From Caecibacter massiliensis (GTDB lineage Bacteria; Bacillota; Negativicutes; Veillonellales; Megasphaeraceae): 64,000 bases of DNA. Made by a program: the position numbers and the translations under genes. The notes beneath the pieces were generated by a model that was not told the DNA's origin, did not search any database, and saw only the letters and a list, made by a program, of their open reading frames with translations. The stretch spans positions 1,116,001 through 1,180,000 of the forward strand of contig LT608311.1 of NCBI GenBank assembly GCA_900095875.1. Reading direction: 5' to 3'. Shown here one piece after another: positions 1 to 64,000 of this stretch; the first letter of the stretch is position 1, and each line of letters begins with the position of its first letter.

Positions 1-731
1 ACTGCTGCCGGATAAATGACCTGTCCGCACATGTCTTTCGTCGCTTCATCGACCGGTTTCAGGCGGGCACTAAAAGCATCGGTCGCATAAATGACGCCAC
101 AGTCGGCACTGCCTTCCCTGACCTGGGTCGTCACTTCCTTGACATTGGAACCATACGTGATGTGGCCGGCACGGGCAATAGCCGTTTCATCGAGGCCATA
201 GAATGTCAGGATCTTTTGCGTATACTGGCCGACGGGCACATCACTGTTGCCCATGACCAGACGGATAGAGCCTTCTTTCAATTTAGCAGCCATGTCATTG
301 AAATTCTGAATGCCTCCGGGATTTTCTTCGGGCGTGACCAGGACAACTTTGTTTTCCAGAAGATCGACCCGGCTGTCGCTCTTGACGTAATCGAGCCCGT
401 CGGGATTGGCTTTTTTATCCCGGGAACCATCGAGCTGGTTCATCTGCTTCTGGGCAGCCGAGATGAACAAATCGCAGTCTGCCCCATTCTGAATCTGCGT
501 CTTCAGGGTACCTGATGAATCAAAATTAAAGGAAATGTCCACATCGGGATGTTCCTGTTCGTACTCTTGGGCAATCTGATTCATCGTTTCCGTCATGCTC
601 GCCGCGGCAAACACCGTAAGATGAACCTTATCCTTTTCTCCCGACGCCGTTTCTTTCTGCCCGGTTCCGCATCCGGCCAAGGCAAACACCAACGTTCCCG
701 CCATAATCGCTGCCATTATTTTTTTCCACAT
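1..731 (-). CDS. modA: Molybdate ABC transporter substrate-binding lipoprotein ModA (partial, runs off left edge)
   Basis: Binds molybdate outside the membrane and delivers it to the ModBC permease/ATPase, which would lie beyond the left edge. The ATG at 731 follows an AAGGAG Shine-Dalgarno. The product begins MWKKIMAAIMAGTLVFALAG-C, a signal peptide with a lipobox (LAGC) near residue 21. The mature part opens with LTVFAAASM and continues with SFNFDSSGTL and DLFISAAQ, all typical of ModA. About 243 codons are visible, close to full length, so only the C-terminus is missing. It is the last visible gene of the molybdenum operon, 38 bases after the MOSC-MogA gene. Family assignment is firm; tungstate rather than molybdate preference cannot be excluded. 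Confidence 0.9.
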   Translation of the reverse strand, partial: MWKKIMAAIMAGTLVFALAGCGTGQKETASGEKDKVHLTVFAAASMTETMNQIAQEYEQEHPDVDISFNFDSSGTLKTQIQNGADCDLFISAAQKQMNQLDGSRDKKANPDGLDYVKSDSRVDLLENKVVLVTPEENPGGIQNFNDMAAKLKEGSIRLVMGNSDVPVGQYTQKILTFYGLDETAIARAGHITYGSNVKEVTTQVREGSADCGVIYATDAFSARLKPVDEATKDMCGQVIYPAA

Positions 732-769
732 ACGGTGTCTTATCTCCTTTTTCATCGGTAATCACAGGG

Positions 770-1705
770 TCATGTCCGGGCACAATCCCCGCCTTCGCCG
801 CGCAGCAGGTCGAGACCGTGGGGAATCGTATCCAGAAAGACATCCATACATTCCTGACAGGCTTTTTCACTGCCCGGCAGGTTGATGATCAACGTCCGTT
901 TGCGGATAACGCTGACTGCCCGGGACAGCATGGCCCGTGGCGTAATCTTCAGTGAGGCCGCCCGCATGGCTTCGGCAATCCCCGGCACCATACGGTCAGC
1001 GACGGCTGCCGTCGCTTCCGGCGTGACATCGCGGAGGGAAAATCCCGTACCGCCCGTCGTCAGAATGAGATCTACCTGGCGCTGGTCTGCCAGCCGGCAA
1101 AGCTGCTGCCTGAGGGGTGCTGCTTCATCGGGAAGAAGCAGCGTTTCCACGACATCATATCCTGATTTCTTCAGTCTGGCCACAATGGCCGGCCCGCTCG
1201 TATCCTGGCGTTTTCCCCGACTCCCTTTATCGGACAGGGTAATGACCGCCGCCTGATAGGGACGCCGCTCCCGGCGCTCTGCTATGACCAGCTCGTCACC
1301 GGCCCGCAGGATGCCTCCACGGACGACCCGGGCAAACACGCCCTCCCGGGGCATGATACAATCACCTACGGCCTGATAAATCGCACAGTGCTGATGGCAT
1401 TCCTTGCCCACCTGTGTCAGCTCAAGCAGGACATCGCCGCTTGTAAACAGCGTCCCTACGGGAAGAGCGGAAAAGTCAAAGCCGCGGACGACGAGATTTT
1501 CCCCGAAGGCCCCGCTCTGCACATCGGCCCCACGGGCACGGAATGCGTCGATCCGGTCTGCCGAAAGCAGGCTGACCTGTCGGTGCCAATGGCCGGCATG
1601 GGCATCTCCCCGGATTCCCCAGTCAGCGACCAATTCTGCCGACTCTACGGGCTGTTTCTGCGTTCCCCGTACTGTACTAATACATATGGCTTCTATGCGT
1701 CCCAT
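770..1705 (-). CDS. MOSC domain - MogA/MoaB (molybdopterin adenylyltransferase) fusion protein
   Basis: Two-domain molybdenum-cofactor protein of 311 residues. Residues 1-150 are a MOSC domain (GDAHAGHWHRQVSLLS, FGENLVV, GKECHQHC), a sulfur-carrier fold found in Moco-modifying enzymes. Residues about 150-311 are a MogA/MoaB domain (ITLSDKGSRG near its start, LILTTGGTG, LPGSEKACQEC) that adenylylates molybdopterin before metal insertion. I chose the ATG at 1705 because GGAGG lies just upstream; an in-frame TTG at 1717 would put that Shine-Dalgarno inside the gene. The start follows the moaA stop by one base, implying translational coupling. The fusion suggests adenylylation and a MOSC step are coupled; that is inference. 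Confidence 0.9.
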   Translation of the reverse strand: MGRIEAICISTVRGTQKQPVESAELVADWGIRGDAHAGHWHRQVSLLSADRIDAFRARGADVQSGAFGENLVVRGFDFSALPVGTLFTSGDVLLELTQVGKECHQHCAIYQAVGDCIMPREGVFARVVRGGILRAGDELVIAERRERRPYQAAVITLSDKGSRGKRQDTSGPAIVARLKKSGYDVVETLLLPDEAAPLRQQLCRLADQRQVDLILTTGGTGFSLRDVTPEATAAVADRMVPGIAEAMRAASLKITPRAMLSRAVSVIRKRTLIINLPGSEKACQECMDVFLDTIPHGLDLLRGEGGDCART

Positions 1706-1706
1706 C

Positions 1707-2675
1707 TTATCCTCCAATCTGATTCATCGTTTTATGTTCTGTAATCCGGCTGGCATCGGAAAACTGGTGCTGTTCCGGTTTTGCCATTATGGCTCTGGTC
1801 ACGGCCTGCCGCAACCGCTCCTGCCGGTCGGGAAGTCCGCTCCGGATAATGTCTCTGACAGATATGCCCTGTTCATAGCACAGACAAGGTTTCAATACGC
1901 CCGTACTGGTCAGACGCAGCCTGTTGCAGCTATGACAGAACTGGTGCGTATTGGCTCCGATAAAGCCGATATGTCCCGTAAGAGAAGTACTGCCATAATA
2001 GACGGCCGGCCCGTTGCCATGGTGGCGGCAGGGGGACAGATCGGGCCAGACCTGTTTCAGCCGGGAAAAAGCTTCGCCAACAGGGACCCCCTTCATCTGC
2101 CGGCCATAGCCGATTGGCATGAGCTCAATGAACCGTACGTCCAGCGGCCAGTCACGGGCCAGTTCCGCCAGAGGCAGGATCTGGGACACCGTTTCCTCCA
2201 ATAACACCGCATTCACCTTAATTCTGACTGGCCGTGTCAGTGCCTGCCGGAGAGCGGATAGAACCACATCGAGCTTCCCGCCGCCGGTCAGGTTCGCATA
2301 CTGACTGGCCGAAAGCGTATCCAGACTGATATTGATACTGCTCACTCCGGCCTGACAGAGAACAGGAAGGGCCTTATTCAGGAGCTGACCATTAGTGGTC
2401 AGTGTCACATCACAGACGCCCGGCAGCGCCGTGAGTTTTGATATAAAGGAAAGGGCTCCCTTTCGCACGAGCGGTTCGCCTCCGGTCACTTTAAAACGAT
2501 TGATGCCCAGTGAAACAGCAGCGTTACAAATTTCCAATATTTCTTCATAACGCAGGATTTCATCGTGCCCGACAGACGGCACGTCAGAGGGCATGCAATA
2601 GCGGCAGCGCAGATTGCAGCGGTCCGTCAGGGAAATACGCAGATAATCGATAGTACGGCCCCAGGTATCACGCAT
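1707..2675 (-). CDS. moaA: GTP 3',8-cyclase MoaA (radical SAM)
   Basis: Catalyses the first step of molybdenum cofactor synthesis, turning GTP into 3',8-cyclo-dihydro-GTP with MoaC acting next. The radical SAM cluster motif is C20-x3-C24-x2-C27 (DRCNLRCRYC). The C-terminal auxiliary cluster is CHSC with a third Cys 14 residues on (KPCLC), and the chain ends in the conserved GG dipeptide (NQIGG) needed for catalysis. Length 322 is normal for the family. The ATG at 2675 is preferred because AAAGGAG lies 9 bases upstream; the longer in-frame extension to 2720 has no such site. It overlaps the end of moaC by 8 bases. Confidence 0.96.
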   Translation of the reverse strand: MRDTWGRTIDYLRISLTDRCNLRCRYCMPSDVPSVGHDEILRYEEILEICNAAVSLGINRFKVTGGEPLVRKGALSFISKLTALPGVCDVTLTTNGQLLNKALPVLCQAGVSSINISLDTLSASQYANLTGGGKLDVVLSALRQALTRPVRIKVNAVLLEETVSQILPLAELARDWPLDVRFIELMPIGYGRQMKGVPVGEAFSRLKQVWPDLSPCRHHGNGPAVYYGSTSLTGHIGFIGANTHQFCHSCNRLRLTSTGVLKPCLCYEQGISVRDIIRSGLPDRQERLRQAVTRAIMAKPEQHQFSDASRITEHKTMNQIGG

Positions 2676-3165
2676 GTGGGTCGTCTCCTTTCCCATAGAT
2701 AAAATGGCCGCTTTTGCCACCTTTCTTCTCTACCAGATGAACCTGTTCGATGTGCATATTTTTATCGACGGCTTTGCACATGTCATACACGGTAAGCAGG
2801 GCAATAGAAACACCTGTAAGCGCTTCCATTTCGACACCTGTCCGGCCCTGGCAGCGTACCAGACAGCGGGCCTCGATGGCGCGGTCTTCCGGTACGGGAG
2901 AAAAGGTTACGTCGCACTTGGTCAGCGCCAGGATATGGCACAGGGGAATGAGATCACTCGTTTTTTTTGCACCCATGATACCGGCAATCTGGGCCACCGT
3001 AAGTACATCGCCTTTTTTCATAGTACCGGCCTGTACCATGGAAAAGCAGGTATCACTCATATAAATCCGCCCAACGGCCACGGCTTCCCGTGCCGTTATT
3101 TCCTTCTGGCCCACGTCTACCATGCGGGCATTCCCTGCTTCATCGATATGAGAAAACTGTTCCAT
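2668..3165 (-). CDS. moaC: Cyclic pyranopterin monophosphate synthase MoaC
   Basis: Completes the first Moco step with MoaA, forming cyclic pyranopterin monophosphate. The 165-residue product has the family features: HIDEAGNARMVDVGQKEITAREA at the N-terminus, IAGIMGAKKTSDLIPLCH (active-site region) and GVEMEALTGVSIALLTVYDMCKAVDK near the C-terminus. AGGAGG precedes the ATG by 5 bases. It lies between the MoeA-like gene and moaA in a tightly packed operon. Assignment is secure from these motifs. Confidence 0.96.
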   Translation of the reverse strand: MEQFSHIDEAGNARMVDVGQKEITAREAVAVGRIYMSDTCFSMVQAGTMKKGDVLTVAQIAGIMGAKKTSDLIPLCHILALTKCDVTFSPVPEDRAIEARCLVRCQGRTGVEMEALTGVSIALLTVYDMCKAVDKNMHIEQVHLVEKKGGKSGHFIYGKGDDPHA

Positions 3166-3174
3166 TCTTTCCTC

Positions 3175-4194
3175 CTATTTGCCAAATCCACAGTTCGGGA
3201 AGGTACAGACCGGGCAGTTCAGGCAGTATCCGCCTTCTCCCAGAGATGCCAGCCGGTCTGCCGTAATGGGGACGCCGGCAATAAGGGATGGCAGGACGAG
3301 GTCAAAAATAGTCCGCCGGGCATACATGACACATCCCGGCAATCCCACGACAGGCCGGCCGTCGGTCATATAGGACAGGAGGAACATCGCTCCTGGCAGG
3401 ACCGGCGCCCCGTAAGATACGATGCGGGCTCCCGTGTTTTTGATGGCCAGCGGCGTCTGATCATCAGGATCGACACTCATCCCACCCGTGCAGAGAACCA
3501 TGTCCAGGTGCTGTTCCAGCATGCCGTTGATAGCCCGGGTAATAGCCGCCGGATCGTCATCGAGAATGTCGTGGGCTGCCATCACCGCCCCGAATTCTGC
3601 CATTTTGGAAACGATGACATCGGTAAACGTATCTTTGATACGTCCGTGGAACACTTCACTTCCTGTCGTCACGACGCCATAGCGGATGTTCCGGAAGGGG
3701 ACGACCTGCATCAGCGGTTGGGAGCCGGCTGCCTGTTTTGCCGCCTCCATTTTTTTCTTTTCAATGACCAGCGGAATGATCCGCGTCCCGGCCAGACGGT
3801 CTCCTTTTCTGACGGCAAATCCGCCATGCCGGGTGGCAATCATCATCTGACCCAGGGCATTGACCCGGTACAGGCCCTGCGTATCGACGAGAAACAGACC
3901 GTCACAGTCCGCCGTCAGTTCTATTTTGCCTTCCTTAGGTTCTCCAGCCGCAATATGACTGCCCTGACAGATATCCCGCAGGATGATCGCCGCATCATTT
4001 TCATGAAGCATATGTTCATTATTTTCCCAGATATAAATCTGTTCTTTTCCCACCGACAGCAGAACGGGAATGTCTTCCGGCTGGATAATATGCCCCTTGC
4101 GGAAGACGGGACCCTTGCTCACACCACGGATGATCTGTGTAATATCATGACAGAGCACCTGTCCGACGGCATCGACGGTACGCATTTTTTTCAT
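3175..4194 (-). CDS. MoeA-like molybdopterin-binding protein with C-terminal cysteine cluster
   Basis: A 339-residue protein with a MoCF-biosynthesis (MoeA/MogA-fold) domain in its C-terminal half: YGVVTTGSEVF, LCTGGMSVDPDDQTP and PVVGLPGCVMYARRTIFDL. The N-terminal half (TVDAVGQVLCHDITQI) resembles the domain seen in molybdopterin-binding proteins of molybdenum hydroxylase loci. It is probably a molybdate-insertion or Moco-tailoring factor. The tail carries a compact cysteine cluster, CLNCPVCTFPNC, which could bind a metal or Fe-S cluster. The start at 4194 overlaps the yqeB stop in an ATGA arrangement with AGGAG upstream. No separate full-length MoeA is in the window, so this protein may fill that role (inference). 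Confidence 0.82.
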   Translation of the reverse strand: MKKMRTVDAVGQVLCHDITQIIRGVSKGPVFRKGHIIQPEDIPVLLSVGKEQIYIWENNEHMLHENDAAIILRDICQGSHIAAGEPKEGKIELTADCDGLFLVDTQGLYRVNALGQMMIATRHGGFAVRKGDRLAGTRIIPLVIEKKKMEAAKQAAGSQPLMQVVPFRNIRYGVVTTGSEVFHGRIKDTFTDVIVSKMAEFGAVMAAHDILDDDPAAITRAINGMLEQHLDMVLCTGGMSVDPDDQTPLAIKNTGARIVSYGAPVLPGAMFLLSYMTDGRPVVGLPGCVMYARRTIFDLVLPSLIAGVPITADRLASLGEGGYCLNCPVCTFPNCGFGK

Positions 4195-5045
4195 CGTTTC
4201 TGCACTCCTTTTTTCTTCTGATCCATTAGGACAGCCGTCAGTACGGCACCGCCCAGGCACCGGGCTTTATCTGAAATGGTGAAGCAGTTTTTCAGTTCTT
4301 CCTTCCGGGGATCGATATCGGCAGTCTTAAACCCTGGCGTAACGGGATACCCGTCCCGGATCAGCCCCCGTACCAGACCGGTCAGGCTGGCCCGGATGAG
4401 CGTCCCTTCCGTACGGATAGAAACGGTATCCTGTGGGGTCCCGGTGATGATGGCTACGGGATCGCCCTGTTCCACCATATCGCCAATCCGCACCAGTCCA
4501 TACACATATCCTGCGGCCGGGCTGTGCATTACCCGTTCTTTCCCATATCCGGCAATGATGCCGGGAATTCCCGTATTGGCAGCAGCCGTTCCATCAGTGA
4601 TGATCCGGCCCAGATTATGACCCCGCTTCGTTTCAATGACGTAGTCCACATCGCACCCAGCCGTAAATCCCGGACCGAGTCCGATGACACAAGGTGCCAT
4701 GTCCCGCGTCGTGCCCAGGTTCTTTTTAGCGAGGATTGCATCGACGACGACAGCCGGCTTAAGATCGGCAATTGCCTTTCCTTCCGGATCAATCATAAGG
4801 GGAATCTGATTTTTTTCCCAGGTCTGCTGCACGTCTTCATAGGTATGGCAACGGACAGCCATCATATCTTCTACCGTACAGCGGCCATCATACACGGCCT
4901 CTGACAAGGCTACCTGACGACGGATGGCTGACGGCGCAGCCACTTCCAGGGATACTACGGGGAAACCGGCCCGCCATAACGCTTGTATGACACCAGTGGC
5001 CAGATCCCCTCCCCCACGGACGATAATACAATTATGTTGTTTCAT
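4191..5045 (-). CDS. yqeB: YqeB/EF2563 family selenium-dependent molybdenum hydroxylase system protein
   Basis: This family marks genomes and loci with selenium-dependent molybdenum hydroxylases; its precise biochemistry is not settled. The 284-residue product opens with IIVRGGGDLATGV, a Rossmann-type glycine-rich stretch, and contains VVVDAILAKKNLGT, VIGLGPGFTAG and a C-terminal segment resembling a biotinyl/HlyD-like hairpin (SPAAGYVYGLVRIGDMVEQG). It lies between modE (14-base overlap) and the MoeA-like gene (4-base overlap), so it is made with the cofactor enzymes. Together with the xanthine dehydrogenase at 5565-8264 it suggests that enzyme carries labile selenium. The usual partners YqeC, MocA and SelD are not in this window. 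Confidence 0.9.
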   Translation of the reverse strand: MKQHNCIIVRGGGDLATGVIQALWRAGFPVVSLEVAAPSAIRRQVALSEAVYDGRCTVEDMMAVRCHTYEDVQQTWEKNQIPLMIDPEGKAIADLKPAVVVDAILAKKNLGTTRDMAPCVIGLGPGFTAGCDVDYVIETKRGHNLGRIITDGTAAANTGIPGIIAGYGKERVMHSPAAGYVYGLVRIGDMVEQGDPVAIITGTPQDTVSIRTEGTLIRASLTGLVRGLIRDGYPVTPGFKTADIDPRKEELKNCFTISDKARCLGGAVLTAVLMDQKKKGVQKR

Positions 5046-5427
5046 GACCTAACTCCTTTAACCGGGTAATTTCACCGGGATTAAATGAACGCTCAAACTC
5101 CTGTCTCGCCGTTTCGTTTACTTTCTCCTCCAATTTTTCATACCGCTGGAGAAGAATTTCCGCAGCCTTCGTCAGACGGCTGTGCCCTCCATGGCTGCCG
5201 CCGGCCTGTCGTTCCGTCAGAGGAAATCCCCAGATTTCTTCGGCCGCCCGCACGACCGTCCAGGCTTTGCTGTAAGACATGTGCATGGCCTGGGCAGCCC
5301 CCTGAAGCGACCCGGTGCGCCGTACGCCGGAAAGCAATTCGGCTACACCGGGACCAAAGGCTTTTTCATCGGTCATCATGCGGACCGTGACCTTGCACCG
5401 CAATCTCTTATCCTGCTCTCTGTTCAT
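5032..5427 (-). CDS. modE: ModE-type molybdenum-responsive winged-helix regulator (DNA-binding domain only)
   Basis: 131-residue LysR-like winged-helix protein matching the N-terminal domain of ModE: GVAELLSGVRRTGSLQGAAQAMHMSYSKAWTVV, then GFPLTERQAGGSHGGHSRLT. There is no C-terminal molbindin (MOP) domain, so molybdate sensing, if any, must use another surface or partner. It heads the molybdenum operon; AGGAG precedes the ATG by 8 bases. A sequence close to the E. coli ModE box lies about 20 bases upstream (5448-5471), so autoregulation is likely. Assignment as ModE-type is firm; the ligand is inferred. Confidence 0.88.
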   Translation of the reverse strand: MNREQDKRLRCKVTVRMMTDEKAFGPGVAELLSGVRRTGSLQGAAQAMHMSYSKAWTVVRAAEEIWGFPLTERQAGGSHGGHSRLTKAAEILLQRYEKLEEKVNETARQEFERSFNPGEITRLKELGHETT

Positions 5428-5447
5428 GACGATCTGCTCCTTTCAGG

Positions 5448-5471
5448 CGATATGTTTATGTGCGAATAACG
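5448..5471 (-). promoter_or_regulatory. Candidate ModE operator upstream of modE
   Basis: On the minus strand the site reads CGTTAT, 12 bases, ATATCG. The E. coli ModE site has CGTTAT, 12 bases, ATAACG, so 11 of 12 half-site bases match with identical spacing. It lies between the upstream terminator and the modE Shine-Dalgarno, where a repressor would act on the whole modE-yqeB-moeA-moaC-moaA-mogA-modA operon. Confidence 0.55.
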
Positions 5472-5483
5472 CAGGGAGAAAGA

Positions 5484-5510
5484 AAACCGGCTTGCTGGAA
5501 CTGCCGGTTT
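5484..5510 (-). terminator. Terminator after the xanthine dehydrogenase gene
   Basis: AAACCGGC pairs with GCCGGTTT across an 11-base loop, followed on the minus strand by a T-rich run. It lies 55 bases after the xanthine dehydrogenase stop and separates that unit from the molybdenum operon. T-rich sequence on both sides may make it bidirectional. Confidence 0.75.
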
Positions 5511-5564
5511 CTTTTTATTTTTTTATTATAAGCGATAGCATCCCATCTGAAAAGTACGGCCGGT

Positions 5565-8264
5565 TTATTTTTTTGCCTGTTTTCTGGCATAGGGCGTGCC
5601 TTTCAGGGGAAGTTCCGTCTGAAACTCACCATTCCAGCGGTAGTACGCCCCTGCTACAGCTGGTGCCGTCGGGATAGATGTGATTTCACCGACGCCGATA
5701 GCACCGTACGATACGTCTACCCCTTTCTTTTCCAGGGGAATCGCTTCTACGACAGGTGCCTTGTCGGCACGGAATAATCCCAGTGTCCCGTACTTAGCCG
5801 TCGGCCTGCCGTGATCAAGAGGATACTGCTCTGTCAGGGCATAGCCACAGCCCATGACGGTACCGCCTTCAATCTGCCCTTCCAGACTCCGGGGATTGAC
5901 TACTTTTCCTACGTCATGACAGGCTACCATCTTTTTAATCGTGCCATCTTCATTGAGGATACATACGTGAGTCGCATAACCGTAGGCGACGTGGGATACG
6001 GGATGTTCCTTACCGGACGTCCCCATGGCGTCGGTTTTACCATAGTATTCGCCATAGTATTCCGTCCCGTCCAATAATGCCAGGTCTTCTGCCGTAAAGC
6101 GTACAGCTGCTGTTTCCGGCGATTCTTCTTCGACCATGACATCTTCCAGATAGGCACTGGGCGTACGGCTTGCTGCATAGGTCAGCCCTTTTCGGGCAAA
6201 CAAAGCCCGGCGCAGGGCCTTGGCAACCCGGCGGCCCGCTTCTCCCGTGAGAGTCGTCTGCCGCGATCCGGAAGTCGTTCCCGCATCAGGTGCCGTTGCC
6301 GTGCTGGGATTATGCCAGCAGATGTGGCTGACCGGAGCGGCGGCCGCCTGGGACACGATCTGTGTCAGGACCGTACCGACACCCTGGCCGATACAGGAAG
6401 CACCGGCATGGATATGGATCTTACCGCCTTCCACGACGAGACGGCAGCGGCCATAATCGGGCAATCCTACGCCGACGCCGGCGTTTTTGAGGGCACAGGC
6501 TATGCCCACATAGGGACCGCTGTGATAATACGTGTCCTTTACGGCTTCCAGTGTCTCTGCCAGTCCCGTCGCCGGATCGGCAATCTGCCCGTTCGGCAGC
6601 ACCTGGCCGGGACGGATGGCATTGCGGTAGCGGATTTCCCAGGGATCAATTCCTACCATTTCCGCCAAAAGGTCGAGATTCCGTTCCGTTGCAAAAATCG
6701 TCTGGGTCACACCAAAACCGCGGAACGCTCCTGCCGGCGGGTTATTGGTATATACGGCGGTCCCGTCGATATCGATAATCTGGTAGTTATACGGGCCGGC
6801 CGCATGGGTGCAGGCCCGCTGCAATACCGGACCACCCAGAGAAGCATAGGCACCATTGTCGGTCACGGCTACCAGTTTCATGGCCGTCAGTCTGCCCTGT
6901 TCATCACAGGCTGTTGTCAGGTCCATGCTGAATTGATGGCGTTTGGGATGGATGAGGATGCTTTCCTGCCGGGTCAGTTTGCATTTGACAATCCGCTTCG
7001 TCTTGTAGGCAATGAGCGCTGCCAGATGCTGGACCGTCACATCTTCCTTCCCGCCGAAGCCACCGCCGACGAGCTTGTTCTCAACGATGACTTTTTCCTG
7101 GGGAAGTCCCAGGAGGAGCGCCGTTTCCCGCCGCGTGTCATAGGGGCTCTGATCGGTCGAATAGATATAGACGCCATCGTCAAAGGGCATGGCTACGGCA
7201 CATTCCGGTTCCAGGAAAGCATGTTCCGTCCAGGGCGTTTCATAATGGCGGGTCACTTTATACTTAGAGGCCGCAATGACCGCGTCGGCATCGCCGCGCA
7301 CCAGATGTTCGTGGACGAGGATATTGGACCCGTGGGACGGATGGACCAGCGGAGCTCCCTCTGCCAGTGCTTCAGCTGCCGATGTAACGGGCTGTAACTC
7401 TTCATATTCTACCTCTACGAGCTTTTTGGCTTCAGCCAGGATATCCGGTGTTTCCGCCGCCACCAAGGCAATGGCATCACCGAGGAAATGGGTCGTCTTT
7501 CCGACACCGATAAGAGTATCCCAGTCGGTCTTCAGGTGTCCGACTTTGACAGAACCGGGAATATCATCGGCCGTCAGGACACAGATGACACCGGGCAGGG
7601 CCTTTGCCTTTTCCGTATGGATGGCTTTGACGACGGCCCGGGGATACTGGCTGCGTACGGCACTGCCATAACACATGCCCGGCAGATCGACTTCGTCTAT
7701 ATCGTCTACATACTGTCCCGTTCCCAGTACTTTTCCCTTGACATCGATGCGGTGGCAGGCTGAACCGACTTGGGGATATTCGTCTTCTGCCGGTACGGGA
7801 GTTCCCTTATCCAGCATATCCGCAGCCAGAGCGATGGCGTCGATGATTTTTTTATAACCCGTGCAGCGACAGATATTATTGCGGATAGCCGCGGCTATCT
7901 CTATCCTGTTCGGCCGGGGATTGGCATCGATGAGCGCTTTGCCGCACATGACCATGCCCGGGATACAGAAGCCGCACTGCACGGCGCCAGCTTCTCCAAA
8001 GGCATAGACGAATACATCTTTTTCCCGCTGTGACAGTCCTTCCACCGTCAGGATACGTTTGCCGGCCATCCGGCCTGCTTTCTGTACGCAGGTTTTCGTC
8101 GCTTTCCCGTCGATGACGACGGTACACGTGCCGCAGGCACCTTCACTGCAGCCATCTTTTACCGATTTCAGCCGCAAATCATTGCGCAGAATATCCATCA
8201 GCTTCCGTTCCGGATCAACCTCAATTTCTCTGTTGTTAATCCACAATTTACATGTCCTATCCAT
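5565..8264 (-). CDS. xdhD: Selenium-dependent-type xanthine dehydrogenase (fused 2Fe-2S and molybdopterin domains; XdhD-like)
   Basis: Molybdenum hydroxylase of 899 residues that would hydroxylate purines (xanthine/hypoxanthine or urate-related). The N-terminal ferredoxin domain has C39-x4-C44-x2-C47 (CSEGACGTC). The second 2Fe-2S domain has CGFC and CRCTGYKKI. From about residue 165 the molybdopterin domains follow, with VGGGFGGKED, GAFRGFGVTQ and the catalytic Glu in GVGEITSIPTAPA. No FAD domain is present and no FAD-subunit gene is adjacent, so electrons must pass to another partner, perhaps YgfK. The fused Fe-S/Mo layout and nearby yqeB fit the selenium-dependent subfamily. The ATG at 8264 has AGAGG 5 bases upstream. 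Substrate is inferred from the neighbours. Confidence 0.9.
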   Translation of the reverse strand: MDRTCKLWINNREIEVDPERKLMDILRNDLRLKSVKDGCSEGACGTCTVVIDGKATKTCVQKAGRMAGKRILTVEGLSQREKDVFVYAFGEAGAVQCGFCIPGMVMCGKALIDANPRPNRIEIAAAIRNNICRCTGYKKIIDAIALAADMLDKGTPVPAEDEYPQVGSACHRIDVKGKVLGTGQYVDDIDEVDLPGMCYGSAVRSQYPRAVVKAIHTEKAKALPGVICVLTADDIPGSVKVGHLKTDWDTLIGVGKTTHFLGDAIALVAAETPDILAEAKKLVEVEYEELQPVTSAAEALAEGAPLVHPSHGSNILVHEHLVRGDADAVIAASKYKVTRHYETPWTEHAFLEPECAVAMPFDDGVYIYSTDQSPYDTRRETALLLGLPQEKVIVENKLVGGGFGGKEDVTVQHLAALIAYKTKRIVKCKLTRQESILIHPKRHQFSMDLTTACDEQGRLTAMKLVAVTDNGAYASLGGPVLQRACTHAAGPYNYQIIDIDGTAVYTNNPPAGAFRGFGVTQTIFATERNLDLLAEMVGIDPWEIRYRNAIRPGQVLPNGQIADPATGLAETLEAVKDTYYHSGPYVGIACALKNAGVGVGLPDYGRCRLVVEGGKIHIHAGASCIGQGVGTVLTQIVSQAAAAPVSHICWHNPSTATAPDAGTTSGSRQTTLTGEAGRRVAKALRRALFARKGLTYAASRTPSAYLEDVMVEEESPETAAVRFTAEDLALLDGTEYYGEYYGKTDAMGTSGKEHPVSHVAYGYATHVCILNEDGTIKKMVACHDVGKVVNPRSLEGQIEGGTVMGCGYALTEQYPLDHGRPTAKYGTLGLFRADKAPVVEAIPLEKKGVDVSYGAIGVGEITSIPTAPAVAGAYYRWNGEFQTELPLKGTPYARKQAKK

Positions 8265-8451
8265 AACAGTCCTCTTTCCGCCCCTTCAGGCTTTCAGTGA
8301 TATGTCTGTCATGGCTGCCATTTCGCCCAAAAGCGTGGAAGCTCCAGGCGGGGGAAAATACCAGACAGGAACATACGAATATGAAGTTTATATTTTATAT
8401 TTCTTTCGTGTAACATCAACCATGTCACAGCTGCTACATATCTTTCTTATA
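8265..8451 (-). other. 187-base intergenic leader before the xanthine dehydrogenase gene
   Basis: This gap lies between the hydA stop and the xanthine dehydrogenase start. The side near hydA is AT-rich, while the last 100 bases before the start are GC-rich and could fold (for example TGGA-GCT-TCCA, and CCGCC with GGCGG further on). I do not recognise a Moco or purine riboswitch consensus in it. It may be a regulated 5' leader. Confidence 0.3.
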
Positions 8452-9852
8452 TCATACCCTTACAATGTCTTCATAGGCAATGGTGCGTTTGCGGTGCAGC
8501 AGGGTTCCATAGCCTTTCTGGCCTGTAAACGTATTGTCCCTGGCTATGATCTGACCGCGGAGCATGACAAGATCGATGGCACAATCGGTGGTCATGCCGT
8601 CATACGGAGAATAGCCGCAGGTTGTATGCAGCGTATCCCTGCCAAAGGTGTGTGTTTTCGCCGGATTGATGAGGATGACGTCGGCATCACTGCCCGGCAT
8701 GAGAGTCCCTTTCTTCGGGTAGAGTCCGAATATTTTTGCCGCATTAGTGCTGGTAGCCTGTACGAATCGTTCCAGTGAAATCCGTCCTTTCAGGACGCCT
8801 TCACTGAACAAGAGTGGCATCCGTTCTTCCACGCCGGAAACGCCACCGGGACAATTCCGGAAATCAGCAACATTTTCCAGTTTTTCCTTTTCCGTAAAGG
8901 GGCAGTGATCGGTGGCGATGACCTGTACCGATCCGTCGCGCAGTCCCTGCCAGATGGCTTCATTATCTTCTTTCTTGCGCAGTGGTGGCGCCATCATGTA
9001 TTTGATGCCTTCTTCGGGACCGCCATCGCAGAATTTATCTTCTGTCAGGAGCAGGTACTGGGGGCACGTTTCAACATAAATATTCTTCTGCCCTTCCCTG
9101 CGGGCCAGCCGTACCTGATCCAGGCTTTCATGAGCCGAGAGATGGACTACGTATACCGGTGCATCTCCGTCGGCACGGGCGACGGAAAGGAGCATATTGA
9201 CACTTTCCGCTTCGGCAATGTTGGGACGCGTCAGGGCCTGCCCGATGGGCAGCAATTCATCAGGCTTTAGTTCCTTGCGCAGCGTATTGGTAATGGTGTC
9301 ATTTTCTGCATGAACCGTGAGCAGACCGTGGTGCTCTTTCATGACCCGCAGGATAGGCATGAGCTGGGGTTCTGTAATGGGAAATCCGTATGTCGTATAG
9401 GCTTTGAAGCTGGGGAAGCCTTCATCGATGATATCTTCCAGTTCCTTGAGTATATCGGCATCGACATGCTGGAATACGCCATGGAAACTGTAATCTACCG
9501 GGCAGTCTGCCGCCAGTTTCCGGTAGACGTCGAACTGATGATGAAGCGAACATCCTACAGGGCCAAAGGCCATATGGTCGATAATCGTCGTCGTCCCTCC
9601 GCAGGCAGCGGCGATACCGCCTGTATAGAAGGTATCGCAGGCCCGGTATTTGGGAGACTGCTGCAAATCCATGTGGGTATGAGGGTCGATGCCGCCCGGG
9701 CAGACGTACATACCATCGGCATCGATGACTTCTTCTGAACCGTGATAGATTCCCTTTCCCAGTTCTTCTATGATACCGTCGTTAATTTTCAAATCGGTCC
9801 TGACGTGCTGTCCTTCGAGACAAACTATTCCGTTTTTGATGACGTATTGCAT
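8452..9852 (-). CDS. hydA: Dihydropyrimidinase / hydantoinase (HyuA/HydA family)
   Basis: Cyclic amidohydrolase of 466 residues that opens hydantoin- or dihydropyrimidine-type rings. The metal motif is GGIDPHTHMDL. The carboxylated lysine sits in PSFKAYTTYG, and later ligands lie in VVHLSAHES and VIATDHCPFTEKEK. The C-terminus has the family motif KGTLMPGSDADVILINP. Length is normal. The start overlaps the 3' end of the NCS1 permease gene by 28 bases, with GGGAGG upstream of the ATG, so the two are translationally linked. In the related E. coli cluster the homologue (ygeZ) sits with ygeW/X/Y; its role here is presumably hydrolysis of a purine-derived ring. Confidence 0.93.
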   Translation of the reverse strand: MQYVIKNGIVCLEGQHVRTDLKINDGIIEELGKGIYHGSEEVIDADGMYVCPGGIDPHTHMDLQQSPKYRACDTFYTGGIAAACGGTTTIIDHMAFGPVGCSLHHQFDVYRKLAADCPVDYSFHGVFQHVDADILKELEDIIDEGFPSFKAYTTYGFPITEPQLMPILRVMKEHHGLLTVHAENDTITNTLRKELKPDELLPIGQALTRPNIAEAESVNMLLSVARADGDAPVYVVHLSAHESLDQVRLARREGQKNIYVETCPQYLLLTEDKFCDGGPEEGIKYMMAPPLRKKEDNEAIWQGLRDGSVQVIATDHCPFTEKEKLENVADFRNCPGGVSGVEERMPLLFSEGVLKGRISLERFVQATSTNAAKIFGLYPKKGTLMPGSDADVILINPAKTHTFGRDTLHTTCGYSPYDGMTTDCAIDLVMLRGQIIARDNTFTGQKGYGTLLHRKRTIAYEDIVRV

Positions 9853-11177
9853 GATGAATTACCTCCCAACTTGCAAACCAGGGCGTAGGTAATACAAGCG
9901 CCGAGTGTACCAAATACATAGGCATTATTAAAGAGCGGGCTCAGGGCCGGTACCCATTTGCCGGCAAATATGATAGCCGTAAAGATGAGCATGATGACGA
10001 TAGCCCGGATGTTCCATCCATTAGAATAGAAATATTTGCCCGGTCCTTCAATATAAGCATCGACAATGCTCAGGTCTGTGTGATATTCAAAGAGATAGGC
10101 GGCAATGTAAATGCCCGAAATCGGTCCAACCAGTGCGCCCAGGAGCTGGGTGACATCAAAAATCAGATGATAGGCACTGGAAAGAGAATTCCACGGCTGG
10201 GCAAACAGGGACAGGAAGGCGACGAAGATAGCCACTTTCCGGTAGCTGAACCGGCCTTTGACATAGGAAGCGACGATGTTGACCGGTGGAATCAGGTTGC
10301 CGGCAACGTTGGTCGTCAGAATGGCCATGATAATGAACAGGGAGAAGATAAGCCGGATAATCGGGCTGGGGAAGCAGCCGACGAGGACGGCCGGTTCCCA
10401 GATTTCTTTACCGAAGGCCAGCCAGGCACCAGCTGTACCGCAGATGCCGACAAAGGCAATATATCCGGTCATGACTGGGGCGCTGATGATCTGGCCGACA
10501 ATCTGGGCTCTCTGATTGACGCAGCTTCTCGTAAAGTCCGGCATGGACAGGGCAATACCGCCATCGAAGGCGATCATAGCGGAAAGGGCCGGCCAGAACA
10601 ACGTCCAAAAATCCGTATCGCCGCGGGCCTGCACGACCTGGGCACTGAGCAGCGTATCGAGGCTCCATCCGGCCGTCGATAACCCCCAGACGATGACGAT
10701 CAGGCTCATGGCAATGAGGGCCGGGGCTGAAATACCTTCCAGGATTTTGACGGCTTTATTGCCGGACGCGGCAATGTAGACGTTGAGTGCCCAGAAGATG
10801 AGGAAGGAAATAAAGAGTCCCGGAAATCCCAAATCACCCCAGGCAGGAAAAACAGTAGAAATAATAATACTCGTCGCCTGGCCGCCAATCCATGCCTGGA
10901 CGCCGAACCAGAAAATGCCGAGGATGCCACGGATGATAGCCGGCACGCATAATCCATTCTGACCAAAAATCGCCTTGCCCAGCATGGCATAGTTCATACC
11001 GTATTTGACGCCGTAGTGGCCGATGATCATGGCGACGGCCATGACCAGCGTATGACCCAGGACGATGGTAAGCAGTGCTTCATACCAGGTCATGCCGGCC
11101 ACGAGGAGGCCGCTGGCTACCTGATAAACGGCAACGGATACGATAATGCCGATCCAGAGATTGGCCATATCCTTCAT
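9825..11177 (-). CDS. NCS1-family nucleobase/allantoin-type permease, 5' part cut by an in-frame amber codon
   Basis: Cytosine/allantoin-type secondary transporter; 450 residues are encoded from the first ATG after the stop. Hydrophobic segments run throughout, starting with NLWIGIIVSVAVYQVASGLL, with GIFWFGVQAWIGGQATSI and MIAFDGGIALSMPDFTR typical of NCS1. The natural reading frame starts at ATG 11309 behind a strong GGAGG, but codon 23 is TAG (11243-11241). The ATG at 11177 has no convincing Shine-Dalgarno. A protein begun there would keep TM1 but lose a 44-residue cytoplasmic N-terminus. The gene may therefore be crippled, read through, or carry a sequencing error. It should import purines or ureides for the cluster. 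Confidence 0.82.
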   Translation of the reverse strand: MKDMANLWIGIIVSVAVYQVASGLLVAGMTWYEALLTIVLGHTLVMAVAMIIGHYGVKYGMNYAMLGKAIFGQNGLCVPAIIRGILGIFWFGVQAWIGGQATSIIISTVFPAWGDLGFPGLFISFLIFWALNVYIAASGNKAVKILEGISAPALIAMSLIVIVWGLSTAGWSLDTLLSAQVVQARGDTDFWTLFWPALSAMIAFDGGIALSMPDFTRSCVNQRAQIVGQIISAPVMTGYIAFVGICGTAGAWLAFGKEIWEPAVLVGCFPSPIIRLIFSLFIIMAILTTNVAGNLIPPVNIVASYVKGRFSYRKVAIFVAFLSLFAQPWNSLSSAYHLIFDVTQLLGALVGPISGIYIAAYLFEYHTDLSIVDAYIEGPGKYFYSNGWNIRAIVIMLIFTAIIFAGKWVPALSPLFNNAYVFGTLGACITYALVCKLGGNSSCNTSSKTE

Positions 11178-11309
11178 ATGCCAGTCCCGCTTTTCCCGGG
11201 GAATTGGTTTCGTCGCATCACTGTAAAAATTTTTGTGAGCCTAAATTTCCTTCACTCCGGCATCGGTCAGGCTGACAATGCCATCGTTTTCTTCCTGATA
11301 GAGATTCAT
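11178..11309 (-). pseudogene. True 5' end of the NCS1 permease, ending at an amber codon
   Basis: GGAGG precedes the ATG at 11309. Translation gives MNLYQEENDGIVSLTDAGVK, EI, then TAG at 11243-11241. The same frame continues AHKNFYSDATKPIPREKRDW straight into the NCS1 protein at 11177 with no other stop. The residues after the stop resemble the conserved NCS1 N-terminus (a charged PxPREKRxW stretch before TM1), so the frame was coding. One base change (for example from AAG, CAG or TGG) explains the interruption. Confidence 0.8.
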
Positions 11310-11394
11310 AAAAAATCACCTCCGAAAACATATACACTTTTTTGCGCATATACTATATCGCAATTAGAAAAGGATAAACGAGATATCACTGCGC

Positions 11395-13905
11395 TTACCA
11401 TAACACATAGGAATAATCACGGAATAATGTATCAATCAATTTCCGTACGGGTTCTTCCAATACAGATGTACCCGATTCACCAACGGTGTACTCTGTTTTC
11501 ATACCGTCCAGGCGGACGAGGAAACGGCCCGTCTCAGGCTGAATCAGGAGGATGCCCGGATTGGTGCTGTCATCCATATCGACCTGCGTCCGGAATATCG
11601 TCAGTTTATCTTTATACGGAGCCCCTTGCCAGGGACAGAACGACCGGCAGTTCCCGCATTCATTGCAGAGGGCATCGAGATGGATAATCTGCCGGTGCAG
11701 GAATCCCGGCACCTGTACGGCCATATTGGCCCGGTTGGGACATACTTCGGTGCAGACTTCACAGACAGCATCACACTGCAGGCAGCGTCGGTCACACCCT
11801 GCTTCAGGAGCCATGATGAGCTGACCCCGCTGGGAATAGACGGCTTCTTCATCCACTGCCAGTTCCGTATCGACACTGACCGGCATGTTCAGGATGGCTT
11901 CAGCTGCCCGTTTTCCATCGGCAATACATTCTACGACAGACGTCGTCTTTCCATAGTGACCGTCCCCGATGACAATCAGTCCCGGAATATCTGCCGGTCT
12001 GGCAGCGCCCACAAGTCCCCTGACGCCACAGGCCGCCAGCACATAATCAAAATCAGCCAGCTCATCGTACTGCCCGATGCCGTGATCCGTTTCGATATGG
12101 ACGCCCATTTTTTCAACAAGGGAAATATCCTTATCAATCGCATCGGCTGTAATCTGTCCTTTTTTATCACAGAGGAAGGAGCGGACCATGCCGCCGGCCG
12201 CATCATTTTTTTCAAAAACCGTGACATCGACGCCACCACGGGCCAGGAAATACGCGGCTGACAGCCCCGCCGGGCCTGCACCGATAACAGCCGCCTTTTT
12301 GCCGTTTCCTGCTGGCGGCACGAGTTCTGCCATGACGGCGTCGTATCCGTTTTCTGCCGCTATGAGCTTATTACGCCGTATTTCCACCGGACTTTCATAG
12401 AAATTGCGGGTACAGCTGTTCATGCATGTATGATAACAAATCGTGCCGGTGATAAAAGGCAGGGGATTCTTTTCCAGGATGACTTCCAACGCTTCCTTGT
12501 ATTTACCTTCCCTGACGAGAGTCATATAAGCCGGGATGTCCTGATGGATGGGACAGGTATCGCTGCAGGGAGCCATAAAGCAGTCCATGACCGGCAGAGG
12601 CTGGTCATTCTTGCGTTCCTGGCGCACCCGGGGCATCGGTCTGTAATACGCATCTTTCCGGGCGCGGTCCAGAAGATTTCGGATCTTTTCTCCATCGACA
12701 CCGCAGAAAGAAGGTGCATCGTCTCTGTGGAACCCGCCCGCTATCTGGGACAGTCGTTCATAGCCGCCAGGTTTTAACAGGGTAGTTGCCACCGTAACCG
12801 GCCAGATACCGGTGTCTACAATATTCTTTATATTGAAGGCATCGGCACCGCCGCTGTAGGAAATACGCAGGCTGCCAGAAAAATCATCTGTCAGCTTTTT
12901 CGCTACATTCATGGAAAGGAAGAACAGAGGCTTGCCGGACATGTACATTTCTTCGCCCGGTAATTCTCCCCCTTTGATGTCCACGGGAAACGTATTAGTC
13001 AGTTTAACACCGAACAGGAGTCCTTTATCTTTTCCCAGTTTCTGCAGGCGCTGCAGCATCGGTACGGCATCGCTATAAGCCAGGTCATCCTGGAAATGAC
13101 GGTCCGTAAAGGCCATGTGGGTATATCCCAGTTCATCCATCGTTTTACGGACGAACTCATATCCCAGAAGTGTCGGGTTGCATTTGACGAACGTATTGAG
13201 ATGTTTTTCCGTCAGGAGATAGGTCGCAATCCGTTCGATTTCTTCCGGCGGACAGCCATGCATGGTGGAAACGGTCACGGAATTGCAGATAGTTCCGGGA
13301 ATCGCCTGTACGTCTTCGGCCGTCAGATTCTGGAACAAATGGATATGACCCAGGAGCCAGTCCCGGCATTCCTGAAAGATTGCCGTCTGGGATGCCTCTT
13401 TTAATCCTTCAATGAACGCATCAATCTTAGGGCTGCTGATTCCTTCCAGATTATATCCGACAGACATATTGAACTGGAACCCATCCACAGATCCCAGGCC
13501 GTATTCTTTGGCCAGGACATGGAGGAGGAACCAGGCTTTGACATATTCTTCAAAGGCCTTGGGCACTGTCAGTTCGGTAGACCATTCAACATTGTAGCAT
13601 TCATCGTCGGCGTGGATACACGGTTTAGCCACAGGCAGGTCTTCCCCGTCGAGAGTCTGTACCGTTTTGAGTTCGAAGAAACGGGCACCTGCCGCATAGG
13701 CCGCGGCTATATTCTGGGCCAACTGTGTATGGGGGCCGGCCGCCGGACCGAATGGTGTTTCCAGTTTGCGGTCAAATATCGTATAGGTACGGGACGGATC
13801 AGCCTTATATAAATGATGTACGCCGTACACAGTTTTAACATGACGCTCTCCCAAGAGCCATTTCATAAGATGTTCAAAGGGCAGTGAATACATTCTGTCG
13901 CTCAT
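11395..13905 (-). CDS. ygfK: YgfK-family putative selenate reductase / flavin-Fe-S oxidoreductase, internally shortened
   Basis: Large oxidoreductase of 836 residues. The first 400 resemble a dihydropyrimidine-dehydrogenase-type TIM barrel (TPFGPAAGPHTQLAQN, FELKTVQTLDG, SVTVSTMHGCPPEEIE). An Fe-S linker follows (CSDTCPIHQDIPAYM, CYHTCMNSC), then an FAD domain (AAVIGAGPAGLSAAYFL) and C-terminal ferredoxin motifs (CLQCDAVCEVC, CNECGNCRSFCP). From what I recall, E. coli YgfK is about 1030 residues. The missing part is the second GxGxxA-type NAD(P)H domain, since ACGVRG runs directly into LVGAARPADIPGLIVIGDG. GAAAGGAG precedes the ATG at 13905. It probably exchanges electrons with the purine hydroxylase; actual selenate reduction is unproven for the family. 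Confidence 0.88.
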   Translation of the reverse strand: MSDRMYSLPFEHLMKWLLGERHVKTVYGVHHLYKADPSRTYTIFDRKLETPFGPAAGPHTQLAQNIAAAYAAGARFFELKTVQTLDGEDLPVAKPCIHADDECYNVEWSTELTVPKAFEEYVKAWFLLHVLAKEYGLGSVDGFQFNMSVGYNLEGISSPKIDAFIEGLKEASQTAIFQECRDWLLGHIHLFQNLTAEDVQAIPGTICNSVTVSTMHGCPPEEIERIATYLLTEKHLNTFVKCNPTLLGYEFVRKTMDELGYTHMAFTDRHFQDDLAYSDAVPMLQRLQKLGKDKGLLFGVKLTNTFPVDIKGGELPGEEMYMSGKPLFFLSMNVAKKLTDDFSGSLRISYSGGADAFNIKNIVDTGIWPVTVATTLLKPGGYERLSQIAGGFHRDDAPSFCGVDGEKIRNLLDRARKDAYYRPMPRVRQERKNDQPLPVMDCFMAPCSDTCPIHQDIPAYMTLVREGKYKEALEVILEKNPLPFITGTICYHTCMNSCTRNFYESPVEIRRNKLIAAENGYDAVMAELVPPAGNGKKAAVIGAGPAGLSAAYFLARGGVDVTVFEKNDAAGGMVRSFLCDKKGQITADAIDKDISLVEKMGVHIETDHGIGQYDELADFDYVLAACGVRGLVGAARPADIPGLIVIGDGHYGKTTSVVECIADGKRAAEAILNMPVSVDTELAVDEEAVYSQRGQLIMAPEAGCDRRCLQCDAVCEVCTEVCPNRANMAVQVPGFLHRQIIHLDALCNECGNCRSFCPWQGAPYKDKLTIFRTQVDMDDSTNPGILLIQPETGRFLVRLDGMKTEYTVGESGTSVLEEPVRKLIDTLFRDYSYVLW

Positions 13906-13924
13906 CGTCTTTCTCCTTTCGTTG

Positions 13925-15256
13925 TCATCCATTGATCCGCCGGGCAAGTTCAGCTGCCCCCGTGCGGATTTTATCCATCATTTCCTGTTCATCACAAACG
14001 AGTAACTCTCTGTCCTTCATGAGGACTCTGCCACTAGCTATGGTCGTCACGACATGGCGGCCGTTCATCCCAAAGAGGATGTGACTGTTGACATTGTCTG
14101 CCGTAAGCGGTGTCGGCGGTATGTAATCGATGACAATGGCATCGGCCGCCGCGCCTTCTTGTAAGACGCCAAGAGGCCGTTTAAAATACCGGGATGCGAT
14201 TTTCGGATTGTTTTCAAACAACATCTGTGGCACTTCTGTCCAGGCTGCATTGGCATCACAAAGATGATGTTTGTGCAGTACATTAGCCACTTTGTACGAT
14301 TCAATCATATCGTGAGTGTACCCATCCGTACCCAGACCGGTCAGGACGCCGCGATGTACCAGTTCCATCGTCGGCGGGCATCCGCAGGCATTTCCCATGT
14401 TAGATTCGGGATTGTGCACCACCATCGTATCCGTATATTTCAGAAGGTCCATTTCATGAGGATTGATATAAATGCAATGCCCCAGCAGGCTGTGCGGTCC
14501 CAGGACATCCCAGTCATAGAGCCGGTCCACAATGCGTTTGCCATATTTTTTCAGGCAGTCCTGCAAATCTTCAATACCTTCTGCCACGTGGATATGGTAT
14601 CCTGCCCCGGATGGTTTATGATTTGCTGCCAGTTCCATCGTCTCGTCACTGATGGTGAACTGGGCATGCATTCCCATCATGCCGGCGAGCATGTCTGTCG
14701 TATCTTTCTGGGCATACCGGATCCAGGCTTCATTTTCCAGCACCGCTTCTTTTGCCTTGTCCCTGCCGTCCCGGTCGGAAATTTCATAGCACAGGCAGGA
14801 GCGGACGCCCATCTTCCGTGCTGCATCGCCAATCGTAAACAGACTGTCCTTGATTTCACCATAACTGGCGTGGTGGTCAAAAATCGTCGTCACGCCGTTT
14901 TTGATGCATTCCATATACGTTTCTACGGCACTCAGCCAGGTCAGGTCATTGGTCAGATGCCGGTCGATATTCCACCAAAGACCATCGAGAATGTCGAGGA
15001 ATCCCCTGGGCGCATATCCATTGATAGCCAGGCCGCGGGCCATGGCACTGTAAATGTGCTCATGGGCATTGATAAAAGCCGGCATGATCAGTCCGCCATG
15101 GGCATCTATATAATCAGCCTGTTCATACTTCTGCCGCATCTCCGGCAGCGGTCCGATATCACAGATGATACCGCCGTCCATAACTACGGCTCCATCATGA
15201 ATCAGTCCACGTTCTTTCGTACGCGTCACAACCGTACCATTTCCAAGAAGTAACAT
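13925..15256 (-). CDS. ssnA: SsnA-family putative aminohydrolase
   Basis: Amidohydrolase-superfamily deaminase/chlorohydrolase-like enzyme of 443 residues, a standard member of the ygfK-ssnA purine cluster. Metal-site motifs are FINAHEHIYSAM, GMHAQFT, HIHVAEG and GLGTDGYTHDM; VVHNPESNMGNACG is the typical substrate-loop signature. The ATG at 15256 has GGAGG 7 bases upstream, which excludes a longer N-terminus. It is 19 bases upstream of ygfK, forming a ssnA-ygfK-NCS1-hydA transcription unit. A guanine-deaminase-like reaction would fit the pathway, but the substrate is not proven. Confidence 0.9.
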   Translation of the reverse strand: MLLLGNGTVVTRTKERGLIHDGAVVMDGGIICDIGPLPEMRQKYEQADYIDAHGGLIMPAFINAHEHIYSAMARGLAINGYAPRGFLDILDGLWWNIDRHLTNDLTWLSAVETYMECIKNGVTTIFDHHASYGEIKDSLFTIGDAARKMGVRSCLCYEISDRDGRDKAKEAVLENEAWIRYAQKDTTDMLAGMMGMHAQFTISDETMELAANHKPSGAGYHIHVAEGIEDLQDCLKKYGKRIVDRLYDWDVLGPHSLLGHCIYINPHEMDLLKYTDTMVVHNPESNMGNACGCPPTMELVHRGVLTGLGTDGYTHDMIESYKVANVLHKHHLCDANAAWTEVPQMLFENNPKIASRYFKRPLGVLQEGAAADAIVIDYIPPTPLTADNVNSHILFGMNGRHVVTTIASGRVLMKDRELLVCDEQEMMDKIRTGAAELARRING

Positions 15257-15387
15257 ATCGTATCCTCCATTCCGGCTGCCCGGCATCCCTTTATCCGGAC
15301 AGCTCTTGTATTCTATATGCATTTTTATAATAGTACATTTGCCGTTCCCGTATCTAAAAACATATTAGCATTTTATTTGTATGTGTG

Positions 15388-15409
15388 TCAAATATTTTTT
15401 AGATTATCT
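15388..15409. promoter_or_regulatory. AT-rich near-palindrome upstream of ssnA
   Basis: The block contains CAAATATTTTTTAGATTATC in the untranslated region in front of the ssnA-ygfK-NCS1-hydA unit. Similar AAAATATTTTT cores occur before ygeX (22794-22808), before the M20 gene (25835-25850) and before the SSS symporter (28453-28470). It may be a shared operator, but the AT-rich background makes chance likely enough to keep confidence low. Confidence 0.25.
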
Positions 15410-15461
15410 AACATTTATTTAGTAATCTGTATAATTCACACGAAATCATGCATTTAGGGCA

Positions 15462-15510
15462 TAAAAAAGCACGGCCTGGACGGAGCGATAGTCCGGCGCC
15501 AGTGCCGTGC
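15462..15510 (-). terminator. Terminator after the FNT channel gene
   Basis: GCACGGC-CTGG pairs with CCAG-T-GCCGTGC, followed on the minus strand by TTTTTT. It begins 8 bases after the FNT stop and isolates that gene from the ssnA unit. Confidence 0.85.
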
Positions 15511-15517
15511 GATGATA

Positions 15518-16288
15518 TTATTGATATTTTCTGCCATAGGCGGCCCATCCGTAGGGAATAGACAAAAAGAAAACCGCCCCGGCTATATTTCCCAGTGTCA
15601 CCCAGAATAGATTATACCCGTATCCGGCCAGGGTAATATCCGGCGCAGCCGGCAGCAGCATCGCCAGCGTCATGACAGTCATGTTGGCAATACAGTGTTC
15701 AAACCCCAGTGTATAAAATACGTACAGGCACCAAAACGTCATAATCAATTTACCTGCATCGGAATGACAGCGGAAACTGCTCCAGATGGCCAGGCAGACG
15801 AGGATATTGCAGAGGATGCCCCGGAAAAAAAGCTCCAGCGGCGGCAGGCTCATTTTCATGACTGCTGCTTCGGTAATCGCCTCCGCCGTCGTGCCCGTAT
15901 CATAACCGGCACCATAAAACAGCAGGGATAATATAACCGCTCCCAGCCAGTTTCCGCCGTAACAGACCGCCCAGAGGCAAAGGACATCTTTAATAGAAAT
16001 CAATTTACACCTCAGGCCATTGTACAGGACAAAGGCATTTCCCGTAAACATTTCTGCTCCGCAAATGATGACCAGGCTCAGGGCAACGCCAAAAGATGCT
16101 CCCATAATGATATGCCGTGCCGGACAGTCTCCCAAAAAACCGCTGATCGTATAGGTCAGCAATATACCAAATCCCAAATAGGCTCCGCCCAGAAGGGAAG
16201 CCATCACGTATCCTATAGGATTGTCTTTTAAAAACCGTACCTTGGCTGCCGCACTTTTTGCTGAGGCATCATACGTTTCCTGAAACAC
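15518..16288 (-). CDS. Formate/nitrite transporter (FNT) family channel
   Basis: 256-residue membrane protein with six hydrophobic segments and FNT signatures: GGAYLGFGILLTYT, ICGAEMFTGNAFVL, and LFFRGILCNILVCLAIW in the second half. It would export formate or move nitrite or hydrosulfide across the membrane. Purine fermentation releases formate, so formate export fits the location (inference). The start codon is GTG at 16288 with AAGGTG upstream. It stands alone between the ssnA operon and the NCS2 permease, with its own terminator. Confidence 0.87.
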   Translation of the reverse strand: MFQETYDASAKSAAAKVRFLKDNPIGYVMASLLGGAYLGFGILLTYTISGFLGDCPARHIIMGASFGVALSLVIICGAEMFTGNAFVLYNGLRCKLISIKDVLCLWAVCYGGNWLGAVILSLLFYGAGYDTGTTAEAITEAAVMKMSLPPLELFFRGILCNILVCLAIWSSFRCHSDAGKLIMTFWCLYVFYTLGFEHCIANMTVMTLAMLLPAAPDITLAGYGYNLFWVTLGNIAGAVFFLSIPYGWAAYGRKYQ

Positions 16289-16402
16289 CGTATCACCTTC
16301 ACACCATCAAGATAGTTTTATTATACCACAACCGCATCAGTTTACACGGTCAAAAAGTGCCCCTTTGCGGCCGGAACCATAACGGGACACCTTTGTCTTT
16401 TC

Positions 16403-17734
16403 TTATTTGATTTCTTTAGGTATGAGGAGATTGAGCGTAATAGCTATAAGGGATGCCGCTACGACAGGAGCCTTGCCAAAAATCGTCGTCACCCAGGCCG
16501 GGAACAGCGCTAATGTGGCCGGCGCTGCCGAAAGGCCCATTCCCATAGCCACGGCCAGTCCGATAATAGCCGTATTGCGCGGACTGGTCCCTTCTGAAAG
16601 GGCCAGTTTGATACCGGTCATGGCAATAGAGGCAAATACAGATACGGTCGCCCCGCCGAGGACTGCATAGGGAATCGTCGTCAGGAGCGCAGAAAATTTC
16701 GGGAAAAGGCCGGCAATGAGAATAATGAAGGCTGCCATGCCCAGGACGTGACGATTGATGACCCGCGTCGTCGTAACGATGCCGACATTCTGTCCATAGG
16801 TAGACGTAGGCAGGAACCCAAAGAAGGCCCCCAGGATGTTCGTCGCGCCCAGCCCCAGCAATGCTCCGTGCAGTTCCTGCGTTTCTGGCAGGCGGTTCAT
16901 GGCCCCCGATGTAGTTGCCGAAAAGTCACCGATAGCCTGGATAGAATTGATGACGAACAGTATGGCGATAGCGACGATGGCTGACACATCAAATTCTATG
17001 CCGAAGTGCATGATCCGCGGCACCTCAAAATAACCGGCGTTGGCTACGTTGGTAAAATCTACCATGCCCAGTACGAGAGAAAGGATGTACCCGGCTCCCA
17101 TACCGACGAGAATGGATGCCAGCTTCAGGCTTCCTTTGCCGAAATGGGTGAAAAAGGTGACGACGCCCAGCGTAAACAAGGCCACGACCCAGTTCTGCCA
17201 TTGGCCATAGGTCGGTTGTCCGATTCCGCCGGCCATATAATTAATAGCGATAGGATATAATGAGAGTCCGACTGTAAAAACGACCGTTCCGGCTACGAGA
17301 GGAGGAAAGAAATGGCGGATCCGGCGGATGCAAAGCCCCACCAGAATTGCGACCAAGCCACCGACGACCTGTGCGCCGAAGATAGCAGCAATACCAAATT
17401 CTTCTGTAATAGCCTGCATACTCGGTACGTAGGCGAAACTGACGCCAAAGATGACAGGCAGTCCCGCTCCCAGATGAATCCCGCTGCGCGGTCCGATGGG
17501 AAATAACTGCAATGCTGTGCCAATAGCTGCCGCAATAAGGGACGCCTGAATCAGAATGACACTGTCTGCCGGCGACAAATGAGCGACACCGGCAATGATA
17601 ATGGCCGGCGTGACACAACCGACAATCATGGCAATGACATGCTGCAGGGCAATAGGCAGAGCAACGCGGAAAGGCGGCCTGCCGTTGAGTTCGAATAAGG
17701 CGAGTGCACGCTTTTTAGAGTCCGGTTCTGGCAT
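16403..17734 (-). CDS. NCS2-family xanthine/uracil permease
   Basis: 443-residue nucleobase:cation symporter. Family features are IALQHVIAMIVG in TM1, the central IQAIGDFSATTSGAMNRLP and the NCS2 signature QNVGIVTTTR. Twelve to fourteen hydrophobic helices are apparent. It follows the carbamate kinase gene by 15 bases with AAGGAGG between them, so the two are co-transcribed. Xanthine or urate is the probable substrate given the surrounding genes, but uracil cannot be excluded from sequence alone. Confidence 0.9.
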   Translation of the reverse strand: MPEPDSKKRALALFELNGRPPFRVALPIALQHVIAMIVGCVTPAIIIAGVAHLSPADSVILIQASLIAAAIGTALQLFPIGPRSGIHLGAGLPVIFGVSFAYVPSMQAITEEFGIAAIFGAQVVGGLVAILVGLCIRRIRHFFPPLVAGTVVFTVGLSLYPIAINYMAGGIGQPTYGQWQNWVVALFTLGVVTFFTHFGKGSLKLASILVGMGAGYILSLVLGMVDFTNVANAGYFEVPRIMHFGIEFDVSAIVAIAILFVINSIQAIGDFSATTSGAMNRLPETQELHGALLGLGATNILGAFFGFLPTSTYGQNVGIVTTTRVINRHVLGMAAFIILIAGLFPKFSALLTTIPYAVLGGATVSVFASIAMTGIKLALSEGTSPRNTAIIGLAVAMGMGLSAAPATLALFPAWVTTIFGKAPVVAASLIAITLNLLIPKEIK

Positions 17735-17749
17735 GATAGTCCGCCCTCC

Positions 17750-18700
17750 TTATCCCATATGGATATGCGTACCCGTTTTTCCAAGGATGCCGTCTTTTGC
17801 CTTTTCCAAAAGAGTGATAAGGGCCGTACGACCTGGTTTGGATTCGGCAAAACGGACAGCCGCTTGTACTTTGGGCAGCATGGAACCAGGAGCAAACTGG
17901 CCTTCCTGTATATAGCGGCGCGCATCGGTTGTCGTCAGATCGTCCAGCCATTGTTCGTCCGGTTTTCCAAATTGGATTGCCACTTTTTCAACGGCTGTGA
18001 GAATAATCAGATAATCGGCATCAAGATTTTCTGCCATGAGTTCACTGGCAAAATCTTTATCGATGACGGCGCTGGCACCTTTCAGGTGATTTCCCCGGCA
18101 CATGACAGGAATCCCGCCACCACCACAGGCAATGACGACCTGCCCCGATTCGACGAGAGTCCGGATTGCCCCAATTTCAATGATTTCCTGTGGCTGGGGA
18201 GAGGCAACGACGCGGCGGTAGCCGCGGCCGGCGTCTTCTTTCATGATATAACCGTAATGTTGTTCTGCGAAATCAGCCTGTTCTTTTGTCATAAAATGAC
18301 CAATCGGTTTGGATGGATGCTCAAAGGCCGGATCCTTTTCGTCAACCCGTACCTGAGTCACCATAGTAGCAACCGGAATATCTTTGATTCCCCGGTTATG
18401 TAATTCTTCCCGTAAGGCATTCTGCAGGTCATAGCCAATATAAGCCTGGCTCATGGCGACACAGACTGACAGCGGCGTATTGGGCTGGGCCGGGTTTTCA
18501 CGACTGAGTGCTGCCATGGCATTATTGATCATCCCGACCTGCGGGCCATTGCCATGAGATACAATGACTTCACAGTTTTCTTCAATAAGATCGACAATTG
18601 CCTTGGCTGTAATCTTGACAGCCTTCATCTGTTCGGGGAGCGTATTTCCCAGGGCATTGCCGCCCAGGGCGATGACGATCCGTTTCTTTTTCTGTTCCAT
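17750..18700 (-). CDS. arcC: Carbamate kinase (ArcC/YqeA)
   Basis: Transfers phosphate from carbamoyl phosphate to ADP, giving ATP, ammonia and CO2; in this cluster it is the energy-yielding step of ureide breakdown. The 316-residue product shows IALGGNALG, VSHGNGPQVGMI, CGGGGIPVM and KGASAVIDKDFASELMAENL, all family hallmarks. GGAAGG precedes the ATG at 18700. It precedes the xanthine/uracil permease gene in a two-gene unit, and a long hairpin lies 50 bases upstream. Confidence 0.94.
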   Translation of the reverse strand: MEQKKKRIVIALGGNALGNTLPEQMKAVKITAKAIVDLIEENCEVIVSHGNGPQVGMINNAMAALSRENPAQPNTPLSVCVAMSQAYIGYDLQNALREELHNRGIKDIPVATMVTQVRVDEKDPAFEHPSKPIGHFMTKEQADFAEQHYGYIMKEDAGRGYRRVVASPQPQEIIEIGAIRTLVESGQVVIACGGGGIPVMCRGNHLKGASAVIDKDFASELMAENLDADYLIILTAVEKVAIQFGKPDEQWLDDLTTTDARRYIQEGQFAPGSMLPKVQAAVRFAESKPGRTALITLLEKAKDGILGKTGTHIHMG

Positions 18701-18750
18701 ATCGTTCCTTCCTTTGTATATAAAAGTATCACACCGGTATATTCTTCACT

Positions 18751-18816
18751 TCCTATGGGGCCTCAGGCCTGAAGCGGAATTTGTACACTTCGCTTTACGC
18801 CTGATGCCCAATAGGA
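18751..18816. repeat. Long imperfect hairpin upstream of carbamate kinase
   Basis: The arm at 18751-18776 (TCCTATGGGGCCTCAGGCCT followed by GAAGCG) is nearly complementary to 18791-18816 (CGCTTTACGCCTGATGCCCA followed by ATAGGA), with a 14-base loop. No T-run follows on either strand, so it is unlikely to be a simple terminator. It could stabilise mRNA or control arcC expression. Confidence 0.6.
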
Positions 18817-18831
18817 CAGCCTGAAAAGACA

Positions 18832-18868
18832 GATGAGGTGCCGGTCCCGGATGGATCGGCACCTCATC
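18832..18868 (-). terminator. Terminator after ygeW
   Basis: A perfect 12-base stem, GATGAGGTGCCG with CGGCACCTCATC, lies 25 bases after the ygeW stop. On the minus strand it is followed by TGTCTTTTC, a weak T-run. Confidence 0.7.
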
Positions 18869-18892
18869 AGGCTCACAAAGCAACAAACAGGC

Positions 18893-20089
18893 TTATTTCA
18901 TTTTTCTCGGCGTATTGCGTTTTGCCAGTGCTTCCAACGTTTCTACAGGATTCTGGAATTTGGCAAGCATAATCATAGCGGCAATGATGTACGGTTTGTA
19001 ACTGGCTTCTTTGTAAAGAGGATCGCGATAACGGTCGAATACGGACGCTTCGACTTCCCCATCTTTGCAGCTGACGCCGTTGATATCGGCAGGCAGGCAG
19101 TGCAGATAGAGGGCCTTGCCGTCTTTGGTCGTCTTCATGAGGTCTTCCGTGCAGCACCAGTCTTTATGCTGTGCATTCTGGGCCAGCAGTTCTTTTTCCA
19201 GGGCATCGATACCGGCCTGATCTCCATCGGCATAGAGTTTCGTCCGTTTTTCCATGGCTTTGAAAGGAGCCCAGCTCTTGGGATATACGACATCGGCATC
19301 TTTGAATGCGTCGGCCATGTCATTGGTTACACGGAACGAACCGCCAGAAGCCTGGGCATTTTTCTTAGCCACTTCTTCTACTTCCGGCATGACTTCATAA
19401 CCTTCCGGATGAGCCAGCACGACGTCCATGCCGAGACGGGTCATGAGGCCGATGACACCCTGCGGTACCGAAAGAGGTTTGCCATAGGACGGAGAGTACG
19501 CCCAGGTCATGGCAATTTTCTTGCCTTTCAGATTCTGGATACCGCCAAAGGTATTGATGATGTGGGCAGCATCTGCCATGCACTGCGTCGGATGATCGAT
19601 ATCACACTGGAGGTTGACCAGCGTCGGTTTCTGTTCGAGGATGCCGTCTTTATACCCCTGGGTAACGGATTTGACAACTTCTTCCTGATATGCATGGCCT
19701 TTGCCGATATACATATCATCACGGATGCCGATGACATCGGCCATGAAGGAAATCATATTAGCCGTTTCGCGGACGGTTTCGCCATGGGCAATCTGGCTCT
19801 TCTTTTCATCCAGATCCTGTACCTGCAGGCCGAGGAAGTTGCAGGCCGAAGCAAAGGAGAAGCGGGTACGGGTCGAGTTATCGCGGAAAATAGAGATACC
19901 CAGGCCACTTTCAAACACGCGGGTCGAAATATTGTGCTGACGCATATAGCGAAGTGCATCGGCAAGGACCCAGACGGCTTTCAGTTCATCATCGGTTTTG
20001 TCCCAGGTAAGGAAAAAATCGTTTTCATACATATCCTTGAAATTGAGGGCTTTAAGCTGGTCTAAATAATACTGCAAGTTCTTTTCCAT
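18893..20089 (-). CDS. ygeW: YgeW-family knotted carbamoyltransferase
   Basis: Aspartate/ornithine carbamoyltransferase superfamily member of 398 residues. The carbamoyl-phosphate site is DNSTRTRFSF. Also present are HGETVRETANMI, DIDHPTQCMADAAHI, MTWAYSPSYG and LHCLPADI. In the catabolic direction it would phosphorolyse a ureido compound to carbamoyl phosphate for the nearby carbamate kinase. The natural substrate of YgeW is not firmly established. AAAAGGAG precedes the ATG at 20089. It is the last gene of the ygeX-ygeY-ygeW unit, 64 bases after ygeY. Confidence 0.94.
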   Translation of the reverse strand: MEKNLQYYLDQLKALNFKDMYENDFFLTWDKTDDELKAVWVLADALRYMRQHNISTRVFESGLGISIFRDNSTRTRFSFASACNFLGLQVQDLDEKKSQIAHGETVRETANMISFMADVIGIRDDMYIGKGHAYQEEVVKSVTQGYKDGILEQKPTLVNLQCDIDHPTQCMADAAHIINTFGGIQNLKGKKIAMTWAYSPSYGKPLSVPQGVIGLMTRLGMDVVLAHPEGYEVMPEVEEVAKKNAQASGGSFRVTNDMADAFKDADVVYPKSWAPFKAMEKRTKLYADGDQAGIDALEKELLAQNAQHKDWCCTEDLMKTTKDGKALYLHCLPADINGVSCKDGEVEASVFDRYRDPLYKEASYKPYIIAAMIMLAKFQNPVETLEALAKRNTPRKMK

Positions 20090-20153
20090 AGTGATACTCT
20101 CCTTTTGGCAAATACTATTACTATAATAATAGACACTGTATAGTATACATCAA

Positions 20154-21473
20154 TTAGTCTTTGGTATAGACACTGGGAAGGGCTGCATAAAGAGCGGCGC
20201 AAGTGACGAGATCCTGTTTCCATGTCTTTTCATTAGGCGCATGAGCCTGTGCTTCTGCGCCAGGGCCGAAGCCGATGACGGGGATGCCGTTGCGGCCCAT
20301 AATGGTGACACCGTTCGTCGAGAAGGTCCATTTATCGGTCAGTGGGCGTGCTTTCCGTTCTGCTTCCGTTTCAGCCGAGCCGATACGCGTCGTGCCGAAG
20401 AGGTTCGTATAGGCTTCTTCCATGGCTTTGGTCACCTTGTGGTCTTTAGGGATGACCCAGGTCGGGAAATAGCATTCAATAGGATAAGTCAGGCCCGTAT
20501 AGCTCGGACGGGAGTATTCATACATGCTGACTTTGACATCATCACCGTATTTTTTGACGCTGGGCAGTGCCCGGATTTCATCGAGGCAGCTCTGCCATGT
20601 TTCACCAGCGGTCATGCGGCGGTCCAGCGATACGGCGCAGGAGTCAGCAACAGCACAGCGGCTTGGCGATGTGTAGAAAATCTGGGAGCACGTAACAGTG
20701 CCACGGCCGAGGAAATTAGCTTCTTCGTATTCAGGATTGTATTTTTTATCGAGCATTTTGACCAGCCCTTTGATTTCCGTGCCATCAGCGGCGTCGTTTT
20801 CGTTGAGAGCCCGTACGTCCTGAAGGATATCGGCCATTTTATAGATAGCATTGTCACCGCGTTCGGGAGCACTGCCATGACAGGACACCCCCTGAACATC
20901 GACGCGGATTTCCATACGGCCCCGCTGACCGCGATAAATGCCGCCATCTGTCGGTTCAGTCGATACGACAAATTCCGGGCGGACGCCGTCTTCTTTGATG
21001 ATATACTGCCAGCAGAGACCATCGCAGTCTTCTTCCTGTACGGTACCGGTAACGAGAACGGTGTATTTATCAGACAGGAGACCCAGATCTTTCATGATAC
21101 GGGCGCCATAGACAGCCGATACAATACCACCGCACTGGTCAGATGTACCACGGCCACCGATTTCCGTTTCCGTTTCAAAACCCTTGTACGGATCAAATTC
21201 CCAGTTGTCCTTGTTGCCAATGCCTACCGTATCGATATGGGCATCAAATGCGATAAGTGTCTTGCCGCTGCCCATGTAACCGAGGACATTGCCCATGGGG
21301 TCGATTTCTACTTTATCGAAATCAAGAGCCCGCATTTCCTGTGCTATCCGGTCGATATGAGCTTTTTCATCGCAGCTTTCACCGGGATACTGTACGATTT
21401 CCCGTAAGAATTTTGTCATGTTTTTTTCGTAGCTCTTTGCGGCTTCTTTGATTTTGCTGTAATCCAGTGCCAT
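20154..21473 (-). CDS. ygeY: YgeY-family M20 hydrolase
   Basis: Zinc-dependent M20 peptidase/deacylase of 439 residues, in a family whose occurrence tracks with selenium-dependent molybdenum hydroxylases. Metal motifs are [21 protein letters not shown] and QEEDCDG; a dimerisation-domain block ([19 protein letters not shown]) and a C-terminal [18 protein letters not shown] follow. It probably hydrolyses an amide in the ureide or diaminopropionate branch. AAAAGGAG precedes the ATG. It lies between ygeX (59 bases upstream) and ygeW, the same order as in E. coli apart from strand details. Confidence 0.93.
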
Positions 21474-21532
21474 GTTGTACTGCTCCTTTTCATGAAAATA
21501 TAGGTACTATCCTGTATACTATGTTGCACTCG

Positions 21533-22741
21533 TTATTTATCGAGGCCTTTCCAGACAATGTTTTTATACCGCTGTGGATCCGTGTCACCTTCGGTAGAGA
21601 AGACCAGGACATTGGCTGTTTCATCCAGTCCCAGTTCTTTGCGGACATCGGCACAGTCATCGCTGGTCATGAGAACCGACAAAGCTCCAAAGGGAGCTGC
21701 GCCGGACTCACCGGATGTGATGGCCGGATCGCCTTTAATCGGGGCTCCCAGCATGCGCATCCCCTGGGCTGCCACCCAGTCAGGCGCTGCAACGAACATC
21801 TTGACGTGATTCTTGAGGATATCCCAGGAAATCGTATTGGGTTCCCCGCAGGCGAGGCCTGCCATAATGGTCTGCATGTCCCCATCGACGATGCGCGGTT
21901 TGCCATCACCGGCTGCGGCACCTTTGTAAAGGCAGGCCGCTGCTTCGGCTTCGACGACGACGAATACGGGCGGATTATCTTTATAGAGGTTGGAGAAGAA
22001 TCCGACGACAGCACCGGCCAGCGAACCGACACCAGCCTGGACGAATACGTGGGTCGGCCGGTCTATTCCCTGTTCATTTAACTGCTGGGCTGCTTCCATG
22101 GCCATCGTGCCATAACCCTGCATGATCCACGAAGGGATTTCTTCATATCCGTCCCATGCCGTATCCTGTACGATGACGCCCCGCGGCGTTTCGGATGCTT
22201 CTTTTGCAGCCTGACGTACACAGTCGTCGTAATTGAGATCAAGGATATCGACTTTGGCACCAAGTTTCCTGATATTTTCCAACCGGGTCTGTGTCGTCCC
22301 CTTCGGCATATGTACGACAGCGTTCTGACGCAGTTTATTCGCTGCCCAGGCTACGCCCCGGCCGTGATTTCCGTCTGTTGCCGTAAAGAACGTGGCCGTG
22401 CCGAATTCATCGTGGAGCTTATCTGATGTCAGTACATCGTAGGGCAGTTCCGATACATCTTTTCCCGTTTCTTTGGCAATATATTTTGCCATGGAATAGG
22501 ACCCGCCCAATACTTTGAATGCGTTGAGGCCGAAACGGTACGATTCATCTTTGACGAAAAGAGAACCGAGGCCGAAATATGCAGCCATCTTAGGAAGTTT
22601 CGTCAGCGGCGTTTCCTTATACTGGGGAAAGCTCTGATGAAAGGTCCGTGCTTTTTTGACTTCTTCAACGGACATAATGGGAAGATTTTTATCTTCCGTC
22701 TTGGGCATGTGGTTCATGACCCATTTCATGGTATCTGCCAT
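21533..22741 (-). CDS. ygeX: Diaminopropionate ammonia-lyase (YgeX/DpaL)
   Basis: PLP enzyme of 402 residues that converts 2,3-diaminopropionate to pyruvate and two ammonia. The PLP lysine is in NAFKVLGGSYSMAKY, the loop FTATDGNHGRGVAW follows, and FVQAGVGSLAGAVVGFF binds the cofactor phosphate. I start at ATG 22741 because AAGGAGG lies just upstream; a longer frame to 22816 has no such site. It is first in the ygeX-ygeY-ygeW unit and delivers the carbon end product (pyruvate) of the pathway. Confidence 0.95.
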   Translation of the reverse strand: MADTMKWVMNHMPKTEDKNLPIMSVEEVKKARTFHQSFPQYKETPLTKLPKMAAYFGLGSLFVKDESYRFGLNAFKVLGGSYSMAKYIAKETGKDVSELPYDVLTSDKLHDEFGTATFFTATDGNHGRGVAWAANKLRQNAVVHMPKGTTQTRLENIRKLGAKVDILDLNYDDCVRQAAKEASETPRGVIVQDTAWDGYEEIPSWIMQGYGTMAMEAAQQLNEQGIDRPTHVFVQAGVGSLAGAVVGFFSNLYKDNPPVFVVVEAEAAACLYKGAAAGDGKPRIVDGDMQTIMAGLACGEPNTISWDILKNHVKMFVAAPDWVAAQGMRMLGAPIKGDPAITSGESGAAPFGALSVLMTSDDCADVRKELGLDETANVLVFSTEGDTDPQRYKNIVWKGLDK

Positions 22742-22836
22742 GGTATTCATCCTCCTTGTCGTGCTATCTGTTCCTGAAAGCCCATTTCTTTTACTAAAAA
22801 TATTTTTGCTCATCAAAAAGTTTTTGTATACTTAGA

Positions 22837-22864
22837 AGTATATCATGATTTTCCATTTTTGCAA
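22837..22864 (-). promoter_or_regulatory. Promoter of the ygeX-ygeY-ygeW unit
   Basis: On the minus strand TTGCAA, a 16-base spacer and TATACT lie about 100 bases before the ygeX start. The leader downstream of it contains CTAAAAATATTTTTG (22794-22808), a near-palindrome also seen before other genes of the cluster. Confidence 0.55.
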
Positions 22865-22911
22865 GATGTTAGCTAAATTTTTTTTAGGTTAAATATATTT
22901 TTTTGTCGCAT

Positions 22912-24513
22912 TTAGACAATGTATCCATGATTTTTTATCAAGACCCGGCCTGACCGGGCATCCGTATGAGTACCGTGGTCCACAGTCAATGCGCCATTTA
23001 CATAGACCTGTTCTATGCCTTCCGGAAATTGGACAGGTTCAGTAAAGGTCGCCCTGTCCCGGATAGTGCCGTCCTTAAAAATTATCAGGTCTGCTGCCTT
23101 TCCGGCGGCCAGCACGCCCCGGTCACGCAGTCGGAATGCCGATGCCGCTTTTCCTGTCATCTTGTGTATTGCTTCTTCCAGTGAAAAGACCGGATTTTCC
23201 CTTACATATTTACGCAGCACATAGGGAAACGCACCATACAGGCGCGGATGAGGATGACTGCCATACAGGCCGTCTGTACTCAGATTCATTTCCGGCCGTT
23301 TCATGAACTGCAATACGTGATTTTCCTGACAATAAAAATCAATCATCCGTACATCATTTTTTTCTTCATACAGTAAATCAAAGGCTGCGTTATACGGATC
23401 TTTTCCCCGTTTTTCTCCCAGTTCGATGAGATTAAGGCCGACGGCATCCTGATTTTTTTCGCTCCCGACGCTGGAAACATAAATCTGGTCGGGACCGGCA
23501 AAATCGATGAAGTCATCCCAGCCGGGAATACCCTTCTGGATGTCAGCAATCATTTTCTGCCGCAGCGTCCGATCAGAGAGGCGCCGGAGTACGCAATCGG
23601 TACCGCCTTCCATGACCCACGGCGGCAGAATGGCGCTCATCATCGTACTGCCTGCCGTATAAGGCGTCTGGTCAAAACTGATATTTATCCCCTCGGCTTC
23701 AGCTTCATCGAGAAGGCGGAGTACCTGGGGGATATACTGCCAGTTTTTCCGGCCACAGACTTTAAAATGGGAAATATGAAGATGGACGCCGGACTGACGG
23801 GCAATGTCGATGATTTCTTTCATAGAGGCGACAATCGTATCAGCCTCGCTCCGCTGATGGACGACAAAGCATCCCTGGTACTCTGCCACGACCCGGCACA
23901 TGGCGATGAGTTCTTCTTTCCCGCCATAGACGCAGGGAAGGTAAATGAGACCAGAAGACAGACCTACGGCGCCGCCTTCCATTTCTCTCCGAGTGATATC
24001 GGCCATCTTCTGCAATTCTGCATCTGATGGCTGCCGGTTTTCAAGTCCCATCGCTTCCATCCGGATATTGCCGTGTGGTACGAGATAGCATTCGTTGATT
24101 CCCGGCCGCGCAGCCCGTACCCGGTTCAGATACCCGGCTGTCGTATGGTAGTGCCAGTCTATGCGCTCTGAATCCTCACCGATACCGGCCAGGTTATGAC
24201 GCCACGTCGCAATGTAGGTTTCCGGCAGAGGGGCGACGGATATGCCATCCTGTCCCAGAATTTCTGTCGTTACCCCCTGCATGACCTTCGGCAGGACGCG
24301 GCTGTCCTGCAGTACTTCGATATCACTATGGCTGTGGGTATCAATGAATCCTGGTGCTACGATACACCCCGATGCATCAACATAGGACATTCCTTCAGAC
24401 GGCGCTATGTGACCGATTGCCCCAATACGATCCCCATCGATGAGAACATCCGCTTTATACCGTTCCGTTCCCGTACCATCTACAATAGTCCCATTTTGAA
24501 TGAGAATACTCAT
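22912..24513 (-). CDS. N-acyl-D-amino-acid deacylase / D-aminoacylase family amidohydrolase
   Basis: 533-residue amidohydrolase. The metal motif is GFIDTHSHSDIEVL; GVTTEILGQDGISVAP, LHISHFKVCGRKN and NLSTDGLYGSHPHPRLYGAF are typical of the D-aminoacylase family, which removes acyl groups from D-amino acids. The C-terminal GVLAAGKAADLIIF is the usual family ending. The ATG at 24513 overlaps the stop of the upstream M20 gene (ATGA); an alternative ATG lies at 24519. The acyl substrate is unknown; in this setting it may process N-carbamoyl or N-acyl purine-pathway intermediates rather than peptidoglycan D-amino acids (inference). Confidence 0.85.
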   Translation of the reverse strand: MSILIQNGTIVDGTGTERYKADVLIDGDRIGAIGHIAPSEGMSYVDASGCIVAPGFIDTHSHSDIEVLQDSRVLPKVMQGVTTEILGQDGISVAPLPETYIATWRHNLAGIGEDSERIDWHYHTTAGYLNRVRAARPGINECYLVPHGNIRMEAMGLENRQPSDAELQKMADITRREMEGGAVGLSSGLIYLPCVYGGKEELIAMCRVVAEYQGCFVVHQRSEADTIVASMKEIIDIARQSGVHLHISHFKVCGRKNWQYIPQVLRLLDEAEAEGINISFDQTPYTAGSTMMSAILPPWVMEGGTDCVLRRLSDRTLRQKMIADIQKGIPGWDDFIDFAGPDQIYVSSVGSEKNQDAVGLNLIELGEKRGKDPYNAAFDLLYEEKNDVRMIDFYCQENHVLQFMKRPEMNLSTDGLYGSHPHPRLYGAFPYVLRKYVRENPVFSLEEAIHKMTGKAASAFRLRDRGVLAAGKAADLIIFKDGTIRDRATFTEPVQFPEGIEQVYVNGALTVDHGTHTDARSGRVLIKNHGYIV

Positions 24514-25730
24514 ACACATGCGCCCCCTTTACCTGGCAGGAACCGTTCCTGCAACAGGGCCCCCATTACTGCCACATAGCAGGTAACAGCGCCGGTAAGC
24601 TGGGAAAGTTCTATGTATTCATCTACTGTATGAGCCAGGTCTTCCCGGCTGGGTCCCAGTCCGATCGTGGGAATGTGGGCTTCACCGGCATAGTGGCTGC
24701 CATTGGTGCAAAAGTTATACTGGCGGATAGCCGGTGTGAATCCGGCCTGTTTCATCGCGTCAGCTGCTGCCTGAACAAAGTCAGCCTGTTTATCGTACAG
24801 CCAGCCTGGGAAAAAACGTTCTCCTTCTATATCTGCACCAGTATAGCACCGTTCTCTGCCTACGGCATAGGATAGGCGGTAAGACGCCTCTCCATCTTGT
24901 TCCATCAAGGTGTGGAGTGCCTGTTTCAGCGGTGCCAGGACGGATTCCTTTGTTTCCCCTGTCAGCAGACGACGGTCGTACGTAGCCCGGCAGTAATCGG
25001 GAACGACCGAAGCCCCGGGATAAGGTGAAGATTTGATATCAGTCAATTCCAGGATTCCTTTTCCCAGTACGGGATGAACGGGAGCCGGTACCTGCTGCAG
25101 ACATGCAATAGCCTTACACATTTTGTATACGGCATTGACGCCTTTTTCCGGATTGGCAGAATGACAAGACTTCCCTTTTGATTCAAGGACAATTTCAGCC
25201 CGCCCGCGCTGGCCTACTTTAAGATCGAGGCCGGAAGCTTCTCCGATGATGACATAGTCGGGACGGATGGCCTGACTGATGGCGCGGGCTGCGACGCCTT
25301 CAAAGCATTCTTCATGAACGACGGCAGCGATATACAGGGTACCGGCAAACTTCTTTTTTGTCTGTCTGGCAAACTGTACTGCCCCGACCGTCATGGCGGC
25401 CAGTGCGCCTTTCATATCGCTGGCACCACGACCATACAGACGGTTTCCATGTATATCTCCGGCAAAGGGAGGGTAGGTCCAGGCTGTTTCATCTTCAACG
25501 GGAACCGTGTCGATATGGCCATCAAAGAGTACGACTGGTCCCGGCCGGTCTCCCTTGATAGAAGCCAGCGTATTCCCATAGTCATCTACCTGAATCGTAT
25601 CAAATACACCTTGCTCTTTCATATACGTCTGCAGTACGAGACTAGCACCTTTTTCCTGTCCGGACAAGCTTGGCTGGCGGATCAGTGCCTGACACAGTTT
25701 CCGGACTTCTTCACAAGATATGGTTTCCAC
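24510..25730 (-). CDS. M20 family deacylase, second YgeY/ArgE-type hydrolase
   Basis: Zinc amidase of 406 residues with M20 motifs VVLFDGHIDTVP, YGRGASDMKGALA, HEECFEGVA and GKSCHSANPEKGVNAVYKM. It is clearly related to ygeY (same GHID/AHID and PEKG/PERG layout) but distinct. It is translationally coupled to the D-aminoacylase gene (4-base overlap), and a good promoter (TTGACA, 17 bases, TACCAT) lies 60 bases upstream. The pair likely acts in sequence on an N-acylated amino acid. An acetylornithine- or succinyl-diaminopimelate-type activity is possible. Confidence 0.85.
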   Translation of the reverse strand: METISCEEVRKLCQALIRQPSLSGQEKGASLVLQTYMKEQGVFDTIQVDDYGNTLASIKGDRPGPVVLFDGHIDTVPVEDETAWTYPPFAGDIHGNRLYGRGASDMKGALAAMTVGAVQFARQTKKKFAGTLYIAAVVHEECFEGVAARAISQAIRPDYVIIGEASGLDLKVGQRGRAEIVLESKGKSCHSANPEKGVNAVYKMCKAIACLQQVPAPVHPVLGKGILELTDIKSSPYPGASVVPDYCRATYDRRLLTGETKESVLAPLKQALHTLMEQDGEASYRLSYAVGRERCYTGADIEGERFFPGWLYDKQADFVQAAADAMKQAGFTPAIRQYNFCTNGSHYAGEAHIPTIGLGPSREDLAHTVDEYIELSQLTGAVTCYVAVMGALLQERFLPGKGGACV

Positions 25731-25790
25731 GCCACATTCCTCCTTTATGTTATCAATGCAGCCAGGGGATATTCCCCTTTCTTCTTTGTT

Positions 25791-25819
25791 ATGGTACGCA
25801 TAATCTAACTTTTTGTCAA
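25791..25819 (-). promoter_or_regulatory. Promoter of the M20-deacylase pair
   Basis: On the minus strand the -35 is TTGACA (25819-25814), the spacer is 17 bases and the -10 is TACCAT (25796-25791). It lies about 60 bases upstream of the M20 start and points away from the plus-strand promoter at 25859. Confidence 0.6.
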
Positions 25820-25858
25820 TATTTTATATAAAAACTAAAAAATATTTTTGTATTTATC

Positions 25859-25887
25859 TTGACAAATATCTAAAAGATACGTATTAT
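25859..25887 (+). promoter_or_regulatory. Near-consensus promoter of a small plus-strand transcript
   Basis: TTGACA (25859-25864), exactly 17 bases, then TATTAT (25882-25887). It is one of the best promoter matches in the window and drives only a 34-codon ORF, followed by a strong hairpin terminator. Confidence 0.75.
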
Positions 25888-25930
25888 TATATGCATTACA
25901 GTAATACTATTTTAGAGAAGGATGATTTAT

Positions 25931-26035
25931 ATGAATACATTAGTGCAAAAAACAGGGCGGGCCGCCCGTCTGGCCATCCAGGCAATCTATACCATCAATC
26001 GTCTTCTGGCACTTCCAGCGACTCATCAGAACTAA
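25931..26035 (+). CDS. Small ORF, 34 residues, unknown function
   Basis: ATG at 25931 with AAGGATG 6 bases upstream. The product starts MNTLVQKTGRAARLAIQAIY and ends TINRLLALPATHQN. The middle is a likely amphipathic helix with Lys/Arg on one face and Leu/Ile/Ala on the other. It sits 44 bases after a near-consensus promoter and 17 bases before a 13-base-pair terminator stem, forming a transcript of about 200 bases between two minus-strand operons. It could be a membrane-active peptide, a regulatory leader or a dual-function RNA. I recognise no family. Confidence 0.5.
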   Translation: MNTLVQKTGRAARLAIQAIYTINRLLALPATHQN

Positions 26036-26052
26036 TGACATGTATCATGCCC

Positions 26053-26096
26053 AAAGGGGGCTGTCGCATACCGTACGGCATGTGACAGCCCCCTTT
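26053..26096. terminator. Strong hairpin terminator between the small ORF and the YheO-type regulator
   Basis: AAAGGGGGCTGTC (26053-26065) pairs perfectly with GACAGCCCCCTTT (26084-26096). It closes the plus-strand transcript (followed by CTGT) and sits 7 bases beyond the stop of the minus-strand regulator, so it may act in both directions. Confidence 0.8.
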
Positions 26097-26102
26097 CTGT
26101 CC

Positions 26103-26753
26103 CTAAACGGGTGCATCATCATCATTACTGCTGTCAATATAACTGTACAGCGTATACTTGGAGATGCCAAAGTATTTGGAAATTTTATCCCCCGCTTTGG
26201 TAATCAGCAGGGCTCCATGGTCATTGAGGAATTTAATCGCCCGGATTTTATCATCGCGCGTCATGAGCGGCACAGGTTTTCCTACCTGACGGGTCGATTC
26301 TTCAATAAGTTCCTGCAGAAGTTCCGTTACATTGTGCGGAATACTGCCCGTTTCACCCTTCTGCGACGTAATAGATACCAGCGGGTTAATGGCATTGCTG
26401 ACCATCATCAATTCAGTAATATCAAAATTGAGAGAAAAAATACCGATGATTTTCTGCTGTTCATCACGGATGTAAATAGTCGTCGATTTCAGGATACGCC
26501 CATCCTTTGTCTTTGTCAGGTAACTGCCATCGGTGTGCAGTTTTTCCGGTTTGCCGCTCAATGCCTCCAGAACAGCCATAGACGGACCATCTCCTACTTT
26601 CCGGTGCGTAACATGCCCATTTTCAATGGCAACAATGGAATGTTCCGCATTGTCCCCACTGAGGTCATGGACGACGACTTCACAGCTGGGCCCGAACTGC
26701 TGTGCAATACCCCGGGCTAATTGTTTCAAAAAAGTAAGCATATTTTCTTTCAT
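26103..26753 (-). CDS. YheO/DauR-type PAS-HTH transcriptional regulator
   Basis: 216-residue regulator. Residues about 5-120 form a YheO-type PAS-like sensor (GPSCEVVVHDLSGDNAEHSIVAIENG, HRKVGDGPS, IYIRDEQQKIIGIFSLNFDIT). The C-terminus carries a helix-turn-helix (DDKIRAIKFLNDHGALLITKAGDKIS, YFGISKYTLYSYI). Relatives such as DauR control D-amino-acid catabolism, which fits the nearby D-aminoacylase gene. GGAG precedes the ATG by 10 bases. An inverted repeat (AAAATTTGT at 26788-26796 and ACAAATTTT at 26810-26818) lies just upstream and may be its own operator. Effector unknown. Confidence 0.85.
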   Translation of the reverse strand: MKENMLTFLKQLARGIAQQFGPSCEVVVHDLSGDNAEHSIVAIENGHVTHRKVGDGPSMAVLEALSGKPEKLHTDGSYLTKTKDGRILKSTTIYIRDEQQKIIGIFSLNFDITELMMVSNAINPLVSITSQKGETGSIPHNVTELLQELIEESTRQVGKPVPLMTRDDKIRAIKFLNDHGALLITKAGDKISKYFGISKYTLYSYIDSSNDDDAPV

Positions 26754-26909
26754 CGGTCAACGACTCCGTTTCCTAATATACACGAGCAAAAATTTGTTTT
26801 TCAGTCATGACAAATTTTCATTATCACCTTAATTTACTATACCATATTCTGCTCCGTAAAAGCAAAGTAAAATCGCATAAAACCGAAAAAGAACTACTTT
26901 ACAGCCGAA

Positions 26910-28370
26910 TCAGGATTCGTGTTCATCATAAGCCAGTTCTGTCGTTTTTTCTTTCGGCGGCATCAATTTGGAGAAAATGATAAATGCTATGAAGCTCACA
27001 ACCAGACCCGGCAGGATAGGCTGGCCGAACTTAATACCAAAAATGACACCGTGGGTAAACTGTTCCAGATACACGACGACAATCGTACCGGCAATAAGTG
27101 ATGCCATCGTCCCTGCAAGAGATGCGCCTTTCCAGTATAAACCGATGACATATGGGAAGAAAGCACCGGCTGCACGGAGCGAGAAGGAAAACATAAGAAT
27201 CGTAATAATGCTCGATGTATTGAATAATGCAACGAGCAGGGAAAGCAATCCTGCCAGGACCATGACAATCTTGGCAACTTTCATAACCTCTTCATCGGTC
27301 GCTTCCGTTTTAATGTACTGGCGATAAATATCATTGGCAAAAATAGATCCGGCTCCCAGAAGGTCCGAACTGGCACTGGACATCGTTGCCGAAATGACAC
27401 CAGCAAAGAGGATGCCACAAACGAGAGGCGGCATAGCCGCTACGGCCAGAACCGGCAGGGCATAGCGTGAACCGACACTTTGGAACTGGGCCGCATCAAA
27501 GATGCCCATATTAATGAGAGCCAATACGATGACGCCCAGTGTCGCCGGAATAAATCCATAGATGAAATTGATGATAGCAGCCATGACAGACCCTTTCTGG
27601 GCAGTCCGACCATCACGGGCTGCATAATACCGTGATACTGCTTCTTGTCCTACCGTAAAGGTAGTAATATACATGACAGTCAGGGCAATGACATCGATGA
27701 CACTGTAACCGGAAAAGAGATCCAGTGATTCTGCCGGTACATTGGCCACGACATTATCCCATCCTCCTGCCAGATTGAGAGCGTAAGGAAGAGCTACGGC
27801 CATACCAAATACGATGAAAAAGACCTGTACAAAATCGGTAAGCGTAACAGACCAGAGACCTCCCATGACAGAATAAATCGTAACGATGACACAAATAGCG
27901 ATGACGGAGACTTTAAAGCTGATACCCATCATCGTCGAGAGAATGACGGCTGATGCAATCATTTGCCCTGCCGTCAGGCCAATAAGGGGCAGAAACATGA
28001 CGATAGCCGTAATGATGCCCGGAAGCCGGCCATAGCGGCGGCGGAAATATTCCGGTACGGTCTTGACTGTCGATGCCCGGAATTTTGGAGCCAGGAAAGT
28101 CAGGATGACAAAGGCGAAACCCATGGCAATGACATACCAGGCCGCGCTGATACCGTATTTTCCCATGCCCTGCTGGACAACGCCCAGCGAACTGCCACCA
28201 CCGATTTCCGTGGCAGCCAGCGTCCCTGCCATCAGAATGGGTCCCAGACGGCGGCCGGCAACCATGAAGTCCGCATTGCCGGAAATCATGTGCTTGGAGT
28301 ACCAGCCGATGAAAAGCATAAATGCCATGTATGCGATGACAACGGCGGCTACAATAATAGATCCACTCAT
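26910..28370 (-). CDS. Sodium:solute symporter (SSS family)
   Basis: 486-residue transporter with about 13 hydrophobic helices. SSS features are FMVAGRRLGPILMAGTLAATEIGGGSSLG near TM2, YGISAAWYVIAMG, TVPEYFRRRYG and AGVISATMSSASSDLLGAGSIF. It imports an organic solute with Na+; the ligand cannot be read from sequence. The location next to the YheO-type regulator and the deacylases suggests an acyl-amino acid, ureide or nucleobase. AAGGAGG precedes the ATG and a consensus-like promoter lies 50 bases upstream. Confidence 0.9.
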   Translation of the reverse strand: MSGSIIVAAVVIAYMAFMLFIGWYSKHMISGNADFMVAGRRLGPILMAGTLAATEIGGGSSLGVVQQGMGKYGISAAWYVIAMGFAFVILTFLAPKFRASTVKTVPEYFRRRYGRLPGIITAIVMFLPLIGLTAGQMIASAVILSTMMGISFKVSVIAICVIVTIYSVMGGLWSVTLTDFVQVFFIVFGMAVALPYALNLAGGWDNVVANVPAESLDLFSGYSVIDVIALTVMYITTFTVGQEAVSRYYAARDGRTAQKGSVMAAIINFIYGFIPATLGVIVLALINMGIFDAAQFQSVGSRYALPVLAVAAMPPLVCGILFAGVISATMSSASSDLLGAGSIFANDIYRQYIKTEATDEEVMKVAKIVMVLAGLLSLLVALFNTSSIITILMFSFSLRAAGAFFPYVIGLYWKGASLAGTMASLIAGTIVVVYLEQFTHGVIFGIKFGQPILPGLVVSFIAFIIFSKLMPPKEKTTELAYDEHES

Positions 28371-28420
28371 ACAAATCCCTCCTTAATGATATGATAGTAA
28401 CAAGTAGTGGTTATGTTTTT

Positions 28421-28449
28421 ATCATATCTACAAACTAAATTTTTGTCAA
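28421..28449 (-). promoter_or_regulatory. Promoter of the SSS symporter gene
   Basis: On the minus strand TTGACA (28449-28444), 17 bases, TATGAT (28426-28421). An AAAATATTTTT block lies just upstream of the -35, as in other promoters of this cluster. Confidence 0.65.
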
Positions 28450-28561
28450 TTATTCAAAATATTTTTCATCTCCCATTTTTCTTTTATAACCGATACACCT
28501 TGCATTTCTTCTTTCTCTTTCGTATGATATACCTATCAATACAAAAAGGAGACGATATGGT

Positions 28562-28873
28562 ATGAGTTATCAGGCAGCATTCATGTATATTGCCCCGGGA
28601 AATGATCCGGAAAAGCAGAAAGCCGTCATCCCCGGACCCGGTCTCGACCTGACCGTAGTCGGTGTCAAATCCTATGAAGAAGCCGTCAAAGAAGCAAAAA
28701 AACTGGTAGAAAACGGAGTAGGTGCCATTGAATTATGCGGTGGCTTCGGCGTAGAAGGGACGGCCATGATCAAGCAGGCCGTTGCCGGCAAGGCCTCAAT
28801 CGGCGTCGTCCGCTTTGATATCCATCCTGGCATGGGCAATAAGAGCGGTGATTCATTTTTCATCAAGAAATAA
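28562..28873 (+). CDS. DUF6506-like small conserved protein
   Basis: 103-residue plus-strand protein of unknown function. It begins MSYQAAFMYIAPGNDPEKQK, followed by VVGVKSYEEAVKEAKKLVENGVGAIELCGGFGVEG and ends with MGNKSGDSFFIKK. The alternating strand/helix pattern and the GGFG turn suggest a compact ferredoxin-like alpha/beta fold. AAAAAGGAG lies 10 bases before the ATG at 28562; an earlier ATG at 28557 reads only two codons. It is isolated, convergent with larA and closed by a shared terminator. I recall DUF6506 as the matching family but have no function for it. Confidence 0.78.
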   Translation: MSYQAAFMYIAPGNDPEKQKAVIPGPGLDLTVVGVKSYEEAVKEAKKLVENGVGAIELCGGFGVEGTAMIKQAVAGKASIGVVRFDIHPGMGNKSGDSFFIKK

Positions 28874-28902
28874 CAATACAGTGGCAAGCAATACATAGTA
28901 TT

Positions 28903-28938
28903 AAAAAAGCGGTGTGTACAAATCATTGTACACACCGC
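28903..28938. terminator. Bidirectional terminator between the DUF6506 gene and larA
   Basis: GCGGTGTGTACA pairs perfectly with TGTACACACCGC across a 6-base loop. AAAAAA on the left gives a T-run for the minus-strand larA transcript; TGTGTTT follows on plus. Confidence 0.88.
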
Positions 28939-28959
28939 TGTGTTTATGTCATTCTATTG

Positions 28960-30243
28960 TTACTTGACAATAACCGACACGCCATCGGGAATGACCGTAA
29001 CTTTCGGGTCAGCCACACCTTTTGCCGCCAGAAGCTTCTTCGCCATAGCAAAGGCTTCGTCAATATTCGCCGCATATTTCAGATGCATAGCTTCTACCAT
29101 ATCTTTAGGGGCATCAGTTACCATTATGATATCAAAATGGAGCAATAAACGCAATAGTATCTGCGATTCCCACTGGTCAAAGATCGTTTCATTCCGATCA
29201 CGGGCCAGGATTTCATCCATGGCCTTCTGCAGATCATCGGCCTGTTTCAGCGTATTGAAGAAATCTTCACCGCCGTGTCCGTCACTGCAGCTGGAGCAGT
29301 CGATAATGACGCCGCCATCTTTACAGGTTGCTTCTGCCGCCGTCATGCCTTTGACAGACTGGTAGATATTCTGATCGAGAGGATAACCGCCATTCGTCGT
29401 TACGACAATATCAGCCGGAACCGGTTTGACACCAGCCAGTTTCATTTCAAATTCTACCCCTTTATAATGGGCCTGTTCCCGGTCACCGGCAAAAGCGGCG
29501 ATGACTTTTTTATCGGCATCGATGACGACGTTGCAGATAAATGCCAGTTTAGCCGCTTTGGCTGCATAAAGCATATCTTTATGGATGGGATTGCCTTCGA
29601 GGATGCCTGTACGGGCATAGGGGCTGTTAATGAATTCCGAGCAGTGGTTAGCCAGAACTGTAATCTTGCTGGCAATACCTGGCAGAACGGATTTCCGGCC
29701 ACCGGACATGCCGGCAAAGAAATGCGGTTCGATGAATCCTTCTGAAATCAGGAGATCCGTATTAACAGCCGCCTTGTTGATCAGGCATTCTCCACCGGAA
29801 GGCAGCGTACCGATGCTGACCATGTCGTCGTCATTACGGCTGACGTGAATGATGAACTTTTCCTTTTCAGCGATTTCTTTTCCGTATTTGGCAACCAGTT
29901 CTTCATGAGTAGTCGGACGATGCATCCCTGTTGCAACCAGAATGGTAATATCAATATCCGGATTGCCCTTGCGCAATTCTGCCAGCAGCTGTGGCATGAT
30001 GACATGGCTCGGTACCGGACGGGTATGGTCACTGGAAATAATGGTACACGTCTTTTTCCCTTTGGCCAGTTCGCTCAGACGAGGACTGCCAATTGGATTA
30101 GCCAGTGCATCCGCAACGAGTTCTTCTTCTGATTTGGGCGCTTTATATTCATGGGCATGCGAAAGCAGTACACCTGCTACTTGTTCATCAGGCAGTTCAA
30201 AATGAATATGTCCCTTACCAAAAGGGATGGAAAATTTCTGCAT
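28960..30243 (-). CDS. larA: Nickel-pincer lactate racemase LarA family protein
   Basis: 427-residue racemase interconverting D- and L-2-hydroxyacids, classically lactate, with a nickel-pincer nucleotide cofactor. Motifs are SSDHTRPVPSHVIMPQLLAEL, ATGMHRPTTHEELVAKYG (catalytic His region) and EGFIEPHFFAGMSGGRKSVLPGIA. It sits downstream of an FAD dehydrogenase and lactate permease, consistent with using both lactate isomers. The cofactor genes larB, larC and larE are not in this window. Family members act on hydroxyacids other than lactate too, so lactate is inferred from the context. Confidence 0.9.
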   Translation of the reverse strand: MQKFSIPFGKGHIHFELPDEQVAGVLLSHAHEYKAPKSEEELVADALANPIGSPRLSELAKGKKTCTIISSDHTRPVPSHVIMPQLLAELRKGNPDIDITILVATGMHRPTTHEELVAKYGKEIAEKEKFIIHVSRNDDDMVSIGTLPSGGECLINKAAVNTDLLISEGFIEPHFFAGMSGGRKSVLPGIASKITVLANHCSEFINSPYARTGILEGNPIHKDMLYAAKAAKLAFICNVVIDADKKVIAAFAGDREQAHYKGVEFEMKLAGVKPVPADIVVTTNGGYPLDQNIYQSVKGMTAAEATCKDGGVIIDCSSCSDGHGGEDFFNTLKQADDLQKAMDEILARDRNETIFDQWESQILLRLLLHFDIIMVTDAPKDMVEAMHLKYAANIDEAFAMAKKLLAAKGVADPKVTVIPDGVSVIVK

Positions 30244-30311
30244 ATATATCCCAGCCTTTCTGTGTTATGAACGAAACATGACGCCTTACCACATATTCTG
30301 CCCGGTACAGC

Positions 30312-30343
30312 AAAGAGGCTGTCACTACAAGAACAGCCTCTTT
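30312..30343 (-). terminator. Terminator after the FAD dehydrogenase gene
   Basis: AAAGAGGCTGT pairs with ACAGCCTCTTT across a 10-base loop, 80 bases after the dehydrogenase stop. The following T-run is short, so partial read-through into larA is possible. Confidence 0.65.
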
Positions 30344-30423
30344 ACATCAACAGAGTATCAGATTTCAGACGATACATTCAAAGAATTCTGCATCTTTTTC
30401 GGCTGTACCGGCAGACGGTATGA

Positions 30424-31845
30424 TTATTCTTCTACAGGAACTTCGTCGTTAATGCTGATTACTTTGCCCGGATTCATGATATTCTTCGGATCCAGTGCTT
30501 TCTTCACGGCTTTCATCAGTTTGACTTCTACAGGGTTCGTGTATTTTTCAAGGAGAGCTTCCCGTTTATAGCCAATGCCGTGTTCACCGGAGAGGCGGCC
30601 ACCCAGGCTGTATACGAGAGCGTAGATTTCGCCCTGGATCTTCGGCAGCATTTCTTCCCATTCTTCCTGGGTGCGGTCATCTTTCAGAATATCAATATGG
30701 ACGTTGCCATCGCCGCAGTGGCCGGCGCAGTGCATAGCGACATCGTATTTTTCAGAAAGGCGGGAAATCTGCTGTACAGCACCGGGGATTTCCGTCATAG
30801 GAACGACGATATCTTCCATGGAGAATACGAGGCTGCGGGCACGGTCGGCTTCCAGATATGCCTTACGGGATTTCCAGATAACTTTCGGGTCAGCGACGAG
30901 GGAGTCGATGGCTTTATTTTCTTCTGCAATTTCAACGATTTTTTCTGTCTGTTCATCGAGAACGTCTTCGTTGTCACCGGCAATCTGAATGATGATGTAG
31001 TTGCCATTGTCAGAATGAGGCAGTTTTTCATCGAGGAATACTTCTACCTGTTTAATAGAGGCATTATCCATGAATTCTACGCAGACCGGAGTAATACCGG
31101 CATTCATGACTTTCGGTGTCAGGGCGATAGCATCGTCGAGATTGTCGAATATGAGCAGCAGGTCAGCCTGATATTTAGGCAGGGAAACGAGTTTCAGATA
31201 AATCTTGGTAATGATGCCCAGCGTCCCTTCAGAACCGATATAGAGGTGCATGAGCATATAACCCGTTGCATTTTTACGGAATTTACCGCCCAGTGTGACT
31301 ACTTCGCCCTGCGGGGTAACGACTTCAATGCCCATGACCTGGTCACGGGTTACACCGTATTTAACGGCCCGGTTGCCGCCGGCATTGGTTGCTACGTTAC
31401 CGCCGATGAAGCAGGAGTCCCCGCTGCAGGGGTCGCCGCCATAAAACAGGCCTTCTTTTTGTACTTCTTCCTGCAAGACAGCCGTCGTAACGCCCGGTTC
31501 TGTGACGCATACCATGTTCTGTTTATCGATTTCAAGGATTTTGTTCATCCGTTCGATAGAGATGATGACACCGCCGAATGTGGCGACGGCACCGGCAGCC
31601 AAGCCTGTACCAGCAGCACGGGGAACCATGACCGTGTCGTTGTCATAGCAGAGCTTTACGACTTTGGCTACTTCTTCCGTATTAGCCGGCAGGACGACGA
31701 CCTGCGGTTCTTTCATATAATGAGGATCCGTTACTTCGTCATGGGAATACGGTTCCAGTTTGTCTTTATCGGTATATACATACTTTTCACCAACGATAGC
31801 CTTTAACTGTTCAATAAGTTCCGGTGTAACAATACCTTTAGCCAT
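30424..31845 (-). CDS. FAD-linked 2-hydroxyacid (D-lactate/glycolate) dehydrogenase, GlcD family
   Basis: 473-residue flavoprotein with an FAD_binding_4 domain (VVVLPANTEEVAKVVKLC, VPRAAGTGLAAGAV, CSGDSCFIGGNVATNAGGNR) and an FAD-oxidase C-terminal domain (HCAGHCGDGNVHIDIL, GGRLSGEHGIGYKR). It oxidises D-lactate or a similar 2-hydroxyacid; in Negativicutes such enzymes pass electrons to an electron-transfer flavoprotein. No Fe-S subunit is adjacent. AGGAGG precedes the ATG. It sits between the lactate permease and larA, so lactate is the obvious substrate. A paralogue of almost equal length lies at 41511-42926. Confidence 0.92.
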   Translation of the reverse strand: MAKGIVTPELIEQLKAIVGEKYVYTDKDKLEPYSHDEVTDPHYMKEPQVVVLPANTEEVAKVVKLCYDNDTVMVPRAAGTGLAAGAVATFGGVIISIERMNKILEIDKQNMVCVTEPGVTTAVLQEEVQKEGLFYGGDPCSGDSCFIGGNVATNAGGNRAVKYGVTRDQVMGIEVVTPQGEVVTLGGKFRKNATGYMLMHLYIGSEGTLGIITKIYLKLVSLPKYQADLLLIFDNLDDAIALTPKVMNAGITPVCVEFMDNASIKQVEVFLDEKLPHSDNGNYIIIQIAGDNEDVLDEQTEKIVEIAEENKAIDSLVADPKVIWKSRKAYLEADRARSLVFSMEDIVVPMTEIPGAVQQISRLSEKYDVAMHCAGHCGDGNVHIDILKDDRTQEEWEEMLPKIQGEIYALVYSLGGRLSGEHGIGYKREALLEKYTNPVEVKLMKAVKKALDPKNIMNPGKVISINDEVPVEE

Positions 31846-31927
31846 AATAAAATTCCTCCTCTAAATACAAAACACTTTACATGTTGTATAAAACCGGCAG
31901 AAAACCGGTGCATAGCCACTAATTACA

Positions 31928-33463
31928 TTACAAAGTCAGGAAACTGGGGATGATAAATGTCAGGATACCGGCAATGACCAGCAGACACAGGCAGTAGCCG
32001 GCTGTCCCGCGCATAATTTCCCCTTCTTTTCCTTCTGCCAGAGCTCCGACAGCACCGACGCCGAGAGCAATGCTCTGGGGTGACAGCATCTTGCCTATAC
32101 AACCACCAAGCGAGCTGGCACCGGCCATCCATGCCGGGCTCATGTCCAGAGTGGACGCAACAGAAGTCTGGAGCGGTCCGAATAGTACGTTGGCATTGGT
32201 GCAGGATCCGGTAATGAAAGCACCGATAGCACCCACAAAGGGAGCAAATACAGGATATGCATTGCCTGTCGCAAAGACCAAAGCATCGGCAATCTCCTTA
32301 GTCATACCGGAATACGTCATGACCTTGGCTACGATAACGACAGTGATAATCGTCAGGAATGTATATCTCAGGCCGACAAAGTTATCAACAAATACGCTCC
32401 ATATCTTTCCAAAAGAAGCCCCCTGGATTTTACCACCAATGATAGACGCAATCAAAATCATGATACCTGGCGTTGCCACCCAGACGAATGTATACGGTTT
32501 GGCACCAGCACCGGCATAGATAGGAACAGATGTCTTGATGGAAGCCAACGGACCGTTGATGAACGGAATGAGTTTGGATGTAAACACGAGGAGCACGAAA
32601 ATCAAAATGAAAATCATTGCCGCCCGGACACCTTCGCCGAAGGAAACAGGCTGGATATCTTCTGTCTTTACATCCAGTTTATAGTCGGGATCATCGATCT
32701 TGACGGCCCGGGAATACAGTACGATGACCGCCATGATAATTACAGAGGACACCATGACCGGGAGCTCTGCCCCGATAGTCATAGAAATCAGCAATTCAGG
32801 GATTGCCAGTGCCAGGCCGGAAAGCAGTGTGATAATGCCGACACCTTTCAGGGCTTTCACCCCGCCACCGATGCAGATGACCATTAAAAACGGGGCAATC
32901 AGATCGGGAATAAAGGATACAACCGAAACGTTCGTTGCCAGCGTGACGGCATCGATGCCGGTTATAGCAGCCATTGTCGATGTCGGAATGCCAATAGAGC
33001 CAAAAGATGGTGCTACGGCATTAGAAATAAGGCAGGCAATGATCGTCCGTATGGGCGGATATCCCAGAGCAACCAGCATAGCCGCCGGGATAGCTACGGC
33101 CGTACCAAATCCGGCCATCCCTTCCATGAAAGTCCCAAAGCCCCAGGCAATGAGCAGAAACAGCACACGTTTATCTTCACTAACCGTAGTCAGCATCTGC
33201 TTAATTGTATCAAAACTGCCTGTAGCAACTGTCAGTTTATAAGCAAATAAAGCCATAATGATGACAAGTAAAATCGGCCACACCGCCAGGGCTACCCCTT
33301 CCAGTGCCGCAGAAACAGCAATGCCCACAGGCATATCAAAGGCAAAGACAGCAATGACAAATGCAATGATTGCCGCAATCGGGCACGCTTTCCACCCAGC
33401 CATCTTCAAAAATCCCAATGCTACAATCAGAAATAGTATCGGGAGCAAAGCAAGCAGAACCAT
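31928..33463 (-). CDS. lctP: L-lactate permease (LctP family)
   Basis: 511-residue membrane protein with 12-14 hydrophobic segments. LctP features include WGFGTFMEGMAGFGTAVAIPAAMLVALGYPP, ISNAVAPSFGSIGIPTSTMAAITG, FVGAIGAFITGSCTNANVLFGPLQ and AGASSLGGCIGKMLSPQSIALG. It takes up lactate or glycolate with protons. AAAGGGTGG precedes the ATG. It heads the lctP-dehydrogenase-larA unit, and a long regulatory gap lies upstream. Confidence 0.94.
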   Translation of the reverse strand: MVLLALLPILFLIVALGFLKMAGWKACPIAAIIAFVIAVFAFDMPVGIAVSAALEGVALAVWPILLVIIMALFAYKLTVATGSFDTIKQMLTTVSEDKRVLFLLIAWGFGTFMEGMAGFGTAVAIPAAMLVALGYPPIRTIIACLISNAVAPSFGSIGIPTSTMAAITGIDAVTLATNVSVVSFIPDLIAPFLMVICIGGGVKALKGVGIITLLSGLALAIPELLISMTIGAELPVMVSSVIIMAVIVLYSRAVKIDDPDYKLDVKTEDIQPVSFGEGVRAAMIFILIFVLLVFTSKLIPFINGPLASIKTSVPIYAGAGAKPYTFVWVATPGIMILIASIIGGKIQGASFGKIWSVFVDNFVGLRYTFLTIITVVIVAKVMTYSGMTKEIADALVFATGNAYPVFAPFVGAIGAFITGSCTNANVLFGPLQTSVASTLDMSPAWMAGASSLGGCIGKMLSPQSIALGVGAVGALAEGKEGEIMRGTAGYCLCLLVIAGILTFIIPSFLTL

Positions 33464-33824
33464 TCAAACCACCCTTTCATCAAACACCATGTTTCATGCC
33501 CCTAACAGGCAGGTGGCTCATTCATAGCCAGAATCATGAATAAGACCAGTTCTTTTGTGATTATCTCCGGAGTCAATCTCATGATTTAATTATACAACGG
33601 AGACGCAGGTAAGTAAATTGCATTTATACATATAATCTATATGTATTTCACAACGTATCAATGCCTAAATTGATAATTCTGCATGATTGTTTTATTAATT
33701 TAATTTATTATATATTTTTTTTAATATTATTAATGTCGTTCAACAATTCACATACATGCTATGATTTTTTATAATACCTAAATGGAATTATGTGTTATTC
33801 CGTTTAGGTATATAACATAAAAAT
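33464..33824. other. 361-base intergenic region upstream of lctP
   Basis: No gene is visible here. On the minus strand a promoter (TTTACT, 17 bases, TATAAT at 33594-33589) lies about 125 bases before lctP. Farther up is an AT-rich stretch, then an inverted repeat at 33774-33811 (separate entry). The 125-base leader is long enough to carry regulation of the lactate operon. Confidence 0.45.
33774..33811. repeat. 15-base inverted repeat upstream of the lctP promoter
   Basis: ATACCTAAATGGAAT (33774-33788) is complementary to ATTCCGTTTAGGTAT (33797-33811) with one mismatch and an 8-base spacer. No T-run follows. It may be an operator or the end of a lost gene. Confidence 0.5.
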
Positions 33825-33858
33825 AACCGGTTTACAAAACGCATTTTGTAAACCGGTT
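33825..33858 (-). terminator. Terminator after proC
   Basis: AACCGGTTTACAAAA pairs perfectly with TTTTGTAAACCGGTT (15 base pairs, 4-base loop), then ATTTTTAT on the minus strand, 32 bases after the proC stop. Confidence 0.9.
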
Positions 33859-33890
33859 GTCCTATATGCGGTATTAACGTTTAACTTTAA

Positions 33891-34691
33891 CTACAAGTTC
33901 TTGTTTTTTTCAGCAGACGCAATAACGGCATTCATCGCCGCAGCACGGAACCCACTTTCTTCCAGAACGCGTACAGCTTCGATAGTCGTACCGCCGGGAG
34001 AACAGACATCATCTTTCAGCTTGCCCGGATGTTCCCCTGTTTCAAGGACCATCTTTGCCGCTCCCAGAACAGTCTGCGCGGCAAAAGTATATGCCATAGG
34101 CCGGAACATTCCTTCCCGCACCCCGGCATCAGCCAGCGCTTCAATGAACATATACACAAAAGCCGGACCACTCCCGCTCAGGCCACAGACAGCATCGATA
34201 AGCCGTTCTTCCACGACTTCGGCCTTGCCGAAACTGCGGAAAATAGCGACGGAATCATCCTTTTCATCATCTGTTACAGCTTCATTAAAACAAAGGGCCG
34301 CCATACCTTCTCCTACCATAGAAGGCGTGTTTGGCATGACGCGGACGATTTTTGTTCCTGCCGGCATGGCATCAGCCAGGCGCTGCAGGGTAAGGCCGGC
34401 AGCGATGGAAATCATCACTTTGTCCGGTGTTACTGCCTGATAAATGTCCTTCAGGACACCGGGCATGATAAACGGCTTGACCGCCAGGATGACCGCCTGG
34501 GACTGCTGCACTAATCCGGCAGCCGAATCAACGACAGCGGCACCGGTTTCATCAGCCAGGCGCTGGGCCTTTTCCGTATGGATATTGTACAATATGAGCT
34601 GTTTCCCTTCGATCAGGCCGGACCGGACCAGCCCCATAGCAATGGCCCGTCCCATATTCCCTGTCCCGATAATGCCGATTGTTTCAAACAT
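33891..34691 (-). CDS. proC: Pyrroline-5-carboxylate reductase
   Basis: 266-residue NAD(P)H enzyme making proline from pyrroline-5-carboxylate. IGIIGTGNMGRAIAMGLV is the Rossmann nucleotide site. VMPNTPSMVGEGM, CGLSGSGPAFVYMFIEALADAG and a C-terminal DDVCSPGGTTIEAVRVLEE are all ProC hallmarks. GGGAGG precedes the ATG. It is 29 bases downstream of an aminotransferase gene, probably co-transcribed with it, and ends at a strong terminator. Confidence 0.95.
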   Translation of the reverse strand: MFETIGIIGTGNMGRAIAMGLVRSGLIEGKQLILYNIHTEKAQRLADETGAAVVDSAAGLVQQSQAVILAVKPFIMPGVLKDIYQAVTPDKVMISIAAGLTLQRLADAMPAGTKIVRVMPNTPSMVGEGMAALCFNEAVTDDEKDDSVAIFRSFGKAEVVEERLIDAVCGLSGSGPAFVYMFIEALADAGVREGMFRPMAYTFAAQTVLGAAKMVLETGEHPGKLKDDVCSPGGTTIEAVRVLEESGFRAAAMNAVIASAEKNKNL

Positions 34692-34720
34692 AGGATATCC
34701 CTCCCCTATACAGCAAACGA

Positions 34721-35974
34721 TTACTGCACAATGCCAGCTGCATCGACGGCCGCCTTTACCTTGGCTGCCAGACCGGCAATCTTCTTTTTGGATACAGAGC
34801 AGACGGCCAGGCGGATACCTTTTTTCAGCGGAACAAGGTAAATATGTTCTTTTTCAAGGGCGGCACATACCTTATCCGAACCAATCATGGGAATAGTAAT
34901 GAAGAAACCTGACAGATATGGCAGGATTTTCAGACCACAGTCAGCCGCTTCTTTCATAAATATGTCTGCCCGTTCTTTAATCATCTGGAAATACTGTGCC
35001 CGTTCTGCATCGAGGCGGGCTACTTTTTCCGGATCTTTCGTAATTTCTATCATCGTCCACATAGCAGAGCTGGTCGGATTGGACCAGGTAGCACGGGCGG
35101 TGTACTTATTAATAGCCGTAAATTCATCAGCTACGTCTTCACTGGAGGTGATTCCGATCATCGCACCCATACGCTGGCCATACAGGGTAAAGCCCTTAGA
35201 ACAGGTATATGCGACGATAGGAAGGATATTAGCCGGCAGATTCCCAAACTTTTTGAAGAAACGGCGGCATTCCTGTTTTTCCCCACTGTAGTCGAGATAC
35301 GCTACATCGGAAACGAGGATAATATTTTTATCTTTTCCTTCGACAGCTGATTTAATAAAAGAAAGGACGGCATCCCATTCATCCAGATTCAGTCCGAATC
35401 CTGTAGGATTATTGGCAGGAGAATTAAGGATAATGACTGTATTATGCTGTTTATTGACGAGGTCCTGCAGATTTTCAGAAAAACTCTTCATATTGAATTT
35501 TCCATCATCCGTCAGCAGTTCAAATTCGCGGAGGACGCGGTTGTCGTCACGGATAATATTGCGGTATGCTCCCCAACACCAATCTGTCGTGAGTACTTCA
35601 TCACCCGGTTCAGAATAGTTGTGAACTGCCGTATGGATAGCGCCGGAGCCGCCAGGTGTGGCAATAGCGCGGATATACCCTTCCGGGCGGGAATCACAGA
35701 AGCACTGGTCGATAGCCGCATCGAGATATTCCGGGAAGCCCGGAATCGGTGCATAGGCTACAATCTGATTTGGTGTCAGTTGTTTCAATGTATCCTTTAC
35801 AATCTGCAGTACGACGAGATCGCCATTTTCATCAATAATGGAACCAATCGTACCGTTTATAACAGCATCAGCCCCATTTTTCTTGACATCTTCTGTGCAA
35901 CGTGCCGCAGCGGCCATAATAGCATCAGCAGCAAACTTACCTTTTGCATGATTAGCAGCAACACTCATACCCAT
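34721..35974 (-). CDS. Class I/II aminotransferase (aspartate/aromatic type)
   Basis: 417-residue PLP aminotransferase. The PLP lysine is in YTCSKGFTLYGQRMG, the SK-x4-YG-x-R layout of aspartate/aromatic aminotransferases. LNSPANNPTGFGLNLDEW and LVSDVAYLDYSG supply the cofactor-binding Asn and Asp/Tyr. Amino-acid specificity cannot be told from sequence. AAAAAGGGGAG precedes the ATG, and a promoter (TTGTCA, 17 bases, TATAAA, 36038-36010) lies 35 bases upstream. It is transcribed with proC. Confidence 0.88.
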   Translation of the reverse strand: MGMSVAANHAKGKFAADAIMAAAARCTEDVKKNGADAVINGTIGSIIDENGDLVVLQIVKDTLKQLTPNQIVAYAPIPGFPEYLDAAIDQCFCDSRPEGYIRAIATPGGSGAIHTAVHNYSEPGDEVLTTDWCWGAYRNIIRDDNRVLREFELLTDDGKFNMKSFSENLQDLVNKQHNTVIILNSPANNPTGFGLNLDEWDAVLSFIKSAVEGKDKNIILVSDVAYLDYSGEKQECRRFFKKFGNLPANILPIVAYTCSKGFTLYGQRMGAMIGITSSEDVADEFTAINKYTARATWSNPTSSAMWTMIEITKDPEKVARLDAERAQYFQMIKERADIFMKEAADCGLKILPYLSGFFITIPMIGSDKVCAALEKEHIYLVPLKKGIRLAVCSVSKKKIAGLAAKVKAAVDAAGIVQ

Positions 35975-36009
35975 GTAAAATCAACTCCCCTTTTTTAGTT
36001 ACCTATTCA

Positions 36010-36038
36010 TTTATACCACATATGCATGGGACTGACAA
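36010..36038 (-). promoter_or_regulatory. Promoter of the aminotransferase-proC unit
   Basis: On the minus strand TTGTCA (36038-36033), 17-base spacer, TATAAA (36015-36010), just after the rRNA operon terminator. Confidence 0.6.
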
Positions 36039-36113
36039 GAAAAGGGTAACCGTTTTACATATGTATTTTGAATACAAAATCCCTACTAGCAACTTACTGA
36101 TCACGAACCACAC

Positions 36114-36146
36114 AAAAAAAGCACTAGCATAAGCTAGTGCTTTTTT
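36114..36146 (-). terminator. rRNA operon terminator
   Basis: GCACTAGC pairs with GCTAGTGC across a 4-base loop, with A7 on the left and T6 on the right. On the minus strand the A7 becomes a T7 run 7 bases beyond the 5S 3' end. Confidence 0.92.
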
Positions 36147-36152
36147 CCACAA

Positions 36153-36266
36153 TCAGCGGCTTCCTATCCTCCCAGGGGGCTTCCCCCCAAGTACTTTCGG
36201 CGTTTGCGGGCTTAACTGCTGTGTTCGGCATGGGAACAGGTGGATCCCCGCAGCTGTCGCCACTGA
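36153..36266 (-). rRNA. rrf: 5S ribosomal RNA
   Basis: The minus strand reads CAGTGGCGACAGCTGCGGGG, continuing through CATGCCGAACACAGCAGTTA, and ends GGAAGCCGCTG. Helix I closes CAGTGGC with GCCGCTG. Length about 114 bases. Ends are set by helix I and may be off by 1-3 bases. It is the last gene of the operon. Confidence 0.93.
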
Positions 36267-36289
36267 ATTCTCTTGTCAGGGCCGTACCC

Positions 36290-36309
36290 TGACAACTGTA
36301 TAGAAAACG
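36290..36309 (-). other. 3' arm of the 23S precursor processing stem
   Basis: This 20-base block (TGACAACTGTATAGAAAACG on plus) is the exact reverse complement of 39299-39318 on the other side of the 23S gene. The two arms would bring the 23S ends together as a double-stranded precursor, the usual RNase III substrate. Confidence 0.7.
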
Positions 36310-36329
36310 TATTCCTTACCTTACCTTTT

Positions 36330-39241
<2,912 letters not shown>

Positions 39242-39298
39242 GCTCTTTTTTCTAAGGTTCGTTAAGTCTCTTTTCTTTTCAAAAAAGAGGTATTTCTT

Positions 39299-39318
39299 CG
39301 TTTTCTATACAGTTGTCA
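39299..39318 (-). other. 5' arm of the 23S precursor processing stem
   Basis: CGTTTTCTATACAGTTGTCA on plus is perfectly complementary to 36290-36309. It lies in the 16S-23S spacer, which is about 195 bases and holds no tRNA gene that I can fold. Confidence 0.7.
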
Positions 39319-39343
39319 AGGTACGTCTGAGAGGATGGCCTCT

Positions 39344-39366
39344 CAAAACTAAACAATGCTTCATAC
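39344..39366 (-). other. 3' arm of the 16S precursor processing stem
   Basis: The block CAAAACTAAACAATGC plus TTCATAC is nearly complementary to 41178-41200 in the 16S leader (GTATG, TT, GCATTGTT, C, AGTTTT), so the two arms can enclose the 16S precursor. Confidence 0.6.
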
Positions 39367-39433
39367 TCTGCCAGAATGCCGACCTAAGAATCGTCAGAAG
39401 TCTGACTTTCGTCTTCCTTCCGGCCTCTATCCC

Positions 39434-41005
<1,572 letters not shown>

Positions 41006-41177
41006 GCGAAGAGCACTAGCTCATTCTTACTATTGTTGGTTTGTTACTCATTGTTTGACGTTCTATCTCTAGAACCTCGCACTACCGAGTTAATCTCGGT
41101 ATAAGTGATTCGCTCATGTTTGCGTGTCGCCTTACGGCTCCTTCAAACATGGCTCTCTACTTATCTGGCGTTCATTC

Positions 41178-41200
41178 GTATGTTGCATTGTTCAGTTTTC
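41178..41200 (-). other. 5' arm of the 16S precursor processing stem
   Basis: The leader block GTATGTTGCATTGTTCAG plus TTTTC pairs with 39344-39366 except at about 3-4 positions. Nearby leader hairpins are CATGTTTG with CAAACATG (41115-41152) and ACCGAG with CTCGGT (about 41090-41105). Confidence 0.6.
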
Positions 41201-41266
41201 AAAGGTCATCTGCCAGCCGCATGATTGAGATGAAGGAAGTTCATCGCTCATCGCGGCGACTCATAT

Positions 41267-41295
41267 ATCTTAACAAACTTGCAGGAGTTTGTCAA
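41267..41295 (-). promoter_or_regulatory. rRNA promoter P2 (proximal)
   Basis: On the minus strand TTGACA (41295-41290), 17 bases, TAAGAT (41272-41267), about 260 bases before the 16S 5' end. Confidence 0.8.
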
Positions 41296-41360
41296 GCACT
41301 TTTTTTGAAATACTTTTGAGAGGAGGAAGGGAACCTTCACGTCCGCTCAACAGCTTGTTT

Positions 41361-41389
41361 AGTATATCCCACTCTCCCCTTCTTGTCAA
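41361..41389 (-). promoter_or_regulatory. rRNA promoter P1 (distal)
   Basis: On the minus strand TTGACA (41389-41384), 17 bases, TATACT (41366-41361), with an A/T-rich stretch immediately upstream that could act as an UP element. Spacing from P2 is 94 bases. Confidence 0.82.
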
Positions 41390-41409
41390 GGAATTTTTTT
41401 ACATCTCTG

Positions 41410-41455
41410 AAAAAAAAAGCACCTGCAGGCGTCCGTTTTAGACGCCTGCAGGTGC
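41410..41455 (-). terminator. Terminator after the second FAD dehydrogenase gene
   Basis: A perfect 15-base stem, GCACCTGCAGGCGTC with GACGCCTGCAGGTGC, 7-base loop, then T8 on the minus strand. It insulates the rRNA promoters from upstream transcription. Confidence 0.95.
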
Positions 41456-41510
41456 TTCGGGATATCTAATTCATGCATGGAGGGGTAGATACTATATGAT
41501 AGAAACTGCA

Positions 41511-42926
41511 TCAGATGCTGTCTTCCAAATCGACAATCTTAGCCGGATTGAGGATATCGTTCGGATCCAGCGCTTTCTTGATTGCCCGGATCATCTTGTA
41601 TTCACCCGGCGGGGTGCAGCGTTTGAAATCAACGAGTTTCTTATAGCCGATGCCGTGTTCACCAGACATCTTGCCACCCAGTGCATATACTTTTTCAAAG
41701 AGGTCTTCATGGAAACCGGCCATCTTCTTCATCCAGTCTTCCGGTGATAAACCATCTTTATTAAGCGGCAGCACGTGGATATTGCCATCGCCGATATGAG
41801 CCGATGTTACCGTATAGATTCCGTGTTTTTCTTCCAGTCCTGGTACTTCCGCCGTAATTTCAGCAATCTTGTCGAGAGGTACGACGAAATCTTCTGCTAC
41901 GAACATGATGTCGATATCGCGGGCTGCTTCAGCAAACTGCCGGCGGCATCCCCAGATACGGTCATCCGCCTGGATGACATCGACGGCGCCCATATCATCA
42001 CAGAGATCACTGATTTTTTCCATCTTCTTGTCTAGTTCATCTTCATCAAACGATTCTACGGTGATGATGACATAGCAGCAGTTTTCTTCTACATGGGGCA
42101 ACGTTACTTTGCAGAAATTGCTGCACATCTTCAGCGCTTTATTATCCATGTATTCGATACTGGTAGGTTCGATACCGGCCTTCAAAATCTTATTCGGCAG
42201 GGCAAATGCTTTGGCATCTTCATTAAAGATTGCTACCAGGTCAAATTTATACGGCGGCAGAGGACGTAATTTCAGCGTAATTTCTGTTACAACGCCCAGC
42301 GTACCTTCCGACCCGCAAATAAGTTGTTCCAGGCAGTAGCCGGTCGAGCATTTCTGCAACCGTGCTCCGACATCTACGATATCACCCGTCGGGGTAACGA
42401 TTTTCATGCCATAAATCTGATTCCGTGTCGTCCCGTATTTTACAGCCTTGTTGCCACCGGCATTGGTTGCTACGTTACCGCCGATCTGGCAGCTGTCAGC
42501 ACTGCAGGGATCGCCGGCATATAAGAGCCCCCGCTGTTTGCATTCCTGCTGGATAACGCTCGTCCGGACACCGGTCTGGACAACAGCATAGAGATTATCT
42601 TCATCGATTTTGAGGATCTTATCCATCTTATCCAGTTCCATGACGATACCGTGATAGACAGGAATGGCACCACAAGCAACACCAGAACCAGCAGCACGGG
42701 GCGTAATCGGTACGAGGTACTTGTTCGCCAGTTTGATGACAGCTGCTACTTCTTCCGTCGTTTTCGGGAATACGACTACTTCGGGAGTACGGAACCAATA
42801 GGGATTGCCTTCTTCATCGGTCTGATACGTCTGCAATTTTTCCGGATCTACCGTTACGCCTTTTTCTCCCAGTACTTGTTTCAGTTCGTCCAATAATTCT
42901 GCCGATACCTTATTAAATCTTGCCAT
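41511..42926 (-). CDS. FAD-linked 2-hydroxyacid dehydrogenase, second GlcD-family paralogue
   Basis: 471-residue flavoprotein closely related to the one at 30424-31845. It has VVVFPKTTEEVAAVIKLA, TPRAAGSGVACGAI, CSADSCQIGGNVATNAGGNKAVKYGTTRNQ, SAHIGDGNIHVLPL and GGKMSGEHGIGYKK. The sequence differs throughout, so it is an old duplication rather than a recent copy. It is 55 bases downstream of a BASS-type transporter gene and near an FCD GntR regulator, which suggests a different 2-hydroxyacid from the lactate operon's enzyme. AAGGAGAG precedes the ATG. Confidence 0.92.
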   Translation of the reverse strand: MARFNKVSAELLDELKQVLGEKGVTVDPEKLQTYQTDEEGNPYWFRTPEVVVFPKTTEEVAAVIKLANKYLVPITPRAAGSGVACGAIPVYHGIVMELDKMDKILKIDEDNLYAVVQTGVRTSVIQQECKQRGLLYAGDPCSADSCQIGGNVATNAGGNKAVKYGTTRNQIYGMKIVTPTGDIVDVGARLQKCSTGYCLEQLICGSEGTLGVVTEITLKLRPLPPYKFDLVAIFNEDAKAFALPNKILKAGIEPTSIEYMDNKALKMCSNFCKVTLPHVEENCCYVIITVESFDEDELDKKMEKISDLCDDMGAVDVIQADDRIWGCRRQFAEAARDIDIMFVAEDFVVPLDKIAEITAEVPGLEEKHGIYTVTSAHIGDGNIHVLPLNKDGLSPEDWMKKMAGFHEDLFEKVYALGGKMSGEHGIGYKKLVDFKRCTPPGEYKMIRAIKKALDPNDILNPAKIVDLEDSI

Positions 42927-42981
42927 AACCTATCTCTCCTTCCTATATAAATGCCTCATATACTGCGGCATAATATCCATG

Positions 42982-43950
42982 TCAATGAGCGGTTCCCTGT
43001 GCAGGGGGAGCTGCTTCCGCTGCATCTTCTGTTTTGTTCCCCCAAAGTGATGCAACAAAGGAGCAAAATACAGTCGTCCAAACAACACCGATAGCTCCCG
43101 GAATTGCCGACATGGGATCAAAATATGTAATCCCCAGGGTAACTGCCAGCGCCGTATTCTGTACGCCAACGATAAAAGTCATCGCTTTCCGTTTCGGAGC
43201 TTTCATGCGCAGCAGGCGGGCTACAGTATATCCGATAGCCAGGCCAATACCTGTATACAGTACCAATGTCAGGGCAGCCATTCCGGCTACAGCCTGCAGC
43301 CGTTCTACGTTGAGTGCTACAATGACGGAAATAATACAAACGATAGCAGCTACCGTTGCCAGCGGCACGACTTTCAGAATGACCGGCATTTGTTTTTCAA
43401 AGAATTTATGAATCAGAAGTCCCAGCGCAATCGGAATAATGACGATTTTAATGATACTCATAAACAGGCCTACCGCATCAATAGGCAGGTATTTGCCGAC
43501 ATAAAAGAGAAGCAGCATAGGCATGACGACAGGCGCTACGATGGTGCTCAGGCTCGATACCGTTACGGCCAGAGCCTTATCGCCTTTAGCCAGGAATGTC
43601 ATGACGTTGGAAGACGTCCCCGTCGGCGTACAGCCCAGAAGTACGAGACCTACAGTCAGCATCGGGTCCAGATTGAATATGGTTCCCAGTCCCAATCCGA
43701 CGAGAGGCATAAACGCATACAGTGTCACGATACCGACGATGACATCCTTTGGCCGGGTCAGAACCAGCTTGAAATCATTAGGCGTCATAGAAAGACCCAT
43801 GCTCAGCATGATAATGCCCAGGAACCAAGGAATCGTCCCGCCGTAGGGTTTAAATGGCGTCGGCACAAAATATGCAAATACGGCACATAAAATGACCCAC
43901 AGCGTTACATACTTAGTTACAAATTTTACGAACTTTTCGAACCCAGTCAT
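42982..43950 (-). CDS. BASS-family (bile acid:Na+ symporter type) transporter
   Basis: 322-residue membrane protein with about ten hydrophobic helices. Typical motifs are GIIMLSMGLSMTPNDFKLV, LLGCTPTGTSSNVMTFLAKGD (the discontinuous TM4 region) and FIVGVQNTALAVTLG (TM9). In bacteria this family imports 2-oxo or 2-hydroxy acids, pantoate and related anions with Na+. It shares an operon with the second FAD dehydrogenase and so probably imports that enzyme's substrate (inference). AAGGAGG precedes the ATG. Confidence 0.9.
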   Translation of the reverse strand: MTGFEKFVKFVTKYVTLWVILCAVFAYFVPTPFKPYGGTIPWFLGIIMLSMGLSMTPNDFKLVLTRPKDVIVGIVTLYAFMPLVGLGLGTIFNLDPMLTVGLVLLGCTPTGTSSNVMTFLAKGDKALAVTVSSLSTIVAPVVMPMLLLFYVGKYLPIDAVGLFMSIIKIVIIPIALGLLIHKFFEKQMPVILKVVPLATVAAIVCIISVIVALNVERLQAVAGMAALTLVLYTGIGLAIGYTVARLLRMKAPKRKAMTFIVGVQNTALAVTLGITYFDPMSAIPGAIGVVWTTVFCSFVASLWGNKTEDAAEAAPPAQGTAH

Positions 43951-44183
43951 GCTTCATACCTCCTTACACATAAAATGATACCTGAAAACATAAATCCTTA
44001 CTGAATTTAATTATTACCGTATCGAATTTCTTTTATGCGTTTATGTTAACATTATCCAATTAAAGAGTCAAACTCTGACCAGTATGACGTTTGTGTTCAT
44101 TTTATTTTTCTCATTTGGGCCTTTTTTTCGTCCATTTTCGTATAAATTATTACATTCTGATTGTTTTTCTTTCATTTTTCAAT
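43951..44183. other. AT-rich regulatory region upstream of the BASS transporter gene
   Basis: No gene is visible. It holds the promoter and palindrome given at 44043-44076. The rest is very AT-rich (runs of T and A around 44100-44190) with no further structure that I can support. Confidence 0.5.
44043..44076 (-). promoter_or_regulatory. Promoter with overlapping palindrome for the BASS-dehydrogenase unit
   Basis: On the minus strand TTGACT (44071-44066), 17 bases, TAACAT (44048-44043). The -35 is inside the 13-base palindrome AGAGTCAAACTCT (44064-44076), which could be bound by the GntR regulator encoded next door. Confidence 0.5.
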
Positions 44184-44228
44184 AAAAAAATCTGGCAAAA
44201 TGTCTAAATAAATTAATATTTTGCCAGA
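44184..44228 (-). terminator. Terminator after the GntR regulator gene
   Basis: TCTGGCAAAAT pairs with ATTTTGCCAGA, followed by T7 on the minus strand, 22 bases after the GntR stop. Confidence 0.85.
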
Positions 44229-44249
44229 TAATTTCTTATTTTTTTTATT

Positions 44250-44996
44250 TTATGTTGGTGAAAATAGGCCTTTTTTATTGAATTCCTGATTGTTTTCAGC
44301 AGGAAACTTGCGTTTAAACTCAGCACGGGCCAGAGCGAGATGCCGCCGCATAATCGCTTCCGCCATTCCCTGGTCCCGCATTTTTAAAATATCACAAATC
44401 GTCAGATGTTCCGTTCCGACGACTTCAAAATATCCTGCCGGTGGATCATAATTCAGATAGCTCCTATAGCGGTACAACTTGTATTTAATATGTTCATAAA
44501 ACTCTTCCAGCAAAGGATGATCCGCCAGATGGACAATACGGGAATGAAATTGATATTCCAGGTCTACAACATCTATATACCGGTGCTGCAAATTCCCGCT
44601 CTTTACACAGATGTGCTGAAGCTGTCCTGCTATATCATACAATACACGCAGATCGGTATCTTTTATGGCAACAGCAGCCCGGCCTGCTGCATAGGGCTCA
44701 ATCAGTTCCGATAATTCAGCAATATCTGTATATTCCTTTTCCGAAAACGCGGCGACCCTGTATCCCGGCTGGCGGACAACATATGAATTGTGCATGAGCC
44801 TGGTCAGGGCATTTTTGACAGGAGAGCGGCTGACACCCAGTAATTCGGCAATGGTACTTTCATTGACCCGGCTGCCCGGAGCCATACGGAAACTGACAAT
44901 TTCCTGCAGTAAAATGTCATACACTATATCACTGAGAGATAAGAATGGATTTCGTTTCCTCATACGTTCGACCGACTGCTTGTCCACTTTGTTCAC
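44250..44996 (-). CDS. GntR-family regulator, FCD (FadR) type
   Basis: 248-residue repressor/activator. The N-terminal winged helix includes STIAELLGVSRSPVKNALTRLMHNSYVVRQPGYRVAAF. The FCD ligand domain starts at ELSELIEPYAAGRAA and contains the metal-binding pattern (DLEYQFHSRIVHLADHPLLEEFYEHIK, VGTEHLTICDIL). FCD regulators often sense hydroxyacids or dicarboxylates, fitting the neighbouring BASS-dehydrogenase pair. The start is a GTG at 44996 with only a weak ribosome-binding site, so ATG 44963 (MRKRNPFLS) is a possible alternative. Confidence 0.87.
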   Translation of the reverse strand: MNKVDKQSVERMRKRNPFLSLSDIVYDILLQEIVSFRMAPGSRVNESTIAELLGVSRSPVKNALTRLMHNSYVVRQPGYRVAAFSEKEYTDIAELSELIEPYAAGRAAVAIKDTDLRVLYDIAGQLQHICVKSGNLQHRYIDVVDLEYQFHSRIVHLADHPLLEEFYEHIKYKLYRYRSYLNYDPPAGYFEVVGTEHLTICDILKMRDQGMAEAIMRRHLALARAEFKRKFPAENNQEFNKKGLFSPT

Positions 44997-45125
44997 CCCA
45001 TTACTGCTATAATCAGTTACTATTTTATCATAATCTGTACCGGTAAAAGAGTCAGGAAATCACAGTATATCCAAATGTATCAAAATCGGCATAGAACAAG
45101 TCATAATGTTTCATTTTTTGCATAG

Positions 45126-45149
45126 AAAAAGGGCGCCTCAAGAGGCGCC
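45126..45149 (-). terminator. Terminator after gyrA
   Basis: GGCGCCTC pairs with GAGGCGCC over a 2-base loop (a longer loop in practice), followed by CTTTTT on the minus strand, 15 bases after the gyrA stop. Confidence 0.85.
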
Positions 45150-45163
45150 ACTTTCGCTATATC

Positions 45164-47644
45164 TTATTTTTGTTGAAATAAATCTCCCTGAGATGGTGAT
45201 TCTTCATCTTCGCCGTCGATGGCTATCGTATCGAGGGCCGCTACCTTGTCGTCTTCTTCCAGTTTCTGGATTTTGACGCCTGAGGTAATCTTACCTTTTT
45301 TGATGCCAATGCTTTCCACATCGGTGCGGATGACGATACCATTGCCGGTAATGAGCATCAGTTCCTGATCATCGCGGACTACTTCGACGCCGACGACATC
45401 GCCGGTTTTCTCAGTAATCTTGAAGTTCTTAACACCCTTGCCGCCACGGTTCTGTACCTTGTAGGCTTCTACGTTATTGCGCTTGCCAAACCCTTCTTCA
45501 CTGACTGTGAGGACCTGGCAGCCCGGTGCGAGGATATCTGCTCCGATGACCATATCACCAGGAGCCAGATCAATACCACGGACACCGCGGGTATTGCGCC
45601 CCATAGGACGGACATCGTCTTCATTGAAGCAGATAGCCATCCCCAGTTTCGTTGCCAGGATGATATTCTGTCCTCCCGTCGTAAGGCGTACCTTAGCCAG
45701 ATGATCTCCTTCGACAAGGGAAATAGCAATGAGGCCGTTGCGGCGTACGTTCTTGAATTCCTGCAGTTCCGTCTTTTTGACCCGGCCTTGTTCCGTAGCC
45801 ATAAAGAGGTTCATGGACGGATCCACCTGATCGAGATCAATCAGGGCATTTACTTTTTCCCCACTATCGAGAGGCAGCAGATTAATCGCCGCGATTCCCT
45901 TGGAATTCCGGCTGTTGGCTTCGGGAATTTCATATGCCTTGAGACGATAGACGCGGCCCAGGTTGGTAAAGAAGAGTACCGTGTTCAGCGACGAGGTATA
46001 GAGCAGATGATTGACTGCATCTTCATCTTTCGTACCCATTCCCTTGATGCCGCGGCCGCCTTTATTCTGTGTATGGTAGACGTTGGCGTTGATGCGCTTG
46101 ATATAGCCACGCCGCGTCAGAGTCAGAACCATGCGTTCATCAGGAATCATATCTTCCACGCCGAATTCCGACGTATCAGCTACAATCTGAGTACGCCGCG
46201 GATCAGCAAACTTCTTCTTAGCATTGAGGAGTTCATCTTTGACAATACCCATGATTTTATGCGTATCGGAAAGGACATCGCGCAGATAGGCAATCCGTTC
46301 TTCCAGTTCCTTGTATTCTTGTTCGATTTTTTCCCGTTCCAGACCGGTCAGGCGGCGCAGACGCATATCGAGGATAGCAACGGACTGCTTGTCGCTTAGG
46401 CCGAACTTGCTCATGAGAGACGTCTTGGCAATTTCATCCGTCTGGGATTCGCGGATCGTCCGGATAACCTCGTCAATATGGTCGAGGGCGATAAGCAAAC
46501 CTTCCAATATGTGGGCACGGGCCAGTGCCTTTTCCAGTTCAAATTTGCACCGTCTGGTTATGACATCCTGCTGATGAGCCAAGTAATAATGCAGTACTTG
46601 TTTCAGCGTCAGGACGCGTGGATGCCCATCGACAAGCGCCAGCATAATAACGCCAAACGTTTCCTGTAATTGTGTATGTTTATACAATTTATTCAGGACG
46701 ATATCCGGATTGGCATCGGCCCGCAGTTCGATAACGATGCGCAGACCCTTGCGGTCCGATTCATCGCGCAGGGCAGTAATGCCGTCGATTTCCTTGTTGC
46801 GGGACAATTCGGCAATCGTTTCGATGACCCGGGCCTTGTTGACCTGATAAGGGATTTCCGAAACGACAATGCGGTGTTTGCCCTTGTTCATCGGTTCGAT
46901 TTCCGCACAGGAACGCATCTTTATGCTGCCGCGGCCTGTCGCATAAGCCTTGATGATACCATCGCGGCCCATAATTTTAGCACCCGTCGGGAAATCAGGA
47001 CCCTGGATTTTCGTCATTAATTCTTCCAGGCTGGCTTCAGGGTTATCGATGAGCATGACACAGCCGTCGATGACTTCACCCAGATTATGGGGTGGGATGT
47101 TCGTCGCCATACCGACGGCAATGCCAGCCGAGCCGTTAACCAATAGGTTCGGGATTTTAGAAGGAAGGACCGTCGGTTCCTGGAGAGACCCGTCATAGTT
47201 AGGCATGAAATCGACCGTATCCTTGTCAATATCTTCCAGCATTTCGCCGGTAATCTTGGCCATGCGGACTTCTGTATAACGCATAGCAGCCGCCGAATCA
47301 CCATCGACAGAACCGAAGTTGCCGTGACCATCTACCAGGGGATAACGGGTAGAAAAATCCTGGGCCAGGCGGACCGTTGCATCGTATACCGAGCTGTCAC
47401 CATGGGGATGATATTTACCTAAAACTTCACCGACGATACGTGCTGATTTCTTATATGGCTTGTTCGGCGTCATGCCGGCTTCGTGCATCGCATACAAAAT
47501 ACGGCGGTGAACAGGTTTCAACCCATCGCGCACGTCCGGCAGGGCACGCGTGATGATAACACTCATCGCATAATCGATGTACGAGGTCTGCATTTCACTT
47601 TCCAGACAAACCGGCAAAATTTTATCAACGTTTTGTTCGTCCAC
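45164..47644 (-). CDS. gyrA: DNA gyrase subunit A
   Basis: 826-residue type II topoisomerase subunit that cuts and rejoins DNA during negative supercoiling. The catalytic tyrosine is in [10 protein letters not shown]. The resistance-determining region reads [19 protein letters not shown], with Ser and Asp at the classic quinolone positions (wild-type-like). The C-terminal wheel has the GyrA box as [10 protein letters not shown], one variant of the usual QRRGGxG. The tail is acidic ([15 protein letters not shown]). The start is GTG at 47644 with GAGGTG upstream. No gyrB is in the window. It is flanked by its own terminator and a 236-base upstream gap. Confidence 0.97.
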
Positions 47645-47806
47645 AATGTCACCTCATATATAATAAAAAAATAATCGCTTATATATCTATATATAGAGCA
47701 TCTGTACCATTATACCAAAAATCAGAGGAAATAGATAGGTAAATAACCCAAATAGCAAAAAAGCGCTTTGCCGGGCCGTTTAGGAGGAATTTTAAAGCAA
47801 ATGTAT

Positions 47807-47854
47807 AGAGACTGCAGCAAAAGAGCCCTAAAAGCTCATTTTGTTACAGTCTCT
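47807..47854 (-). terminator. Terminator-like hairpin after the first CoA-transferase gene
   Basis: AGAGACTG (47807-47814) pairs with CAGTCTCT (47847-47854), with an inner stem CAAAA-AGC and GCT-TTTTG. The T-run on the minus strand is weak, so transcription may continue into gyrA. Confidence 0.55.
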
Positions 47855-47880
47855 GTCAGATTCTGTAAAATTAACACTAA

Positions 47881-49224
47881 TTACCGTTTATTGCTCTTGC
47901 GCCAGATATGCATCTTGTCCGCTTCTTTGATGAGTTCGTCCCGGAAATCGGGGTGTGCCAGGCCGATGAGGGCTTCTGCGCGCTGCCAGGTCGATTTACC
48001 CATGAGGTTGACCATGCCGTATTCTGTCGCAATCCAGTGCGTCTGGGAACGGGGATCGGTGACAGTCGTACCGGCTTTCAGGATGGGGCTGATGTTGGAC
48101 GTAACCGTACCGGTCTTTTTATCCGTATGGGTCGCGTGCATGGCGATGATGGACTTACCGCCTCTGGACCGGTAGGCACCGTCGGTGAAGTCCAGCTGGC
48201 CGCCGCTGCCACTGATCTGGTGGGTCCCCATGGATTCGGCCGATACCTGGCCATAGAGGTCTACTTCAATGCAACTGTTGATGGAAATGAAATTATCAAT
48301 CTGGCCGATGACAGCCGGATCATTTACATAATCGATGGGGAACGTCGCCAAAGCAGGGTTATCATCTACCCAGTCATATAAGTCCTGAGAGCCAAGGGCA
48401 AAGGCAAAGACCCCTTTATCACGGTTCAGGTTTTTGACTTTATTCGTCAGTCTGCCTTCCTTAGCCATAAGGTAAAATGCGTCGACGAGCATTTCTGTAT
48501 GGACGCCCAGATCTTTCAAATCCGATTTGGCAATCATAGCACCTACACTGTTAGGCAGCCCGCCAATGCCCAGCTGCAATGTTGCCCCATCGGGAATGGC
48601 TTCAACGATATAAGAAGCGATTTTCTGATCGATATCGTTTCCAAGGACGAAAGGAATAGTCGGCACTGGCACATCGGGCGCTTCGACGATGGCATCGACG
48701 TCAGAAATATGGATGGCTTCCCCACGGCCGCCAAGACAGCGCGGCATATGCGGATTGACTTCGACGATGACTTTTTTAGCCTTTTTCGTAATAGCCTCGG
48801 TCACGGCCGCACAAAGGCCAAAGTTAAAATAGCCATGTTTATCCATAGGCGCTACAGTAATCATCGCCACATCGACATCAATGATATTGCGGTAAATCGA
48901 CGGTTCATTACGGAAACACATAGGATTAAAAAACATGCGTGACTGTGCTGCCAGCTTGCGGTCATATCCGCTGAGATGCCAGTTCATGACGGTAAAAGTA
49001 TCGCAATCGGGGTCGCATTCGCATACCTGGCGGGGAAACAGGGACATGGTTTCCCGTACTTTAATATCATGTAACTCATCTTTGCGGCCCGCCAGTGCTT
49101 TATCGAGCAGTACCGGCTGGGAAGTCGTCATGCCATAATCGACCCAGTCGCCGTCTTTTACAAGGGTAACTGCTTGTTCCGGAGTCGTCAGTTTTTGTTT
49201 ATACATATCCATCCATTCTGACAT
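47881..49224 (-). CDS. Acyl-CoA:acetate CoA-transferase (acetyl-CoA hydrolase/4-hydroxybutyrate CoA-transferase family)
   Basis: 447-residue class I CoA-transferase. The catalytic Glu is in VDLYGQVSAESMGTHQISGSGGQLDF. GATLQLGIGGLPNSVGAMI and AMHATHTDKKTGTVTSNISPIL follow the butyryl-CoA:acetate and 4-hydroxybutyrate CoA-transferase pattern. It would release butyrate, propionate or another acid while activating acetate. ATG 49224 is chosen because AAAGG lies upstream; the longer frame to 49275 has no such site. A second transferase is encoded directly upstream. Precise acid specificity is not readable. Confidence 0.88.
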   Translation of the reverse strand: MSEWMDMYKQKLTTPEQAVTLVKDGDWVDYGMTTSQPVLLDKALAGRKDELHDIKVRETMSLFPRQVCECDPDCDTFTVMNWHLSGYDRKLAAQSRMFFNPMCFRNEPSIYRNIIDVDVAMITVAPMDKHGYFNFGLCAAVTEAITKKAKKVIVEVNPHMPRCLGGRGEAIHISDVDAIVEAPDVPVPTIPFVLGNDIDQKIASYIVEAIPDGATLQLGIGGLPNSVGAMIAKSDLKDLGVHTEMLVDAFYLMAKEGRLTNKVKNLNRDKGVFAFALGSQDLYDWVDDNPALATFPIDYVNDPAVIGQIDNFISINSCIEVDLYGQVSAESMGTHQISGSGGQLDFTDGAYRSRGGKSIIAMHATHTDKKTGTVTSNISPILKAGTTVTDPRSQTHWIATEYGMVNLMGKSTWQRAEALIGLAHPDFRDELIKEADKMHIWRKSNKR

Positions 49225-49390
49225 TCTGTTCACCAAACCTTTCACAATATATGCGGTCTGTACCGCATCAACCACAACAGAGATATTGTTCTAAAATTCA
49301 CATGTACAGTATAGCTTATTAAAACGTTTTACGCAAGATATCTATGCAAAATCTATATTCATGTTGTGTGTTATACGCAATGCTCGCATA

Positions 49391-50692
49391 TCAGATCAGG
49401 ATATGCATTTTTTTAGCAGCAAAGGTCAGCTCTTCCCGGAATTTCGGATGGGCAATGGAAATCAGGGCTTTTGTCCGCTGAGAAAGGGTTTTCCCCCGTA
49501 ATTTGGCGATGCCGTATTCTGTAACGACGTAATCAATATCATTCTTACTCGTCGAAACGATGGCTCCCGGCGTCAGTGTCGGCACGATTTTGCTGATAGT
49601 GCCTCCTTTTGCCGTAGAGGGGAAAGCAATAAAGCTTTTTCCGCCCGGTGAGCAGATGGCACCGCGCACGTAATCAGCCTGGCCACCTGTACCAGATATA
49701 TGCCGCGTTCCTGTCGATTCAGAGCAGGCCTGACCAAAGAAATCAACTTCAATAGCCGCATTGACAGAAATAAAGTCCGGATGGCGGGCGATGACTGCCG
49801 GGTCATTGACATAATCGACAGGTAACATGAGAAATGCCGGATTGTCATCAATAAAATCGTAAATACGCTGAGAACCAAAGGTCAGGGTTGCCACAGTCTT
49901 TCCCCGGTGAATCGGTTTTCTAGTATTGGTGACAGCCCCGCATTCAATGAGTTCTACCATGCTGTCTGTAAACAGTTCTGTATGGATTCCCAGATCATGC
50001 TTATCCTTGAGGGCCAGACCCACGGCTTCTGGTACAGCGCCGATACCAAGCTGCAGTGTCGCTCCGTCAGGCACTTCTTCGGCAATATAACCGCCGATAG
50101 TACGGCTGATTTCATCAATCTGTACCGGCGGCACGATAGGCAGGGCATGGGACGTTTCACACAGTCCATCGACCTGTGAAATATGGATTTGCGGCGCCGT
50201 GAGTACCCGCGGCAGCTGATCATTGACTTCCAGATAAATATGGCGGGCTTTCCGGATCATGGCAGCACTGCAGGAACCGCTCAGGCTGGTGCTGAAATAC
50301 CCGTGCTTATCCATAGGAGATACCTGGGCAAAGAACGCATCAATGTCGATATATCGTTCAAACAGTCCCGGCGCATCGTGGTAATAGCAGGGCATGATGT
50401 CGCAGCGTCCTTCGTTGGCAGCTTTGCGCAGTCCCCCGCCGGAAAACCATGTAACAGGCGTAATATTCGGATAGGCTTCAGAAGATAACGTCCCCAGAGG
50501 CGTCACATCGAGCAGAGTATGACAGGTCACATCCTGTATATCCCCGGCAGCGGCCCGTTTTCCCAGAGCATCGGCCAGGACCGGCGGGATGGCTCCTGAA
50601 ATATCAGCACAACAGGACCAGCCCGATTCCACACAGGCGGCAATCTGTTCCGGCGTTTTTTTCTTATCGGCATATTCTTGCATTACATCCAT
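49391..50692 (-). CDS. Second CoA-transferase of the acetyl-CoA hydrolase family
   Basis: 433-residue paralogue of the downstream CoA-transferase. The catalytic Glu is in VDFFGQACSESTGTRHISGTGGQADY. GATLQLGIGAVPEAVGLAL and TEYGIAKLRGKTLSQRTKALI are typical. ATG 50692 has AAAGGAG 8 bases upstream. It is more divergent in its first 100 residues (ADISGAIPPVLADALGKR, DVTPLGTLSSEAY), so it may use another acid than its neighbour. The 166-base gap to the next gene has no clear terminator, so the two may be co-transcribed. Confidence 0.87.
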   Translation of the reverse strand: MDVMQEYADKKKTPEQIAACVESGWSCCADISGAIPPVLADALGKRAAAGDIQDVTCHTLLDVTPLGTLSSEAYPNITPVTWFSGGGLRKAANEGRCDIMPCYYHDAPGLFERYIDIDAFFAQVSPMDKHGYFSTSLSGSCSAAMIRKARHIYLEVNDQLPRVLTAPQIHISQVDGLCETSHALPIVPPVQIDEISRTIGGYIAEEVPDGATLQLGIGAVPEAVGLALKDKHDLGIHTELFTDSMVELIECGAVTNTRKPIHRGKTVATLTFGSQRIYDFIDDNPAFLMLPVDYVNDPAVIARHPDFISVNAAIEVDFFGQACSESTGTRHISGTGGQADYVRGAICSPGGKSFIAFPSTAKGGTISKIVPTLTPGAIVSTSKNDIDYVVTEYGIAKLRGKTLSQRTKALISIAHPKFREELTFAAKKMHILI

Positions 50693-50751
50693 GATAATTT
50701 CTCCTTTCACTAAAAAATCAGCATTGCTATGATTTCACTACCCAAAAGAAA

Positions 50752-50780
50752 TCCCCGCCGCACACAATATGCGGCGAGGA
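50752..50780 (-). terminator. Terminator after the EF-G paralogue
   Basis: TCC-C-CGCCGCA pairs with TGCGGCG-A-GGA (one mismatch), then TTTCTTTTG on the minus strand, 16 bases after the stop. Confidence 0.75.
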
Positions 50781-50795
50781 TACGTGAGGAGGGAT

Positions 50796-52871
50796 TTATT
50801 CTTCCTTACCAGCCTGTGAAGCGGCAATGATTTCATCCATTGTCTTTTTCGGTACTTCTTCATAATCAAAGAAGGACATGTTGAATGTACCTTTCCCCTG
50901 TGTCATGGAGCGCAAAATCGTCACATAGCCGCTCATTTCGGCCAGAGGCACCTGCGCTTTGACTACAATCAGGTTCTTATGGCTGGGATGATGTTCCATG
51001 CCGAGGATCCGTCCGCGGCGGCCGCTGAAGTCGCCCATGACATCACCCATATATTCTTCCGGCACGATGACATCGACATTATAAACCGGTTCGAGAATAG
51101 CCGGTTTCGCTTCGGGCACGCCTTTCTTCAGCGCCAGTGCTGCCGCTACTTTAAAGGCCATTTCCGACGAATCGACAGGATGATAGGACCCGTCTTCCAG
51201 TGTGACCTTGACGTGGATCATAGGATACCCGGCAATGAGTCCTTTTTCCAACGTTTCTTTTACGCCCTTTTCGACAGCCGGGATATACTGGCGCGGCACA
51301 GCCCCGCCGAATATGGCGTCGACAAATTCGAAGTCTTCCCCATTGGTAAGGGGTTCCAGTTTGAGTTTGACATGACCGTACTGACCATGACCACCACTTT
51401 GCTTCTTATGCTTGCCTTCTACTTCCGTAACGCCGTTGATGGTTTCCCTGTACGGAATATATACCGGTTTGAGGATACCTTTGACGCCGTATTTGCGTTC
51501 CATCTTATTCATGATGTGTTCCAGATGGACGTCGCCCATGCAGCGAACGAGTATCTGCTTGCCTTCGGCATTCTTTTCCACCTGGCAGGTAGGATCTTCT
51601 TCACTGATTTTTGAAAGAGCCGTCATCAGTTTTTCTTCGTCGCCTTTCTTTTCCGGAACCATGGCGACCGTATGGAGCGGATTGGGGAAGCGAATTGGAT
51701 CATATTCAACAGGGAATTCTGCCGTAGCAAAAGTATCACCTGTACGGGCATGAGCCAGTTTCGGAATGACGACGATATCACCAGCAATGGCGTCTTTGAC
51801 CGGTACCTGTTCCTTGCCGACCAAGGTAAACATCTTGCCCAGCTTTTCTTCCGTATCCTGGGTCACGTTATACAGCTTATCCCCTTCTTTGAGTTCGCCG
51901 GAGAAAATGCGGACATAACTCAGTTTCCCGGCAAAGGGGTCGATGAGTGTCTTAAATACAAATCCCGTAAACAGCTTGTTAGGATATACCATAACCGGTT
52001 CGCCCGTCTTTTTATCCGTTCCCATCATGACCTTCTGGGATGCGTCCGGCATATAACGGATGATGCGCCCCAAAAGTTCCGTCGTTCCGATATGATGGAC
52101 TGCACTGCCGCACATGACCGGGCATACCCGGCCGGTCAGCATGCCCTGGCGCAGGCCCTGGCGCAGTTCGTCGATGGTCAGTTCTTCCCCTTCCAGGTAT
52201 TTTTCCAACAGTTCGTCGTCGCCTTCTGCAGCGGCTTCCATGCACATTTCACGAACTTCACGGGCTTTAGGCATATATTCTGCCGGCACTTTGATTTCTT
52301 CGGCCTTGCCTTCTTTCCATTCCCAGGCAATCATTTTGCAGACATCGATGATGCCGCGGAAATCATTGCCTTCTCCGATCGGAATCTGAAGGGGCATAAT
52401 GGATTTGCCGAAAACAGCGCGCATCTTTTCGAGGCAGCCAAAGAAATCGGCGTTTTCAGCATCCATTTTATTGACATAAATCATGCGCGGCAGCTGTAGT
52501 TCTACGCCGTAATCCCAGGCGCGTTCCGTATCCATTTCTACACCGGCATCGGCCGAAACGACCATGAGGATGCCATCAGCAGCCCGCAGGGCAGCACGGA
52601 CTTCACCACAGAATTCGGAATACCCCGGCGTATCGATGAAATTCAGCTTGTATCCCTGCCATTCACAGGGCGCGATACCGAGCTGAATCGTCACATTACG
52701 CTTGATTTCTTCCGGTTCAAAGTCCATGATGTGTTTGTTGTCCTTGCCCACACCGACGGCATCAACGGCTCCGCAGGCAAGCAACAGGGATTCGACGACG
52801 GCCGTCTTGCCGGCTCCGTCATGGGAGAGTACAGCCACGTTGCGGATCTTGTCACTAGCATATTCTTTCAT
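50796..52871 (-). CDS. Elongation factor G-like GTPase (EF-G paralogue, TM1651-type)
   Basis: 691-residue translational GTPase with five EF-G domains. G1 is SHDGAGKTAVVES (not the AHIDAGKTT of canonical EF-G); G3 is FIDTPGYSEF and G4 is YVNKMD. Switch I is replaced by GKDNKHIMDFEPEEIKRNVTI, typical of the second EF-G subfamily. Domain IV has KKQSGGHGQYGHVKLKLEP and domain V ends MGDFSGRRGRILGM. This points to a stress or accessory role (for example ribosome recycling or slow translocation) rather than the housekeeping fusA. Its Shine-Dalgarno AGGAGG lies within an inverted repeat (52876-52930). Confidence 0.9.
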   Translation of the reverse strand: MKEYASDKIRNVAVLSHDGAGKTAVVESLLLACGAVDAVGVGKDNKHIMDFEPEEIKRNVTIQLGIAPCEWQGYKLNFIDTPGYSEFCGEVRAALRAADGILMVVSADAGVEMDTERAWDYGVELQLPRMIYVNKMDAENADFFGCLEKMRAVFGKSIMPLQIPIGEGNDFRGIIDVCKMIAWEWKEGKAEEIKVPAEYMPKAREVREMCMEAAAEGDDELLEKYLEGEELTIDELRQGLRQGMLTGRVCPVMCGSAVHHIGTTELLGRIIRYMPDASQKVMMGTDKKTGEPVMVYPNKLFTGFVFKTLIDPFAGKLSYVRIFSGELKEGDKLYNVTQDTEEKLGKMFTLVGKEQVPVKDAIAGDIVVIPKLAHARTGDTFATAEFPVEYDPIRFPNPLHTVAMVPEKKGDEEKLMTALSKISEEDPTCQVEKNAEGKQILVRCMGDVHLEHIMNKMERKYGVKGILKPVYIPYRETINGVTEVEGKHKKQSGGHGQYGHVKLKLEPLTNGEDFEFVDAIFGGAVPRQYIPAVEKGVKETLEKGLIAGYPMIHVKVTLEDGSYHPVDSSEMAFKVAAALALKKGVPEAKPAILEPVYNVDVIVPEEYMGDVMGDFSGRRGRILGMEHHPSHKNLIVVKAQVPLAEMSGYVTILRSMTQGKGTFNMSFFDYEEVPKKTMDEIIAASQAGKEE

Positions 52872-52875
52872 AAAT

Positions 52876-52930
52876 AAATCGCCTCCTAAAAATCACGTTA
52901 TTATATATATTCGTGATGAGGAGGCGATTT
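52876..52930 (-). promoter_or_regulatory. Inverted repeat that can hide the EF-G paralogue's ribosome-binding site
   Basis: AAATCGCCTCCT (52876-52887) pairs perfectly with AGGAGGCGATTT (52919-52930). Inside it ATCACG (52892-52897) pairs with CGTGAT (52912-52917), leaving a 14-base A/T loop. On the minus strand the 3' arm contains the AGGAGG of the EF-G gene, 10 bases before its ATG. It could be a translational switch, a terminator for the upstream M20 gene, or an operator if transcription starts within the loop (which contains TATAAT). Confidence 0.65.
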
Positions 52931-52976
52931 CCTTTTTTATTTATGATTTTTTTCTAACTTATCTATGCTTTATGCT

Positions 52977-54206
52977 CTATGCTTTATGCGCCGCATCCGG
53001 TGCAATGATGCCAGCATCCTGATTGGAAAGCGCTGCCAGCGTGAGCGATGTCATGAGCTCCATCCCAAAAGGCAGACAGTTTTCATCGGCAGCAAAATGA
53101 GAATTATGGAGCGGCCACACAGGTTTTCCCGGAGCCGTTGCCCCAAGCCACAAAAAAGCACCGTTATACGCTTTGAGATAACCGGAGAAATCTTCTGCCG
53201 TCATAGCCGGTTCCCTTACATCTCCCAGAGCATCCCCCCCAAACCGGGTGCGCACGACATCCTTGATAAACTCTGCCTGCTCTGCATCATTAAAGACCGC
53301 ATCATATCCCCGGTCGTACTGAAGCGTACTATCCGTGCCGAGCATCGTATCGAGGCCGCTCAGCAGACGCTTCAGCTTATCTTCCACCATATCCTGAGCT
53401 TCTTTGTGATAAGTCCGGCAGGTTCCTTCGATGACGACCTCATCGGCCACGATATTATAGCGCGTGCCGCCGTGGATGGTGCCAAAGGTGAGTACTGCCG
53501 GATAAAGTGGGTTGATCTGACGGCTGATGATGTTCTGTACTGCCGTCAGAAACTGACCGGCCGCCACTATCGCATCGGTACCGCGATGCGGCATAGCGGC
53601 GTGACTGGCCTTGCCACAGATAGTGACCGTCACGTGATCTGAAGCCGCCATCATAGGACCGGCCAGAATCCCGACCTGACCAGTGGGAAGGCTGGGCCAC
53701 ACATGAAGGCCATACACGGCATCAGTACCTTCGAGGATTCCCGACTTGACAATGGCTTTAGCCCCGCCATCGGGAGATTTTTCTTCTGCCGGCTGGCCAA
53801 TAAAAATAACCGTACCGGCAAAGGTATCTTTCATCGCCGTGAGAACACGGGCCGTGCCGAGGAGAATCGATGTATGGGCGTCATGGCCGCAGGCATGCAT
53901 GATACCGTGTGTTTCTGAAGCAAAAGATAGTCCCGTTTCTTCCGTGACCGGCAGGGCATCCATATCGGCCCGCAGGGCAATCGTAAGCCCCTTTCCCTTC
54001 CCGCCGTGGAGAATACCCACGACAGCATGTATTCCACCTACTTCTTCATGCACTTCTAATCCAAGACTGCGGAATTCCGCAGCTACCAGGGCCGCCGTCC
54101 CCTCTTCATGGTATGAAAGTTCCGGATGGGCATGAATCGTACGGCGGAGCTCACATACGTGGGGCGTATATTTTTCAACTAACTGTTTTATCATATCTTG
54201 TGTCAT
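52977..54206 (-). CDS. M20 family amidohydrolase (N-acyl-amino-acid / hippurate hydrolase type)
   Basis: 409-residue metal-dependent deacylase of the HipO/AbgB group. IALRADMDALPVTEETGLSFAS and IMHACGHDAHTSILLG carry metal ligands. GQPAEEKSPDGGAKAIV has the catalytic glutamates, and GKASHAAMPHRGTDAIVAA is in the dimerisation domain. It cleaves N-acyl amino acids, N-acetyl-diaminopimelate or similar. AGGGGGAAC precedes the ATG. It is divergent from the M18 aminopeptidase gene with a 127-base promoter gap between them. Confidence 0.9.
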   Translation of the reverse strand: MTQDMIKQLVEKYTPHVCELRRTIHAHPELSYHEEGTAALVAAEFRSLGLEVHEEVGGIHAVVGILHGGKGKGLTIALRADMDALPVTEETGLSFASETHGIMHACGHDAHTSILLGTARVLTAMKDTFAGTVIFIGQPAEEKSPDGGAKAIVKSGILEGTDAVYGLHVWPSLPTGQVGILAGPMMAASDHVTVTICGKASHAAMPHRGTDAIVAAGQFLTAVQNIISRQINPLYPAVLTFGTIHGGTRYNIVADEVVIEGTCRTYHKEAQDMVEDKLKRLLSGLDTMLGTDSTLQYDRGYDAVFNDAEQAEFIKDVVRTRFGGDALGDVREPAMTAEDFSGYLKAYNGAFLWLGATAPGKPVWPLHNSHFAADENCLPFGMELMTSLTLAALSNQDAGIIAPDAAHKA

Positions 54207-54333
54207 TTTCCTGTTCCCCCTTTTATTTCTCAGGAAATATCACTATAATAGTAATATTAGACATGAATACATGCATAATGTAAAAATGGCTGTCCCGCCA
54301 TTTTGGTTAATTATACCATAAGGAGGAATATAA

Positions 54334-55701
54334 ATGAAAGCATTTGATAGAGAAAACAGCGTCTGGGCTCGTTTTTCTGAAGAACAGCGCCTGGAAATGG
54401 AAGAATACAGCAAAAAGTACCGCCAATTTCTCGACACGGCCCGGACAGAACGGCTGGCCAATGCAGAAATCATCCGACAGGCTGAAGCTGCCGGTTTCAG
54501 ACCGCTCAGCGACTATACCTCCCTTAAAGCCGGTGACAAAGTATACTGGAATCAGAAAGGCAAGTCCGTCATCCTCGCCATCATCGGCACAGAACCTGTC
54601 TCCCAGGGGATGAAGATCGTTGGTTCTCATATCGACTGCCCCCGTCTCGACCTGAAAGCCATGCCCGTTACGGAAAAAAATGGCATCGTCTATTTCAAGA
54701 CCCATTATTACGGAGGTCTTTTAAAATATCAGTGGGTCTGCCTGCCTCTTTCCCTGATTGGCGTCGTCTATACAGCTGACGGACGGCGCATCGACGTCTC
54801 TATCGGTGAAGACCCTGATGACCCGGTATTTTTCATCAATGACCTGCTCCCCCACCTCGGCAAAGACCAGGCAGCCAAAAAACTTTCCGAAGCCATCAGC
54901 GGGGAAATGCTCATGCCCCTCGTCGGGACTAATAGTGAAGAGGAAAAAACAAAGCCGGCCGTTCTGGAATTGCTGAAAAAGAAATACGGTATCGAAGAAG
55001 AAGATTTCGCCAGCGCCGAACTGGAAATCATTCCGGCCATTAAGAGCCGCGATGTCGGTCTGGACCGTTCTATGATTATGAGCCATGGCCACGATGACCG
55101 GGTATGCTCGTATGGCAATCTGGCAGCCATCCTCACAGCCCATGCCGGCACTAAGACGCAGGTAGCCTTGTTTGCTGACAAGGAAGAAATCGGTTCCGTC
55201 GGCAATACCGGTGTCCACTCGGCATTTTTCCCTGATTTCGTTGCCGAACTCCTGGCATTACAGGGCCATACGGAAGAACTATGGCTGCGCCGGACCATGC
55301 GGAACAGCCAGGTCTTATCCGCCGACGTATGCGCTGCCCTGGACCCTGTATTCGCCGATGCCTATGAAGAAACAAACGCGGCACGGCTCGGCTATGGCAT
55401 CTGCCTCTGCAAATACACCGGAGCCCGCGGAAAAGCCGGCAGCAACGATGCCAATGCAGAATTTTTATCCCAGGTACGCCAGATTTTTAACGCCGCCGAT
55501 GTCCCCTGGCAGATTGGGGAACTGGGAAAAGTCGATCAAGGCGGTGGCGGCACCATCGCCTATATCATGGCCGACTGGGGCTGCGATGTCGTAGACTGCG
55601 GCGTCGCCATGCACAGCATGCACGCTCCCTTGGAAATCGTCGCCAAATCCGATGCCTATAGCGGATACCTGGCTTATAAAGCCTTCTTTGAAAGCAAGTA
55701 A
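54334..55701 (+). CDS. M18 family aminopeptidase
   Basis: 455-residue zinc aminopeptidase on plus. Metal-ligand motifs are KIVGSHIDCPRLDLK, IMSHGHDDRVCSY, ALFADKEEIGSVGNTG and GVAMHSMHAPLEIV. It removes N-terminal acidic or hydrophobic residues from peptides in the cytoplasm, supporting amino acid fermentation. AAGGAGG lies 7 bases before the ATG. It ends only 9 bases from the stop of the convergent ketopantoate-reductase family gene, with no terminator between, so the two transcripts must overlap. Confidence 0.94.
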   Translation: MKAFDRENSVWARFSEEQRLEMEEYSKKYRQFLDTARTERLANAEIIRQAEAAGFRPLSDYTSLKAGDKVYWNQKGKSVILAIIGTEPVSQGMKIVGSHIDCPRLDLKAMPVTEKNGIVYFKTHYYGGLLKYQWVCLPLSLIGVVYTADGRRIDVSIGEDPDDPVFFINDLLPHLGKDQAAKKLSEAISGEMLMPLVGTNSEEEKTKPAVLELLKKKYGIEEEDFASAELEIIPAIKSRDVGLDRSMIMSHGHDDRVCSYGNLAAILTAHAGTKTQVALFADKEEIGSVGNTGVHSAFFPDFVAELLALQGHTEELWLRRTMRNSQVLSADVCAALDPVFADAYEETNAARLGYGICLCKYTGARGKAGSNDANAEFLSQVRQIFNAADVPWQIGELGKVDQGGGGTIAYIMADWGCDVVDCGVAMHSMHAPLEIVAKSDAYSGYLAYKAFFESK

Positions 55702-55710
55702 ACAGACCCG

Positions 55711-56622
55711 TTATTCAGAAGAAGTCCGTTCTTTCAACGCTTCATAAAATTGCTTTGACAAGGGAATGTCTATTCCCAGTTTCTCTGCTGTCTTTACGAG
55801 ATAGCCACTGAACGTTTCCAGTTCATTGGGCCGGCGGGCCATGACATCGTGGGCAAGGGAGCTGGTTACATTCTGATTTTTCTGGCCTATGACGCGATGA
55901 TAAATCGTATCGACCAGGTCATCGGCCAGATCAACTCCCTGAGCCTTCCCAATCGTATAGGCCTCATGGAGAAGGGTATGGAATTCCTCTTTTCCCTGCG
56001 GACGGGCAAATACACCGGCAAAGGTATCTTCATAATAAGCCGTAATCACGTTAATGGCGCAGTTGGTGATGAATTTATTCCACACTTCGACGCGGATATC
56101 GTCGGCATATCGTATTTTCAACCCCGGATGATCGAGAAGATCATGGAGAGTTGTACTGTATTCCCCTTCAGCACTGCTGATATACATGCGGGCAAAGGCC
56201 CCGGACTGACGGATTGAAAAATCGGCCTGGGCTTCTGTATTAATGTAAATAGTCGAATCCATAATTTTTCCCTTCGGCAGAATAGACCGGGCTACCTCAC
56301 TATGATCGACGCCGTTCTGCATGCAGACAATCATCGTATGATCATCTACGCAGGGGATCACGGCCTGTAATGCTGCCGGTAGGGAATAATTCTTGACGCA
56401 GACAAAAATCACATCCTGAATGCCGCACGACGACGGGTCATCGGTTACTTTCGGATGAGCTACGTGTTCACCAAAAAAATCACTGTGCAGAATAAGACCT
56501 TTTTCTATGAGAGATTCTTTCCGCTTGCGGCGGGCAATCAGAGTCACATCATCATAGTAGGCACACAAAAAAGATGCCATATATCCACCGATACCGCCAA
56601 TTCCCGTTACCATGATTTTCAT
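55711..56622 (-). CDS. panE: Ketopantoate reductase family protein (ApbA/PanE)
   Basis: 303-residue NADPH-dependent reductase. The nucleotide motif is VTGIGGIGGYMASFL; FVCVKNYSLPAALQAVIP, CMQNGVDHSEVARSILP and the C-terminal SLAHDVMARRPNELETFSGYLVK are family features, including the conserved Lys and Glu. The usual role is ketopantoate to pantoate in CoA synthesis. However, its position behind the dehydratase-aldolase operon also allows a role in reducing a branched 2-oxo acid. GAGGGAG precedes the ATG. A terminator separates it from the upstream rraA-like gene. Confidence 0.85.
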   Translation of the reverse strand: MKIMVTGIGGIGGYMASFLCAYYDDVTLIARRKRKESLIEKGLILHSDFFGEHVAHPKVTDDPSSCGIQDVIFVCVKNYSLPAALQAVIPCVDDHTMIVCMQNGVDHSEVARSILPKGKIMDSTIYINTEAQADFSIRQSGAFARMYISSAEGEYSTTLHDLLDHPGLKIRYADDIRVEVWNKFITNCAINVITAYYEDTFAGVFARPQGKEEFHTLLHEAYTIGKAQGVDLADDLVDTIYHRVIGQKNQNVTSSLAHDVMARRPNELETFSGYLVKTAEKLGIDIPLSKQFYEALKERTSSE

Positions 56623-56650
56623 GAGTCATCACTCCCTCAACATATAAATC

Positions 56651-56703
56651 AAAAGACTGTTTTTACCATTTTAGCATAATAAATCGGTAAAAACAGTCTT
56701 TTT
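56651..56703 (-). terminator. Terminator of the dehydratase-aldolase operon
   Basis: AAAAGACTGTTTTTACC pairs with GGTAAAAACAGTCTTTT, an almost perfect 17-base stem with an 18-base loop, 12 bases beyond the rraA-like stop. Confidence 0.88.
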
Positions 56704-56714
56704 CGTCTCTATAC

Positions 56715-57335
56715 TTACCTTTCTCCACAGGCTTTAGCAAGAAATTCATCTAGTGCGGCCGGATCAGGAATAACAGTATCCATCTTCCAACGGTCTTTTT
56801 CTTCTTTAGCCTTTGCGTTTTTCAGGACTTCTGCCGTTTTATCGGCAGGAATGACGACGACGCCATCAGCATCGCCATAAATAATGTCTCCGGGACGGAT
56901 AAGCGTATCGGCACAGGCAACTGTCTGTTGTACTCGTCCCAGATAATTGACAGGGGGACTTTTCGGCGTAATACCGCGGGCAAAAACAGGAAAATCACCA
57001 CTGGCAATGGCCTGACTATCACGAACGCATCCATCAATGACGATACCTGCCAGGCCCTGCTTTCTGGCAATAGTCACGACAATTTCTCCCAGGAACGCTG
57101 CATCGGTTGTTCCATGGGCAGCGATGACAAGGACAGCGCCTTTGGGAGCTTCCCGCAATGCTTTAAATACAACAGAACAATCATTTTTAACGACTTGTAT
57201 GGTGTAAGCCGGTCCTGTAACGGTCATCCGTTTATCCAGTGGTTTAATAGCAGCAGCCATCGTCTGGCATCCTGCCATGGCATCTGATAACGATGTAGAT
57301 GACACGCCATTCCATTCTTGTATATTAAATTCCAT
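56715..57335 (-). CDS. RraA-like aldolase / oxaloacetate decarboxylase family protein
   Basis: 206-residue RraA/HMG-aldolase fold protein. LSDAMAGCQTM at the start and GIVIDGCVRDSQAI carry the conserved G-x3-DG-x-RD pattern that binds Mg2+ and the oxo acid in 4-hydroxy-4-methyl-2-oxoglutarate aldolases. GDIIYGDADGVVVIPADK is the second signature. Such enzymes split 2-oxo-4-hydroxy acids to pyruvate, or decarboxylate oxaloacetate. It overlaps the 3' end of the LeuC-like gene by 11 bases, so it should act on a product of that dehydratase pathway. Bacterial RNase E inhibition by RraA is an unlikely role here. Confidence 0.86.
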   Translation of the reverse strand: MEFNIQEWNGVSSTSLSDAMAGCQTMAAAIKPLDKRMTVTGPAYTIQVVKNDCSVVFKALREAPKGAVLVIAAHGTTDAAFLGEIVVTIARKQGLAGIVIDGCVRDSQAIASGDFPVFARGITPKSPPVNYLGRVQQTVACADTLIRPGDIIYGDADGVVVIPADKTAEVLKNAKAKEEKDRWKMDTVIPDPAALDEFLAKACGER

Positions 57336-58599
57336 AATTTCTCTCCTGTTTCAAATCAGCGGGATGTATTAAATGACCAGCAACAGCCGTGGCAGCCGCT
57401 ACAACTGGTGAACCCAGGTATGTTTTGGACTTCGGGCTGCCCAGACGGCCCAGGAAATTCCGGTTATTCGTTCCAAGTAATACTTCATCATCAGACAATA
57501 ACCCGCCACTTCTGCCTTCACAGAGCGAGCAATAGGGATGAGTAACCATAGCTCCAGCCTGAATAAATGTTTGTATGTATCCCAGAGCAATGGCCTGTTT
57601 AAAAATGGACCGCGATGCCGGTGTGATAAGCAGTTCCATGTGGGGAGCAATGTGCCGCCCTTCCAGTACGCGGGCGGCAGCTGCCAGATCCTGCAGCCTT
57701 CCATTCGTACAGGAACCGATGAATACTTTATCTACTTTCATTCCTTCCAGTTCGGACAGCGGTTTGACATTATCTACGTACGGATGGGCCGCAATATACG
57801 GTACCATATCTTCGGCTTTATACGTCAGCACTTTTTCGTACTCTGCATCGTCATCAAAATGGAGCCACGATACGTCATCATATTTTACGTTGCTGTAAGC
57901 GCAACTTTCTTTTGTCGGTGCGAACAGTCCGACTTTGGCACCGCATTCGACGGCCATATTGGCAATGGTCAGCCGTTCGTCAACGGGCATGGCATCGATG
58001 GTAGAGCCACAGAATTCCAGGGATTTATAGGTGCCGCCGGCAGCTTTCAGATCTCCCAGGATGCGCAGGGCGATGTCTTTGGAGCAGACTCCGTCCGGCA
58101 GTGTGCCGTCTATCTGGATTTTAATGGCTGACGGTACGCGGACCCACATTTCTCCTGTACCCAGGACGGCCGCCATTTCCGTGTAGCCGATGCCCGTAGA
58201 AAAAGCGCTGACAGCACCGTAGGTTGTCGTATGGGAATCAGTGACAAATACGACGTCACCGGGCCGGGCATATCCCAGTTCCGGCATGAGCTGATGGCAG
58301 ATGCCGTCGCCGGCATGGACTTTACGGGCGCCGAATTCTTCGGCAAACTGATATCCGTATTTCAGGTGATCCCCATCGAGAGGAAGGCAGGTCGGAAGCA
58401 GATGGTCAAACATGATGATGACTTTTTCCGGATCCCAGGATTTCGTAAATCCCATTTCCTTGAATTTCCGGTATACATTTGTCGTATAGATATCGTGAAA
58501 CATGACGCAGTCCGGATGAGTGATGACGATGTCACCGGGTCTGCAGTCTGCTACGCCTGTATTATGCATCAGAATTTTTTCTGCTAATGTATGTCCCAT
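57325..58599 (-). CDS. LeuC-like aconitase-family dehydratase large subunit
   Basis: 424-residue 4Fe-4S hydro-lyase. Cluster cysteines lie in VFIGSCTNGRLQDL and HPYCSLCEGRSGG; VFVTDSHTTTYGAVSAFSTGIG is the substrate-loop signature. It resembles 3-isopropylmalate dehydratase and 2,3-dimethylmalate/homoaconitate enzymes, but the HPYCSLCEG motif replaces the usual NPGCGPC. It therefore probably isomerises or dehydrates a 2-hydroxydicarboxylate other than isopropylmalate. It is encoded with a transporter for 2-hydroxycarboxylates, a small subunit and an aldolase. GGAAGGAG precedes the ATG. Confidence 0.88.
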   Translation of the reverse strand: MGHTLAEKILMHNTGVADCRPGDIVITHPDCVMFHDIYTTNVYRKFKEMGFTKSWDPEKVIIMFDHLLPTCLPLDGDHLKYGYQFAEEFGARKVHAGDGICHQLMPELGYARPGDVVFVTDSHTTTYGAVSAFSTGIGYTEMAAVLGTGEMWVRVPSAIKIQIDGTLPDGVCSKDIALRILGDLKAAGGTYKSLEFCGSTIDAMPVDERLTIANMAVECGAKVGLFAPTKESCAYSNVKYDDVSWLHFDDDAEYEKVLTYKAEDMVPYIAAHPYVDNVKPLSELEGMKVDKVFIGSCTNGRLQDLAAAARVLEGRHIAPHMELLITPASRSIFKQAIALGYIQTFIQAGAMVTHPYCSLCEGRSGGLLSDDEVLLGTNNRNFLGRLGSPKSKTYLGSPVVAAATAVAGHLIHPADLKQERNYGI

Positions 58600-58619
58600 G
58601 ATAGCAGTCTCCTTCCGTA

Positions 58620-59906
58620 CTATAAGACAAAGGATAAAATAACACTGCCTGCAATCAATACGAGGGCACCGCCCAGACGGGATGAAACGGCAGCAAAAGG
58701 CATGAGTTCCATTCTTTTGCAGGCACCAAGTGTAGCAATGTCACCGGAACCGCCCATATTCGCCATACAGAGGCCGGCTGTAATAGCGGCTTCGATGGGA
58801 TAGAACCCGACAAACCAGCCGACAACAGCTGCTCCGACGATGGCACCTAATACGACTGCGGCTACAATGATTACATAACTGGGCGTCAAAGCAGGAATGA
58901 CGGCACTCAGGCTGATCAGACCAAAGCCCAGCCCGGCCAGAAGGGTATTGGTGAAATTTTTGATGAAGAACTGGAACCAAAGAGCGCAATATCGTTCAAT
59001 GTTAGCTGGCAATATTCCCAGAACTTTAACAACAATCATTAACAGAATCATCCAGGCATAGGCATGAATACTCGGAATGAACCGTTGAATCAACATACCC
59101 AGAGCTAGGAAAATACCGGCAAAAGTCATACCGACGGCAAAGACAGATAAATTCGTTACTGGTTCCTCTTTTTTTGCTTCTTCGGATTCTGCCTGTTTTC
59201 CTTCGTCACGCATAATATGACCGTTTCCCGTCATCCAGGGATGTATTTTTCCAAGACGGTCCAGAAGCCCTGCTGCAATGATGGCAAACGCATTCCCCAA
59301 TGCTACAGCCGGCGTCATCAGGGCTAATAATTCACCTACATCGCGCTGCATGATTTCACCAAACATCTGGGAAAGTGGAACGGCACCAGCCGATGTCCCT
59401 CCTCCCATGATGGGGACGGAAATAAACAATGTCGTTTCTGAAAAAATATTTCCAAAGAGAAGTCCCGCTGCACCGCCAAAAAGGATGGCCAGGATAAAGC
59501 CACCTATGATACAGGGTAAATACCGGATAGCAGCTCTGATAAGCAATTTGCGGTCCATACCAAAAATACTGCCGCAGCAGAGAGCTGCCAATGCAAAATT
59601 AATAAAAGTCCCGGTCATAAACGTTTTGCAGGTTTTGGCAAAATCATCCGGCACCAATCCATACATCACCATAGCTGATGTACCAAATAATACAACAATG
59701 GATCCGCCGCCCAGATAATCTTTGACGATAGGAATGCGGTCGCCAATGAACCGGAATGCTTCACCGTATACGATGAGCAATGGCAATACACCGGCCAGAC
59801 TTCCCGGTAGAAATTTAAAGAAAAGGGCCAGATTGAGAATAACAAAAGCTAGTATGAAATAAGGCCAGTCCATATTCAAAATCTGCAGTCTTTTTGTCGT
59901 TTCCAT
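58620..59906 (-). CDS. 2-hydroxycarboxylate transporter (2-HCT family)
   Basis: 428-residue secondary transporter of the CitS/MleP group with about 11 hydrophobic helices. Both reentrant-loop signatures are visible: VPIMGGGTSAGAVPLSQMF and ANMGGSGDIATLGACKRMELMPFAAVSSRLGGALV, with the substrate-binding Arg in SSRLG. It exchanges or imports citrate, malate, citramalate or related 2-hydroxy acids. Its position between two dehydratase large-subunit genes strongly suggests it brings in their substrate. AAAGGAGAG precedes the ATG. Confidence 0.9.
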   Translation of the reverse strand: METTKRLQILNMDWPYFILAFVILNLALFFKFLPGSLAGVLPLLIVYGEAFRFIGDRIPIVKDYLGGGSIVVLFGTSAMVMYGLVPDDFAKTCKTFMTGTFINFALAALCCGSIFGMDRKLLIRAAIRYLPCIIGGFILAILFGGAAGLLFGNIFSETTLFISVPIMGGGTSAGAVPLSQMFGEIMQRDVGELLALMTPAVALGNAFAIIAAGLLDRLGKIHPWMTGNGHIMRDEGKQAESEEAKKEEPVTNLSVFAVGMTFAGIFLALGMLIQRFIPSIHAYAWMILLMIVVKVLGILPANIERYCALWFQFFIKNFTNTLLAGLGFGLISLSAVIPALTPSYVIIVAAVVLGAIVGAAVVGWFVGFYPIEAAITAGLCMANMGGSGDIATLGACKRMELMPFAAVSSRLGGALVLIAGSVILSFVL

Positions 59907-59922
59907 ATGTGTCTCTCCTTTC

Positions 59923-60423
59923 TTACCCCTTTATGATTCCATTGCGTTTCTGCATACTTTTGACAAGGCCGCCGTCTTCAATAATCTGAAAAATATTATC
60001 CGGTATGTGGGGAATATCATATTTCTTCCCATGACAAGACACGTACCGGTTTATTTCTACGGTTACGACATCACCCTCAACGACATGATCTGCCAATTCA
60101 TTGCATTCAATCAATAAGAGTCCGTTATTAATAGCATTACGGAAAAATATCCGGGCAAACGATTTTGCAATAATACAGCGGATTTTCAATGCACTCAACG
60201 CTTCCGGAGCCTGTTCCCTGGAAGATCCACAGCCGAAATTATGTCCTGCCACGATAATATCTCCTGGTCTTATCGCAGCTGCCAGTTCCGGCCGCAGTGG
60301 TTCAAAGGCGTGTTTTTTGACTTCGTCCATCGTATCCAGTGTCAGCCACTGGGTCGGCATGATGATATCCGTATCAATATCATCTCCTAACTTCCATATT
60401 CGTCCTTCAAAACGCATTTCCAT
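59923..60423 (-). CDS. LeuD-like aconitase-family dehydratase small subunit
   Basis: 166-residue swivel-domain subunit: WKLGDDIDTDIIMPTQW at the start, GDIIVAGHNFGCGSSREQAPEAL (the conserved GSSREQ loop) and KSFARIFFRNAINNGLLLIEC. It forms the substrate-binding half of a heterodimeric hydro-lyase with a large subunit. Two candidate large subunits are encoded in this operon, so the true partner is uncertain; both might share it. ATG 60423 has AGGAGG 9 bases upstream, excluding the longer frame to 60456. Confidence 0.9.
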   Translation of the reverse strand: MEMRFEGRIWKLGDDIDTDIIMPTQWLTLDTMDEVKKHAFEPLRPELAAAIRPGDIIVAGHNFGCGSSREQAPEALSALKIRCIIAKSFARIFFRNAINNGLLLIECNELADHVVEGDVVTVEINRYVSCHGKKYDIPHIPDNIFQIIEDGGLVKSMQKRNGIIKG

Positions 60424-60436
60424 ATGCAAACACCTC

Positions 60437-61576
60437 CTATTCCTGCAGAATGCCACTCAGGGCGCACCTGGCTGCCACCTGCGGTGACGTCAGATAGACC
60501 TTTGCCGATACATCCCCGGAGCAGCCGGGATAGTGATAGGATCCCGTAGAAACCAGGGTCTCACCCGCGTCAAGTATTCCCTGCGCCCGGCCCCAGCAGA
60601 CACTGCACCCCTGATTCATGACGATGGCACCGGAATCCAGGAAAATATCAATCAGACCCTCCTGCAAAGCCTGCAGGTACACAGTACTCGTTGCAGGCGC
60701 GACAATCAGGCGCAGACGATAAGCAATCCGTTTCCCCTGGAGAACAGAGGCAGCAGCTCGTAAATCGGATAATTTACCGCCACGACAGCCGCCAATAAAT
60801 ACCTCTTGCACAGGAACAGGTACCTGTTCCTGCAGGGGGACGATATGAGTCTGATTTCCCGGTTGAACGGCAAGAGGGCATACATCCGATACATCGAACG
60901 TCATAGAAGGAGCTTGTTCTGTATCCATGATTATGGCACTGATTCCCCCGGCCTGCTGCAGAAGATGGCAGAAATCATAACACTGATCTTGTGAAAAAAC
61001 CGCCATATCCTTCTTTGCAAAAAGGAATAGATCTCCTGTCCTGCCACTCTGTTTCAACATTTTCAGCAATGCCAGTGCCGCATCCTGTGCAGATACAGTT
61101 TCAGCCATGCTGCCTCGTATGGCAATACGCTGTATAGGTGGACAGGTAAGCTGTAAGGGCCCACCCGATACGACAGAAGGCAATACTTCTTCCGAAACAG
61201 TAATTCCCAGGGCCCCTGCCGATCCCAGGCCGGCCATATGACTCCCAGTACCAGCAACAATCTGTCCTTCTTGTACATATTTTTCTATTAAACGAATATA
61301 CCCGATGCCCTGGCACGATTCTATAGCCAACTCTTTTTCTACAGCCCAGCGAATCAGCCGGCGCTGTCTGGCACCTATATCGATGGAGCTATTAGGCGTA
61401 TCATGGTCAATACAAACAATGATTTTCTCACTCTGAATCGTCGGTTCTGACAGAATGGCATCTATCGTTTTGTCACTCAGTGCGTCTGTCACCATGATGT
61501 AATCAGGCCAGATAGAACAAACAGACCGGGTATTCTGTAAAAGCTGTCGTATCTGCATTTTATCCATAGGTTCCAT
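60437..61576 (-). CDS. Divergent, shortened aconitase-family large subunit
   Basis: 379 residues, about 40 shorter than a normal LeuC. Cluster cysteines seem kept: VFIGGCRGGKLSDLRAAASVL (normally GSCTNGR) and IVMNQGCSVCWGRAQG (normally NPGCGPCLG). The loop normally reading DSHT is GTGSHMAGLGSAGALGI, so a substrate-binding Asp/Thr is lost. The N-terminal 90 residues are poorly conserved. It may be a distinct hydro-lyase or a non-catalytic partner of the small subunit encoded directly after it. An AAAGGA site precedes ATG 61576; ATG 61567 is an alternative start. It heads the five-gene operon. Confidence 0.8.
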   Translation of the reverse strand: MEPMDKMQIRQLLQNTRSVCSIWPDYIMVTDALSDKTIDAILSEPTIQSEKIIVCIDHDTPNSSIDIGARQRRLIRWAVEKELAIESCQGIGYIRLIEKYVQEGQIVAGTGSHMAGLGSAGALGITVSEEVLPSVVSGGPLQLTCPPIQRIAIRGSMAETVSAQDAALALLKMLKQSGRTGDLFLFAKKDMAVFSQDQCYDFCHLLQQAGGISAIIMDTEQAPSMTFDVSDVCPLAVQPGNQTHIVPLQEQVPVPVQEVFIGGCRGGKLSDLRAAASVLQGKRIAYRLRLIVAPATSTVYLQALQEGLIDIFLDSGAIVMNQGCSVCWGRAQGILDAGETLVSTGSYHYPGCSGDVSAKVYLTSPQVAARCALSGILQE

Positions 61577-61628
61577 TCATCCTTTCTGATATCGTATTTC
61601 TTTTAGTTCTTTGATTGTACATGGTTTT

Positions 61629-61657
61629 ATCTTATCTGCCAATTTATGAGTAAACAA
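61629..61657 (-). promoter_or_regulatory. Candidate sigma-70-type promoter of the dehydratase-aldolase operon
   Basis: On the minus strand TTGTTT (61657-61652), 17 bases, TAAGAT (61634-61629), about 55 bases before the operon start. No -24/-12 (TGGC...TTGC) element is visible between the divergent genes. Confidence 0.45.
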
Positions 61658-61675
61658 AGGTAATCTATTGTTATT

Positions 61676-61713
61676 TGTTTCAAAAAATGCTATATTTTAC
61701 CTAAATTGAAACA
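61676..61713. promoter_or_regulatory. Inverted repeat, candidate binding site of the PrpR-like regulator
   Basis: TGTTTCAA (61676-61683) and TTGAAACA (61706-61713) form a perfect 8-base inverted repeat with a 22-base spacer. It sits directly upstream of the operon's -35 and between the two divergent genes, where an activator or repressor of both would bind. Confidence 0.5.
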
Positions 61714-61795
61714 TATATATATTTTTCTATTATTTTTTTCTCCCATAATTTTCATATAATTCGGTTTTACAGGACTATTTTGAAAGGAGACTTAC

Positions 61796-63676
61796 ATGTC
61801 ATTTTCAGCTGATACCCGTTCCTTCCGTATCTGTGTACTGGCCTACAGCCGTATTCTTCACATAGTCCATGATGTCATTCGCCAGTTACCTGACACAGGA
61901 GTCGAATATATCGTCATTGAAGCCGGCCTGGCCGATCAGGATGCCTGCGTCACCAGAGCAATCCGTCAGGGATGTGAAATATTTGTAGCTGGTCCCGCCG
62001 GAGCAACACTATTTGCCAACCACTACAGTTACCCCGTCATTCCCTTTCAGGTTCAGGATATAGATTATCTCCGGGCCATCCGCACAGCGCTGGATCAGGG
62101 ATACCAGCACATTGGCATCATGCGTTACCGTCACGCAGCCCCTCTGCATCTGGATGTATTTCAGCAATTGATGAAGATCCGTCTTACAGAACTCGTTTAC
62201 GATGCGATTCCACAGATTTATTCCATCGCCAGAAAAACGCAATGCGATATACTGATTGGTCCGGCAGCTGCTCAGGACGCAGCCGATGCAGCCGGCAAAG
62301 CATCACTCCTCGTCTATGCAGGAAGAGAAGCCATCCGCGATGCCTGTCTGGCTGCTGGTGAACAGATAAAAAGAATCTATGCAGCACGGCGCCATCGTGT
62401 CATTACTGAATCGTTACTGGGAACAACCCAGCTTGGTATCGTCATTATTAATACAGAACAGGTCATCGAATTTTTTAATCGTACCATGCAGAATTATACA
62501 GGACTGACATTGCATCAGGTCAGTGGCCGGACATTGACAGAGATATTTCCCAACCTGCCTTTGGATACATTTCTGAAAAGCGGACTCAGCCAGAAAGATA
62601 GTTACCACGTAATCAATGGTACCATGATGCGCTGTGTCTTCAGCCGCATCACAATTGGTTTTCACGCTGGTGGCGTTCTCCTCACGTTTCATCCCACCCC
62701 GCACAACACAAAAAAAGACCGGAAGCAACAGCGGTATACTATTGCCCCGGTTTATAAACTGGAAAAAATCACCGCGTATTCACCTGTTATGAGTCATCTT
62801 GTACAGCTTTGCCGTCATATTTCTCCCATCGAATACGCCACCACTCTTATCGGTCCTGCCGGCTGTGGTGGTGAAGAGCTGGCTCATTGCCTGCACAATG
62901 CATCCCGCCGTTCGGGCAATCCCTGTATGACACTGGATTGTTCTTCTACAACAGACGAACAGGCCGTTTCCACCCTTTACGGACGTACACAGAACGGATA
63001 CACACGCAGCGGTCTCTTTTTTCATGCCGCCGGTGGCAGTATCATTATCATTCATCCCGGTCTGGCCGGTCCGCGACTCCTGGCTATCCTGCAGGAAGTT
63101 CTGACAAAACAGCAATACATCTCCCCGGAAAACGGAGAACCCGTAGTGCTGGATATTTTATTTTATACAGTAGCCACCGATCAGGAATACCGGCAGCTGC
63201 CTATAGGGCTGCGCCGGCTTCTGTCTATTCATTGTCTGACATTGCCGCCACTCCGGGACCGGCCGGAAGATATCTGTGAGCTCTTTGTGAACTACGTCCA
63301 TCAACAGCTGCCGCAAAAACGGCATACTCATCTCAGTGAACATATGACACAACTGCTTACCACATACAGCTGGCCCGGCAATATCATTGAACTGCGCAGC
63401 GTCAGTATCCGCTATGCCCTGCAGCTAAAAACAGCAGCCAGTCCAACCCTGCGTTACCGCTATCAGCTTCTGATGGAAGCCATCGGTGAAAACAATGTAA
63501 AAGAAGATCTATATCTCCAATATCCGGCACTGATGGAAACACCTGTCACCGATTTGAAAAACTTCCGTGCCGGTATTCAAAAGCTCCATTCCCTGTTCGG
63601 CTGTACGTATAAAGAAATCGCTGAAAAACTGAATATGAGCCGTACGACATTATGGCGCCTGCTCCATAGTACCTGA
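61796..63676 (+). CDS. PrpR-like regulator with degenerate AAA+ domain
   Basis: 626-residue regulator on plus. Residues about 10-200 are a PrpR-N type sensor (GCEIFVAGPAGATLFANHYSYPVIPFQV, GYQHIGIMRY). Residues about 205-290 are a PAS domain (LGTTQLGIVIINTEQVIEFFN). A sigma-54 AAA+ module follows, and a Fis-type helix-turn-helix ends it (CTYKEIAEKLNMSRTTLWRLL). The AAA+ module is eroded: Walker A is GPAGCGGEE instead of GETGTGKE, the GAFTGA loop is missing (GRTQNGYTRSGLFFHAAGG) and Walker B DE is replaced by HPG (SIIIIHPG). It retains LPPLRDRPEDI and YSWPGNIIELRS. It therefore probably works without sigma-54, like TyrR. GAAAGGAG precedes the ATG. Confidence 0.87.
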   Translation: MSFSADTRSFRICVLAYSRILHIVHDVIRQLPDTGVEYIVIEAGLADQDACVTRAIRQGCEIFVAGPAGATLFANHYSYPVIPFQVQDIDYLRAIRTALDQGYQHIGIMRYRHAAPLHLDVFQQLMKIRLTELVYDAIPQIYSIARKTQCDILIGPAAAQDAADAAGKASLLVYAGREAIRDACLAAGEQIKRIYAARRHRVITESLLGTTQLGIVIINTEQVIEFFNRTMQNYTGLTLHQVSGRTLTEIFPNLPLDTFLKSGLSQKDSYHVINGTMMRCVFSRITIGFHAGGVLLTFHPTPHNTKKDRKQQRYTIAPVYKLEKITAYSPVMSHLVQLCRHISPIEYATTLIGPAGCGGEELAHCLHNASRRSGNPCMTLDCSSTTDEQAVSTLYGRTQNGYTRSGLFFHAAGGSIIIIHPGLAGPRLLAILQEVLTKQQYISPENGEPVVLDILFYTVATDQEYRQLPIGLRRLLSIHCLTLPPLRDRPEDICELFVNYVHQQLPQKRHTHLSEHMTQLLTTYSWPGNIIELRSVSIRYALQLKTAASPTLRYRYQLLMEAIGENNVKEDLYLQYPALMETPVTDLKNFRAGIQKLHSLFGCTYKEIAEKLNMSRTTLWRLLHST

Positions 63677-63681
63677 ATTCT

Positions 63682-64000
63682 TCAGCGGAGCAGGGCGTAT
63701 AAAACAAGGAGAACAAAGATAATGACTACCGGCTGCAGTCCTATAATAGCGATGACGACAGCCAGACACAGGAGAACGAGCAGGACGCCAATCACTTTGG
63801 AGATCCATGGCATCGGGGTCTCCTGTGCTGATGTTGGATCCATCGCCGATGGTTCCTCTGTAGGAGCATCCTCTGTATCTTCTGTCACAACTGTATCTGT
63901 CTGTTGCATAGTTTGCCCCGTTTTCCGGTCCTGTCTTCGTTTCTGCACAGTTTCCAGAGCTGCCAGATCATTATTACGGCCCGCTTCAAATCCTTTTTCA
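63682..64000 (-). CDS. C-terminal part of an unknown membrane protein (runs off right edge)
   Basis: The frame is open to the right edge, where it reads EKGFEAGRNNDLAALETVQK. It then has an acidic, Thr/Glu/Pro-rich linker (TVVTEDTEDAPTEEPSAM) and ends in two hydrophobic helices (WISKVIGVLLVLLCLAVVI and VVIIFVLLVLYALL). It lies tail to tail with the PrpR-like gene, 5 bases apart. An internal GTG at 63948 could start a short protein, but there is no Shine-Dalgarno there and the frame continues upstream. Function unknown. Confidence 0.6.
   Translation of the reverse strand, partial: EKGFEAGRNNDLAALETVQKRRQDRKTGQTMQQTDTVVTEDTEDAPTEEPSAMDPTSAQETPMPWISKVIGVLLVLLCLAVVIAIIGLQPVVIIFVLLVLYALLR

What the first reader, a model, noticed from the sequence alone, without database searches (positions are those of the whole stretch)
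56715..61576. Five-gene operon for an undescribed 2-hydroxy-acid breakdown pathway
One transcription unit encodes two different aconitase-type large subunits, one small subunit, a 2-hydroxycarboxylate transporter and an RraA-type aldolase, closed by a strong terminator. A ketopantoate-reductase family gene follows. Leucine biosynthesis would not need a 2-HCT transporter or an aldolase. The logic fits uptake of a 2-hydroxy(di)carboxylate, isomerisation or dehydration-hydration to a 4-hydroxy-2-oxo type intermediate, and aldol cleavage to pyruvate. I know of no described pathway with this exact set.
Basis: partly seen in the sequence, partly recalled or inferred. Interest (0 to 1): 0.75.

Follow-up and report, generated by a model that had tools for sequence, protein, structure and literature searches.

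The report
Acid-fermenting operon with dead aconitase subunit
A bacterium carries a small set of genes that probably takes up and ferments an organic hydroxy acid, and one of its two aconitase-like proteins has lost residues needed for catalysis yet is kept in related bacteria, which hints at a new kind of partner subunit in this enzyme family.

Summary
The five-gene operon is real: L1 (short aconitase-type large subunit), S (small subunit), 2HCT transporter, L2 (canonical large subunit), RraA, then a hairpin. Leucine genes lie elsewhere. L1-S-L2 was read at 13 loci (Negativicutes and the Oscillibacter family), each with a transporter (2HCT 8, MatC 3, KdgT 2) and a lyase/decarboxylase (RraA 5, OadA-like protein plus CMD 7, LeuB 1), often with PFOR and Ptb/Buk or a CoA-transferase.

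All 13 L1 have lost Asp165, His147 and Arg452 of the aconitase active site, and 5 lost all three Fe-S cysteines, while 34 of 34 other large subunits compared keep all eleven positions. L1 lies next to the L1' of complete tandem pairs (S1-L1'-S2-L2') in the tree and co-varies with L2: it looks like a pseudoenzyme subunit.

Beta-decarboxylation of an oxaloacetate-type intermediate fits the enzyme swaps best, but aldol cleavage stays open: the closest RraA relatives lie in an aldolase-like setting. A CitF-type citrate-lyase route is excluded in this genome. The substrate is unproven.

The parts
60437..61576 (-). L1: divergent, catalytically degenerate aconitase-type large subunit (379 aa); Fe-S cysteines and Ser166/His167 kept here, Asp165/His147/Arg447/Arg452 lost
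   Evidence: PF00330, residue table, AlphaFold model mean pLDDT 86.2 and PDB matches to homoaconitase/IPMI large subunits, TMq 0.84-0.85
59923..60423 (-). S: LeuD/DmdB-type small subunit, with the GSSRE motif
   Evidence: TIGR02087 179.2 bits, cut-off 108.95; alignment
58620..59906 (-). 2-hydroxycarboxylate transporter (2HCT)
   Evidence: PF03390 459.5 bits; below the citrate-symporter cut-offs
57325..58599 (-). L2: canonical IPMI/homoaconitase-type large subunit with intact active site
   Evidence: NF001614 488.6 bits, cut-off 385; residue table
56715..57335 (-). RraA-family protein (class II aldolase/oxaloacetate-decarboxylase type) with a DGxxRD motif (motif recalled)
   Evidence: PF03737; best PDB match 3noj, CHA aldolase/OAA decarboxylase
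56640..56715 (-). terminator-like 18-pair hairpin
   Evidence: z -7.5
61796..63676 (+). divergent regulator: PrpR_N domain, sigma-54 activator AAA domain, C-terminal HTH-like match just under its cut-off
   Evidence: PF06506, PF00158, PF08281 25.3 vs 25.7; no good -24/-12 site in the 219-nt intergenic region
55711..56622 (-). PanE/ApbA-family dehydrogenase after the terminator; membership in the unit doubtful
   Evidence: PF02558, PF08546; not seen at the other 12 L1 loci

Best explanation
A catabolic operon for an imported 2-hydroxy-dicarboxylate. One hydro-lyase, L2 with S, does the aconitase-type chemistry (dehydration, with or without rehydration). L1 is a retained pseudoenzyme large subunit that sits in the same complex as a structural or regulatory partner. 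The product is an oxaloacetate-type beta-oxo acid, made directly if the substrate is a 2,3-dihydroxy acid such as a tartrate. RraA then removes the beta-carboxylate to give pyruvate or a homologue. A 2-oxoacid:ferredoxin oxidoreductase makes acyl-CoA, which yields the acid and ATP. Shown: gene set, conservation, loss of L1 catalytic residues, L1/L2 co-variation. Inferred: complex formation, the oxaloacetate-type intermediate, the later steps in the window organism, the substrate.
For: L1, S and L2 are together at 13 of 13 L1 loci read, with a carboxylate or sugar-acid transporter at each (2HCT 8, MatC 3, KdgT 2). The lyase is RraA at 5, OadA-like + CMD at 7, LeuB at 1. The OadA-like protein has Glu where biotin-dependent relatives have the carbamylated Lys (12 of 12 sequences; the Lys is recalled), which suggests that it works without biotin. 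PFOR adjoins 8 of 13 and a Vor-type oxidoreductase lies near 2; Ptb/Buk adjoin 6 and a CoA-transferase 2. No gene labelled as a dehydrogenase belongs to the module at 12 of 13. A relative of this RraA (39% identity) lies in G094 with two aconitase-type genes, CitF and a HpcH/HpaI-citrate-lyase-family gene, where oxaloacetate decarboxylation would suit it. L1: 13 of 13 lost D165, H147 and R452; 5 of 13 lost all cluster Cys; 34 of 34 other large subunits keep all eleven positions. L1 and L2 distances correlate, r 0.88, 0 of 5000 permutations as high. Tree: L1 beside L1', L2 with L2'.
Against: No substrate or activity data. S and L2 distances correlate as well (r 0.90), so shared descent of the operon may explain the L1/L2 figure. 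The two closest RraA relatives outside L1 loci (40% and 39%, G013 and G009) lie with a PrpF-family gene, an amino-acid permease, a second RraA, an aminotransferase and a carbon-nitrogen hydrolase, which suits aldol cleavage of an amino-acid-derived 4-hydroxy-2-oxo acid. In G142 and in the G094 cluster RraA adjoins a D-2-hydroxyacid dehydrogenase, which would fit reduction of an aldol product. G651 has LeuB in the locus, which implies isomerisation plus oxidation. The window operon itself holds no PFOR, Ptb/Buk or CoA-transferase. Known tartrate dehydratases are not LeuCD-type (recalled). Unlabelled ORFs around the modules were not all scanned.
Confidence: 0.42

Rival explanations
1. One reading: hydration or isomerisation to a 4-hydroxy-2-oxo acid (CHA/HMG type), then RraA aldol cleavage to pyruvate plus a second oxo acid or aldehyde.
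For: RraA's best solved relative is the CHA aldolase/OAA decarboxylase 3noj. CHA is a citrate analogue, which suits an aconitase-type hydratase (inference). The closest RraA relatives, in G013 and G009, lie with PrpF, permease, aminotransferase and carbon-nitrogen hydrolase genes. A D-2-hydroxyacid dehydrogenase adjoins L-S-RraA in G142.
Against: RraA is below the cut-offs of both CHA-aldolase equivalogs (117 vs 179; 109 vs 304.5). It is replaced by an OadA-type protein and by LeuB at 8 of 13 loci. No genes for making an oxo acid upstream were labelled.
Confidence: 0.25
2. Alkylmalate route: a citramalate-like acid is isomerised by S with L2 to the 3-alkylmalate, oxidised by a dehydrogenase encoded elsewhere (or the PanE-like one here), beta-decarboxylated by RraA to a 2-oxo acid, then oxidised to propionyl-CoA or a homologue.
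For: L2 has the full isomerase active site. G651 carries a second, locus-bound LeuB besides another LeuB. G199's second locus has a Vor-type oxidoreductase with Ptb/Buk. PanE lies next to the window operon.
Against: No labelled dehydrogenase in 12 of 13 modules; PanE not conserved; LeuB would decarboxylate by itself and make RraA/OadA superfluous.
Confidence: 0.2
3. L1 is an active enzyme with new chemistry, its Arg452-to-Cys giving a fully cysteine-ligated cluster (a rival for the L1 part only).
For: Cys at the Arg452 position in 10 of 13 L1, in 7 of the 8 with the triad.
Against: Five L1 lost the whole triad, three of them keeping that Cys; only 22 columns are invariant in the 9-row alignment and I recognised no new catalytic set among them.
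Confidence: 0.08
4. Trans-aconitate or citrate fermentation through citrate lyase, as in Acidaminococcus fermentans.
For: Aconitase-type genes, citrate-type transporters, oxaloacetate decarboxylation and PFOR are in that pathway (PMC3035267, passages).
Against: CitF (PF04223) was not found in G000 (100% complete) and G001 (99%). Three of the Acidaminococcus-genus genomes have a separate PrpF-like/YbhJ-like/MatC/OadA-like operon.
Confidence: 0.05

Closest known systems
Isopropylmalate/citramalate isomerase and homoaconitase (archaeal-type LeuCD/HacAB; PDB 4kp1, 4nqy, 4kp2)
   Same: L2+S: same family, split large/small subunits, all eleven compared active-site positions kept in L2
   Different: Below the LeuC equivalog cut-off; S has WLT where the LeuD of the same genome has YLN (that this loop sets specificity is recalled); coupled to a second, degenerate large subunit L1
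Maleate hydratase, dimethylmaleate hydratase DmdAB, (R)-2-methylmalate dehydratase (recalled)
   Same: Catabolic LeuCD-type hydro-lyases on small dicarboxylates
   Different: No pseudo large subunit known to me; different neighbours
HMG/CHA aldolase-oxaloacetate decarboxylase (3noj; LigK/GalC)
   Same: RraA family, DGxxRD motif, possible oxaloacetate decarboxylase activity
   Different: No gallate or protocatechuate pathway genes noticed nearby; scores below the equivalog cut-offs
Citrate fermentation clusters (CitS, citrate lyase, oxaloacetate decarboxylase; recalled)
   Same: 2HCT transporter and a beta-decarboxylation logic
   Different: No CitF found in this genome; aconitase-type enzyme instead
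Trans-aconitate fermentation of Acidaminococcus fermentans (PMC3035267, passages)
   Same: Oxaloacetate and pyruvate as intermediates; an OadA-like homologue in a candidate operon of related genomes
   Different: Other aconitase type, PrpF-like isomerase, MatC transporter, goes through citrate

Membership tests
Archaeal-type IPMI/homoaconitase (L2+S) | Subfamily HMM scores over the curated cut-off | tested here: met
   L2 NF001614 488.6>385, TIGR02086 465>410.15; S TIGR02087 179.2>108.95
Archaeal-type IPMI/homoaconitase (L2+S) | Catalytic and cluster residues | tested here: met
   11 of 11 positions in L2
Archaeal-type IPMI/homoaconitase (L2+S) | Isomerase activity | not testable with these tools
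   needs assay
Leucine-biosynthesis LeuC | Equivalog score and leu gene context | tested here: not met
   TIGR02083 395.2<610.65; leu locus elsewhere
Catalytic aconitase-type large subunit (L1) | Asp165, His147, Arg447, Arg452 | tested here: not met
   All four lost in the window's L1; D165, H147 and R452 lost in 13 of 13, R447 in 12 of 13
Catalytic aconitase-type large subunit (L1) | Fold | tested here: met
   AlphaFold model, TMq 0.84-0.85 to 4kp2/4kp1
2HCT transporter | PF03390 | tested here: met
   459.5 bits; CitS equivalog 361.4<600 and ccs 393.8<549.05 not reached
CHA aldolase/oxaloacetate decarboxylase (RraA type) | Equivalog score | tested here: not met
   PRK09262 117.1<179, TIGR02798 108.8<304.5
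CHA aldolase/oxaloacetate decarboxylase (RraA type) | Activity | not testable with these tools
   needs assay
Citrate-lyase-based citrate/aconitate fermentation | Citrate lyase alpha subunit (CitF) in the genome | tested here: not met
   No PF04223 match in G000 or G001
Classical TtdAB-type tartrate fermentation | Class I fumarase/TtdB-type domain (PF05683) in the genome | tested here: not met
   None in G000, G001, G008, G155, G151; present in 7 of 12 genomes searched

The most novel reading that the evidence does not exclude
A three-part hydro-lyase (active L2, shared S, pseudoenzyme L1), derived from two complete tandem isomerases by loss of one small subunit and decay of one large subunit, opens a previously undescribed dehydrogenase-free fermentation of a dihydroxy-dicarboxylate through an oxaloacetate-type intermediate in anaerobes of the Negativicutes and Oscillospiraceae.
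Probability: 0.37. Interest if true: 0.72.

Novelty: new variant of a known kind. Interest (0 to 1): 0.55.

Why it matters
A conserved catalytically dead large subunit has not, to my knowledge, been described in the aconitase/IPMI family (searches showed none). The series of an intact tandem pair, a shared small subunit with a cluster-bearing L1, and a cluster-less L1 is a ready-made case of pseudoenzyme evolution that co-purification can test. The module also predicts an unannotated acid-fermentation capacity in anaerobes (named records: Acidaminococcus, Oscillibacter, Sporomusaceae) whose genes would be easy to misname leuC/leuD.

Tried and rejected
Leucine biosynthesis: rejected, separate leu locus. 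CitF-type citrate lyase route: rejected for this genome. Na+-pumping oxaloacetate decarboxylase: OAD beta not found in G000, G001, G008 (78% complete) and G651, present in the other 9 of 13. A sigma-54 -24/-12 site in the intergenic region: only a 4-match candidate. TtdAB in the same operon context was not met; PF05683 is absent from the window genome, which neither proves nor excludes tartrate. Papers on YbhD/YbhH and trans-aconitate (PMC9068703, PMC11495376, passages) gave analogies only; the aconitase X paper (PMC8184944) was seen in passages for active-site numbering. Searches returned no paper.

Rows dropped: L1 of G001 (apparent frameshift, 329-aa open part) left out of the tree, and G001 out of the rate comparison (12 loci); it is in the residue table with two gaps. 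L2' of G123 and the cut L2' of G816 left out. Profile A1 was built from 9 of the 13 L1. Tandem loci were read in 8 of the 12 genomes whose scores pointed to them. Many neighbour labels rest on phmmer against reference proteins from these loci; some genes without a label were named by eye. While holding the report against the calls I found that Ptb/Buk also adjoin in G144, that the residue table has 34, not 33, other rows, and that the G013/G009 setting of RraA had been left out; the last moved the odds of aldol cleavage from 0.20 to 0.25, of my reading from 0.45 to 0.42, of the alkylmalate route from 0.22 to 0.20 and of the novel case from 0.40 to 0.37.
Full report
What is there. Five genes on the - strand from 61576 to 56715 form one unit: L1, S, a 2HCT transporter, L2 and RraA, tightly spaced and followed by an 18-pair AT-rich hairpin (z -7.5). 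A divergent PrpR_N/sigma-54-type regulator starts at 61796 and a PanE-family gene follows the hairpin. The window genome (G000, 100% complete) has leuB, leuD and leuC at C2 about 23.7-26.6 kb and a separate 783-aa aconitase next to an isocitrate-dehydrogenase-type gene and what by eye is a citrate synthase. The operon is not the leucine locus.

Conservation. The one scan of genome contigs found three relatives of L1: Acidaminococcus (L008), Oscillibacter (L009) and a Sporomusaceae MAG (L010). A profile from 9 L1 was run on 380 genomes of the class. The two ranges touch: G001 scores 347 because its L1 is partial, and was assigned by gene order and by its 50% identity to the window's L1. Of 300 genomes drawn from the Oscillibacter genome's family, two hold L1 and one the tandem type; of 398 genomes drawn from the phylum, one tandem type besides the window. 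The module is rare and patchy.

Neighbourhoods. Thirteen L1 loci were read: window, G001, L008, L009, L010, L090 (second locus of G199), G094, G008, G052, G144, G105, G154, G651. S and L2 are beside L1 in all (the transporter lies between S and L2 in the window and L008), and S and L2 are fused in six. Transporter: 2HCT at 8, MatC at 3, KdgT at 2. Lyase: RraA at 5, OadA-like with a CMD-family partner at 7 (G052 has an RraA next door as well), LeuB at 1. PFOR adjoins 8, a Vor-type 2-oxoacid oxidoreductase lies near 2 (in G651 about 5 kb away), and three (window, G001, L008) have neither in the module. Ptb/Buk adjoin 6 and a butyryl-CoA:acetate CoA-transferase-like gene 2. Labels come from phmmer against proteins of these loci, with Pfam/NCBIfam scans of representatives.

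L1 is degenerate. Positions were mapped by motif onto aconitase: Cys358/421/424 and Asp165, His167, His147 around the fourth iron (PMC8184944, passages); Asp100, His101, Ser166, Arg447 and Arg452 recalled. Of 47 large subunits compared, all 13 L1 have lost Asp165, His147 and Arg452, 12 of 13 Arg447, 12 of 13 Ser166, and 5 of 13 (G052, G144, G105, G154, G651) all three cluster cysteines; His167 is kept in 12 and Asp100/His101 in the 12 that cover them. The other 34 rows (8 L1', 13 L2, 6 L2', 7 others) keep all eleven positions. L1 is still predicted to fold as a homoaconitase/IPMI large subunit (mean pLDDT 86.2; TMq 0.84 to 4kp2, 0.85 to 4kp1).

Origin of L1. Eight tandem loci were read: S1-L1'-S2-L2', two complete enzymes in seven, the eighth cut by the contig end. 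In a tree of 46 rows L1 is one group (100/100) next to L1', and L2 joins L2' (100/99); the root is a midpoint only, so this is adjacency, not direction. L1 and L2 show the same split of six and six loci (G001 aside). Their distances correlate (r 0.88; 0 of 5000 permutations as high; S with L2 0.90) and L1 changes about 1.9 times as fast by log identity. The five cluster-less L1 form one group (100/99). The simplest account is a pair of isomerases of which one lost its small subunit and catalysis but stayed as a partner.

What the pathway does. RraA, the OadA-like protein and LeuB occupy the same place. RraA- and OadA-type enzymes can remove a beta-carboxylate from oxaloacetate-type acids, and LeuB also ends in beta-decarboxylation (family knowledge). 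The OadA-like protein carries Glu in place of the biotin-type lysine in 12 of 12 sequences. Related OadA-like genes lie with PrpF/4-oxalomesaconate-tautomerase-like and YbhJ-like genes in four genomes (G154, G105, G156, G174), in three also with MatC and a beta-propeller lactonase-like gene; A. [quoted passage not shown] An RraA 39% identical to the window's lies in G094 with two aconitase-type genes, a D-2-hydroxyacid dehydrogenase, a HpcH/HpaI-citrate-lyase-family gene and CitF. These settings favour oxaloacetate-type decarboxylation. As no CitF was found in G000 and G001 and no labelled dehydrogenase belongs to 12 of 13 modules, direct dehydration of a dihydroxy acid (tartrate-like) to a keto acid is the most economical proposal. 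It remains inference.

Against my reading. The two closest RraA relatives outside L1 loci, in two genomes of the window's genus (G013 40%, G009 39%), lie with a PrpF-family gene, an amino-acid permease, a second RraA, an aminotransferase and a carbon-nitrogen hydrolase (Pfam on G013's genes); this suits aldol cleavage of an amino-acid-derived 4-hydroxy-2-oxo acid. In G142 an L-S-RraA set carries a D-2-hydroxyacid dehydrogenase and TctA. G651's second LeuB points to alkylmalate isomerisation there. There is no activity datum, and shared operon descent could explain the L1/L2 correlation.

Novelty. The paper searches (open PMC papers; listings, with passages of four papers read) showed no description of this operon or of a dead aconitase-type large subunit. 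Subscription journals were not searched.

Noticed in passing
window 47881-49275 and 49391-50710 (-): Two adjacent butyryl-CoA:acetate CoA-transferase-like genes (573 and 326 bits, both under the equivalog cut-off) about 6 kb from RraA; a similar gene lies inside the L009 and L010 modules.
   Followed up: partly
L051, L093, L094, L095, L096, L098, L104, L105: Tandem S1-L1'-S2-L2' loci, six of eight with a divergent LysR gene: two LeuCD-type isomerases side by side, function unknown.
   Followed up: partly
L117, L118, L119, L121: PrpF/4-oxalomesaconate-tautomerase-like, YbhJ-like hydratase and OadA-like genes, in three of four also MatC and a beta-propeller lactonase-like gene; a candidate trans-aconitate operon and a cue for E. 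coli ybhHIJ.
   Followed up: partly
L103:124-10897: L1/S-L2 locus of G651 with a second leuB, a 645-aa aconitase, MatC and a nickel-dependent malate-racemase-like gene nearby.
   Followed up: partly
L143:3847-10772 and L144: LysR, PrpF-family gene, amino-acid permease, two RraA genes, aminotransferase and carbon-nitrogen hydrolase in two genomes of the window's genus: possible catabolism of a substituted glutamate/glutamine through an HMG-type aldolase.
   Followed up: partly
L041:10131-11300: L1 of G001 appears split by a frameshift in the assembly.
   Followed up: no
L008:10944-12749: L2 and RraA read as one 601-aa frame, the end of L2 being replaced; real fusion or assembly error.
   Followed up: no
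L120: Ordinary L+S pair without L1 in the same setting (OadA-like, CMD, MatC, LysR, RraA).
   Followed up: partly
L146, L147: PrpR-like regulator followed by L and RraA without L1: separate S in L146, with D-2-hydroxyacid dehydrogenase and TctA genes; in L147 a 369-aa frame that may be S fused to RraA.
   Followed up: partly
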